From Chloroflexota bacterium (GTDB lineage Bacteria > Chloroflexota > Anaerolineae > Anaerolineales > Villigracilaceae), in contig VGNO01000002.1 in NCBI GenBank assembly GCA_016865985.1, positions 1 through 47,660 on the forward strand: a stretch of DNA of 47,660 nucleotides, written 5' to 3'. This document shows, one piece after another, positions 1 through 47,660 of this stretch. The translations under genes and the position numbers were made by a program. The first letter of the stretch is position 1. Every line of letters starts with the position of its first letter. The notes below the pieces were generated by a model. The model did not search any database and was not told the DNA's origin. It saw only the letters and a list, made by a program, of their open reading frames with translations.

Positions 1-362
1 AGTTCCGGCATGGGGAAGTGGCGGGCGTTGGTGGTGACCAGGGTCAGTTTGTGGTGGATGGCGGATGCGGCGATAACCGCGTCCGCGTCGCCGATGGTCG
101 CGCCGCGCGCCCGGTACGAACGGATGAGTTCCCCGGCCAAGTCGGCGATACGGGCAGTGATAGAAATGGTTATCACCGAATCAAGCACCGCGAGTGTTTT
201 GCTGCGTTCATGGTCACGCATACCCCGCACAATTTCAAGTCGGCTCATTGCAGAGATATTTACATCCGCCTCGTTCATAAGTCGGCGGGTCAGTTCAAAA
301 TAACCCGGTTGACTACGCAAGTGAAGGATGAATATCCCCGAATCGAACAAATAATCAGCCAT
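1..362 (-). CDS. vapC: VapC-like PIN-domain toxin (3' end runs off the window)
   Basis: Reverse-strand translation MADYLFDSGIFILHLRSQPGYFELTRRLMNEADVNISAMSRLEIVRG...IGDADAVIAASAIHHKLTLVTTNARHF: PIN-domain acidic residues. Overlaps the stop of the upstream antitoxin by 8 nt. Confidence 0.85.
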   Translation of the reverse strand, partial: MADYLFDSGIFILHLRSQPGYFELTRRLMNEADVNISAMSRLEIVRGMRDHERSKTLAVLDSVITISITARIADLAGELIRSYRARGATIGDADAVIAASAIHHKLTLVTTNARHFPMPE

Positions 363-657
363 CTTTTCCCCATTCCTCGGAAAAATCGCGCGTAAATCCC
401 TTGCGGCCTTCTTCGATCCAACGATTGACATCATCGAAAGTCGCTAACTCAGGATGATCTTCATCCTTCCAAGCGCCGTAGGATTTGTCGAGCGCTTCCA
501 ATAACTTCTTTCGGCGCAACTCGCGCGCCAACACTTCCTCCACGAAGCGCGTCCGCTCTCGGGGCGGGATGAGGCGGCGCAGTTCGTCGGCCACCGGCTT
601 GGTCAGGTACAGGTTCAGGCGTTCGCGGATTTCAGGCATGGTGTCATCCTTTTGCAC
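355..657 (-). CDS. vapB: VapB-like antitoxin
   Basis: 100 aa ORF (MQKDDTMPEIRERLNLYLTKPVADELRRL...), directly upstream of and overlapping the PIN toxin; actual start may be MPEIRE. Confidence 0.7.
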   Translation of the reverse strand: MQKDDTMPEIRERLNLYLTKPVADELRRLIPPRERTRFVEEVLARELRRKKLLEALDKSYGAWKDEDHPELATFDDVNRWIEEGRKGFTRDFSEEWGKDG

Positions 658-675
658 TATAAGTTTGCACTGTAA

Positions 676-2856
676 TTATACACCAACCTGCCTGCCGCTG
701 CGGATGGATTCCACCGCCGCAAATGTGGCCTTCGTCACGCCAATCAACTGCTCGTATGGAATTGGCGGCGCGCCGCCCTCGCGGATGGACCGGGCAAACG
801 CCTCCCACTCGCCGCGCCAGCCTTTGTCCTGCGCCTTCTTGACCGTCGTCCGCCGCCCGTCGCGGATCATCTCCAGCGCGCGGAAATCATCCAGCACAGC
901 CACCCGCCCGCCGCAGAAGACCTCGACGCGTTCCTTCGGGAAGGACTTGTCGCCGTTGGCGAGATAGTCCACCACGCCGAGCGAACCGTCCGCGAAGGTG
1001 AAAGTCATCGAGACGTTATCTTCGCGGTATTTGCCGGCATCGGGCAGGGCATGCGCGGTCACGCCGACGGGCGCGGACCCGGCGAGGAAGGCCAGGAAAT
1101 CCACGAAGTGGCAGCCCTCGCCGATGATCCGTCCGCCGCCCTGGACCGGGTCCTGCCCCCAGTGATTGAGCGGGATGGTTCCGGCGTTGATGCGGTAGTG
1201 CATGTGGAGTGCTTCGGTGCGGTGCGCGAAGTGCGCGGCGAGTTTCGTTGCGAGGGGGGCAAACCTGCGGTTGAAGCCGACGGTCAACAGACCATGGACC
1301 ATAGACGATTGACCATGGGTTATGGTCTGCGGTCCATCGTCCATGGTCAGCGCAGCCAGCACCTTGTCCAATCCAGCACTGTCAATTGCCAAAGGTTTTT
1401 CCACAAACACGTGTTTCCCAGCCGCCAGCGCCTTCACCACCAGATCCGCGTGCATGTCGTGACGGGTGAGGATGGCAACCGTGTTGATGTCCGGGTCGTT
1501 CAGAATTTCATCGTCGCTCGCAGTCGCGTATGCGAAGCCGAATTTCCTGGCCGCGTGCGCGGCGTGGAGTCCGCCCGCGGAGGCGATGCCAGCCAGTTCG
1601 ACCCCGCCCGCTTTTTGGATGGCGGGGAGCAGGGTGGCGTTGGCGAAATTTCCGGCGCCCAAAACCCCCAACCGGACCGTGGACGATGGACGGTGGACGG
1701 TGGAAAAAACAACCTTCTCGCTTCTTCCTTCTTCCTTTTCTTCACTGTAAGTTATCAACACTCCCAGGAACGGCTGCTTCTTTTTCCCGGTGATGACTTC
1801 GTATGCTTCGGTCGCGCGTTCGATGGGGAAGCGATGACTGATTAACGGCCGAACCTGCAACTTGCCGCTTGCCAACATTCCAACGACAGCCTCGAAATTG
1901 CGACCCTCCGTCCAGCGGACGTAGCCGATGGGGTAATCGCGCCCGCTTTCTTCGTAAGATGGGTCGTAGCGTCCCGGGCCGTAGGAGCGCGAATTGACAA
2001 ACGACAATTCCTTCTCATAATAAATTTTCCGCGGGAACGTCAGCCCGACCGCGCCGGTGGCGACGACCCGCCCCCGGTCGCGGGCGATGACCGCCGCCAG
2101 TTCCACCGGATCGTTGGATAGGGTATCGGCGCAGATGAGCGCCGCGTCGAAGCCGCGGCCCGAAGTGAATGCCTGCGCGGAATCCGCGGCCTGGCCGCGG
2201 GAGCAGGCCTGGAGTCCGAGAGATGAGGCGAGGGTAATCCGGTCCGGGTTTGTGTCGATGCCCAGCACGCGGCACCCGGCTGAGGCGGCGATCTGTCCGG
2301 CCAGTAATCCCAGAAGACCCATCCCGATGACCGCCACGTTCTCGCCGATCTGCGGCCTGGCAAGACGGAAACCGTGCAGGGCGATCGCGCCGAGAGTGGT
2401 GAAAGACGCCGACTCGAAATCCACTGCATCGGGCAGCGGCGTGAGCAGGGCGCGCGGGATGAGGTTGTACTCGGCGTGGACGGCGTAATTACCGCCCGCG
2501 CAGGCCACACGCTGGCCGACCTTGAATCCGTCCATCCTCTCGCCCAGCGCAATGATCGTGCCGGCCGAGGAATAGCCGAGCGCCATCGGCTGGTCGAGGC
2601 GGTTGAAAGCCGCCCGGATGGTCGGCGCGACGCCCTCGCGTTTCATCTTGTCCACCACCTGGCGGACGAGGTCGGGGCGGGAGCGGGCTTTGCCGACCAG
2701 CGACTTTTCGGCAAATTCCACCACCATGCGCTCGGTGCCGGCCGAGACGAGCGAGGCGGACACTCTCACGAGCGCCTGCCCGGCGCGCGGCGCGGGGACG
2801 GGAACGTCTTCGATGGTGGTCTTGCCGGTCTTCATGTTTTGCAGGAGTTGTTTCAT
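676..2856 (-). CDS. Bi-domain oxidoreductase: Zn-dependent alcohol dehydrogenase-like N-terminus plus Gfo/Idh/MocA-like C-terminus
   Basis: 726 aa; GENVAVIGMGLLGLLAGQIA Rossmann motif, then second Rossmann LGVLGAGNFANATLLPAI and GKHVFVEKPLAI of the Gfo/Idh/MocA family. Confidence 0.88.
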   Translation of the reverse strand: MKQLLQNMKTGKTTIEDVPVPAPRAGQALVRVSASLVSAGTERMVVEFAEKSLVGKARSRPDLVRQVVDKMKREGVAPTIRAAFNRLDQPMALGYSSAGTIIALGERMDGFKVGQRVACAGGNYAVHAEYNLIPRALLTPLPDAVDFESASFTTLGAIALHGFRLARPQIGENVAVIGMGLLGLLAGQIAASAGCRVLGIDTNPDRITLASSLGLQACSRGQAADSAQAFTSGRGFDAALICADTLSNDPVELAAVIARDRGRVVATGAVGLTFPRKIYYEKELSFVNSRSYGPGRYDPSYEESGRDYPIGYVRWTEGRNFEAVVGMLASGKLQVRPLISHRFPIERATEAYEVITGKKKQPFLGVLITYSEEKEEGRSEKVVFSTVHRPSSTVRLGVLGAGNFANATLLPAIQKAGGVELAGIASAGGLHAAHAARKFGFAYATASDDEILNDPDINTVAILTRHDMHADLVVKALAAGKHVFVEKPLAIDSAGLDKVLAALTMDDGPQTITHGQSSMVHGLLTVGFNRRFAPLATKLAAHFAHRTEALHMHYRINAGTIPLNHWGQDPVQGGGRIIGEGCHFVDFLAFLAGSAPVGVTAHALPDAGKYREDNVSMTFTFADGSLGVVDYLANGDKSFPKERVEVFCGGRVAVLDDFRALEMIRDGRRTTVKKAQDKGWRGEWEAFARSIREGGAPPIPYEQLIGVTKATFAAVESIRSGRQVGV

Positions 2857-2948
2857 TCGTCATCCATCCGGTACCTGGGGTCAGACAGAGTATACCGCAA
2901 GTGGAAAAGGATAATCCCAGCCTGGCGGTCGGTGAAATAAGCGCATTC

Positions 2949-2978
2949 TTGACAATGGAATATTTGTTCTATTATAAT
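2949..2978 (+). promoter_or_regulatory. Sigma70-type promoter TTGACA-N18-TATAAT
   Basis: TTGACA at 2949-2954 and TATAAT at 2973-2978, 6 nt before ATG 2985. Confidence 0.75.
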
Positions 2979-2984
2979 GACCGC

Positions 2985-3395
2985 ATGTCCTTCTGGCGTC
3001 GCCTTCCGGATCTCTTCAGGCTGCGGCAAAATACCGGCGCTCACTATTGCCTGCTCGAAGAGCCCATCTACACGGACATCCTCTCCCTGGCCGAACAACA
3101 AGGACGCTCCCCGGATGAACTGGTCGCCGATATCCTGGTTGCCGGCCTGGCCCAGCAGCGCGCCACCGATGCCCTCTGGCAGCGCTGGCAATCCCTCTCG
3201 CCGCGCGAGCAGGATGTTTCCGCCCTGGCCTGCCTGGGCCATACAAACCGGCAGATCGCAGCCCGGCTGGGTATTTCAGATGAAACGGTCAAGACCCACC
3301 TGCGCAACGCCCTCTCCAAGTACAGCCTGCACGGACGTTCCGAACTTCGCCAGGCGCTCTCCTTTTTGGATTTTTCCGTCTGGGGTCGCCAGTAG
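2985..3395 (+). CDS. LuxR-type HTH protein
   Basis: C-terminal LSPREQDVSALACLGHTNRQIAARLGISDETVKTHLRNALSKYSLHGRSEL is a GerE/LuxR HTH. Longer ORF from 2901, but the promoter places the start at 2985. Confidence 0.82.
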   Translation: MSFWRRLPDLFRLRQNTGAHYCLLEEPIYTDILSLAEQQGRSPDELVADILVAGLAQQRATDALWQRWQSLSPREQDVSALACLGHTNRQIAARLGISDETVKTHLRNALSKYSLHGRSELRQALSFLDFSVWGRQ

Positions 3396-3462
3396 CAGGC
3401 CTTGCAAGCCTGTCCCCCCTGCATCTGCCTCCCCATTAGGGGTAGCGCACTTCTCCCCCGCC

Positions 3463-3487
3463 AAATCCCCCGCCGGGGGATTTTTTT
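3463..3487 (+). terminator. Rho-independent terminator
   Basis: AAATCCCCCGCCGGGGGATTTTTTT hairpin plus T-tract. Confidence 0.8.
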
Positions 3488-3515
3488 CCTCCGGCCGGCG
3501 GGGTATGCTGCTGGC

Positions 3516-4043
3516 ATGGACCTTCTCTTGTTCCCTCCCCGCACCCTGACCGTTCTCAACAGCCCGGAGGCGGCCGGTGGACCGGTGGTCGAACTCATCG
3601 CCCACCTGGCTCTCCACAACCCGGTGACCATCCTGGACGGCGGGAACTGTTTCCCGGCCTACCGCCTGCTGCGCCGGCTGCGCGGCCGGACCGGGGACCC
3701 GCAGCCTGCCATGCAGCGCGTCTTCGTCCGGCGCGCCTTTACCTGCCACCAGGTGCTGGCCATGCTAGAAGGGACGCCGTCCCAACCGCAGCCGCACATC
3801 GTGCTCGATTTCCTTACAACATTCTACGATGAGCAGGTCCCGGAAAACGAAACCCGGCGCCTGTTCAATGCCTGCCTGCGCCAGCTGGAACGCCTGGCGT
3901 TGAGCGCCCCGCTGCTGGTGACCGTCACCTCGCCGCGCCTGCCGGCCCGAAGTTACCTCCTCGAACAGGTCAGCGCCCGCGCCGGCCGGCTCCACCTCCC
4001 CGGGATCCCCTCCCGGCCGGCGCTTCAACCTTCCCTGTTTTGA
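3516..4043 (+). CDS. RecA/RadA-like protein without recognisable Walker A
   Basis: MDLLLFPPRTLTVLNSPEAAGGPVVELIAHLALHNPVTILDGGNCF...; Walker-B-like HIVLDFL. The P-loop position reads NSPEAAGGPVV with no GKT. Confidence 0.55.
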   Translation: MDLLLFPPRTLTVLNSPEAAGGPVVELIAHLALHNPVTILDGGNCFPAYRLLRRLRGRTGDPQPAMQRVFVRRAFTCHQVLAMLEGTPSQPQPHIVLDFLTTFYDEQVPENETRRLFNACLRQLERLALSAPLLVTVTSPRLPARSYLLEQVSARAGRLHLPGIPSRPALQPSLF

Positions 4044-4065
4044 TCGTCCTCCACCAATCCCTGCC

Positions 4066-4329
4066 ATGGGCCGCACCCTTCCCTCCGCCACACAGGCTTT
4101 CCTCCAGGAGCAGGAGTCCTTCTCCCGCTTCCGGCGCGCCCTGCGCCGTTCCGACCAGGTCGCCCTCGATGACCTGTTCGTGGCCGCCCGCCAACACCTG
4201 GCCCCGGCGGCCTACGCCAGCCACGCCCTGCCCTTCGAGATCTTCCTCCTGGCGATGCTGCTCGAAGAGCATAAAGTGGTCCTGCGCCTCCGCCGGCATC
4301 TCGACGAACTTCGGTCGACGAATGCCTGA
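4066..4329 (+). CDS. Small hypothetical protein (87 aa) between RecA-like and PolB genes
   Basis: MGRTLPSATQAFLQEQESFSRFRRALRRSDQVALDDLFVAARQHLAPAAYASHALPFEIFLLAMLLEEHKVVLRLRRHLDELRSTNA; stop overlaps polB start by 8 nt. Confidence 0.7.
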   Translation: MGRTLPSATQAFLQEQESFSRFRRALRRSDQVALDDLFVAARQHLAPAAYASHALPFEIFLLAMLLEEHKVVLRLRRHLDELRSTNA

Positions 4330-6541
4330 CCTGACCGGCTGGCTGCTGGACGTGTACGCCGGGGAACAGGACGCCACCCTCTGGGTCCTGGGCGAGGACG
4401 GCGGGCGTCACTGCCTGCGCCACCCGTTCCCGGTCACGTTCTATGCAACCGGCGCGGCCGGCGACCTGCGCCGCGCCTGGCGCTGGTTCGGCTCCCAACC
4501 GGAAGCGCCGCGCCTGGGGCGGGTGGAACGCCGCGACCTGTTCAGCGGGCCTGTCACCGCCCTGGCGGTGGAAGTCCAACATCCCGCCGACCAGCCAAAA
4601 CTGTTCCGCCGCGCCGCACAGGTCTTCCCCGGCCTGGCTTGGTATGACGCGGACCTCCCGCTCGCCTTGCGTTATTCCGCCGTTTTCGGCCTTTTCCCCC
4701 TGGCGCACTGCCGCCTGAAAACAGAGGGGACCCTCGTCCGGGACATCGCTCCGCTCGATTCGCCCTGGGACCTCGAGCCCGTCCGCCCGCCGGTGCGGGT
4801 CATGATGCTGGAACCGGACTGCGATCCTTTCCATGCCGAACCGCGCGGTCTCTTCGTCTCGTACAATGGCTGCCGTTATCGCCAGCCGTTCGAGCCGCCG
4901 CGGCGCTTGTTGGTCAACCTCGGCGCCATCCTGAAACAGTACGACCCCGACCTGCTCCTGACCGCCTGGGGCGACACCTGGCTCCTGCCGCGCCTCCTGG
5001 AATTATCGGCCGGGGCCGGCCACCCGCTGCCTCTCAACCGGGACCCGGACGGGCGCATCCTGCACAAAGGCCAGCGCACCTACTATGCCTATGGACAGGT
5101 GATCTATCGCGGCGCGCAAGTGCACCTGGCAGGCCGCTGGCACCTGGATATTTACAACGCAATCATGTACCACGACTATGGCCTGGAGGGCGTCCTGGAA
5201 CTGGCGCGCGTCACCGGCCTCCCGGTCCAGACGGTGGCGCGCACCTCCCCCGGTACCGGCATCTCGGCCATGCAGATGGCAACCGCCCTCCAGCAGGGCG
5301 TAATGATCCCCTGGCGCAAACAGCAGGCCGAGAGTCCCAAGAGCGTGCTCGACCTGGTGCGCGCCGACATGGGCGGGATGGTCTACCAGCCGACCACCGG
5401 CCTGCACGCCGACGTGGCCGAGATCGATTTCGTCTCCATGTACCCGAGCATCATGGCGCACTTCAACATCTCCCCGGAGACGATCCTGCCCGGCCGGCGG
5501 GACCCTGAAACCGGCCTGCCATTGACCGTCCTGGAGCCGGGGCTGGTCCCGCAGACCCTCCGGCCGCTCCTGCAAAAGCGCATCGCCTTGAAAACGGCCC
5601 TGATGGGGCTATCCAAATGGGACAGCCGCCGCAAACCCTTCCTGGCTGCGGCGTCGGCGCACAAATGGCTTCTGGTAACCTGCTTCGGCTATCTCGGGTA
5701 CAAGAACGCCCGTTTCGGGCGGATCGAAGCCCACGAGGCGGTCACCGCCTACGGGCGGGAGGCGCTGCTGCGCGCCAAGGAGGCCGCCGAAGACCTGGGA
5801 TTCGAAGTGCTCCACATGTACGTGGATGGGATCTGGGTCAAGAAACAAGGCTCCAAAACCCCGCCCGATTTCCAACCCCTGCTGGATGCGATCCTGGAGC
5901 GCACCGGCCTGCCCATCTCGCTCGACGGCGTTTTCCGCTGGGTGGCCTTCCTGCCGTCCCGGCTGGATGCGCGTGTCCCGGTGCCGAACCGCTACTTCGG
6001 CGTCTTCCAGAGCGGGGAGATCAAGGCACGCGGCATCGAACTTCGCCGCCGGGATACACCCGCTTTCGTCAGGGAGACCCAACAAGCGCTGCTGGAGGCG
6101 CTTGCAACAGCCCCGGATGTCGAGAGTCTCCCGGCCTTGCTCGATGAAGCGTGGGCGCTCGTCCGCAAGCGGCTGTCGGACCTGAAAGCGGGTCGCGTGC
6201 CGGTCGAGAAATTGATCGTACGCCAGACTCTCAGCCGGGAACTGGAGCGCTACCGCTCCCCATCGCCTGCTGCTGTGGCGGCGCAGCAACTGGCGGGAAC
6301 GGGGAAGAACCTGAGACCGGGGCAATCTGTCCGGCTGGTCTACACCCTGGGTAGGCCGGGCGTCCGGGCATGGGACCTGGCCGGTGAGTTCGACCGGCGG
6401 TCAGTGAACATTCCCGAATACCGCAAGTTGTTGCTGCGCGCCGCGCAGACGGTTCTTTCACCGTTCGGGAAAGCGGATGACTTACAGGGCGCGTTGCCAA
6501 TCCCATTGCCGCACCCATCCCTGGCGCCTGGGCTGGTATGA
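4322..6541 (+). CDS. Family-B DNA polymerase-like protein with altered motif C
   Basis: Motif A AEIDFVSMYPSIMAHFNISPET; motif B region KWLLVTCFGYLGYKNARFGRIEAHEAVTAYGRE; motif C position MYVDGIWVKK. Start at MPDLTGW; the ORF upstream of 4322 is out-of-frame read of the 87-aa gene. Confidence 0.85.
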   Translation: MPDLTGWLLDVYAGEQDATLWVLGEDGGRHCLRHPFPVTFYATGAAGDLRRAWRWFGSQPEAPRLGRVERRDLFSGPVTALAVEVQHPADQPKLFRRAAQVFPGLAWYDADLPLALRYSAVFGLFPLAHCRLKTEGTLVRDIAPLDSPWDLEPVRPPVRVMMLEPDCDPFHAEPRGLFVSYNGCRYRQPFEPPRRLLVNLGAILKQYDPDLLLTAWGDTWLLPRLLELSAGAGHPLPLNRDPDGRILHKGQRTYYAYGQVIYRGAQVHLAGRWHLDIYNAIMYHDYGLEGVLELARVTGLPVQTVARTSPGTGISAMQMATALQQGVMIPWRKQQAESPKSVLDLVRADMGGMVYQPTTGLHADVAEIDFVSMYPSIMAHFNISPETILPGRRDPETGLPLTVLEPGLVPQTLRPLLQKRIALKTALMGLSKWDSRRKPFLAAASAHKWLLVTCFGYLGYKNARFGRIEAHEAVTAYGREALLRAKEAAEDLGFEVLHMYVDGIWVKKQGSKTPPDFQPLLDAILERTGLPISLDGVFRWVAFLPSRLDARVPVPNRYFGVFQSGEIKARGIELRRRDTPAFVRETQQALLEALATAPDVESLPALLDEAWALVRKRLSDLKAGRVPVEKLIVRQTLSRELERYRSPSPAAVAAQQLAGTGKNLRPGQSVRLVYTLGRPGVRAWDLAGEFDRRSVNIPEYRKLLLRAAQTVLSPFGKADDLQGALPIPLPHPSLAPGLV

Positions 6542-6590
6542 AACAAAAATCAGCCTGCCGCAGCGGCAGACCGATGGGTCGATCGTCAGG

Positions 6591-6662
6591 TGAGTGTGGA
6601 GAGGCTCGAACTCTCAACCAATGGCTTAAAAGGCCACTGCTCTACCATTGAGCTACACACCC
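6591..6662 (-). tRNA. tRNA-Lys(TTT)
   Basis: Reverse complement GGGTGTGTAGCTCAATGGTAGAGCAGTGGCCTTTTAAGCCATTGGTTGAGAGTTCGAGCCTCTCCACACTCA folds as a cloverleaf: 7-bp acceptor, D arm GCTC/GAGC, anticodon loop CTTTTAA, T arm GAGAG TTCGAGC CTCTC. No encoded CCA. Confidence 0.93.
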
Positions 6663-6842
6663 ATGCGGCGGAATTCTATCACGCCCACATGCGAGCGTCA
6701 ACCAACTGCCCGTCCCTCCGCCGGGAGGGCAAACCGCAGCCGGCCGGCCGGCGGGAGTTGGCCCCTGCGCCCGGGATAACGGACAGGCGATCCAAATCCA
6801 TTCCACTTTATGGTATGATTTCCGCATCGACAGGTATCCAGC

Positions 6843-7196
6843 ATGGATGACAAGATCACCATTATCGAAGGCCCTCCGCCTGTGTTCGAACCCGTCCCGG
6901 ATGGCTGGCCGCTGGGGCTGAACGAAGGGCCGCATCTTTCGGTTACGGTCATGACCCGCCTGCGGACGGTCAACGGCCCGGCGCTGGTCGAACGCTGTTT
7001 CCGCGCCTGGCAAAAACGGGACACAGTCCATTTGCATTACCGCAACGACATGGGACTGGAGGAGCGCGCCCCGATCATGGCCGCCCGCTCGGTGGATACC
7101 GCCGATGGGCAGGTGCTCCTGCTGTGGCTCTACTTCGACCGGGAGCAGGTGGAGTTCGAGGTCGATTCGGGCGATGACGAAAATGCAGAAGACTGA
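6843..7196 (+). CDS. Hypothetical protein
   Basis: 117 aa ORF followed by a terminator hairpin. Confidence 0.7.
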   Translation: MDDKITIIEGPPPVFEPVPDGWPLGLNEGPHLSVTVMTRLRTVNGPALVERCFRAWQKRDTVHLHYRNDMGLEERAPIMAARSVDTADGQVLLLWLYFDREQVEFEVDSGDDENAED

Positions 7197-7220
7197 TGGA
7201 TGGCGAAGTTCCCAGACCGG

Positions 7221-7248
7221 CATCCGGCTCCCCGCCGGATGTTTTTTA
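7221..7248 (+). terminator. Rho-independent terminator
   Basis: CATCCGGC-TCCCC-GCCGGATG-TTTTTT. Confidence 0.8.
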
Positions 7249-7455
7249 TTGTGATGGAAATCGAGATGCAAATCCTGCCGGTTGGGTATTTTTGTCATAT
7301 TGACGTCCCTTTGAATATCGTGTAACTTTAACGTGCATCAAGAGGCAAGCGCTCCCATGAAAGTCCCGACTGCCATATGTGTTGAATAAAGCGGGTTCCC
7401 GTCCGGGATACCCGCTTATGTTTTCCAAACAAGAAATCCTTTCAGGAGATGAAGA

Positions 7456-8742
7456 ATGGTTGAAAAATTCAACGAATTCGAAATGGCGCAAAAGCAGTTC
7501 GACCAGGTGGCCAAACTGCTCAACCTCGACCCGCAGGTGGCCGAGGTGCTGCGCTGGCCGATGCGCGAGTATTCGTTCCGCATTCCCGTCCGCATGGACG
7601 ACGGTTCGATCAAGGTCTTCCAGGGCTTCCGCGTCCAGCACAATGACGCCCGCGGCCCGAACAAGGGCGGCATCCGCTTCCACCCGGCCGAGACCTTCGA
7701 CATGGTGCGCGCCCTGGCGACCTGGATGACTTGGAAGTGCGCCGTAGCCGACATCCCGCTGGGCGGCGGCAAGGGAGGCATCGTCGTCGATCCCGCCACG
7801 CTCTCGGTCGGCGAGAAGGAACGCCTGTGCCGCGGCTGGGTGCAAAAGATGTGGAAGAACATCGGCCCGCGCCAGGATGTGCCGGCTCCGGACGTTGGCA
7901 CCACCCCGCAGATGATGGGCTGGATGATGGACGAGTACTCCAAACTGGTCGGGCAGTACACCCCCGGCGTCTTCACCGGCAAGCCCCTGGGCGGCGGCGG
8001 TTCGGAAGGCCGCACCGAAGCCACCGGCTACGGCGTCATCTACACCGTGCGCGAGGCCATGAAACGCCTCAAGATCGACCCGAAGAAATCCGTGGCCGCC
8101 ATGCAGGGTTTCGGCAATGTGACCCAGTACGCTGCCATCGGTTTCATCGAGATGCTGGGCGGAACTGTTGCCTGCGTCTCCTGTTGGGACCGGACCGACA
8201 AGTGCGCCTACACCTACAGCAAGGAGGGCGGCATCGACCCGCACTTCCTGATGACCATCACCGACCAGTACGGCACGATCGACAGGAAAGCCGCCGAGAA
8301 GGCCGGTTACAAGGTCGAGGACGGGGAGGCCTGGATCGGAAAGGAAGCCGACGTGCTCATGCCCGGCGCCCTCTCCGGCGCCGTCAATGCCGAGACCGTC
8401 AAAAAGATCTCGAAGCGCGTCAAGATCGTGGCCGAAGGCGCCAACGGCCCCTGCACGCCCGAGGCGGATGAATACTTCAAGAAGAACAATATCTTCGACA
8501 TCCCCGACTTCCTGTGCAACGCCGGCGGCGTGACCTGCTCCTATTTCGAGTCGGTGCAGAACGACGCCAATTTCTACTGGCCGAAGGAAGAGGCGCTGCA
8601 GAAACTCGACCAGAAGATGACCGTCGCCTTCCACAAAGTGCTCGATATGTCCATCAAGCAGAAGGCCTACATGCGCGATGCCGCCTACATGGTGGCCATC
8701 GACAGCGTGGCCAAGGCCATGCAGTTGCGCGGCTGGGTGTAA
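7456..8742 (+). CDS. gdhA: Glutamate dehydrogenase (Glu/Leu/Phe/Val dehydrogenase family)
   Basis: FQGFRVQHNDARGPNKGGIRFHP, PLGGGKGGIVVDP, PAPDVGTTPQMMGWMMDEYS, GFGNVTQYAA, VAEGANGPCTPEADE. Confidence 0.95.
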   Translation: MVEKFNEFEMAQKQFDQVAKLLNLDPQVAEVLRWPMREYSFRIPVRMDDGSIKVFQGFRVQHNDARGPNKGGIRFHPAETFDMVRALATWMTWKCAVADIPLGGGKGGIVVDPATLSVGEKERLCRGWVQKMWKNIGPRQDVPAPDVGTTPQMMGWMMDEYSKLVGQYTPGVFTGKPLGGGGSEGRTEATGYGVIYTVREAMKRLKIDPKKSVAAMQGFGNVTQYAAIGFIEMLGGTVACVSCWDRTDKCAYTYSKEGGIDPHFLMTITDQYGTIDRKAAEKAGYKVEDGEAWIGKEADVLMPGALSGAVNAETVKKISKRVKIVAEGANGPCTPEADEYFKKNNIFDIPDFLCNAGGVTCSYFESVQNDANFYWPKEEALQKLDQKMTVAFHKVLDMSIKQKAYMRDAAYMVAIDSVAKAMQLRGWV

Positions 8743-8763
8743 GTCGCGCCGGTTGTAAAATCG

Positions 8764-8801
8764 TGACCCTGGAGGCTGCGCAGCCTCCAGGGTCATTTTT
8801 A
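8764..8801 (+). terminator. Terminator: 32-bp perfect palindrome plus T-run
   Basis: TGACCCTGGAGGCTGCGCAGCCTCCAGGGTCA followed by TTTTT; may act bidirectionally with the convergent gene. Confidence 0.8.
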
Positions 8802-8820
8802 TCCCTATTTTGGGTCGTTT

Positions 8821-9963
8821 TCAGGGGTACCAGGCCTGTTTCACGCTGATACCCATCTGTTCGATGTCCTTCAGCAAACGCTCCGGTTCGACGATCTCCC
8901 CCTGGGTATACAGCCCCGGCTTGCGGATCGTCCCATCCAGCCATTGCAGGATGGCGGCGGCGGCCGGCGCGGCTGTAAAGAAATAGCCGTCGGGATGGGA
9001 GAGGAGCAGGTGCAACGCCCGTTCTTCGCCGTCCTTGCGGCCGCCGGCCTCCAGTTTCAGGCGGGTGTCATAGGGCGGGTGCGAGAAAGTTTTCAGGCTC
9101 CACAACAACAACGGACCGATGAACTTCTCCGCCGCAGGGCGGGAGACCTTGTGGACGATCATACCGAGCGGCATGATGAACCAATCGGTGAACCAGTTGA
9201 ACCCGCCAACGAAGAAACCGGTTTCACGCAAGCCAGGAATGGACTCCGGCAGGCGGCGCATTTCCTCGAGCATCATCGGTGCAGCCACCTGGCGGCCGAA
9301 TGGCGGGCCAAAATCCATTTTTATATGATCCACCACAATGTCCATGCGGGCTTTTTTCCAACGGCCTTCCTTATAAAAAAAGGATTGGAACGCGCCGAAT
9401 TCCCCGATCATCTCAGCCACGGTCTCCGGGCCGATCTCCAGAGGCCGCCAGTCGATCTTGATGACCGAGCCGACATTGGCGCTGGTGAGTTGGTCGAAGC
9501 GCGCCGCCCCCCAGCGGACGAGGACAGCCGGCAGGCCGGGGTGGAAGCCGCCGTCGGTGATGAAGCAGCGCCTGGCGTTTTCTATCGCGCCTGCCTGGGA
9601 TTGCAGGAACGCCACCTTGGAGGCGGAATACTGCACATCGAAGTAGTCCACGCCGGCGGAGAGGCAGGCGCCGGCGGCAGCCTCGACATGGGCCGAGGTG
9701 CTGGAGGCCGCCACCAGCAGGTCCGTTCCGGGCAGGGCGGCGGCCAGGCTCGCGGGCGAGGCAGCGTCCACCACCGCCGGGCTGGCCCGCCCACCGGGGA
9801 ACCGCCGGTTGAGCGCTTCGGCCAGTACGGCGGCTTTCGTTTCCGAGCGGCTGGCAACCTTCAGGGCGGCACTGCTGTATTCCAGCAGGAGCGATGCCAG
9901 GTAGCCGCCGGTATTGCCGGTTGCGCCGAGCAGGAGGATGGCGTTTTTCTTCATGGCAGGCAA
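8821..9963 (-). CDS. Saccharopine dehydrogenase-like NAD(P)-binding protein
   Basis: MKKNAILLLGATGNTGGYLASLLLE Rossmann start; saccharopine-dehydrogenase-type layout. Confidence 0.8.
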   Translation of the reverse strand: MPAMKKNAILLLGATGNTGGYLASLLLEYSSAALKVASRSETKAAVLAEALNRRFPGGRASPAVVDAASPASLAAALPGTDLLVAASSTSAHVEAAAGACLSAGVDYFDVQYSASKVAFLQSQAGAIENARRCFITDGGFHPGLPAVLVRWGAARFDQLTSANVGSVIKIDWRPLEIGPETVAEMIGEFGAFQSFFYKEGRWKKARMDIVVDHIKMDFGPPFGRQVAAPMMLEEMRRLPESIPGLRETGFFVGGFNWFTDWFIMPLGMIVHKVSRPAAEKFIGPLLLWSLKTFSHPPYDTRLKLEAGGRKDGEERALHLLLSHPDGYFFTAAPAAAAILQWLDGTIRKPGLYTQGEIVEPERLLKDIEQMGISVKQAWYP

Positions 9964-9997
9964 CTCCTTTCCCTACACCTGGAACGGGCGAACAGGG

Positions 9998-10163
9998 TCA
10001 CAACTCGCAATAGCGGTCGATCTTCCCGGCGATCACTTTCAGGCTGTCCTCCCAGAAACGCTTCTGGCGGATATCGATCCCGAAACGGGCGGCCAGGTCG
10101 GCAGCCGAGGCCTCGCCGGTAGACATTGGAAAGGTCCCAACGGGGAGGGCTGGTTTGGGTCAT
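9998..10163 (-). pseudogene. Oligoendopeptidase (M3 family) remnant with internal deletion
   Basis: Reverse strand begins MTQTSPPRWDLSNVY (typical N-terminus) and within about 20 codons, in another frame, becomes STGEASAADLAARFGIDIRQKRFWEDSLKVIAGKIDRYCEL* (typical C-terminus). Confidence 0.65.
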
Positions 10164-10287
10164 GGGGTTCTCCAGGAAGCAGTAATGAAGGAATGAAGGA
10201 TGGATGGTTCCACCGGGAAGGCGGTTTGCTTGCTATTTTAGCATTAACCCAATACAATCCAACCATCCCAGCCACGGAGATTGCCGG

Positions 10288-10824
10288 ATGACCACCCCCG
10301 TCCCGGAAATTGCCCTATCACCCGACGAGAAGACTGCTCCCGTTATGCTCTACACAGCGGCAGGGCTGGCGCGCGGCCTCCTGGTGTTGAAATCCACCCT
10401 GCGAGCCAATATCTGGCTGCGGACGGCCGCGGTGGGTGAATTCATCCGCCTGCTGAACACCCACGTGATGACCTTCGGCGGCGGGAGCAGCCAGACAACC
10501 ACTTTCCGAGAATACTTCGTGCCGGCCGCCCAGGTCATCGCCTACCACCCCGTCCCGCCCAGCAACGAACCCCTGGATTACGAGGAGAACGAAGCAAACC
10601 GGAAGATGGAGGCCGTCACCGCGCTGGTCGGGACATTCCGCTTCCACGGCCTGATCCGCATCTCCAGCCACATCCCGCTCAGCAATAACCTGGACATCAT
10701 GCACAGCGAATTCCTGTCGCTCTACCAGGTCGAGATCGGCAACTCCTTCCTGGCCGGGACGGGCATGCTCCAGGCGCCGATGGCGCTCATCCGGCCGCGG
10801 GCGGTCCACTTCGGCGTGAAGTGA
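10288..10824 (+). CDS. Hypothetical protein
   Basis: MTTPVPEIALSPDEKTAPVMLYTAAGLARG...; 178 aa. Confidence 0.75.
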   Translation: MTTPVPEIALSPDEKTAPVMLYTAAGLARGLLVLKSTLRANIWLRTAAVGEFIRLLNTHVMTFGGGSSQTTTFREYFVPAAQVIAYHPVPPSNEPLDYEENEANRKMEAVTALVGTFRFHGLIRISSHIPLSNNLDIMHSEFLSLYQVEIGNSFLAGTGMLQAPMALIRPRAVHFGVK

Positions 10825-10874
10825 CGCCAGCCGGCGCGGCGGGACCTTTCCCACATTCCCATATGGAGGTATCC

Positions 10875-11360
10875 ATGAAACAAGACCGTTTCCTGATCGG
10901 TATCCTGGTCTTCATCGTCGTGCTGGTGGCGGCGGCGCTGGCGCTCTTCTTCATCCGCCAGGACACGCAGGCCTACCTGGCGGATGATACCCCCGAAGGC
11001 GTGGTTCATAACTATGCCCTGTCGCTCTATGACGGGGATTACGAACGCGCCTACGCCTACCTGGCCGACCTGGAGTACAAGCCGGACTATACCTATTTCC
11101 GCCAGAATTTCGTCAACTACGGCATGGATGTCTCCAGCAACGCCATCCAGGTCGGGGATGTGGCATACCTGGATGGCGGCGAAGCCCTGGTGGATGTGAC
11201 GGTGATCTACGCCCCCAGCGGTCCCTTCGCCGAAGGCTGGAACTCGTTCGAGACCGCCAACCTGATCCAACAGGCCGGCGCCTGGAAACTGACCTACATG
11301 CCCTATCCCTACTGGGGCTGGGATTGGTACCAGGAAACCATCGAACCGGTCAAACCCTAG
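10875..11360 (+). CDS. Hypothetical protein with N-terminal TM helix
   Basis: MKQDRFLIGILVFIVVLVAAALALFFIRQ membrane anchor; SD GGAGG upstream. Confidence 0.75.
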   Translation: MKQDRFLIGILVFIVVLVAAALALFFIRQDTQAYLADDTPEGVVHNYALSLYDGDYERAYAYLADLEYKPDYTYFRQNFVNYGMDVSSNAIQVGDVAYLDGGEALVDVTVIYAPSGPFAEGWNSFETANLIQQAGAWKLTYMPYPYWGWDWYQETIEPVKP

Positions 11361-11375
11361 GCCAGCGGAGGCAAA

Positions 11376-13295
11376 ATGCGCACTGTAAGAAGACTCTATT
11401 TCTACGCCGTTGCCTTCGTCAGCCTGGAGGTGGTGTTGTGGGGGCTGATCAGCCTGCTGCGTTCCATCATTTCCTCCGAGGCCGTGGGCGGCGGCGTGAC
11501 GCAACTGGCGCAGGGGCTGGCCCTGATCCTGGTCGGCGTCCCGGTATTCGCCCTGCACTGGTGGGTCTGCCAGCGCGATGCCGCCCGGGAAATGGATGAA
11601 CACGCCTCCGGCGTGCGGGCCGTATTCCTTTACGCGATCCTGCTTTCCACCTTCATCCCGGTCATCCAGAACGTACTGGCAATCGTGAACCGCCTGGCAT
11701 TGACCAGCGCCCACCTTTCGCGCGCCTCCGCCTTTGTGGGCGGGCAGCAGAGTTGGAGCGACAACCTGGTCGCCCTGGTGATGAACGCCCTGATCGGGAC
11801 GTATTTCGTCTTCGTCCTGCGCAGGGATTGGACGGGGATCACCGCCCTGGAAACCTTCACCGAAGTGCGGCGCATCCACCGCTACCTGTGGGCGCTCTAC
11901 GGCCTGCTGTTGACCATCGCCGGGACGATGCAGTTGCTCCAGTTCATCTTCCAGGTCCCGTTCAGTTCCATCGTGTTCCTGCTACGCGCCAACTTTGTCA
12001 ACGGACTGGCGTTGACCATCGTCGGGACCCCGGTCTGGTTCTTTGCCTGGAAGACGGTGCAGGACAGCCTGTCCGAAGTTACGGAGCGCGAATCCCTGCT
12101 GCGGCTGGGGCTGCTCTACGCCCTGGCGCTGGCGGGTGTGGTCACCGTGCTGACCTCGGGCGGGATCGTGCTCGACGCCCTGCTGCGGCTGGCATTGGGC
12201 GAGCCCATGGCGGCGGACGAGTTCATGGGACAGGTCAGCGGGTCGCTGGCCATCGGCATCCCGCTGGCGGGCGTCTGGGCCTATTACGGCGCCTGGCTGA
12301 CCCGCGCCATGACCCAGGTCCCCGATGCGCCGCGCCGCGCCGGGATGCGCCGCCTGTACTCCTACATCCTCTCGGCGGTCGGCCTGACGGCAACCTTCAT
12401 CGGCCTCTCGATGCTGTTCTCGTTCGTGGTGGATGCCCTGCTGGGCAAGGTGGTGTGGGCCGACCTGCTGCGCCCGCGCCTGGCGGCCGCCCTCGCCACC
12501 CTGCTGGCCGGTTTCCCGCTGTGGATCCTCTCCTGGCGCCCGATGCAGGCCGAATCGCTGACCTCCGGCGACGCCGGGGACCACGCCCGCCGTTCCCTGG
12601 TGCGCAAGGTCTACCTCTACCTGGCGCTGTTTGCCAGCGTCATTGGCGGGATGGTCTCGGCCGGGATATTGCTCTACACCCTGATCAATGCCCTGCTAGC
12701 CGGCGACTTCTCGAACTTCACCCAGGACTTCCTGAAATCGCTGGAGATCTTGGCGCTCTTCACCCTGCTGGGGTTTTACCACGGCCTGACCCTGCGCCAG
12801 GACGGACGCAGCGCATCCCAGTCACTTGCCAGGAAACACGCCGCGTTCTCGACCCTGGTCTTCGATCCCGGCGACGGGAACTTCGGCGCAGCCGTCCTGG
12901 CCGCCATCCAGAAACAGACGCCCGGCCTGCCGGCGGCGCTGCAACTGGTCGGCCAGCCGATCCCTCCAGAGGCGCGCGAGAATGTCAAGGCGGTTCTGCT
13001 GCCTTCTGACCTGGCGCTCGACCCACCCGAAGCGCTGCGGCTGTGGCTGCGCGATTTTAACGGCCTCCGGCTGGTCGTCCCGCGCGCCGCAGGCAACTGG
13101 GTCCTGGTCGGAGGCGCGCCGGCCAATGTCCAGCAGGCGGCGCTGGCCCTGCGCCAGTTGGCCGAGGGACAAGCCAGCCGGCCGCGCGGCGTCTCCTCCG
13201 GCTGGCTGGTCGTGTTGTATATCCTGGGCGGGCTGTTCGGCCTCCAGGCGCTCATGGTCGTGTTCAGCCTGCTGATGACGGCGCTGTTCGATTAA
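11376..13295 (+). CDS. Multi-pass membrane protein (DUF5671-like)
   Basis: Repeated units of RRLYFYAVAFVSLEVVLWGL / RRLYSYILSAVGLTATFIGLSML / RKVYLYLALFASVIGGMV with many TM helices. Confidence 0.75.
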   Translation: MRTVRRLYFYAVAFVSLEVVLWGLISLLRSIISSEAVGGGVTQLAQGLALILVGVPVFALHWWVCQRDAAREMDEHASGVRAVFLYAILLSTFIPVIQNVLAIVNRLALTSAHLSRASAFVGGQQSWSDNLVALVMNALIGTYFVFVLRRDWTGITALETFTEVRRIHRYLWALYGLLLTIAGTMQLLQFIFQVPFSSIVFLLRANFVNGLALTIVGTPVWFFAWKTVQDSLSEVTERESLLRLGLLYALALAGVVTVLTSGGIVLDALLRLALGEPMAADEFMGQVSGSLAIGIPLAGVWAYYGAWLTRAMTQVPDAPRRAGMRRLYSYILSAVGLTATFIGLSMLFSFVVDALLGKVVWADLLRPRLAAALATLLAGFPLWILSWRPMQAESLTSGDAGDHARRSLVRKVYLYLALFASVIGGMVSAGILLYTLINALLAGDFSNFTQDFLKSLEILALFTLLGFYHGLTLRQDGRSASQSLARKHAAFSTLVFDPGDGNFGAAVLAAIQKQTPGLPAALQLVGQPIPPEARENVKAVLLPSDLALDPPEALRLWLRDFNGLRLVVPRAAGNWVLVGGAPANVQQAALALRQLAEGQASRPRGVSSGWLVVLYILGGLFGLQALMVVFSLLMTALFD

Positions 13296-13351
13296 CCGTC
13301 TTTTCACTTTCCCGCTCTCAGGATATACTTTGCAAGGAGAGGATTGACGCG

Positions 13352-14482
13352 ATGAGAGTAACCGTATTGCAAGAGACCCTGGCTCATGGATTGAGCATTG
13401 TTTCGCGGGCGGTTTCGCCGCGCAGCACCCTGCCGGTGTTGGCCAACGTGCTGGTCGCCAGCGATGAAGGCCGCCTCCGCCTTTCGGCCACCAACCTCGA
13501 ACTGGGCATCACCTGTTGGATCGGGGCCAAGATCGAGGATGAGGGTTCCACCACCGTCCCGGCGCGCACTTTCGTGGACCTGGTGGCAACCCTGCCCGCC
13601 GAGCAGGTGAACCTGAGCCTGAACGGCCAGACGCAGACCCTGAATGTCCGTTCGAGCGCCTCGACCACAGACATCAAGTGCATCGACGCCCAGGAGTTCC
13701 CGCCCATACCGACGCCGGACCTGGACGGGGCGATCCAGATCAACGTGGCGGACTTCAAGGAGATGATTCAGCAGGTGGCCTTTGCCGCCTCGGTGGACGA
13801 AGCCCGCCCGGTGCTGATGGGCGTGCTGGTGACGGTGGAGCGCGACCAGATCACGATGGCCGCCGCCGACGGCTTCCGCCTCTCGGTGCGCAAGGCCGTC
13901 CTTTCCACGCCGACCCAGCAGCCGTTCTCGGCCATCATCCCGGCGCGCGCCCTGAGCGAACTGGCGCGGGTGGCAGCGGACGGGGAACAGATGATCCAGA
14001 TGGTCATCCCGAAAGGGCGCGGCCAGGTCATCTTCCGGGTCAAGGATGTGGAACTGGTCTCGCAGTTGATCGACGGGACGTTCCCCGATTACCAGCAGAT
14101 CATCCCGCGTTCGTACAAATCGCGCACCCTGCTCTCCACCCAGGCGCTGCTCAAGGCCTGCAAACAGGCCGAGATCTTCGCCCGCGAGGGTTCCAACGTG
14201 GCGCGGCTGGATATCAAATCCACCGGCGAACTGGAACCCGGCAGCGTGGAGATCTCCGCCACCTCCGAGGAGACCGGCTCGAACGAGACGGTGGTGGCAG
14301 CCACCATCGAAGGCATCGGCCTGCTGATCGCCTTCAACGTCAAGTTCCTGCGCGAGGCGCTGGAGGTGGTCAAGACCCCCAATGTGGCGCTGGAGACTTC
14401 AGCGCCGAACGCGCCGGGCGCCATCCGCCCGGTGGGCAACGAGGATTTCCTGCACGTCATCATGCCGATGCACCTGGGCTAG
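13352..14482 (+). CDS. dnaN: DNA polymerase III beta clamp
   Basis: MRVTVLQETLAHGLSIVSRAVSPRSTLPVLANVL...IDGTFPDYQQIIPRSYKSR...HVIMPMHLG; SD AAGGAGAGG. Confidence 0.96.
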   Translation: MRVTVLQETLAHGLSIVSRAVSPRSTLPVLANVLVASDEGRLRLSATNLELGITCWIGAKIEDEGSTTVPARTFVDLVATLPAEQVNLSLNGQTQTLNVRSSASTTDIKCIDAQEFPPIPTPDLDGAIQINVADFKEMIQQVAFAASVDEARPVLMGVLVTVERDQITMAAADGFRLSVRKAVLSTPTQQPFSAIIPARALSELARVAADGEQMIQMVIPKGRGQVIFRVKDVELVSQLIDGTFPDYQQIIPRSYKSRTLLSTQALLKACKQAEIFAREGSNVARLDIKSTGELEPGSVEISATSEETGSNETVVAATIEGIGLLIAFNVKFLREALEVVKTPNVALETSAPNAPGAIRPVGNEDFLHVIMPMHLG

Positions 14483-14501
14483 ACCGGCTGGCACGAACCT
14501 T

Positions 14502-14533
14502 CACAGGGGCGACGCCATGCCGCCCCTGTTTGT
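14502..14533 (+). terminator. Rho-independent terminator after dnaN
   Basis: ACAGGGGCG ... CGCCCCTGT then TTGTTTT. Confidence 0.7.
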
Positions 14534-14681
14534 TTTCATGGGGGGCATGTGGTTGTTCATAGGCCATAATAATTATGTGCCATTGCGAGTTAAATATCAT
14601 GGAAGCCCGCAAGATGAGCCGGTCCCCGGGGAGAGCCACATCAAGTTCCGGGAATCCGGCAAGAAGCAGTAAAATAGCGCC

Positions 14682-16994
14682 ATGACCCTGCCCGCGCCAT
14701 CCGACCGCATCCTCAACGTCTACCTGACCATCCGCCAGTACCCGATCCTGCGCGGCCGCATCCGCGCCCGGATGCGGACAGAACTCTTCGGGCGCGGCAT
14801 CATCACCCCCGAAGCCTTCGAAGCCGAGGCGCGCGACAAGGCCATCCAGTCCCAGGCGCGAGAGGGACTCCACGACCCGTATGCCGAAGAGGCTTATGAT
14901 GTCTGGGAAAAGCGGCTGGAACGGGTGCGCGATTTCCTGACCGATTTCTATTTCGCCTACAACCTGCTGAACGAGGATTTCGAGCGCATCGTCAAGGAGA
15001 TCCTGGGTGAACGGGGCGCGGCGCCCGACCTGATCACCTTCAACCCGGAACTCGCCCCGCAGGACATGCTCTTCGAACAGGCCGAGATCATCGAAAGCCA
15101 GCCGGCTTCCAAACGCAAGAAACTGGAAGCGCGCTTGCAGGAGATCAAGGCGGCGCTGATCCGCACCATGATCAGCGACCACCTTGCCTACCTGAAGATC
15201 GCCCGCCGCTGGTTCACCGTAGCCGACCTGAAACACATCTACCAGCGCAAGATCGGCTACGGCAAGATCGGCGGGAAGTCGGCCGGCATGATGCTGGCCT
15301 ACCGCATCCTGCGCGATGTGGCCCCGCCCGAACTGCGCGCTGTCGTCCACATCCCCGATTCCTACTTCCTGGCCTCCGACCTGTTCTATACCTTCATGTC
15401 CGCCAACAGCCTGATGCACTGGTCGGACCAGAAATACAAACCCGAAGCCCAAATGCGCCAGGAATACCCCGCCATCGTGGACGATTTCGTGGCCGGCGAG
15501 TTCCCACCCGACATCCTCGACCGCCTGCGCGAGATCCTGCACGAGGCCGGCGACCGGCCGTTGATCGTGCGCTCCTCGAGCCTGCTGGAGGACAACTTCG
15601 GCGCCTCCTTCGCCGGGAAATACGACAGTTACTTCTGCCCCAACCAGGCCCCGCCGAAGGAGAACCTGGCGGCGCTGGCGCAGGCCATCGCCCGCGTCTA
15701 TGCCTCCTGTTTCAACCCCAACGCCCTGCTCTACCGCCACCACAAGGGATTGGTGGACTACGACGAGCGGATCGCGGTCCTGGTGCAGTTCGTGGAAGGG
15801 GAGCGTTTCGGCCAGTACTTCATGCCCTTCGGCGCCGGGGTGGGCTTCAGCCATAACCTCTACCGCTGGTCGCCGCAGATCCGCAAGGAGGACGGCTTCC
15901 TCAGGCTGGTGTGGGGCCTGGGGACGCGCGCCGTGGAACAGGTCGGGGACGACTACCCGCGCCTGGTGGCGCTCAGCCACCCGCGCCTGCACCCGGCCGA
16001 TTCCGCCCGCTCCATCCGCCGCTACTCGCAGCAGAAGGTGGACTTGATCGACCTCAAGGAGAACCGCCTCAAGACCCTGCCGGTGGAGCAGGCGCTCCAG
16101 GCCGGTTACCCACCCCTGCGCTACCTGGTGGAGGTGGAGGAGGACGGCTACCTCAGCCCGCTGCGCTCCAACCTGGCGGAGAGCGGACAGATGGTGGTCA
16201 CCTTCCAGGAGTTGCTGCGCCGCACCCCGTTCCCCGGGCGGATGCGCATCCTGCTCGGCCTGCTGGAGGAACATTACGGCTCCCCGGTGGACACGGAGTT
16301 CGCCTTGCGCATCCCCGACCCGCAGGCCAGTCAACCGGAAGTCGAGATCACCCTGCTGCAATGCCGCCCACAGAGCCACCTGCGCGACCTGAACGAGGTC
16401 AGCCTGCCTCCCGCCCTGGCGGAGGCGGACATCATCTTCTCCACCCGGCGGATGGTGCCGCGCGGCGCGGCGCGCAATATCCGCTACGTGCTCTTCGTCC
16501 CCCCGGAGGCCTACTTCTCACTGGAATCGGCCGCCGAACGCGCCAAACTGGAACGCGCCATCGGCCGCTTGAACAAGGCGCTCGAGAAGGAAGCCTTCAT
16601 CTGCGTCGGACCGGGGCGCTGGGGCACCTCCACCCCGGACCTGGGCGTATCCATTGCCTACGGGGACATCTACCACACCCGCGCCCTGGTCGAACTGGCG
16701 GGGGAGGGGTTCGGCCACGCCCTCGAACCATCCTTCGGCACGCATTTCTTCCAGGACCTGATGGAAGCCGGCATCTTCCCCCTGGCGGTCTACCTGGAGG
16801 ACGAGGATGTGATCTTCAACCGGGATTTCTTCGAGAAAAGCCCCAACCGGATCGAGCAGTGGATCACGCTGGACGCCTCCCTCCAACCCTGCCTGCGCCT
16901 GCTGGCCGTGGCCGATTACCGCCCCGGCTGCCACCTGGACCTGGTGATGAACGACGACCTCGGGCGGGCGGCGGCCTTCCTCCAGCCGGATTGA
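14682..16994 (+). CDS. PEP/pyruvate-binding (PPDK N-terminal-like) domain protein
   Basis: GKIGGKSAGMMLAYRIL; RPLIVRSSSLLEDNFGASFAGKYDSYFCPNQ, typical of the PPDK_N/PEP synthase ATP-grasp domain. Confidence 0.85.
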   Translation: MTLPAPSDRILNVYLTIRQYPILRGRIRARMRTELFGRGIITPEAFEAEARDKAIQSQAREGLHDPYAEEAYDVWEKRLERVRDFLTDFYFAYNLLNEDFERIVKEILGERGAAPDLITFNPELAPQDMLFEQAEIIESQPASKRKKLEARLQEIKAALIRTMISDHLAYLKIARRWFTVADLKHIYQRKIGYGKIGGKSAGMMLAYRILRDVAPPELRAVVHIPDSYFLASDLFYTFMSANSLMHWSDQKYKPEAQMRQEYPAIVDDFVAGEFPPDILDRLREILHEAGDRPLIVRSSSLLEDNFGASFAGKYDSYFCPNQAPPKENLAALAQAIARVYASCFNPNALLYRHHKGLVDYDERIAVLVQFVEGERFGQYFMPFGAGVGFSHNLYRWSPQIRKEDGFLRLVWGLGTRAVEQVGDDYPRLVALSHPRLHPADSARSIRRYSQQKVDLIDLKENRLKTLPVEQALQAGYPPLRYLVEVEEDGYLSPLRSNLAESGQMVVTFQELLRRTPFPGRMRILLGLLEEHYGSPVDTEFALRIPDPQASQPEVEITLLQCRPQSHLRDLNEVSLPPALAEADIIFSTRRMVPRGAARNIRYVLFVPPEAYFSLESAAERAKLERAIGRLNKALEKEAFICVGPGRWGTSTPDLGVSIAYGDIYHTRALVELAGEGFGHALEPSFGTHFFQDLMEAGIFPLAVYLEDEDVIFNRDFFEKSPNRIEQWITLDASLQPCLRLLAVADYRPGCHLDLVMNDDLGRAAAFLQPD

Positions 16995-17105
16995 AACCTG
17001 GAGGCGCAGGCGCGGGGAACCTCGTCAATGGATCGCGGAAAACGCGGATGAAGGCGGAGATTTTGAGGATAGGGGATTGACAGGGATGCTATAATGATTT
17101 CAGCA

Positions 17106-17252
17106 GTTGGGTTTTCACCTGTATTAACCCAACACCGTATAAAGGCCGAATCGTTTCGCCCGTTATCCCCTACGGGGACACGTACGGATCGCCTGTAAGC
17201 CGTTACGAAGTACCCCGCAGGGGTATGCAATCCGCTTATACGCGAGTTAGCC
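17106..17252 (+). other. attC-like site 0, possibly an ORF-less mini-cassette
   Basis: GTTGGGT (17106-17112), complementary ACCCAAC (17127-17133), then arms ACCCAACACCGTATAAAGGCCGAAT / ATCCGCTTATACGCGAGTTAGCC (CGTATAA pairs TTATACG) ending at GTTAGCC (17246-17252). Confidence 0.65.
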
Positions 17253-17294
17253 GCAACTTGGTCCTATGAAGAATCTAAAACCGGGCGAAAAAAC

Positions 17295-18650
17295 ATGAAC
17301 CGCGCACTGTCATTACTCCTAAGCATTATCCTATTCGCTCCCCTGCTTGCTGCCTGCGGAAACCAAGCCACGTCTACACCCGCAAACACACCACGACATC
17401 CAAACGCCACGTCAATTTTCACCCCTGCCGTCGCACCAACGTCAACCGCAACCCCTGTGCCGGAAGTGCTCTTTCAAGAATTGAGCAGAACCTGGCGGGT
17501 GGCTTATTGGGACACTGCATCCGACCAGGCTTGTGCGATGTACGGGGATGGCTCCGGAAAAATATGTACGCCTCTTCTGGATGCATATCAATTTTTTGGA
17601 GAATCCTGGTCTCCGGATGGCACCCGCCTGATCTTCACAGACGTTTTCGGCCTCTCGATTTGGAGATTGGATGGAGGCATCACCCCTTTCCAGGTAAATC
17701 CCGGCATCGCTTTTCGAGCGCCTGACTGGTCTCCGGACGGGAAATATATCGCCTTCCAGTCCACCGAGCTGGGGCGTACCTTGGGTCAATCTATTGCGAT
17801 GGATATATTCGTAAACAGCCTGGATGGTGCCATTCACCGCAATATCACCCGGTATCTCACCACCGATAAACCGGACAGTCAAAACCCCGATTGGTCGCCG
17901 GATGGATCGATGATCGCTTTTGACTCAAATGGCACCAAGCCGAATCCCAATTATCCGGAAAATCCCTGGCGCTTTATCCCCGATGATACTGATATCTATG
18001 TTGTATCCCCGGATGGGAACGATCTAAAAAGGCTGACTTACAGCGAGGCCGAGGATGTTGTACCGGTCTGGTCGCCAGATGGCCTGCAAATCGCCTTCCT
18101 GAGCGACCGAGGCGGATCCTACGGTCTCTACATCATGAATGCCGATGGGACAGACACCCGGTATGTGGCTCCCCTTGCGATTAATAATTTCCGGTATGAT
18201 GGGGATACCGATTATTCCTGGTTGCCGAACGGAAAATTCATCCTGTTCAAAGACCAACTCATCGATTTAGAAAGCGGAGCTATTTCAGGGCTTTCTTTCC
18301 CATTCAGTTCTTATGGCGGAACCTGGTTGATGGGCGATACAGATTCAACCATAGTACCCATCCCCACCCCTCACTGTGCCTACGGTTGGAGCCGGCTGTA
18401 CATTGGTGCTCATGCCGTCGTATCCGGCGGAACGAGTGACCCACCCAACCGAGTCCGCTCCATGCCGAGCACGACAGCCGAGATCATCCATCAAATTTAC
18501 CCAGGCGCGATCGTGAAAATACTGGAAGGCCCGGTCTGCGCAGACGGATTGGTATTCTGGAAAGTGGAAAATAAAACCATCCCAGGCGGCTTGGGCTGGA
18601 CAGCCGAAGGTGATGGAACCGTGTATTTCATTGAACCCCCCACACCGTGA
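17295..18650 (+). CDS. TolB/PD40 beta-propeller-like lipoprotein with C-terminal SH3-like segment (cassette 0 cargo)
   Basis: Lipobox LLAACG; repeated W-SPDG blades (ESWSPDGTRLIFTD, PDWSPDGKYIAFQS, PVWSPDGLQIAFLS); C-terminal NRVRSMPSTTAEIIHQIYPGAIVKILEGPVCADGLVFWKVE. Confidence 0.85.
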   Translation: MNRALSLLLSIILFAPLLAACGNQATSTPANTPRHPNATSIFTPAVAPTSTATPVPEVLFQELSRTWRVAYWDTASDQACAMYGDGSGKICTPLLDAYQFFGESWSPDGTRLIFTDVFGLSIWRLDGGITPFQVNPGIAFRAPDWSPDGKYIAFQSTELGRTLGQSIAMDIFVNSLDGAIHRNITRYLTTDKPDSQNPDWSPDGSMIAFDSNGTKPNPNYPENPWRFIPDDTDIYVVSPDGNDLKRLTYSEAEDVVPVWSPDGLQIAFLSDRGGSYGLYIMNADGTDTRYVAPLAINNFRYDGDTDYSWLPNGKFILFKDQLIDLESGAISGLSFPFSSYGGTWLMGDTDSTIVPIPTPHCAYGWSRLYIGAHAVVSGGTSDPPNRVRSMPSTTAEIIHQIYPGAIVKILEGPVCADGLVFWKVENKTIPGGLGWTAEGDGTVYFIEPPTP

Positions 18651-18683
18651 TGAGATGACCATGGAATACCAATGAAAATCGGC

Positions 18684-18807
18684 GGCTAACATCGGCTCCA
18701 AGCGACAGCGGCTCCGCCGCTGGTGGTACGCACTCGGCATGAAGTGGCGCTTTACTGCAAACGATTCTCGGTCACACCGCCGCTGCGCTTGAGCCAAGCC
18801 GTTGGGC
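18684..18807 (+). other. attC-like site 1 (124 bp)
   Basis: R'' GGCTAAC (18684) to R' GTTGGGC (18801); arms GGCTCCAAGCGACAGCGGC / GCCGCTGCGCTTGAGCC pair with extra bases on one arm. R'' complements GTTAGCC at 17246, the start of the same cassette. Confidence 0.75.
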
Positions 18808-18852
18808 TGGCGGAGTGGCAGGTAAGTTTTTTTCCATTCAGTGGAGAAAACA

Positions 18853-19449
18853 ATGAACCGTGTTCAGAAAATCTACATCCTAACAATCCTGATGATGCTT
18901 GCCGGTATCGGGGCCGTCTTCTATTGGAGTTTCCTGGGACCCGACCACATCGTGATCACCGCCAGGTCACTGCCTGAATTGGTGGAAAGTGGGGAGCTAG
19001 AACCGATCCTCATATTTCTATTTATCCTGCTCATCGCTTGCCTAGCTCCCCTGCCATTCCTGCGGTTTGTCTTTCCCCGTGAGGTTAAGGATGGCATCGA
19101 AGCGCAAGCGAAAGTTCTTGAGGTGTGGGATACCCGCGTAACGGTAAACGACAACCCGCAGATCGGCCTGCTGCTGGAAATCTCACCGCCAGGCGAGAGT
19201 CCTCTCCAGGTCAAGGTGAAAATGGTGGTCTCGCGACTCAATGCGGCACTGGTGCAACCTGGCATCATAGCTGACGTGAGATACGATCCACGGAATCCGA
19301 AGCGGATGCGCGTACTGAACTTGCATATCGACGGGTCCGATCCCGGGGCAGCATCCCGGCTCGAAGAACTCAAATCCCTGCGCGATGATGGTTTGATCAG
19401 CGCGGAAGAATACAAACAAAAACGGGAAGAAATCTTGAGAGACCTGTGA
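18853..19449 (+). CDS. SHOCT-domain membrane protein (cassette 1 cargo)
   Basis: Two TM segments; C-terminus SRLEELKSLRDDGLISAEEYKQKREEILRDL is a SHOCT motif. The ORF track starts at 18841; MNRVQK at 18853 is the likely start after GGAG. Confidence 0.8.
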   Translation: MNRVQKIYILTILMMLAGIGAVFYWSFLGPDHIVITARSLPELVESGELEPILIFLFILLIACLAPLPFLRFVFPREVKDGIEAQAKVLEVWDTRVTVNDNPQIGLLLEISPPGESPLQVKVKMVVSRLNAALVQPGIIADVRYDPRNPKRMRVLNLHIDGSDPGAASRLEELKSLRDDGLISAEEYKQKREEILRDL

Positions 19450-19513
19450 TGCGCTAGTCATTTGGCTGTATTTCCTTGGATCGGCGGTAAGGGAGCTTGT
19501 TTTATCTTCCGCT

Positions 19514-19637
19514 GCCCAACATCGGCTCCAAGCGACAGCGGCTACGCCGCTGCGGGTACGCACTTGGCTTGCAAAAATGGCGGTAGAATGCAAGCGAGTC
19601 CCGCTCGCTCCGCCGCCGCTGATGCGCCACGTTGGGC
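19514..19637 (+). other. attC-like site 2 (124 bp)
   Basis: GCCCAACATCGGCTCCAAGCGACAGCGGC ... GCCGCCGCTGATGCGCCACGTTGGGC; R''/R' perfectly complementary; first 30 nt nearly identical to site 1; same 124-bp length. Confidence 0.8.
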
Positions 19638-19819
19638 AACCCAAGAGCAAAACCACCTTTGAATTGCAAGTTTATTTATGGTTTGTCTCAAAAAGAAAAG
19701 TCATTCTTTGAGTCTAGGTAAATCCTTTTTCAGTTTTTATTTCTCTATCAAAAGCCAAGTTTTTTCGAGTAAGATTTCAATCATAAGGTTGTAGGTTTTC
19801 ATTTGAAAAGAGGCTGAAT

Positions 19820-20035
19820 ATGAAAAATGGAAAATGTATTAAATGCACCTCAGATAATGTTTTTGTCAAAGAATATGAGTTGAACACATTAACACTAAAC
19901 GGAACTCGTATTGCCAACCAAAGTTACATTTGCACCGATTGCGGATACTTCGAGACCTATATAACTGACAAAGCCGCATTAGGAAAAATTATCACGCGCG
20001 CTGAAAAATTAGGGGATTGGAAAAAGGTAAAATGA
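19820..20035 (+). CDS. Small zinc-ribbon-like protein (cassette 2 cargo)
   Basis: MKNGKCIKCTSDNVFVKEYELNTL...SYICTDCGYFETYI: CxxC...CxxC, 71 aa, AT-rich. Confidence 0.75.
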   Translation: MKNGKCIKCTSDNVFVKEYELNTLTLNGTRIANQSYICTDCGYFETYITDKAALGKIITRAEKLGDWKKVK

Positions 20036-20138
20036 TTAGGTTCAAACCAAATTTGGCACACTTACTATTTGTAGTTGCTAAAATTTGGAGTTGTCAGCGG
20101 CGGTATTTTTATATGCCATCGTTTTGGTAAATAGAAAA

Positions 20139-20812
20139 GTTGCCCAACAAAGCGTTCTCAGAAACCGCCCATTTTCTAAAGGGGAAAAAGCCTGGTCGGG
20201 CAAAGCGATCCCGCGAATTCAGAACTAACTTGCCCAACATAACCAAATATCGTGCACTCTTGAAAATGCAAAGCAGGCATTCTCAAACCGAGGACGCCCT
20301 TCGACAGACTCAGGACAAGCCTTTTCGTTTGGGGTTCCCGGCGCTCAAGCCGGGACGAGTTGGTATCCCAGTTTCGCCGCTTTCTTGCTCACGTATTTCA
20401 ACTGCTGTTCCTGGTATTTCTTCTCGTACTCATCCACACTGATCGTTTCGTATTCCACTTTGTATTTCAGCATCCGGTACACCACCCGTGCGATCGCATG
20501 CGCCGTGGCTATAGTCGCCTGCGCAGGCCCAATCGTGCTCTCAATCGCCGGTACTGCACTCCGAACACACAGTCCGCCTGCTTGACCGACTGCGCCGCAA
20601 TACGGAAAGCCTGCATGCGCGGCGGAAAGTGGATGTATAATGCAGATTATTCGCCGCTGGCCCACAATATCGGCAAGATCCACACTCTCGGAGCGCCGCG
20701 CTAAGTCCACAAGGACCGCCCAGCCGCCATCCCTGACGGAATTCGAGCCCTGGGTCTTCCGGCAGCCTTGCGGCTTGGCTGGAATTTGGGTTTTTCGACA
20801 GTCTCGTTGGGC
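20139..20812 (+). other. Disrupted attC-like site 3
   Basis: Left end GTTGCCCAAC (20139-20148) is the 10-nt reverse complement of the cassette start GTTGGGCAAC (19631). Right end GTTGGGC at 20806-20812. Interior carries IS110 debris and a second GCCCAAC at 20232. Confidence 0.5.
20345..20640 (-). pseudogene. IS110-family transposase C-terminal remnant, frameshifted
   Basis: One frame gives MQAFRIAAQSVKQADCVFGVQYRRLRARLG, the adjacent frame continues GPAQATIATAHAIARVVYRMLKYKVEYETISVDEYEKKYQEQQLKYVSKKAAKLGYQLVPA*, matching the usual IS110 C-terminal layout. Confidence 0.7.
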
Positions 20813-20847
20813 GGCCAGGGCAGGGACCAGGGCTTGAGTGTATTCCG

Positions 20848-21606
20848 ATGTCTCGGTGCAGGCTGCTCATGCAAGGTGAGGAAGGGACGATGGAGTCAGT
20901 TCCGGAAGGACTCGCTCTGATTCCCGGCGGCCACTTTCTGATGGGCGCGGACGAGGGCAGGGACCATAGCCCAATCCATAGCGTCTACATCAACTCGTTC
21001 CTCATGGACAGGTACGAGGTCACCAACGCGCGATATCTCCAGTTCTGCCAGGCGACAGCGCACAGACTGCCCGCCTTCTGGGGCATGGATCAGTTCCGGA
21101 GCGGGCCCCGCTATCCGGAACATCCAGTTGTCGGAGTGAGTTGGCTTGATGCCCAAGTGTATGCAACATGGATTGGAATGAGGCTGCCGACGGAAGCAGA
21201 GTGGGAGTATGCGGCTAGAGGAGGGTTGGCCGGCAAGAACTATCCCAACGGGGATACGCTCAACGCCCCCGATGGGAACTTTGTCAGGTCGGGGCAGGGT
21301 GGTCCTGTAGCGGTTGGCAGCTATCCCGCCAATGGCTATGGTCTCTATGACATGCAGGGAAATGTGGTCGAATGGGTGTGGGACTACTACGATGCTCACT
21401 ACTATGCTTCATCCCCAACGGAGAACCCCAGGGGGCCCGAGGCTGTAGACCTGCGGCCGGAGCCAGTCAGGTTCCGCGTCATTCGCGGAGGCGGCTGGCA
21501 CTCAGGCCCCTACTGTAGCAGGGTGTACTATCGCAACGCGCTTCCCGCCAACTGGCTGGATTTCAATGTGGGCTTCCGATGCGTCAGAGATGGGCAGGTT
21601 CGGTAG
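20848..21606 (+). CDS. Formylglycine-generating-enzyme (SUMF1/FGE-sulfatase fold) protein (cassette 3 cargo)
   Basis: IPGGHFLMGADEGRDHSPIHSVYINSFLMDRYEVTNARYLQFC...PVVGVSWLDAQVYATWIGMRLPTEAEWEYAARGG...GLYDMQGNVVEWVWDYYD...RVIRGGGWHS...GFRCVR. Start may be internal (MESVPEGL). Confidence 0.92.
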   Translation: MSRCRLLMQGEEGTMESVPEGLALIPGGHFLMGADEGRDHSPIHSVYINSFLMDRYEVTNARYLQFCQATAHRLPAFWGMDQFRSGPRYPEHPVVGVSWLDAQVYATWIGMRLPTEAEWEYAARGGLAGKNYPNGDTLNAPDGNFVRSGQGGPVAVGSYPANGYGLYDMQGNVVEWVWDYYDAHYYASSPTENPRGPEAVDLRPEPVRFRVIRGGGWHSGPYCSRVYYRNALPANWLDFNVGFRCVRDGQVR

Positions 21607-21668
21607 GGCTCTGGCACAACCGGCAGGTAGCTTCGGACCCAGAGACAGAGTGACGGGCGCCAGCGTCC

Positions 21669-21797
21669 GCCCAACAACTCGCTACAACTGACCCGGCTGG
21701 CGGGCGGAAATGCAGGCGTTCCTTGCCCACAAAGGTGCGCGACAATCAGTCGGACGATGCCCGAGCCACCTGGCAGCTGAGCTCGAGGCCGTTGGCA
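21669..21797 (+). other. attC-like site 4 (129 bp)
   Basis: GCCCAACAACTCGCTACAACTGACCCGGCTGGCGGGC ... GATGCCCGAGCCACCTGGCAGCTGAGCTCGAGGCCGTTGGCA; arms complementary. CCGCCCAAC complements the cassette start GTTGGGCGG at 20806. Confidence 0.8.
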
Positions 21798-21876
21798 CAC
21801 CCCTTGCAAAATCTGTACTTGAAAAATTCAGCAAAAAGGTGTATCTTTGTTGTAGAAACGAACAGGAGATAACCTT

Positions 21877-22119
21877 ATGCTCACAAAAGTTCAGAAATGG
21901 GGCAATAGTCTTGCCCTCCGAATACCAAAAGCCTTTGCGGTTGACGCTCAATTGGAAAATGATTCTTTCGTAGAAATAAGCATCATAAAAGGCAAAATTA
22001 TTGTTACGCCAGTTCCAGCGCCAAGTTGGACGCTCGATGAATTGCTTGCAGGCATAACGAAAAATAATCTTCATAATGAAACTGATACGGGTTTTGCCGT
22101 AGGAAATGAAGTTTGGTGA
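21877..22119 (+). CDS. mazE: MazE/AbrB-type antitoxin (cassette 4 cargo)
   Basis: MLTKVQKWGNSLALRIPKAFAVDAQLENDSFVEISIIKGKIIVTPV: SpoVT/AbrB fold signature. Confidence 0.9.
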   Translation: MLTKVQKWGNSLALRIPKAFAVDAQLENDSFVEISIIKGKIIVTPVPAPSWTLDELLAGITKNNLHNETDTGFAVGNEVW

Positions 22120-22123
22120 ACCT

Positions 22124-22474
22124 ATGGCATACGTTCCCGATAGAGGCGACATCATTTGGGTTATGTTTAATCCACAAGCAGGGCATGAACAAGCAGGTCA
22201 TAGACCAGCGTTGGTTTTGTCCCCGAAAGCATATAACGGTAAAGTTGGTTTAGCAATTCTTTGCCCAATAACGAGTCAGGTAAAAGGCTATCCATTTGAA
22301 GTTTTGATACCTGAAGGATTAGAAGTAAAAGGCGTAATTTTATCTGACCAAGTAAAAAGCCTTGATTGGAAAGCAAGAAAAGCGGAATTTGCTTGTAAAT
22401 TGCCACATGAAAAATATAATGAAGTCGTGAAAAAATTAAGCGCTTTGATTCGCGAGCAACTTCAAAATATGTAG
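22124..22474 (+). CDS. mazF: MazF-type endoribonuclease toxin (cassette 4 cargo)
   Basis: MAYVPDRGDIIWVMFNPQAGHEQAGHRPALVLSPKAYNGKVGLAILCPITSQVKGYPFEV...VKGVILSDQVKSLDWKAR: PemK/MazF family. Confidence 0.93.
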   Translation: MAYVPDRGDIIWVMFNPQAGHEQAGHRPALVLSPKAYNGKVGLAILCPITSQVKGYPFEVLIPEGLEVKGVILSDQVKSLDWKARKAEFACKLPHEKYNEVVKKLSALIREQLQNM

Positions 22475-22496
22475 TCGAGTCTTGCATAACAAGAGC

Positions 22497-22721
22497 GTGC
22501 CAACAAAGCGTGCAGTGGATTGGCGGGATTCTGCGGCTTCGAGAAACATATTTCCCTGGGAGAGCGCCAGGACAGGCTGGCTTCGAGTTTTTTCTGCTCC
22601 CAATCCTTATCCACGCCCGCCTGGTTGTCGAGCTTGTCGAGACACACACGCAGGTACCGATAACTTGCAGTGTCAAGGGATTTGCTCGCACCGCCGTTGC
22701 GCGTGTGCCATTCCGTTGGGC
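22497..22721 (+). other. attC-like site 5 (about 225 bp)
   Basis: GTGCCAAC (22497-22504) is the reverse complement of the cassette start GTTGGCAC (21791). Right end GTTGGGC (22715-22721) preceded by GCACCGCCGTTGCGCGTGTGCCATTCC. Confidence 0.65.
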
Positions 22722-22772
22722 GGCACGGATGGAAGTGGTAAGATAAGAAATCATTTGTTTGAGGGTAACTTT

Positions 22773-23360
22773 ATGAGATTGCTTTGGAATAAAGTTGTGA
22801 AGTTTCTTCGTGAACCGGCTGTTGAAACTACAATAGCAATTCTCACATTCTTGACAATAGTATGGGGAGTGATTAAAGGCTGGTTTACAGGATTATATCT
22901 GTGGGTCAGTAATTCTTGGTTACTCGAGACTCATACGTGGCCGAATTGGTTATCTTTGCTCATAGGAATACTACTAATTGCATTCACCACTCTATGGGTA
23001 AAATCAATGATGATAATGAAAGCCCGTTCTAAGAAGATTGCAAAGCCTCATGGGAAAACATATCATGAAGTTTGGGGAGTTCTTTGGGGCTGACCACCTT
23101 TTGGTAATAGCTATATAGGCAATGGCCCTTTATGCCCTATACATAAACTTCCTGTAGATATCGTTGAAGTGGATTCGCGCTCTGGAAAAGACTGGCTTGA
23201 GTTTCTCTGCCCTGGAAACGAGGGGGAGGAAGGTCATAGTATCAAAGGCCCGAACCTCTCTCAACTTGTCGGAACTGAAGGCGGACGAGATTCTCGCAAT
23301 GCGAATATCTTCAAGGATGTAAATGCTCGTCTTAAAGCAAAGGACATTTCGAACAAATAG
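22773..23360 (+). CDS. Two-TM membrane protein with C-terminal Cys/His domain, interrupted by one in-frame TGA at 23091-23093 (cassette 5 cargo)
   Basis: MRLLWNKVVKFLREPAVETTIAILTFLTIVWGV...TYHEVWGVLWG*PPFGNSYIGNGPLCPIHKLPVDIVEVDSRSGKDWLEFLCPGNEGEEGHSIKGPNLSQLVG...; same frame before and after the TGA. Confidence 0.6.
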
Positions 23361-23383
23361 GAAAGTAAGTTGATGATATCAAA

Positions 23384-23630
23384 TGCCGCCCAATACGGCG
23401 TGCACGCGGACGGCTGGATTCTCACCATCAAAATGGCCTTTTTCGTGGTCTTGGGTTTTGTCCGTTTCGGGAGTGAGTCTCGTCCCTCTAGCCACCGGTA
23501 ACGCGGGCGATTGATACTGTCGAAAAAAGTGGAGAATGGAGTAAAACCAGGATTTACATAACTTATTGGCAATGAAGAACTTGCCCCTAGCGAAAGCTCA
23601 CATGAAGTTTTTTCGACAGTCTCGTTGGGC
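23384..23630 (+). other. attC-like site 6, interrupted by a small inverted-repeat element
   Basis: TGCCGCCCAAT (23384-23394) matches 10/11 the reverse complement of the cassette start GTTGGGCGGCA (22715). Right end GTTGGGC at 23624-23630. Confidence 0.6.
23516..23620. repeat. Small (105 bp) element with 13-bp perfect terminal inverted repeats
   Basis: ACTGTCGAAAAAA at 23516-23528 and TTTTTTCGACAGT at 23608-23620. Confidence 0.6.
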
Positions 23631-23670
23631 GGGTTCTTCTCACACATATCAAAAATAAGGGTTACATTGC

Positions 23671-25125
23671 ATGAGTGATAATCATCGAGGACAAATCTAT
23701 GAAAATCTAATCGTAGAAGAAACTGAAGAATTGCTCGATATTTGGCAATTCGGAAAAATTGACGAGTGGGATGAAGTAGTTTTTAAAGTCATAAAAGAAA
23801 TTTTGCTGGACAGGTTGGGTTATGTGCCGCCCCAATCCATCGAATTTCAAATTTCAGAAATCATATACAGAATTGAAGATTACCTGGAAAGTGATGAACT
23901 TGAAAAGGCATTAAGCGAATGTGAACTTGCAATCCAACTGAATCCAGACTTTGCAATTGCCTATAACTATCGTGGAGAAATCTACGAAGAGATGGAGCAA
24001 TTTGAAAATGCGATAATCAATTATCAAAAAGCTGTTGAACTTTCTCCTAGTTTCAAAGACGCTTGGGAAAGTATGTTGAGAGTCGAGTCTGTACTCGAAG
24101 AAGAGTTTGAAGAGTCAACTACCAAAAAGCAACTTGAACAAGCGCTTAAATATGCCAAAAATGGCGAGACCAATAAAGCATTGGAGCAATGTGAATCTAT
24201 AGAATCAATCTTGCCAAGCATTGCAAGTGCTTATAATTATCTTGGGTCAATTTTTGATACATTGGATATGCTAGAACTTGCGATTAACTCTTATCGCAAA
24301 GCAATACAACTCAACCCCGAATCGAAAGACGCTTGGGAAAATTTGTTGAGCATTGAATTGGTACTTGAAGAAGAATTTGAAGAGTCCGTTGCCAAAAAAC
24401 ATCTTGACCAAGCGCTTGAATATGCCAATGATGAAGAATTAGAAAAAGCATTGGCGGAATGTAAAATTGCAAAGCCATTGATACCAAATCTGGCGATTGC
24501 ATACAATTATCTTGGTCTGATTTTTCAAACTTTGAACCAGTTAGAATACGCAATAGAATCGTATCTCAAAGCCGTCCAACTTAATCCACGATTTTATACC
24601 GCTCGCGAGAACCTCGCTAACGCAAAAGTGGCATGGGAAGAGGAACAATATCGTTTGGTGAAAAACGAAAATCCAAATGATGTGCAGGAAACGAGTTTTG
24701 AATTCGATGAATCTAAAATACAAGTGATCAACGAACCAATACCGCAGTGGTTATTCATGGATGAAAAAGCTTTTCTACTTGTTGGTTGGGCTGGTTATCG
24801 AACTCGCTACGGGCGTAGTGGATACGACCCATTAGAGAGAGATTTTGAGTATGCCCATATACAAGGAACTATTATTCGGGCACTTCTTGTAGGAAGGTTT
24901 AGAACTCGGAAACCGCTTTATTTGTTTTTTTTGGCTTTTGTAGGTGTTTTATATTTTATGTACGGTACATTGCCTTTTACACTTGGGAGTATTAATGGCT
25001 TTATTGCAGGAATTATTTACAGTCCTTATTCGATTGTTGGAATCCTATTGTTGGTAAACGTATATCGAAGTATAAGGCTTGAAAAACTAAGCGAGTACGA
25101 AGATAATGGTTATACTTTTTTTTAG
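23671..25125 (+). CDS. TPR-repeat protein with C-terminal TM helices (cassette 6 cargo)
   Basis: Three TPR blocks (AIAYNYRGEIYEEMEQFENAIINYQKAVELSPSFKDAWE; SAYNYLGSIFDTLDMLELAINSYRKAIQLNPESKDAWE; AIAYNYLGLIFQTLNQLEYAIESYLKAVQLNPRF) then hydrophobic segments. Confidence 0.88.
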   Translation: MSDNHRGQIYENLIVEETEELLDIWQFGKIDEWDEVVFKVIKEILLDRLGYVPPQSIEFQISEIIYRIEDYLESDELEKALSECELAIQLNPDFAIAYNYRGEIYEEMEQFENAIINYQKAVELSPSFKDAWESMLRVESVLEEEFEESTTKKQLEQALKYAKNGETNKALEQCESIESILPSIASAYNYLGSIFDTLDMLELAINSYRKAIQLNPESKDAWENLLSIELVLEEEFEESVAKKHLDQALEYANDEELEKALAECKIAKPLIPNLAIAYNYLGLIFQTLNQLEYAIESYLKAVQLNPRFYTARENLANAKVAWEEEQYRLVKNENPNDVQETSFEFDESKIQVINEPIPQWLFMDEKAFLLVGWAGYRTRYGRSGYDPLERDFEYAHIQGTIIRALLVGRFRTRKPLYLFFLAFVGVLYFMYGTLPFTLGSINGFIAGIIYSPYSIVGILLLVNVYRSIRLEKLSEYEDNGYTFF

Positions 25126-25147
25126 CCAAAGAGTCTTGCATAATCAA

Positions 25148-25173
25148 AACCGCCCTTCACCGGGCGGTTCTTT
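25148..25173. terminator. Bidirectional terminator hairpin between convergent genes
   Basis: AACCGCCC-TTCACC-GGGCGGTT followed by CTTTATT. Confidence 0.65.
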
Positions 25174-27667
25174 ATTCCCCCACCGTCACCAGGATGACGG
25201 CGCGTTCCACGCGTAAATCCGTCCGCACCAGCAGCAGGCGCAGGGCGTAGAGGCCGTCCAGCGCGGTCGTATCCCACGTCCCCAGCAGGCCCTCGCTCAC
25301 CGCCTGGCGGGTGTCTTCCCCGATCTGCACCCAGTCCTGCGGGTTCAGTCCCTGGCCGTATTCCAGGCGGTACCAGGCAAAACCGTCCCCGGCGGCCGTC
25401 CCGTGCACCTCCACCCGTCCGCCGACCTGGGCGAACAACGCCGGCGTGGTGATGTGCACCAGCGGCTCCGGCGGCGGGGCCTGGATCGAGTCGTAGGCCG
25501 AGGGCGGACGCGCCAGGCCGACCGATTCGGCCCAGCCTTCCGCTTCGGGCGGCACGACCATGTACACCCGCGCCTCCACCAGTTCGGGCGGGGTGAAGAC
25601 CGTCGCCAGGAAGCCGGTCTCGCGGTTGATCTCGAACGCCTGGTAGAGCGTATCAGCCTGGGTCGGCGCGTTCCCATCCAGGAAGACTTCATTGACCACA
25701 TTCGGGCAGGCTTCGGTCGGCAGCAGGCCGGAGGGGTCGCAGACCTCCAGCAGGCTGACGCCGGGCGGCATCTGCCAGCCTTCGATGGGTTGTCCCTGCA
25801 CGGCGGCCTGCATCAGCCCGCGCCAGAGACCGGCTGCCAGCGCCGCCGGGAAGGCCTCCTGTCCGCCGCCCAGCCAGACCGCTACCACCCGCCGCGGCGT
25901 ATACCCGACCGCCCAGGCATCCAGGCCGTCGCCCGTCTGTCCGAGTTTGGCGCCCGCCGGGCGGCCAATCTCCAGCAGGTTGGGATGCCCCAGCGAGGGC
26001 CAGCGCGCCGCCTCGTCGCCCAGGACGTGGTTCATCAGGTAGGCCAGTTGCGAACTGACCACCAGGCGGGTTTGCGGCGTCTCCCAGTCCAGCCAGGCGG
26101 CATGGTCGGTGGCGGTCACCTCCAGCGCCGTCACCGGTTGGAAGGCCGTATCGGAAAGCGCCTGGCCGTTCATCACCCCGCCGGCGGCCAGCACGCCGTA
26201 AGCCTGGGCTGCCTCCAGCAGGGTCAGGTCGCCTGTGAGCAGGCTGTAATCCTGCGGCAGGGAGGACCCGAACGATTCTACCGTGCGTCTGACGTTATCC
26301 AGCCCCACCTGCTCCAGCAGACGGGCGGCGGGAGGCAGGTAATCGTTGGCCAGCGCCGTCCGCAGCCGCACCGGGCCCTGGTATTCGCCGCCCAGGTTCA
26401 GGGTCGAGCCGGGGATGTCCCAGCCGAGCGAGGCGGGACTCAGCCCGCGCGTGAAGCCGCTCAAGTAGATGAACGGCGTCCACAGCGACCCGGCCGGGTG
26501 AGTCGTCAGCGCGGCTGTTTCCTGCCCATTGCGGGTCTCGCCGACCGCCGCCAGCGCCTGTCCGCTGACCGGGTCGAGGATCAGGGCGCCCGCCGAAAGG
26601 TCCAGCAGCGCCAGGCCGGAGGGGAGCGGGGGCAGCGCCGCTTCGCAGGCGGGGTCGCCCGTCCCGCCGGAAAGTTGCAGGGTCCAGGCCTGCACCAGGC
26701 AGGCGGCCTGCGTCTGCAGGTCCAGATCCAGTGTAGTGCGGATGACCAGCCCGCCGCGGGCAATGCGGTCGCGGTCGAATACCCCGCCCAGTTGTGCGAG
26801 CGCCAGTGACGTGAAGGCCGGGGCGATCCCTGCCATGTCCCCGCTCGCGCTGGCGGTGATGACAGGCGCGGCCATGGGCGGGATTTCGGGGATCATGCCC
26901 TGCGCCAGCATGGTTTCCAGGGCGGCCTGGCGGCGCTCCTCAGCCGCCGCGGGCGCATCCAGCGGGTTGAGCGCCGGGGCCTGGCTGACAGCGGCCAGCA
27001 GGGTAGATTCCGAGAGGTTCAGGTCGGCGGCGGACTTGCCCAGGTAGAACTGCGCCGCCTGTTCCACGCCGTAGGCGTAACGGCCGTAACCGGCGCTGTT
27101 CAGGTACCATTCGAGCGCCTGCTCGCGCCCGTAGCGCGCTGTAAGCTGGGCGGCCAGCAGGCGCTCGCGGATGGCGCGGCGGGTGGAGGGGGCCTCGTCC
27201 CACAGCAGCAGGTCGGAGACGAGGCGCTGCGCCAGGGTCGGGTGCAGGCCGGGGTCCTGCCAGCCGTCGAGGACGTACCCGGGGTGTTCCCAGAAGCCGG
27301 GGTCGGCCAGCGCCAGGGTGGCATCCACCAGCGATGATGGGATTTGGTCGTAGGGGATGTACCCGCGCGGCCCGTCCTGCGGGGCAAACGCCAGCAGCAG
27401 GCGCCGGCCGCTGCGGTCATAGAGGCGGGTGGGCTGGAGCAGCAGCCCGTCCTGCGGGTTCAGCAGGATGGGCAGCATTTCGACCGGGGGCAGGTCGCGC
27501 GTCAGGTCGGCGTAGGCAACGGCGGCGGCCAGGATGGCGAGCGCCAACAGGACGCCCAGGATGGAACCCAAGCCAAGCCCGGCGCGCTGCAGGCGTCCCT
27601 CGGCGCTGCGGCGGGCGCGCTGGCGGCGGTCGCGCCGCTGGCGGAGGATGGGCAGGGTGGACGGCAC
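25172..27667 (-). CDS. Class A penicillin-binding protein homologue (GT51 plus transpeptidase) with degenerate active sites
   Basis: N-terminal TM; GT51-like LVDATLALADPGFWEHPGYVLDG, LEWYLNSAGYGRYAYGVEQAAQFYLGKSAADLNLSESTLLAA; TP-like THPAGSLWTPFIYLSG, AGAKLGQTGDGLDAWAVGYTP. Confidence 0.85.
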   Translation of the reverse strand: MPSTLPILRQRRDRRQRARRSAEGRLQRAGLGLGSILGVLLALAILAAAVAYADLTRDLPPVEMLPILLNPQDGLLLQPTRLYDRSGRRLLLAFAPQDGPRGYIPYDQIPSSLVDATLALADPGFWEHPGYVLDGWQDPGLHPTLAQRLVSDLLLWDEAPSTRRAIRERLLAAQLTARYGREQALEWYLNSAGYGRYAYGVEQAAQFYLGKSAADLNLSESTLLAAVSQAPALNPLDAPAAAEERRQAALETMLAQGMIPEIPPMAAPVITASASGDMAGIAPAFTSLALAQLGGVFDRDRIARGGLVIRTTLDLDLQTQAACLVQAWTLQLSGGTGDPACEAALPPLPSGLALLDLSAGALILDPVSGQALAAVGETRNGQETAALTTHPAGSLWTPFIYLSGFTRGLSPASLGWDIPGSTLNLGGEYQGPVRLRTALANDYLPPAARLLEQVGLDNVRRTVESFGSSLPQDYSLLTGDLTLLEAAQAYGVLAAGGVMNGQALSDTAFQPVTALEVTATDHAAWLDWETPQTRLVVSSQLAYLMNHVLGDEAARWPSLGHPNLLEIGRPAGAKLGQTGDGLDAWAVGYTPRRVVAVWLGGGQEAFPAALAAGLWRGLMQAAVQGQPIEGWQMPPGVSLLEVCDPSGLLPTEACPNVVNEVFLDGNAPTQADTLYQAFEINRETGFLATVFTPPELVEARVYMVVPPEAEGWAESVGLARPPSAYDSIQAPPPEPLVHITTPALFAQVGGRVEVHGTAAGDGFAWYRLEYGQGLNPQDWVQIGEDTRQAVSEGLLGTWDTTALDGLYALRLLLVRTDLRVERAVILVTVGE

Positions 27668-27671
27668 GGGG

Positions 27672-28940
27672 CTACCCCACCAGGTTTTCCAGCCAGCCGG
27701 CCAGGCCGCGTTTCGGTTTCTCGCCGTGGATGCTGCCAGTCTGCCCGTTGATCAGGACGCGGTAGGTCTCCTGCTCCGCCTGGTAGCGGGTAAGCCAGAC
27801 CGGCACCAGCGCCTGCTTGAACGAAGCGATGTGCAGGGCGGCGGTGGAATACTTGAGGTTGTCCACCATCCCCTGGTGGTTGATGATCTTCTGGCGGGCA
27901 TCCCTGGCCACCAGGCGGCGGGCTTCGAGGGCGGCGTCGGCCATCGCCACCTGGTAGACCTCCGCCGGCCAGCCGGAGATATAGGCCGGGTCGTAGGCCG
28001 GGGCGCTGGAATAGCGGAACTCGGGCAGGGCCGGGCGCAGCAGGTCGGCCATTTCGCTGCAGGCCGGGATGCAGAGATCGTTGTAGTGGATGGTGTCCGT
28101 CCCGGAGATGGAGACCCACTGCTTGTCCCGGTAGACCTGCCCGCTCCAGGGCATCTCGCCTTCGATGTCGAAGGTCCAGACCGGCAGGTAGATGCCGTGC
28201 GGCGCCTGGACCTTGCCCTGGGGCTGGATCTTGTTCTGTTCCACCCAGCGCACCAGCAGGGTGGCCGCCCGGCGGCGATCGAACTCCATCGGGATGATGG
28301 CGTCCGGGGCGATCAGGTCGCGCTGCTGCTTGACGGCCACCACGTGGTTGGAGCCGCAGAAGGCGCAGGTGGACGAAATGAGTTTGGGCGGCAGGATGAA
28401 ATCCGCCCCGCAGCCGCGGCAGCGGAAGGTGGTGGTGGCGACCGGCTGGCGGTGGCCCCTGGCGGTTGCCATGGCCAGGAAGAAATCCTGTTCGGCGTAG
28501 TCGCGGCCGGCGGAGGGGGTCTCGGCGCGCTGGCAGGATTCGCATACCAGGCTGCGGCCGTCGGGCGAGTAGGCCATCCGCCCGCCGCACTTGGGACAGG
28601 TGAAGCGGTCGGCCTGCGCCGCCTGCGACCCGCCCGGCTGGGCGGGCAGGGCATCGGGGTCGACGATCTCGTCCGGCTTGAGTTTTCCGTCCAGTACCGC
28701 CAGGGCGCGGCGGGCCTCGGGATAGTAGAGGTCGTGCGCCAGGCAGTTCTCCAGGCAGCGGCGGGACTCGGCCGGGTCGTCGGCCACCCGGCTCAGCCAG
28801 TACCAGGCGTCGGCCAGGGAATCGTGGTCGTGGGTCAGTTCGATGGCGCGTCCCAGCGCCCGCCGCGCCTCTTCTTTTTTACCCTCCTTGGCGGCATAGA
28901 TGCCGTCCCACATCAGGGTCTTGATCGTTTCGTCTGCCAT
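27672..28940 (-). CDS. Zinc-ribbon-containing hypothetical protein with N-terminal TPR-like region
   Basis: RFTCPKCGGRMAYSPDGRSLVCESCQRAE, FRCRGCGADF, STCAFCGSNHVV. Confidence 0.75.
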   Translation of the reverse strand: MADETIKTLMWDGIYAAKEGKKEEARRALGRAIELTHDHDSLADAWYWLSRVADDPAESRRCLENCLAHDLYYPEARRALAVLDGKLKPDEIVDPDALPAQPGGSQAAQADRFTCPKCGGRMAYSPDGRSLVCESCQRAETPSAGRDYAEQDFFLAMATARGHRQPVATTTFRCRGCGADFILPPKLISSTCAFCGSNHVVAVKQQRDLIAPDAIIPMEFDRRRAATLLVRWVEQNKIQPQGKVQAPHGIYLPVWTFDIEGEMPWSGQVYRDKQWVSISGTDTIHYNDLCIPACSEMADLLRPALPEFRYSSAPAYDPAYISGWPAEVYQVAMADAALEARRLVARDARQKIINHQGMVDNLKYSTAALHIASFKQALVPVWLTRYQAEQETYRVLINGQTGSIHGEKPKRGLAGWLENLVG

Positions 28941-28953
28941 GGGATGGGAGCGC

Positions 28954-29841
28954 CTACCTGCGGACCAGGGCGTCGGTCATGCGCGCCACCCGCGCCATGG
29001 CCTGCACGTCGTGGACGCGGACGATGTCGGCTCCGCGCGCGATGCCGACTGCCACCGCCGCCGCCGTCCCTTCCAGGCGCTGGTCGGGCGGCAGGTCGAG
29101 GGTGTAGCCGATGAAGGATTTGCGGGAAGGGCCGAGCAGGACCGGGAAGCCGAGGGCGCGCACCTCGCCCAGGCGGTCGACCAGTTCCAGGTTCTGCGCC
29201 ACGGTCTTGCCGAAGCCGAGGCCGGGGTCGAGGATGATGCGCTCATCGGGGATGCCGGCAGCGCGCGCCAGGGCTACCGATTCGAGCAGGTCGCGCCTGA
29301 CATCCTCGAGCAGGTCGGTGTATTCGGCCGCCAGGTAGGCCGCCCCCAGGCGGTCGCGCACTTCCACGCTGGCCGGTCTGCTGCGGTTGTGCATCAGGAT
29401 GACCGGCAGGCGGTGTTTCGCGACCACGCCTGCCAGTCCCGGGTCGGCGCGCAAGCCCCAGACATCGTTGACAAGGCGCGCCCCGGCCCCGATCGCCGCT
29501 TCGGCAACTTCCGCCTTGCAGGTATCCACCGAGACCAGCGCCTCGGGGAACTCCGCCAGGATGGCGCGGATGAGGGGGATGACGCGCCGCATTTCCTCAT
29601 CGGCCTGCACCGGCTGCGAACCGGGACGGGTGGACTCGCCGCCCACGTCGAGGATGTCCGCCCCGCTGTCCAGGAAGCGGCGGGCCTGCTCCATCCCCCC
29701 CTCTCCCAGTGGGAGAGCGGAAGGGGGTGAGGGAAGAAGTCCGTCCCCCGAGAAACTATCCGGGGTGGCATTGAGGATGCCCATCACATAGGTGCGGCTG
29801 CCCCAGGCCAGGGTCCGCCCTCCGAGCGCAAGCGGCCTCAT
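28954..29841 (-). CDS. folP: Dihydropteroate synthase
   Basis: YVMGILNATPDSFSGDG, GADILDVGGESTRPGSQPV, PVILMHNR, LDPGLGFGKTVAQNLEL, LLGPSRKSFIG. Confidence 0.95.
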   Translation of the reverse strand: MRPLALGGRTLAWGSRTYVMGILNATPDSFSGDGLLPSPPSALPLGEGGMEQARRFLDSGADILDVGGESTRPGSQPVQADEEMRRVIPLIRAILAEFPEALVSVDTCKAEVAEAAIGAGARLVNDVWGLRADPGLAGVVAKHRLPVILMHNRSRPASVEVRDRLGAAYLAAEYTDLLEDVRRDLLESVALARAAGIPDERIILDPGLGFGKTVAQNLELVDRLGEVRALGFPVLLGPSRKSFIGYTLDLPPDQRLEGTAAAVAVGIARGADIVRVHDVQAMARVARMTDALVRR

Positions 29842-30260
29842 GCCAGGGTATCGAGCGGGCGGGAGAGCCAGGCTTCGGCCTCGTCCATGCTGCTGAAGAC
29901 CTTGATGGCGGCCGAGGTCTCCGGTACGACCGAGTAGTAGATCTTGCGGATGGCTTCGGCAGTCCCGGGCGAGGCTACCACCACCGCCAGGCGGATGTTG
30001 CGCGCGGCGGGGTCGCTGTCGACCTCGATGGCAGTGTGGATGGCCTTCTCCGGGATGTCCTTCACCTGGCGCAGGTCATACAGGTTGCGCGTCAGGCGGT
30101 CGGAGGCGAGCAGGTGTTCGAGGGCGAAATCGCGCCAGTGCTGGATGGTGGCGTCCGAGAGGTCTGTGAAGGTCAGCGCCATGCCGCCATCCGGGCGGCG
30201 GACGACGGTGTAACCGATGCCGGGCGCCGGTTTCCAGTTGAGGGGTTTGATCTCAGTCAT
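29838..30260 (-). CDS. Hypothetical protein (STAS/DUF-like)
   Basis: MTEIKPLNWKPAPGIGYTVVRRPDGGMALTFTDLSDATI...; SD GGAG upstream; stop overlaps folP start. Confidence 0.7.
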   Translation of the reverse strand: MTEIKPLNWKPAPGIGYTVVRRPDGGMALTFTDLSDATIQHWRDFALEHLLASDRLTRNLYDLRQVKDIPEKAIHTAIEVDSDPAARNIRLAVVVASPGTAEAIRKIYYSVVPETSAAIKVFSSMDEAEAWLSRPLDTLA

Positions 30261-30307
30261 CGCGCGTCTCCTGTCTGTGGGTGGATTCTGCCTGTCATTA
30301 TAACTAA

Positions 30308-30333
30308 AAAGAGTCCCGGAAACGGGACTCTTT
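30308..30333 (-). terminator. Terminator hairpin with purine tetraloop on + strand
   Basis: AAAGAGTCCCG-GAAA-CGGGACTCTTT. Confidence 0.75.
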
Positions 30334-30475
30334 AGGGCTGGGAGTTGCCGATCTTGTGGCTTTATAGAGATTTCACCGCAGAGGGCGCGGAGAACGCGGG
30401 GAGTTTTCCTTGTTTTCTCCGCGGACTCGGCGGGCTCTGCGATAAAAAACTGGCCACGCTCTCGGAAATAACCGA

Positions 30476-31153
30476 TCAACTGCTGCTGGGCTTGGGCAGT
30501 TGCGGGATGATCCAGTTGATGAGCGCCTGCGGCGAGCGGGTCTGGATGAAGATGCGCCCGGGACCGGTCAGTTCGATGACGAGGCCTTCTCCTGAAAGCA
30601 GGGTGGACTTCAGCCCGCCCACCGGGCGCGGCTTGACCGAGAGCGTGCCGTCGAAAGCCACCAGGTGGGACGAGTCGACCACGTATTTCTCGCCCTGGGC
30701 GATGGTCTTCTCGTAGACCGCCCCGTAGGACGAGACGAGCAGTTTGCCGCGCCCCCTGGCCTCCAGGATCGACAGTCCCTCGCCGGCCATGAAGGCCTTG
30801 CCGCTCAACTTGGCGTCGATCGCCACCCCGTCCTCGGAAGCCATGAAACAGCCGGTCTGGACCAGGATGGTCTCGCCGTTCATATCGATCATGACGATGT
30901 CGCCGGGCAGTTCGGGCGCCAGGGTCACTTCGCCGCCCTGGGGGCCGGCCTTCCAGAAGTTCTGGAAGAGCGATTCGCCGCCAAGCATGGCGCGGCCGAG
31001 CGACTTGAACAGGCCGCCTTCCATCTTGGTCTCGATGTCGACCCCGCCGGAGAAACTGACCATCGCGCCCGGTTCGGCGCGGATGCGTTCGTTGGCGGCC
31101 AGTCTTGCCACTGCCAGGGAATAGGACGGTCGGTGCAGGATTTCGATTTGCAT
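30476..31153 (-). CDS. AIM24/TIGR00266 family protein
   Basis: MQIEILHRPSYSLAVARLAANERIRAEPGAMVSFSGGVDIETKMEGGLFKSLGRAMLGGESLFQNFW. Confidence 0.9.
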   Translation of the reverse strand: MQIEILHRPSYSLAVARLAANERIRAEPGAMVSFSGGVDIETKMEGGLFKSLGRAMLGGESLFQNFWKAGPQGGEVTLAPELPGDIVMIDMNGETILVQTGCFMASEDGVAIDAKLSGKAFMAGEGLSILEARGRGKLLVSSYGAVYEKTIAQGEKYVVDSSHLVAFDGTLSVKPRPVGGLKSTLLSGEGLVIELTGPGRIFIQTRSPQALINWIIPQLPKPSSS

Positions 31154-31329
31154 GATAATCTCCTTTTTATGATGGATCGAACAGGTTGACAGGAATCAAC
31201 GCGAAAGGCGCGAAAAGGATCGAAAAACACCGGATGAACGAGTCTGCGCGAAATTCGCCCGATAAGCGTCCTTCGCTTCGCCTTTCGCCGCCGGGGGGAT
31301 GAATCCCCCGGCCGGGAGCGGAAGCCGTC

Positions 31330-32361
31330 TCAAGACGGCTGGACCAGCCTGCCCGCCATGCGCAGCACGTACAGGGCGTCGGCGGTGACGAACGGGTTGG
31401 GGCGCACCTTGCCCGTCCCACCCCAGGTGACGGGGGTGTACCCGCTCAGGGACGGACGGGTGGATTGTGAGTAGGTCATCTCGGCCGGGAAACCGCCGCC
31501 GGGCAGGCGTTTGCTTTCGAGCAGGTCGAGGGCGTCGTTGCAGCGCGGGTCGCGGATGAAGCCTGCCTCGGCCATCACCTTCAGCCCAGCCAAAATGTCG
31601 TAATGCCAGTAGACGGGATAATGCAGCCGGACGAAATGCTTGTCCATCACGGAACCGTCGGCCAGGCGGCGGAAGAGGCGGCGTTTGAGGAAGACCTCGG
31701 CTGCGCGTTCGGCGGCGGCGGCAACCTGCGGGTCGCCGGAGACCCGGGCGTACAGGGCCAGCGCCCGCAGTGGGATGAGCGTCTCCATGAACGAGGAGGT
31801 CTCCACTTCCGGGCGCTTGTCGCAGTTCCAGCCGCCGTCCGGCCACTGCCAATCGAGCAGGCGCGAGGCCAGTTCGGCGGTGCGCCCGTCTACCAGGCCG
31901 AGCCGCAGCGATGACCAGACGGCGTTGCCCTCCTGCGAAGCGCAGCGGCGCGTCCGGCCGTTGACCAGGCGGATGTGCTTCCTGTGGGTCTCGCTCAGCC
32001 AGCAGTCGAAGGTTTCGTCCATCATCGGGCGCAGGGACTCGTCGCCGGGCGGATAGCCGAGGTCCGCCAGGCTGGACAGGATCCAGTGTGAACCACACCA
32101 TTTGGAATACGGGAAACAGCGCGCCTCCCGGCCGGGGACCCGGTCGCCCGGGAAGCGCTTGAAATCGCCGGATGCGTCCAGGTTCCATGGGTCCTTATCG
32201 ACATCCGAAAGCAGGGTGCGCACCAGCGGGGCGCTGCGCACCGCCTGGCGGGCGCTTTGCGCCTCGGGCGAATCGTCGCGCTTCCCGAGGACGCCCACCG
32301 CCACCTTCCAGGCCAGGGCGGGTTCGGCTTGCAGTTGGTCGAGTACAGTTGTCATCACCAA
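31330..32361 (-). CDS. Alpha/alpha-toroid (terpenoid cyclase-like) hypothetical protein
   Basis: Repeats such as LLDWQWPDGGWNCDKRPE, LPGGGFPAEM resemble prenyltransferase/squalene cyclase repeats. Confidence 0.6.
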   Translation of the reverse strand: MVMTTVLDQLQAEPALAWKVAVGVLGKRDDSPEAQSARQAVRSAPLVRTLLSDVDKDPWNLDASGDFKRFPGDRVPGREARCFPYSKWCGSHWILSSLADLGYPPGDESLRPMMDETFDCWLSETHRKHIRLVNGRTRRCASQEGNAVWSSLRLGLVDGRTAELASRLLDWQWPDGGWNCDKRPEVETSSFMETLIPLRALALYARVSGDPQVAAAAERAAEVFLKRRLFRRLADGSVMDKHFVRLHYPVYWHYDILAGLKVMAEAGFIRDPRCNDALDLLESKRLPGGGFPAEMTYSQSTRPSLSGYTPVTWGGTGKVRPNPFVTADALYVLRMAGRLVQPS

Positions 32362-32421
32362 AACCTTTCCAACCGCTGAGAACGCGCAGAGCGCAGAGAT
32401 TTATTCTTATTCTCCGCGAAC

Positions 32422-32910
32422 TCAGCGCTCCCGGTGGTCGAATCTTTCGATCCCCGTCGCCTCGCACTCCGCCAGCAATTCCGCCACCGTCTTTCCCAGC
32501 CTCGGGTGGACGAAGTCCGGCGCCAGGTCCGCCAGCGGGACGAGCACGAAGGCGCGCTCGTGCAGGCGCGGGTGGGGCAGGGTCAGGGCGGGGTCGTCCA
32601 GCAGCAGGTCGTCGTAGAACAGGATGTCCATGTCGATCCGGCGCGGCCCGTAGCGGACGGACGGGAGGCGGCCCAGTCCCGTTTCGAGGGCCTTCAAATG
32701 CGCCAGCAGCGCCAGGGGCGGCAGGTTGGTCTCGCCCGCCAGCGCCATATTGAGGAAGGCGGGCTGGTCGGTCACGCCCCAGGGCGGCGTCTCGTAGATG
32801 GGAGATACCCGGCGGATGACGACGGAGGGCGGCAGGGCTGCCATCGCCGCTTGCAGGTTGGCGAGGCGGTCGCCGAGGTTGGAACCGAGGGCGAGGTATA
32901 TGGTGGACAT
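32422..32910 (-). CDS. folK: 2-amino-4-hydroxy-6-hydroxymethyldihydropteridine pyrophosphokinase
   Basis: MSTIYLALGSNLGDRLANLQAAM...SPIYETPPWGVTDQPAFLNMA...GPRRIDMDILFYDDLLLDDPALTLPHPRLHERAFVLVPL. Confidence 0.95.
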   Translation of the reverse strand: MSTIYLALGSNLGDRLANLQAAMAALPPSVVIRRVSPIYETPPWGVTDQPAFLNMALAGETNLPPLALLAHLKALETGLGRLPSVRYGPRRIDMDILFYDDLLLDDPALTLPHPRLHERAFVLVPLADLAPDFVHPRLGKTVAELLAECEATGIERFDHRER

Positions 32911-33005
32911 GGAATACCGCTATTGTACACCCGCCCGGCTGGTGGGAGGCGGATAACGCGGATGCACGCCGACGGAGGCGGAGGTTTTATGCGTATTGTG
33001 GAGGC

Positions 33006-33058
33006 GGCTCCCAGATCGTACCCGCAGGGTAAGCCGTTGAATGACGGGCGCGGGAGCC
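33006..33058 (+). repeat. 53-bp palindrome-ended dispersed repeat, copy 1
   Basis: GGCTCCCAGATCGTACCCGCAGGGTAAGCCGTTGAATGACGGGCGCGGGAGCC; second copy at 40039-40091 in reverse. Confidence 0.7.
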
Positions 33059-33312
33059 TGTCCCACATGAAATTGGAGAGTCGCCGGCAACTCATGCAAG
33101 AGGTCAATGATGATTTCAGATTGAACTGAGATCCGGACATAAATTCAGGCAGATATTTTTCGCCACGGATTTCACAGAGTCTCACAGAGGAAAGAACCAC
33201 ATAATCTGTGTCAGTCTGTATGAATCTGTGGGAAACGAAGGATGTCCGGACTTTTGTCCAAACTTTGGATCGAGTCCTTGAAAATATTATCGCTCCGTGA
33301 TATTATCGCCGC

Positions 33313-33597
33313 ATGATAGAGACCTTCGCCTCAGATGAAACCGAACAAATCTATCGTGGTCAAGTTTCAAAAAAGTTACCGAAGGATATACAACGAACCG
33401 CCCGGCGCAAGTTGCTCTATCTCGATGACGCTGAAGATCTGCAAGATTTACTTGCGCCTCCTGGAAATCGGCTGGAAAAACTAAAAGGCGACCGGGCTGG
33501 ACAGCACAGTATCCGCATCAACGACCAGTGGCGAATATGCTTCAAATGGTCGGGTAACATGGCGCAAGATGTCGAGATTGTGGATTATCACGGATGA
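33313..33597 (+). CDS. higB: HigB/RelE-type toxin
   Basis: MIETFASDETEQIYRGQVSKKLPKDIQRTARRKLLYLDDAEDLQDLLAPPGNRLEKLKGDRAGQHSIRINDQWRICFKW. Confidence 0.92.
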   Translation: MIETFASDETEQIYRGQVSKKLPKDIQRTARRKLLYLDDAEDLQDLLAPPGNRLEKLKGDRAGQHSIRINDQWRICFKWSGNMAQDVEIVDYHG

Positions 33598-33604
33598 AGG
33601 AAAA

Positions 33605-33919
33605 ATGATGGACAAAACTTTATCACCCATTCACCCTGGCGAAATTTTGCTCGAAGATTTTATGAAGCCGCTTGGTTTGAGCCAGTATCGCCTGGCGCAT
33701 GACATCGGTGTTACGCCCATCCGTATCAGCCAGATAGTTAATGGCGAGCGTTCAGTCACCGTCGATACTGCCATGCGTATTGCCCGTTATTTTGGCACAA
33801 GCGCGGCAGTCTGGCTTCGCCTGCAAGTCCGCTATGACCTGGAAGTTGCAGAAAGCGAATTAAGCGACAAAATCAATCGTGAAGTCAAGGTGTTCGCCCA
33901 AACCCCAAGTCGCGCATAA
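33605..33919 (+). CDS. higA: HigA-type HTH antitoxin
   Basis: IHPGEILLEDFMKPLGLSQYRLAHDIGVTPIRISQIVNGERSVTVDTAMRIARYFGTSAAVWLRLQ. Confidence 0.93.
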   Translation: MMDKTLSPIHPGEILLEDFMKPLGLSQYRLAHDIGVTPIRISQIVNGERSVTVDTAMRIARYFGTSAAVWLRLQVRYDLEVAESELSDKINREVKVFAQTPSRA

Positions 33920-34039
33920 ATGGGCAGGCAAGCCAGCAAAGCATCCACAGACACCAATAAGATCAAGGAAGGCGCGCTAAAACAGGTCCGGCTCCATAAA
34001 TCCCGGACAATGGGTAGTGGATCAAAGGAATTTCCCTCC

Positions 34040-34429
34040 ATGGAAAACAAGAAAATGGGTTTCAACACCATCGACGAATACATCGCCTCGTTTCCACCGG
34101 AGGTGCGCGCCCGGCTGGCCGAAATGCGGGCCGCCATCCGGGCCGCCGCGCCGCAGGCCGAGGAGAAGATCAGTTACCAGATGCCGACCTTTTACCTGGA
34201 AGGCAACCTGGTCCACTTTGCGGCGCATACCAGCCACATCGGTTTCTACCCCGCCCCGCAGGGGATCGAGGCCTTTGCCAAAGATTTATCGGCCTACAAG
34301 GGCGGGAAAGGATCCGTCCAGTTCCCCTTCGACCGGCCGCTGCCGCTCGACCTGGCGCGCCGGATGGTCGAATACCGGGTGGCGCAGAACCTGGAAAAAG
34401 CGGCCGCCAAAGCCGCCCGGCGCAAGTAG
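34040..34429 (+). CDS. DUF1801-like protein
   Basis: FNTIDEYIASFPPEVRARLAEMRAAIRAAAPQAEEKISYQMPTFYLEGNLVHFAAHTSHIGFYP. Confidence 0.85.
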   Translation: MENKKMGFNTIDEYIASFPPEVRARLAEMRAAIRAAAPQAEEKISYQMPTFYLEGNLVHFAAHTSHIGFYPAPQGIEAFAKDLSAYKGGKGSVQFPFDRPLPLDLARRMVEYRVAQNLEKAAAKAARRK

Positions 34430-34457
34430 CCGGACCTGTCCCCCATCGAAGCCGCAA

Positions 34458-35894
34458 ATGACCGACACCAACGCCCGCCTGCTGCCCCTGGTCCTGCTCC
34501 TCTCCGCCTGCGCCCCGGCGGAAATCCCGCCCCCGGCTGCCAGCGTCACGCCGGTCGTGGCGGCCGCCTCGGCCACGGCCCCGGCTGGTCCCATCGACAG
34601 CCCCAGTCCCCTCCCAAGTCTCATCCCAAGTCCCATCCCAAGTCCCAGCCCGTTGCCGGAAAACGTCATCACGGATGTGCTCTGGCGACCGGATGGCGGC
34701 GCCCTGCTGGTGGTCGGCGCCTACAGCCTGTCGCTGGTCGGGACCGGCGCCTGGCAGCCGCTCTGGAGCATCCCCAACCTCGGCTACTGGCCGGTCGTCT
34801 TCACGGACGGCGGGGACGGGCTGCTGTTGATGGACGGTAACGGGACCGTCATCCGGGTCGATCCCGCCAGCGGGGCCCTGTCCGCCGGGCGGGAGGTCCA
34901 GCCCGAGGGGCGTTTCGCCTTCAGCCCGGACGGGAGGCTGCTGGCTGCCACCCTGGGCGGGGACATCACCCTGCTGGATTGGGAGAGCGGAGAGGCGGCA
35001 GGCCTGCTCGAAACCGACCTCGACAGCGGGGCGGTCTACGACCTGGCCTTCAGCGCCGACGGCCGCTGGCTGGTGGCCGGGAGCGATAACGGCGACATCC
35101 AGGCCTGGGACGTGACCAGCGGGGCGCGCACCCTGATGCGCCCGGCGGTCATCCCCTCCCCGGTCTATGTCTGCGAGGTCTCCGGCCGGATGGCGGGCGA
35201 GCCGCCGCCCAACCTGCTGGTGGTTTGCAGTTACCCATCCGCCGATTACCAGTCCACCTATTACTCGGCCGCCCTGCTGGCCGCCCGGCCGGATGCCGCC
35301 GGGGCTTCGCTGGTGATCCAGGACAAGGCCGGGCTGGGATACCATGGCTTCACTGCCAGCGCCGACCGCAGCCGGGTGGCAGTCTTCGCAGGGGAGGCGG
35401 TCGAGATCTGGAGTCCCTCCGGCGGCCTGCGCACCCGCAACCTGGAGGGCGCTTCGGGCAACCGGATGGCCTTCAACCCCTCCGCCGCGCACCTGCTGGC
35501 GGTCTGGTCGGGGCATGCCGTCCAGGTCTGGGACGTAGGCCGCGGTGTAATGGCCGGGCAGTACACCAGCCGGCCGGCGCAGTTCCCGCCCGAAGCCTGG
35601 CTCACGCCGACCCGCCTGCCATCGCCAACCCCCAGCCTGACACCCACCCCGCCAGCCTTCACCCGCGCGCTCTACCTGGCCGAGCCATTCCTGCGCGGGG
35701 AGGATGTGCGCTGGGTGCAGCAACGCCTGCTCGAACTGGGGTACGACGAACTGCATGCGGCCGACGGCATCTACGGCGGCGACACGGAAGCCGCCGTGCG
35801 CCACTTCCAACAGGCCAACGCCCTGGAGGCGGATGGCATCGTCGGGCCGAAGACCTGGGAGGCGCTCGCCAGTGGCCAGGCAACCGGGCCGTAG
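34458..35894 (+). CDS. WD40/beta-propeller lipoprotein with C-terminal peptidoglycan-binding domain
   Basis: Lipobox LLLSACA; FAFSPDGRLLAATLGGDITLLDWESG, LAFSADGRWLVAGSDNGDIQAWD; C-terminal LRGEDVRWVQQRLLELGY...DTEAAVRHFQQANALEADGIVGPKTWEAL. Confidence 0.85.
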   Translation: MTDTNARLLPLVLLLSACAPAEIPPPAASVTPVVAAASATAPAGPIDSPSPLPSLIPSPIPSPSPLPENVITDVLWRPDGGALLVVGAYSLSLVGTGAWQPLWSIPNLGYWPVVFTDGGDGLLLMDGNGTVIRVDPASGALSAGREVQPEGRFAFSPDGRLLAATLGGDITLLDWESGEAAGLLETDLDSGAVYDLAFSADGRWLVAGSDNGDIQAWDVTSGARTLMRPAVIPSPVYVCEVSGRMAGEPPPNLLVVCSYPSADYQSTYYSAALLAARPDAAGASLVIQDKAGLGYHGFTASADRSRVAVFAGEAVEIWSPSGGLRTRNLEGASGNRMAFNPSAAHLLAVWSGHAVQVWDVGRGVMAGQYTSRPAQFPPEAWLTPTRLPSPTPSLTPTPPAFTRALYLAEPFLRGEDVRWVQQRLLELGYDELHAADGIYGGDTEAAVRHFQQANALEADGIVGPKTWEALASGQATGP

Positions 35895-35945
35895 GCCATT
35901 CCTCATCCATCATGTCGCAGCGCTTTAAATTGCCCGATCCATAAA

Positions 35946-35971
35946 CCAGCCCCCGGTTCGCCGGGGGCTGG
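35946..35971. terminator. Bidirectional terminator hairpin with TTCG tetraloop
   Basis: CCAGCCCCCGG-TTCG-CCGGGGGCTGG between convergent genes. Confidence 0.7.
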
Positions 35972-35992
35972 GTGCAAGACAAGGGTTTCCTG

Positions 35993-37156
35993 CTATTTTT
36001 TCTTCCGCTTAGCGGGCAGCCTGGCGCCTTTCAGCAAGTCCATATCCCACCCGCCTGGAGGGGTTGTTTCCAACTCTCCCGCAGTCGTGCCTGGCGCCTC
36101 CCTGGATGGGGCGCCGGTTTTCTTCTGTTCGCCCTTGATCTGGCGGATGATGTCGTACCAGAAGGAGGAGCCCTGGGAGACCGCTATCCCGGTAAGGATT
36201 ATTCCCAGGATCCGCAGGAACAGCCAAACGCCATACGGCTGGGATAGCGACCACCTGGTGTAAGGCGAGACCAGGTCCTTGCATTCCTGGCAATCGTCGT
36301 CCACCACAAGCGGCGGCTGGATGTACCACGGATAACTGATGATTTCCTTACCGGTCCTGGCGTACCAGGGCAGGTTGATCACCGCCAGGTCGTCCAGGGT
36401 GGCATAGAGCGCTTCCAGGTCGGCTTGCTGTTCTTCCTGGCTCGCCTCATCGGCTTGCAGGATGGTCTGGGCGTATGCATCCGCTTTTTGGGTCAACAGC
36501 GGGTCGTACCAGGCGCGCCCGGCGATCTGGATGCTGTCGACGCCCAGTGAAAACGCCAGGGCCAGGGATATCCACAAGGCGCCTGTTCGGGCAACCGCTT
36601 TGAATTTTTGAGCGGCCTGGTCCATGACCGAGCCAAAATAGGTTTCCAGTTTTTCGCGCCACTGTTCGAATGTGTAATAGTTCTGGTCGACCATTTCGAT
36701 CAAGTTCTTTTTCGTCTGGAACGGGGTCGGCTCGCCGCTCAAGTTCGGAAATTCATCCGGCAGGAGCCCGATTAGTTTCCTGATTTTTCCCTTCCAGTCC
36801 GCTGCTGTGCCTTCGATATCGAACAGCGCGTCCACCAGGACTTTAGGGTTGATGCGTTCGACATAATTGGATAACCTGATATTCGCGAAAAACTTGCCAA
36901 ATCCGCCGGCCGCATAACGCACAGGTCGCAGTGAGTTGATCTGTGGGGCATTTTTTAATTTTTCGATGGTGAACGTTTTCCCGGCATCCAACCCGTTCTC
37001 GAGGCTATTCTTCAGGAACTCTTCGAGGATCCTCCCCCTGGTTTCGAACACATCCAGGATCCATTTCGTGATGCCCGAAATGATCATGCTCATAATGTAG
37101 TAAACGACGGCCAGGACCAGCGCCACACTGACAAGTTGGGAAAGCGAGATGGTCAT
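35993..37156 (-). CDS. Hypothetical membrane protein
   Basis: 387 aa, N-terminal TM; SD AGGAGG upstream of ATG. Confidence 0.75.
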   Translation of the reverse strand: MTISLSQLVSVALVLAVVYYIMSMIISGITKWILDVFETRGRILEEFLKNSLENGLDAGKTFTIEKLKNAPQINSLRPVRYAAGGFGKFFANIRLSNYVERINPKVLVDALFDIEGTAADWKGKIRKLIGLLPDEFPNLSGEPTPFQTKKNLIEMVDQNYYTFEQWREKLETYFGSVMDQAAQKFKAVARTGALWISLALAFSLGVDSIQIAGRAWYDPLLTQKADAYAQTILQADEASQEEQQADLEALYATLDDLAVINLPWYARTGKEIISYPWYIQPPLVVDDDCQECKDLVSPYTRWSLSQPYGVWLFLRILGIILTGIAVSQGSSFWYDIIRQIKGEQKKTGAPSREAPGTTAGELETTPPGGWDMDLLKGARLPAKRKKK

Positions 37157-37424
37157 ACTATCCTCCTTGGGGCGGGAACGAGATGCAATGGCCGGGGCGT
37201 CAGGTCGTTCGGAAAATAACCCGCCCCTTTAGGAACTCCTTGAACCTGTCGGCCGGTGATTGCCTGGTGAGTTTTCAGCCAATAAGATTGTACTGCGTTC
37301 AAAACCCGGATTCAAGTGGTTATTCCCACAGTTCCCGCACATCGAAAGGACGTGGGTTTGGAGGCGGCTTCGCCCCTGCCAAACCCACGTGGCATCTTTC
37401 CGGGGAACCCCTCCAATGACCGGG

Positions 37425-38351
37425 CTACGGTCCGACTGTTTCCGCCAGGAAATCGAGGATGGTCTGCAAGCCGAGCGGTTCGGCCTCCGGGACCATGATG
37501 AAGTTGCCGTGCTGGGCGTCCTGGTGGACGACCACCTTCAGGTTGGGGGCGACGATCTGGTGGCAGAAAGCGGCCTCCTCTGTTGTGGTGAGGCACCAGG
37601 CCGGCACAGGCGGCTGCATTTCGCCCAGCCGTTCGACCACCACGCTGTAGGTCAGCGTCAGGTAATCGCCGGGCGTGAGCGAGGCTGCGCCCTTGCACGA
37701 ACCGGGGACCTGTTCCTCCAGGTACAGGCAGCCATCCGCCGCCCCATCGGCGCCGATGCTGGAGCCGATGGTCACGATGCGGGTCGGGTCCACGCCCTCC
37801 AGTTCGGCCGCCTTGAGCGCCGCCGCCTGGGTATCCAGCAGCCAGACATCCGGCATCCAGCCCGGGCAGCCGGCTTTGTAGGGTTCACAGGTGCGGTAGG
37901 AGAAAATGAACACCCCGTATGAGGCGTCCGCCGGGATGGGCGGGAACCAGGCCGGGTCCCACCAGTCCTCGCTGCCGGGGTTCTGGAACGGGTTGGCCTG
38001 TCCCCGGTTCTGGAGCCAGACCGCGATCTCGTACCAGTCGCTCATGTCGCCGCCCACCCAGTGCATCAGCACCACCAGCGGGGCGGGGTTGACCGCCGCC
38101 GGGTAGTAGAGTCCCGTCAACTCCTGGCCGTCGGAGGCCTGGAATACGACCTCCTGCGGCTCCATCGCCATGGGCGGGATCGCCGGCGGGGCTTCGGTGG
38201 CGGCGGGTTCTTCCGGCGCGTCCGCGGGGACGGGCTCATCGGTCGCGGCCGGTTCCTGTGCGGCGGGTTGCTCTTCGACCGTTCCCGGCCTGCAGGCTGC
38301 CAGCAGCAGTACGAGCACGAACAACAGGGTCAATGCGTTCTTGGTTGGCAT
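37425..38351 (-). CDS. Alpha/beta-hydrolase-like lipoprotein
   Basis: LLAACRPG lipobox, low-complexity EEPAATEAP linker, PLVVLMHWVGGDMSDW, ...IVTIGSSIGADGA. SD AGGAGG before MPTKNAL. Confidence 0.75.
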   Translation of the reverse strand: MPTKNALTLLFVLVLLLAACRPGTVEEQPAAQEPAATDEPVPADAPEEPAATEAPPAIPPMAMEPQEVVFQASDGQELTGLYYPAAVNPAPLVVLMHWVGGDMSDWYEIAVWLQNRGQANPFQNPGSEDWWDPAWFPPIPADASYGVFIFSYRTCEPYKAGCPGWMPDVWLLDTQAAALKAAELEGVDPTRIVTIGSSIGADGAADGCLYLEEQVPGSCKGAASLTPGDYLTLTYSVVVERLGEMQPPVPAWCLTTTEEAAFCHQIVAPNLKVVVHQDAQHGNFIMVPEAEPLGLQTILDFLAETVGP

Positions 38352-38530
38352 ACCTTCCTCCTTTTCATAATCATAGTGTACTGATATTTGCGTTTTTTTC
38401 AACCGGTCGTCCGGCTGGCCGCCGGAAAACGATCCATTCCTCCTTGTCGTAAACGCCGGGGAAAAAGTGTCTCTGGGGAGCGCGATCTGTGGATGCCCAA
38501 AGGGTTGCGGCAATCCCCCCCTCCGGGAGA

Positions 38531-39709
38531 TCAACAGCCGGTCTCGCTGAGCTCCGGCCTGAAGTGGACCTTCCCGGCCGCGCCCCCCAGCGCGCCGGGG
38601 CGCAGTTCGAGCGCCATGAAATGGTCCCCGTTGCCGTAGTCGCCCTCCAGGCCGAAGGCTCGCGCCGGTGAGAAACCGAAGCGGGGATAGTATTCCGGGT
38701 GGCCGACCAGGACCAGGGCGTCCACCCCCTGGCGGCGCGCCAGCCGGGTCCCGGCCCGCACCAGCCGCGACCCGACGCCTGTCCGCTGGTATCCCGGCCG
38801 GACGGCCACCGGGCCGATCCCCAGCAGGCGGAGTCCGGGACGGGCGGGTTCCAGGGCGACCGGCGTGAAGAGGATATGTCCCACCACCCGCCCGTCCAGC
38901 GCCGCCGCCAGCGACAGGCTGGCATGGCCGCCCTGGCGGATCAGGTCCACCGCCTGCGCCTCGTTCCTCCGCCCGAAGGCCTCCCGGTTGACCCGGCGGA
39001 TGCCGGGCAGGTCGCCCGGTCGTTCCGGTCGGATCTCGAGCGAATCGCCGAAGTGGCGCAGCAGGGCCGGCAGCGACCGGTCGGCGAGCGAATCCAGGGT
39101 CAGGTCGGCCCCGTCCATTTCCAACAGGCGGGTGAATGGGTTCGGCACCGCCACCACCGGTATCCCGGCGGAGCGCGCGGCGCGGATGCCGTTGGGCGAA
39201 TCTTCGAAGACGACCGCCCGGGACGGGCTGCCGTGCACCTCCGCCAGCGCCTTCAGGAACAGGTCGGGATGGGGCTTGGTGCGCCCGGCCGGTACATCAT
39301 CGGCGCAGATGACTGCCTCGAAGAATTCCAGCAGCCCCAGCCGCTGCAGGTGCCCGTCCACCCAGGAGTGCGAGGAACTGGAGGCGACCGCCAGGTTGAG
39401 GCCGGCGCCGAAGGCGGCATGGATGGCATCGAGCGCTCCCGGCAGGAGCGGCTGGGCGGCGATGCAGGCGGTGCTGCGGGTGCGGTGCTCGTGCTCCAGG
39501 GCGGCGCGCTCCAGCCTGGGACCGGTGAGGGTTTCCAGGCAGGCGACCGGGTCGAAGTGCGCCTGGCCGGCCCCGCCCACGATGCTGCCCCACGCCCGGG
39601 GGTCGAATTCCTGCCCGTGGCGGCGGTAGATGTCCTGCCAGACAAGGAATTCCGGGGTCTCGGTATCCAGGATCAGGCCGTCGAAGTCGAAGAGCAGGGT
39701 GTTTATCAT
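38531..39709 (-). CDS. HAD-superfamily hydrolase fused to GNAT N-acetyltransferase
   Basis: MINTLLFDFDGLILDTETPEF...VASSSSHSWVDGHL...GRTKPHPDLFLKAL...VFEDSPNGIRAARSAGI (HAD) then IRPERPGDLPGIRRVNREAF...LLGIGPVAVRPGYQRTGVGSRLVRAG (GNAT). Confidence 0.88.
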   Translation of the reverse strand: MINTLLFDFDGLILDTETPEFLVWQDIYRRHGQEFDPRAWGSIVGGAGQAHFDPVACLETLTGPRLERAALEHEHRTRSTACIAAQPLLPGALDAIHAAFGAGLNLAVASSSSHSWVDGHLQRLGLLEFFEAVICADDVPAGRTKPHPDLFLKALAEVHGSPSRAVVFEDSPNGIRAARSAGIPVVAVPNPFTRLLEMDGADLTLDSLADRSLPALLRHFGDSLEIRPERPGDLPGIRRVNREAFGRRNEAQAVDLIRQGGHASLSLAAALDGRVVGHILFTPVALEPARPGLRLLGIGPVAVRPGYQRTGVGSRLVRAGTRLARRQGVDALVLVGHPEYYPRFGFSPARAFGLEGDYGNGDHFMALELRPGALGGAAGKVHFRPELSETGC

Positions 39710-40038
39710 GGGGTCATACAAGCGAAGGTTGAACGATTCTACCATTGCACCGCAAAAACCCTGCAGCCGGTCGGGGGTTGGTACCACTGTACGCAGCGGC
39801 GCGGCGCGGACGGGCCCGGTTTTTCCATCCGCCGGATCCGCCCCTCCCGCCCCAGATTCCAGGTATCCAGGAGCCCTCGCATGGAGCAGCAAACTTTCAA
39901 GGTTTACGGGTCTCGCTGCTAGCGTTGGTGGGCCTGGTGGCCGGGCGCCTGGTCTTCAGCGCGCTGCTCAAGGAACCAAAAGCCTTCCTGGCTGGAAATA
40001 CTGAATAGCGCGGTCGACTGTAATAATATTGCAGCGCC

Positions 40039-40091
40039 GGCTCCCGTGCCTGTCTGTCAGCGGCACACCCTGCGGGTACGATGTGGGAGCC
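40039..40091 (-). repeat. 53-bp palindrome-ended dispersed repeat, copy 2
   Basis: Reverse complement GGCTCCCACATCGTACCCGCAGGGTGTGCCGCTGACAGACAGGCACGGGAGCC aligns to copy 1 at about 45/53 positions. Confidence 0.7.
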
Positions 40092-40128
40092 GGTGTCATT
40101 AAAGTCGGGGAATTTGGCAGGCGTTCCC

Positions 40129-41139
40129 CTAAAACCCATGCCATTTGCGCAGTGCATCCACCCTGGCGCGGATATCCGGTTCCGGATACGGAGATGGGCC
40201 ATCGGTGGGGGAAAAGTCCGCGCCGGTAAGGGCGCCCAGGCAGGCCCCCACGCCGGAAGCCACATTCGCCGGCCTGTAACCGCCCTCCAGCACGAATACG
40301 ACCCTGTCCCGGCAATATTGTCCGGCCAGTTGCACCAGGGACTCCGCCAGGGCGTGGTAGCCGGCCGGGGAGAGTCCCAGGGCGGTCAGCGGGTCGTCCC
40401 AATGAGAATCGAAACCGGCAGATACGAAGATCATTTCCGGCCTGAATTTCGCGGCCAGGGGCGCGATCACCTGGCTGGCGATGGTGGCAAAGGCGGCGTC
40501 GCCGGAGCGCGCCGGCAGCGGCAGGTTGACGATCCGCCCCCTGGCGTGCGGCGCTTCCTCCATCCGCCCGCTGCCGGGATAGATGTATTCCTGGTGGGTC
40601 GAGAGATAGGCCACCCTTTCTTCATCCCGGAATGCGGCTTGTGTTCCATTGCCATGGTGGGCGTCGAAATCCACCACCAGCAGGCGCTGGATGCCATTTT
40701 CCAGCGCGAGCCGGGCGGCAATGGCGACATTATTGAACAGGCAAAAACCCATCGCCCGGTCCGGTTCGGCGTGGTGTCCCGGCGGGCGGACGATGGCAAA
40801 GGCGTTGCGGGTTTGTCCTTGCAGCACCGCCTGTGTGCAGGCCACTGTCCCCCCGGCGGCGGTCAGGGCGTCCTGGAAGGAAGAGCGTGTCACATAGGTG
40901 GGGGCGTAATCGATGATGTCGGGTCCCTGGCGGCAGGCGGCTTCCAGCCCGTCGATCATCTGCCTGGTATGGACGCGGGCGATTTCCTCCTTGCTGGCGG
41001 GGGCGGTTTCCAGCCATGTGATGGAATCAGCCTGGGATTTCCCGGGTAATCCCTCGAGCAATGCCAGGCGCCCGGGTTCTTCCGGATGGCCGGGGTAAAC
41101 ATGGGCGGGTGAAGGAACCAACAGGCAGGCGGTTTTCAT
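40129..41139 (-). CDS. Histone deacetylase-family (AcuC/acetylpolyamine amidohydrolase-like) protein
   Basis: IVRPPGHHAEPDRAMGFCLFNNVAIAAR, LLVVDFDAHHGNGTQ, YPGSGR, VSAGFDSHWDDPL, VFVLEGGY. Confidence 0.93.
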   Translation of the reverse strand: MKTACLLVPSPAHVYPGHPEEPGRLALLEGLPGKSQADSITWLETAPASKEEIARVHTRQMIDGLEAACRQGPDIIDYAPTYVTRSSFQDALTAAGGTVACTQAVLQGQTRNAFAIVRPPGHHAEPDRAMGFCLFNNVAIAARLALENGIQRLLVVDFDAHHGNGTQAAFRDEERVAYLSTHQEYIYPGSGRMEEAPHARGRIVNLPLPARSGDAAFATIASQVIAPLAAKFRPEMIFVSAGFDSHWDDPLTALGLSPAGYHALAESLVQLAGQYCRDRVVFVLEGGYRPANVASGVGACLGALTGADFSPTDGPSPYPEPDIRARVDALRKWHGF

Positions 41140-41388
41140 GCCGTGATTATACAGCAGCCTGGGATTCCCCTGGCGCGTCCCCCTCTGTTAACGCGATCAC
41201 CAGGCACAAGGCCTGGTGATCTGAGGGGGAGGGGACACCACCGATCCTCGCCAGCATGGGGGGGACACGCTGGCTTCGATGGTAGACACCTGGGATACCA
41301 GTAAACAAGGAGGCAGGTGTCTTATGGCAATAATATACACCTTAATTATCTGAATTGTATTAAAAACAGATGAGACTTGTCCGATTTC

Positions 41389-41856
41389 CTACCCCTTGCG
41401 GCGCTTGAAGAAGGAAAGCCATTCATCCACTTCCTGCGGGCTGAGACTTGCCTCCTGCCCGGCTGCGGCGCCCCGGGGGGACCGCAGCGCCTGTACCTGC
41501 CGGGCGAACTCCTCGGCCGGCAGGACCGCCGCCCGGGTGGCGCGCGCCGCCCCCTGCACCCGCCGGTCCGAACTGACGACCGTCCAGTTGCGCGCCTCGC
41601 CCCGCAGCGCTTCCAGCCGGGCTTCGATGGCGGCGTCTGCGCTGGCCCCCTGGCGGATGAAGTACGCCGTCACCGCCCCTGCCTTGCGGCTGGCAGGATG
41701 GCCCGGCGGGGCGCCGTCGAAATAGACCTCCAGCCGCGTCCGGCGGAGGCGACAGAATTCCTGCAATTCAACCACCAGGCAGTCCTCGTCGTCGAAGGAA
41801 TCCAGTTGCAAGCCGAGTTTAGGGATCAGGTTGTGTCCGTCCACCAGGTAAGGCAT
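41389..41856 (-). CDS. NYN/YacP-like PIN-fold RNase
   Basis: MPYLVDGHNLIPKLGL...LEVYFDGAPPG...ASADAAIEARL...WTVVSSDRRVQGAARATRAAVLPAEEFARQV. Confidence 0.85.
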   Translation of the reverse strand: MPYLVDGHNLIPKLGLQLDSFDDEDCLVVELQEFCRLRRTRLEVYFDGAPPGHPASRKAGAVTAYFIRQGASADAAIEARLEALRGEARNWTVVSSDRRVQGAARATRAAVLPAEEFARQVQALRSPRGAAAGQEASLSPQEVDEWLSFFKRRKG

Positions 41857-41874
41857 ACCCCATTGTATCTGAAA

Positions 41875-41910
41875 AAAGCGTTGGGGCGGCAAGAGGCCTG
41901 CCGCCCCAAC
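41875..41910 (-). terminator. Rho-independent terminator of the MFS gene
   Basis: TTGGGGCGGCAagaggccTGCCGCCCCAA with T-run on minus strand (CGCTTTTTTC). Confidence 0.8.
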
Positions 41911-41970
41911 TGGTTCGAATTGCCCGGAGAGGCGCCGGCAATTGAACTCACGATGGAGGAAGGTCGCCCC

Positions 41971-43227
41971 CTATTCCACGGTCACAGGTCCGGTCGCCTG
42001 GGCCGGCCTGGCCCCCCAGAAAAATTTCCAGTACAGGAAAACGGAAAAGGTATAGAGGACTACGACTCCCAGGTAGACCGGGCCGAAGCCGTAATGCACC
42101 TGGAGCCAGCCGCTGATCGAAGGACTGAAGGCCCAGCCGAAGTTCCAGGCCATGCTGGTCAGGCTGGCAACCATGGCGCGCGCTTTGGGTTCGACATGTT
42201 CCATGACGAAGGCCGTATAGACCGGGCCGCCCATGTTCATCAGGGTCAGGCGCACATAATGGCCGACAGCGCTCATCCAGAAGACCGGGCTGTATCCCAA
42301 CAGGACCAGGAACGGGATGGACAGGCCCTGGGTGACGACCACCAGCGGGATCTTGCCGATGCGGTCGGCTATGGGAGGGGCGATGATCAGGCCGATGCCC
42401 ATTGCCAGCGCGCCCCAGCCGAGCGCTCTCCCGATCACCGGGTCCGGCTGGTTGTGGACGACCCGGAAGAAGACGTTCATGAAGGGCATGAACAAACCGG
42501 CCCCGATGGAAGTGACCAGCATCGGGGTGACCAGTTTTCCGATGCTCGACCAGTTCTTGACCGCATAGCCGATCGGCGCGAAGAGGGAACGATCGCCAGC
42601 CGCCAGCCGCGGGGTGCGCAGGGCAAAATATGGCAGCAGGCCAATCCCCGACGCGATGGCGATGACCCCCAGGGAACCGGCATAGGCCGCGCTGCTGGTC
42701 GGGTCCACGCTGCGGTATTCCCCGATCCAGGTGGGCAGGTAGCCGCCGATGGAGTTTCCGACGAAGGCGGCCGTCATCTGCAGGCCCTGGCTCAAACTGA
42801 AGAGATAGGTTCGTTCGTGTTCGGCGCTGTTCTCGATCATGAACGGGGCCGATGTAACGCCCGCCAGGCTCTGGGCCGCGCCCATCGCCACGCTCATGAC
42901 GTAGAACAGCCAGGTGGAAGGCCAGAGCGCCATCGCCGCAATGGACAGGGTGGTTGCCATCCCGCCGAGGATGAAGGAACGCTTGCGTCCCAGCAAGTCG
43001 CCCAGGTAACCCATCGGCAGGGCGACCACCAGGGCAGTGGTACTGTTGATGGTAATGATCGAACCGATGATGCCTTCGTCCAATTCCAGGCTGAGGGCAT
43101 AGAAGTTGAACAGCAGCCGGTAAACACCGAAGGCCGCCCCGGTCAGGACCGCGCTGACCAGGAACAGGCGGGCATTGGGCGAAAACTTGCGCACATTTGC
43201 GATGTAGGTCGCTATCACATTGGACAT
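41971..43227 (-). CDS. MFS transporter
   Basis: Approximately 12 TM helices; MGYLGDLLGRKRSFILGG-type loop motif. Confidence 0.88.
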   Translation of the reverse strand: MSNVIATYIANVRKFSPNARLFLVSAVLTGAAFGVYRLLFNFYALSLELDEGIIGSIITINSTTALVVALPMGYLGDLLGRKRSFILGGMATTLSIAAMALWPSTWLFYVMSVAMGAAQSLAGVTSAPFMIENSAEHERTYLFSLSQGLQMTAAFVGNSIGGYLPTWIGEYRSVDPTSSAAYAGSLGVIAIASGIGLLPYFALRTPRLAAGDRSLFAPIGYAVKNWSSIGKLVTPMLVTSIGAGLFMPFMNVFFRVVHNQPDPVIGRALGWGALAMGIGLIIAPPIADRIGKIPLVVVTQGLSIPFLVLLGYSPVFWMSAVGHYVRLTLMNMGGPVYTAFVMEHVEPKARAMVASLTSMAWNFGWAFSPSISGWLQVHYGFGPVYLGVVVLYTFSVFLYWKFFWGARPAQATGPVTVE

Positions 43228-43228
43228 A

Positions 43229-44275
43229 TCAATCCTGTCGTGCCAGGTGATCCTTCAAATTGGAAAAAACCTCGTCCAGGTTGTCCAGCCGGGGCGCATA
43301 GCGGCGTTCGTTATTCCCGCCGACGCGCACCTGGACCAATCCTGCCAGTCGCAGCAGGCGCAGGTGATGGACGACGGTCGGCGGGCGCAGGCGCAGGCGG
43401 CGGGCCAGTTCGGCCGGGGTCAACGGCGTTTCGTTCAGGTGGCGCAGGATCCCCAGCCTGGTCGGGTCGGCGAGGGCTTTCAAGGCGCCCACCAGCGGGG
43501 GGGCCGCCGCCGCTCCCGGCGCAACCTCGCGCACTTCGGGCCGCACCCCGTAGACCAGCACGGCCTTCCCGGCGGATGGGCGGCTGAGGTAGACCAGCGG
43601 GGAGATCCAGAAGGATGGCGCAAGGGTGATTTCATCCAGTCCATCCAGCGATTCGATCTGTACGCCGCGTGAGAGTTCCTCCACCAGTTCCGGGAGCGCC
43701 ATCCGGGAACCCATTTCCCGGGCACGGGCCAGGCCTTCTCCCAGGTCCGGGATGAGGCGTTGTTCCTCCTCGGCAAAGAAGACTGCGTAATACTCCTGCA
43801 AGGCATCCAGCAGCAACCCGCCGCTGGTTTCTGCATCTGCCCAGGCTTTCAGCAGGCTGTGGATGACGGACGGCTTGAGCGGTTCGCGATGCGGACGATA
43901 ACCGGCCTGCAGGAAGGACTGGTCGCCGGCATCCCAGGATCGCCGCGCCGCGATCTCCATTAATCTATGGGCCACATCCGGCGACAGGTCGGGAGGCAGG
44001 CACAGGCAGGTGAAGCGTTCGAGCGGGGCCATCCCGGCAAGGGACTGGAGGGCGCCGGCCGCCGACCGCGGAGCGGGGTGTGCGGCGATCCAGGCGGCCG
44101 GTATCCCGCAGAAGGCATATATCCGCTCAAGCGCCTCGCGCCGGGGGGGTGAGATGCGCTGGCGAACACCCGCCGTCCAGGCCGGGCGCAGGCCGAATTC
44201 CGCGCCGCGGTGGAGTACCAGCAGGCTGATGAAAAAATCATAGGCGGTGTTGTTATCCCAGCGAATGGTGGTCAT
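43229..44275 (-). CDS. ArsR-type transcriptional regulator with long N-terminal domain
   Basis: C-terminal LVGALKALADPTRLGILRHLNETPLTPAELARRLRLRPPTVVHHLRLLRLAGLVQVRVGGNNERRYAPR is an ArsR winged helix. Confidence 0.88.
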   Translation of the reverse strand: MTTIRWDNNTAYDFFISLLVLHRGAEFGLRPAWTAGVRQRISPPRREALERIYAFCGIPAAWIAAHPAPRSAAGALQSLAGMAPLERFTCLCLPPDLSPDVAHRLMEIAARRSWDAGDQSFLQAGYRPHREPLKPSVIHSLLKAWADAETSGGLLLDALQEYYAVFFAEEEQRLIPDLGEGLARAREMGSRMALPELVEELSRGVQIESLDGLDEITLAPSFWISPLVYLSRPSAGKAVLVYGVRPEVREVAPGAAAAPPLVGALKALADPTRLGILRHLNETPLTPAELARRLRLRPPTVVHHLRLLRLAGLVQVRVGGNNERRYAPRLDNLDEVFSNLKDHLARQD

Positions 44276-44289
44276 TTCGGTCCGCTCTA

Positions 44290-44342
44290 TTAGACAAATA
44301 TCTAACACATTAGATAATAGTCTAACAGAACACAATTGTCAA
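44290..44342 (-). promoter_or_regulatory. Promoter with two ArsR-type operator palindromes
   Basis: TTAGACAAATATCTAA (44290-44305) and TTAGATAATAGTCTAA (44310-44325); minus-strand TTGACA-N17-TATTAT with the -10 inside the second palindrome. Confidence 0.75.
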
Positions 44343-44422
44343 GAATCTTACTCCTGGTCTTGCCGGGCGGGCATTCCAGGCCGCGTTTTTAAGAAATAAT
44401 CAATTGTGCTATACTGTGTGGG

Positions 44423-45589
44423 ATGAAGCCCTACGAAAGCGCCCTCACCCGCCTGGAATGCCCGGAATGCGGCCGCGGGTTCGATCCAGACCGGGCGCAG
44501 ACCGTCTGTGAAGGATGCCTTTCACCGTTGCTGGCGCGTTACGACCTCAAAAACCTGGCAGCCTGGTTCCAACCAGGGACGCCCGCCGCCCGGCCGCGCG
44601 GTCTCTGGCGCTGGGCCGAACTCCTGCCGGTGCGCAAGGCAGAGAACCGCCTGACCCTCGGCGAAGGGGATACGCCGCTCCTGCCCGCCGCCCGCCTGGG
44701 GAAGAAACTCGGCCTTTCACAGTTGTTCATCAAGGACGAATCCCCAAACCCGACCGGTTCCTTCAAAGCGCGCGGGCTGGCGGTGGCTGTCGCCCGGGCA
44801 ATCGAGTTGAAGCAGCGCGAGTTCGTCATCCCGACTGCCGGGAATGCCGGCGGGGCGCTGGCTGCCTATGCGGCGCGCGGCCGGGCCAAAGCACATGTCT
44901 ATATGCCAATGGATGCCCCGCAGGCCAACCAGCAGGAAGTCCGGATGGCAGGGGCCGACCTGCAACTGGTGGACGGCTTGATCAGCGATGCAGCCCGCCT
45001 GGCAGGGCAGCAGGCAAAACACAAACGCTGGTTCGATATGTCCACCTTCAAGGAACCCTACCGCGTGGAGGGCAAGAAGACGATGGGACTGGAACTGGCC
45101 GAAGCCTTCGACTGGCGGCTGCCGGATGTGATCGTCTACCCGACCGGCGGGGGGACCGGGCTGGTCGGGATGTGGAAGGCTTTCGAGGAACTGGAAGCCC
45201 TGGGCTGGCTGGACGGGCGGCGGCCGCGCCTGGTGTCCGTCCAGGCGGAGGGCTGCGCGCCGGTGGTGCGCGCCTTCCAGCAGGGCGCGGCGCGGGCCGA
45301 ACCCTGGCAGGAGGCCCGCACGCTGGCCGCTGGCTTGCGCGTACCCTCGACATTCGCAGACCGCCTGATCCTACGGGCGCTGCGCGAGAGCCGCGGGACT
45401 GCGCTGGCAGTCAAGGATGAGGAGATACTCTCGGCCAAACAGGATATGGCGCAACTCGAAGGCATCCTCCCCGCGCCGGAGGGGGCGGCTACCCTGGCTG
45501 CCCTGCCTCACTTGCTAACAGAGGGCTGGCTGGAACGAGATGAAAAGATCGTCCTGTTCAACACGGGATCAGGTTTAAAATACCTGTAA
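44423..45589 (+). CDS. Threonine synthase-like PLP enzyme
   Basis: LECPECGRGF zinc ribbon; LGEGDTPLLPAARLGKKLGLSQLFIKDESPNPTGSFKARGLAVAVA; VIVYPTGGGTGLVGMWKAFEE. Confidence 0.88.
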   Translation: MKPYESALTRLECPECGRGFDPDRAQTVCEGCLSPLLARYDLKNLAAWFQPGTPAARPRGLWRWAELLPVRKAENRLTLGEGDTPLLPAARLGKKLGLSQLFIKDESPNPTGSFKARGLAVAVARAIELKQREFVIPTAGNAGGALAAYAARGRAKAHVYMPMDAPQANQQEVRMAGADLQLVDGLISDAARLAGQQAKHKRWFDMSTFKEPYRVEGKKTMGLELAEAFDWRLPDVIVYPTGGGTGLVGMWKAFEELEALGWLDGRRPRLVSVQAEGCAPVVRAFQQGAARAEPWQEARTLAAGLRVPSTFADRLILRALRESRGTALAVKDEEILSAKQDMAQLEGILPAPEGAATLAALPHLLTEGWLERDEKIVLFNTGSGLKYL

Positions 45590-45599
45590 AGGTGGAAAA

Positions 45600-47660
45600 A
45601 TGACCGTCGATGCAACCCGTTCATATCTCGACCTGCTGTACAACATCAGCCGCGAACTGGCTTCCGCCCTGGAACTGCGGACGGTGCTGCAACGCGTCCT
45701 GTTCCAGTCCCTCAAATATGTCGGTGGGGAACGGGGCAGCATCGTCGTACTGGACGAGAACGGCAACGCCCTCGATTCGGCCATCGTATACGGGATGCAG
45801 GTGCACGACCACACCACCCACCAGTTGCGGGATACGATCGACCGCGGCCTGGCCGGTTGGGTGGTGCGCCAGCGCAAAGCAGCCTGGGTGCCCGATACGA
45901 GCCGGGACGAACGCTGGCTGCGCCGCCCGGACGATGCCGCGGACCGCAGCGGCGCCAAGTCGGCCATGTGCGTGCCGCTCCTGACCCGCGAGCGCCTGGT
46001 CGGCGTGCTGACCATCTTCCACCCGGTACCCAACACGTATACCAGGGAGCACTTCGACCTGATCCAGGCCATCGCCGACCAGGCCGGGATCGCAGTGTTG
46101 AACGCCCGCCTGTACGCCGAAAGCCAGCGCCAGGCGCGGGTCATGACCGCCCTGGCAGCCTCGGCGGAAGCCATCAACGCCACCCTGGAACTGGACGCAG
46201 TGCTCCAGCGCATCCTGAACGAAACCATCCAGGCCTTGCAGGTGGAGACGGTGGCCCTGGCGCTGTTGGACAGCAATTGGGACCTGGTCTTCCAGGCCGC
46301 CACCGGCGAGAAAAAAGACGCCGTCGTCACGAAACGCATCCTGGCCGGGCAGGGGGTGGCCGGATGGGTGGTGCACGAAGGTGAAGGCGTAGTGATCCCG
46401 GTAGCCGCTGAAGACAAGCGCTTCATCCCCGCCGAGCAGTTCGACGGCATGGATATCCATGCCCTGGCGATTGCCCCCATCCACGCTCAGGGACGGGTGA
46501 TCGGTGTCCTGGAAGCCATCAACCCGGTCAGCGGCGCCTTCGACCCCGACGCCCTGCTGGCGCTGGCAGGCATCGGCAACCTGGCCGGTTCCACCATCCA
46601 GCACGCCCAGTTATTCGAACGCCTGCAGGCCGCCCATAAGCGTTACCGCGAACTGTTCGACGACAGCATCGACCCGATCCTGCTGACCGACCGCAACGGC
46701 AAGATCCTGGAAGCCAACCGCCAGGCCAGCATCCTGAGCGGGTTCAACGCCAAGGAACTGACCGGGATGAAGATCGGCGATCTTCACCAGGTGGGGATGG
46801 ATGCCGCCGGTTGGGAGAGCATTACCACCGGAAAAGTGGTCAGTTATGAATCGACCCTGAAAGGCAAGGGCCGGCGTACGGTCCCGATCCAGGCCTATGT
46901 CCGGCGGGTGGTTTTCGAAGAGGTCGAATCGCTGCAATGGACGCTGCGCGACATCACCGAACGCAAGGACCTCGATTCCCTGCGCGAAGACCTGATCGCC
47001 ATGATCTACCACGACCTGCGTTCGCCGCTGGCAAATATCGTCTCCAGCCTGGATGTGCTCTCCTCGTTGTTCGGCCGGGAGGAGAACGAAACCGTTCAGT
47101 CCGTCCTGACCATTGCCTCCTGCTCGACAGCCCGCATCCAGCGCCTGATCAGTTCCCTGCTGGATATCAACCGGCTCGAATCGGGGCAGCCGGTCGGCTC
47201 GCAGGAGGCGGTGACGGTCAAGTCCCTGTTCGACGATGCCCTGGACGCTGTCCAGCCGATGGCCGAGAGCCGCAGCCAGGCGATCAAAGTCGTCATCCCC
47301 GGGAAATTGCCGGCTGCCTGGGTGGATGTGGACATGATCCGGCGGGTGTTGATCAACCTGCTGGAGAACGCCTCCAAATTCTCCCCCCCGGAGGGAAAGA
47401 TCGAATTGGGCGCGGCCCTTGATGACAACTGGTTGAAGGTCTGGGTGCAGGATACCGGGCCGGGCATCCCGGCCGCGGAACAGGGACGCATCTTCGAAAA
47501 ATTCACCCGGTTGAAGGTCAAGGGCGGTCCCGGCGGGTTGGGGGTGGGACTGGCCTTCTGCCGGCTGGCCGTCCTGGGTCACGGCGGCCGGATCTGGGTC
47601 GAGAGCAAAGCCGGGCACGGGGCGCGCTTCCTGCTGACCCTGCCCCCGGCCAGGGAAAAT
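45600..47660 (+). CDS. GAF-GAF-PAS sensor histidine kinase (3' end off window)
   Basis: MTVDATRSYLDLLYNISRELASALELRTVLQRVLFQSL... GAF domains, RYRELFDDSIDPILLTDRNGKILEAN PAS, LIAMIYHDLRSPLANIVSSLDVLSS H-box, LINLLENASKFSPP N-box, DTGPGIP; open to the edge. Confidence 0.92.
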   Translation, partial: MTVDATRSYLDLLYNISRELASALELRTVLQRVLFQSLKYVGGERGSIVVLDENGNALDSAIVYGMQVHDHTTHQLRDTIDRGLAGWVVRQRKAAWVPDTSRDERWLRRPDDAADRSGAKSAMCVPLLTRERLVGVLTIFHPVPNTYTREHFDLIQAIADQAGIAVLNARLYAESQRQARVMTALAASAEAINATLELDAVLQRILNETIQALQVETVALALLDSNWDLVFQAATGEKKDAVVTKRILAGQGVAGWVVHEGEGVVIPVAAEDKRFIPAEQFDGMDIHALAIAPIHAQGRVIGVLEAINPVSGAFDPDALLALAGIGNLAGSTIQHAQLFERLQAAHKRYRELFDDSIDPILLTDRNGKILEANRQASILSGFNAKELTGMKIGDLHQVGMDAAGWESITTGKVVSYESTLKGKGRRTVPIQAYVRRVVFEEVESLQWTLRDITERKDLDSLREDLIAMIYHDLRSPLANIVSSLDVLSSLFGREENETVQSVLTIASCSTARIQRLISSLLDINRLESGQPVGSQEAVTVKSLFDDALDAVQPMAESRSQAIKVVIPGKLPAAWVDVDMIRRVLINLLENASKFSPPEGKIELGAALDDNWLKVWVQDTGPGIPAAEQGRIFEKFTRLKVKGGPGGLGVGLAFCRLAVLGHGGRIWVESKAGHGARFLLTLPPAREN

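Follow-up and report, generated by a model that had tools for sequence, protein, structure and literature searches.

Four open reading frames (ORFs) lie in a row within a 47,660-nt stretch of Anaerolineae (Chloroflexota) DNA, referred to here as the window (Table 1). They encode a small LuxR/GerE-type regulator, an inactivated RadA-family protein (iRadA), a small protein (PPB2), and a family-B DNA polymerase (PolB2). ORF calls and Pfam searches agree with the four-gene row described in the initial annotation, which had also reported tight overlaps. An overlap is present between the PPB2 and PolB2 ORFs (8 nt), but the other junctions are gaps of 22 nt (iRadA to PPB2) and 120 nt (regulator to iRadA). 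The longer gap is the site of a second promoter-like element. A tRNA gene is located just downstream of polB2. Elsewhere in the window, GC content is 0.43–0.55 between positions 18000 and 26000, compared with about 0.6–0.7 in the flanks, and this section is possibly a genomic island.

Table 1. Genes, control elements, and protein motifs of the PolB2 locus, in window positions
Feature	Position	Strand	Description and basis
Regulator promoter, sigma70-type	2949..2978	+	TTGACA 2949-2954, 18-nt spacer, TATAAT 2973-2978; read from sequence
LexA (SOS) box TGGAATATTTGTTCTA	2956..2971	+	Within the promoter spacer, between -35 and -10
Regulator gene	2985..3395	+	LuxR/GerE-type, 136 aa; Pfam, AlphaFold, Foldseek; kept upstream of iRadA
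C-tract	3453..3459	+	Columns -61..-57 relative to the iRadA ATG, within the conserved control element; column information, 37 relatives
Dyad ATCCCCCGCCGGGGGAT	3465..3481	+	Centred at -43 relative to the iRadA ATG; candidate operator of the regulator, or hairpin/terminator; de novo motif
-10-like TATGCT	3504..3509	+	6 nt upstream of the iRadA start codon; the promoter is apparently leaderless
iRadA	3516..4043	+	Inactivated RadA/RAD51-family protein, 175 aa; profile vs PDB, AlphaFold, Foldseek
QPSLF clamp motif	4026..4040	+	C-terminal beta-clamp-binding motif of iRadA
PPB2	4066..4329	+	arCOG07300-like, 87 aa, MGRT start; sequence and relatives
PolB2 polymerase	4322..6541	+	739 aa; Pfam/NCBIfam, alignment of 14
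PolB2 motif A Asp	5426-5428	+	Kept, Asp369
PolB2 second motif C Asp	5825-5827	+	Kept, YVD (residues 500-502), Asp502
tRNA-Lys (ttt)	6589-6662	-	

Identity of the three-gene core

The subunits and their order were identified computationally. iRadA alone had no Pfam or PHROGs match, and single-sequence searches returned only chance-level matches; a profile was therefore needed. The profile of 48 orthologues matched archaeal RadA in the PDB (E = 9.6e-9). The AlphaFold model (pLDDT 91.9, pTM 0.86) had RAD51D and RadA as its top Foldseek matches (best E = 3.8e-8). The fold is that of a RadA/RAD51 relative, in line with the RecA-like protein lacking Walker A that had been described from the sequence, and the N-terminal domain is also missing. 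No GxxxxGK[TS] loop occurs in the printed rows (every second of the 48) of the orthologue alignment, in which an LDLLxTFYDE region is conserved. Homology to ImuA was rejected because the matches listed for the profile are to RadA/RAD51 and include no bacterial RecA. Among 75 relatives, 58 carry a clamp-like motif within the final 30 residues of iRadA, whereas shuffles would give about 3. In PolB2 mutasomes such a motif, in iRadA or PolB2, is frequent without being universal.

PPB2 belongs to no Pfam family; in PHROGs it matches two phage families whose function is unknown (best E = 7.9e-10). Relatives share its MG(R/N)(T) start, and the MG is invariant in 22 sequences. PolB2 matches PF00136 (E = 3.4e-26), and its best NCBIfam model is NF004416 at 369 bits, below the cut-off of 516. 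Asp369, Lys448, and Asp502 are invariant in an alignment of 14 relatives, and the first Asp of the DxD motif is replaced by Tyr. Inspection of the same alignment by eye revealed no conserved DxE ExoI motif. Conservation of gene order, a point left open in the initial annotation, was found in dozens of genomes, where iRadA, PPB2, and PolB2 are kept in this order and a single orientation far above chance.

Makarova 2014 (PMC4104785) reported archaeal operons, and some bacterial ones, that combine PolB2 with an inactivated RadA and arCOG07300 and in some cases include lexA. In the main text of Timinskas 2025 (PMC11791011), arCOG07300 is renamed PPB2, the inactive RadA is named iRadA, and iRadA-PPB2-PolB2 is given as the only order in bacteria. 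The same text presents a modelled heteropentamer in which a PPB2 trimer joins a single PolB2 and a single iRadA, and lists lexA, SRAP, and DUF72 as enriched bacterial neighbors. The locus shares with the system described there the three subunits in the bacterial order, the MGRT arm, the absence of the first DxD Asp, an inactive RadA without its N-terminal domain, the C-terminal clamp motif of iRadA, and a link to the damage response. It differs in its fourth gene, which here encodes a LuxR-type regulator; neither such a regulator nor a helix-turn-helix neighbor is mentioned in that main text. With gene order, MGRT, the RadA homologue, QPSLF, and the DxD substitution all present, and a LexA box in the regulator promoter, positions 2985–6541 very probably hold a bacterial PolB2 mutasome operon under SOS control. 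The initial annotation had proposed a repair or mutasome operon combining an inactivated RecA-family protein with a family-B polymerase, which matches the PolB2 mutasome. It had also stated that no named system has this composition; the published PolB2 mutasome (PMC11791011; operon earlier in PMC4104785) contradicts that statement and rules out a new, unnamed mutasome.

An earlier view (Rogozin 2008 and Makarova 2014) holds that PolB2 is catalytically dead and has a scaffolding role or regulates replication. The missing first Asp and the lack of a visible conserved exonuclease motif are consistent with it, but Asp369, Lys448, and Asp502 are retained throughout the alignment. The main text of PMC11791011 also reports that archaeal PolB2, which lacks the same Asp, is active and is needed for targeted mutagenesis. 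On these grounds a dead polymerase is highly improbable. The Sulfolobus Dpo2 operon (arCOG07300, radA-like, polB2) contains a homologous polymerase and partners and is damage-inducible (main text of PMC11791011). It differs in having archaeal control and PCNA, whereas LexA-type control and a beta-clamp motif are found here. By homology to archaeal PolB2/Dpo2, the three proteins are predicted to assemble into a complex with translesion activity. No experimental study of any Chloroflexota PolB2 mutasome member was found in the literature.

ImuA-ImuB-DnaE2 likewise pairs a RecA-family protein with an error-prone polymerase in an SOS-controlled operon, a parallel drawn in the initial annotation. 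The parallel stands as a functional analogy, but it does not extend to the components. That system has a C-family polymerase and an inactive Y-family ImuB, whereas the RecA-like protein here is a RadA/RAD51 relative, PPB2 has no ImuB-like polymerase fold, and searches of Pfam, NCBIfam, and PHROGs gave no Y- or C-family match (ImuB or DnaE2 homologue) in the cluster. With analogy in its favor, and with ImuB and DnaE2 missing and all three subunits matching the published PolB2 mutasome against it, a new mutasome of the ImuA-ImuB-DnaE2 type is extremely improbable.

The full set of iRadA, MGRT-starting PPB2, and PolB2 also occurs in the same order in two Leptospira phages, KF114878 and KF114879 (L242 2707–5759; L243 2698–5954), where the genes are annotated only as hypothetical proteins and a family-B polymerase. 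These clusters differ in lying in phage genomes and in having no LuxR-type regulator in the stretch examined. A tblastn search with PPB2 gave no match in phages; a profile search finds PPB2 in the Leptospira phages. Phages are not mentioned in the main text of PMC11791011. An IMG/VR contig (L238 5741–8376) carries an MGRT-starting PPB2 and PolB2, with no iRadA, directly after apparent tailed-phage structural and lysozyme genes, and Anaerolineae phages may therefore carry part of the mutasome.

The regulator gene, its LexA box, and its distribution

The regulator has a short variable N-terminal domain and a NarL/FixJ-like helix-turn-helix, recognized by Pfam as a GerE/LuxR domain (E = 3.3e-14). 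In two members the N-terminal domain is ribbon-helix-helix-like (AlphaFold, Foldseek). The TATAAT of its promoter ends 6 nt before the ATG at 2985, and the transcript is apparently leaderless. This promoter architecture is shared by 31 of 45 relatives (both hexamers with ≤2 mismatches).

The initial annotation had proposed looking for an SOS box upstream of 2985 or 3516, and computation places one upstream of 2985. TGGAATATTTGTTCTA ranks first of 95,290 window positions scored with a position weight matrix from 45 relatives, although its left half is degenerate, with GAAT instead of GAAC. A box with ≤1 mismatch to GAACANNTGTTC is present at the regulator promoter in 45 of 49 relatives (mean of Markov controls, 0.3). 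The same arrangement is found at the genome's own recA (TTGACGTATCGAACGTTTGTGCTATACT) and lexA (TTGACACAGAACGGATGTTCGTGTTATATT), and at recA in 22 of the 30 relatives' loci. A further site, with two mismatches, immediately precedes an ORF that was identified by eye as uvrA-like. The regulator gene is predicted to be part of the LexA regulon, as the box at its promoter is the same as at the organism's own lexA and recA. A GAAC-N4-GTTC LexA site has also been reported for Dehalococcoides, another member of the Chloroflexota; the literature on LexA sites in Chloroflexi yielded nothing further of use. Two paralogous putative membrane proteins of about 250 aa (L064 1501–2320 and L067 1501–2249) are each encoded directly 3' of top LexA boxes in the genome and are candidate uncharacterized SOS genes.

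PolB2 was identified by E-value in 29 of the 61 genomes searched, own genome included. Four of these 29 matches (G015, G034, G026, and G017, the last at a contig end) are fragmentary, remnant, or of unclear assignment to PolB2. The best 80 loci of a public genome collection carry Chloroflexi or Anaerolineae labels, including the cultured genera Ornatilinea, Leptolinea, and Flexilinea. The regulator gene is directly upstream of iRadA in most relatives. PolB2 or a remnant occurs in 23 of the 24 genomes that have the regulator and is missing from 32 of the 37 that do not (Fisher P = 5e-11, or 1e-8 with remnants counted as absent). These counts use full-length matches only, with two PolB2 remnants scored as present, and were classified by hand from two tables. 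This near-complete co-occurrence makes the LuxR-type gene a member of the cassette. Nearly all solo copies of the regulator (L139–L143, L145, L147, L149) have their own LexA box. Two genomes with a solo regulator, G015 and G034, have only PolB2 remnants elsewhere, and the regulator may therefore outlive the mutasome. In Ornatilinea apprima, Leptolinea tardivitalis, and Flexilinea flocculi, the PolB2 operon has direct LexA-type promoters. The survey thus shows the PolB2 mutasome to be frequent in Anaerolineae. Most copies are under LexA control, direct or indirect, and a dedicated regulator with a matching control element at a fixed position usually accompanies them.

A fixed-position element upstream of iRadA

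Alignment of 37 non-redundant relatives by the iRadA start codon only revealed a control element at a fixed position. Downstream of the C-tract, it comprises a C-rich arm (-49..-45), a G-rich arm (-41..-37), and a T at -35. T, A, and T at -12, -11, and -7 are present in 33–35 of the 37 relatives; these -10 columns are partly biased because the choice of start was in part guided by the -10 element, and the dyad columns are unbiased. The dyad region (-62..-34) holds 14.4 bits of information, compared with 3.5 ± 0.45 for the shifted null. In loci without an adjacent regulator it holds 3.5 bits, within the shifted range (mean 2.6, maximum 4.1); a dyad fixed at -43 is prominent only in loci that have one. 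Arm spacing varies in several relatives. No conserved -35 hexamer was seen at the iRadA promoters.

LexA boxes show the opposite distribution, occurring at the iRadA promoter in none of 49 loci with an adjacent regulator and in 11 of 23 without. Several of the iRadA promoters that have neither show box-like variants, and some loci have no adjacent regulator and no clear LexA box. Two loci in which the regulator is on another contig (L037 and L051) keep the dyad at iRadA and have no LexA box there. When 61 genomes were searched with a strict composite pattern of the element, which misses variants, six matches were obtained: four lay at iRadA, and the other two shared a genome that has no PolB2. 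The idea that the pattern marks a wider regulon was accordingly rejected. The window copy of the element is terminator-like, with an A and seven T after CCCCCGCCGGGGG. A conserved terminator was rejected for the element because only 16 of 49 relatives are terminator-like; since the window dyad has this property, attenuation may also operate. The three-gene core is known, and the dedicated regulator and control element are undescribed in the main texts found.

A proposed two-step SOS relay

On balance, we favor a two-step relay, in which LexA represses the LuxR-type regulator and the regulator activates the mutasome through the -43 dyad and the leaderless promoter. We infer this from the contrast in LexA boxes at iRadA (0 of 49 vs 11 of 23), the solo regulators with their own box, the co-occurrence of regulator and PolB2, the fixed dyad, and loci L037 and L051. 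DNA damage would inactivate LexA and release the promoter at 2949–2978, and the small LuxR-type protein would be made. It would then most likely bind the dyad at 3465–3481 and turn on the iRadA promoter; both this contact and its activating sign are proposed on comparative grounds. iRadA, PPB2, and PolB2 would be produced together and form the heteropentamer modelled for relatives. The QPSLF motif would tether the complex to the beta clamp, and PolB2 would extend mismatched or lesion-containing primer ends, allowing survival at the cost of mutation.

A simpler arrangement would be an SOS operon expressed by read-through from the LexA promoter, with the -43 element serving as a terminator or attenuator combined with a constitutive promoter, while the LuxR-type protein would act elsewhere. 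The textbook terminator formed in the window by CCCCCGCCGGGGG and its A and seven T, together with the 16 terminator-like relatives, is what this arrangement would predict. Most relatives have no terminator, yet the distance from element to ATG is fixed; the element is kept in L037 and L051 without an upstream regulator gene; and the strict pattern occurs mainly at iRadA (four of the six matches). Read-through is on these grounds rather unlikely. Still less likely is that the LuxR-type protein represses the mutasome promoter as a feedback brake, with no activation. In favor of a brake, the -43 dyad overlaps the -35 region and could thereby block RNA polymerase, and the regulator has its own LexA box, as feedback repressors may. 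The lack of a conserved -35 hexamer at iRadA is instead expected of activator-dependent promoters, and LuxR-type activators commonly bind near -43, the class II activator position at which the dyad lies.

The PolB2 operon can be tested in the cultured Ornatilinea apprima, Leptolinea tardivitalis, and Flexilinea flocculi. If the two-step relay is true, it would be a timing mechanism for mutagenesis in bacteria of a large and mostly uncultured group. By placing a delay stage ahead of the mutagenic polymerase, it would give a dedicated transcription factor the timing role that protein processing has in Pol V.
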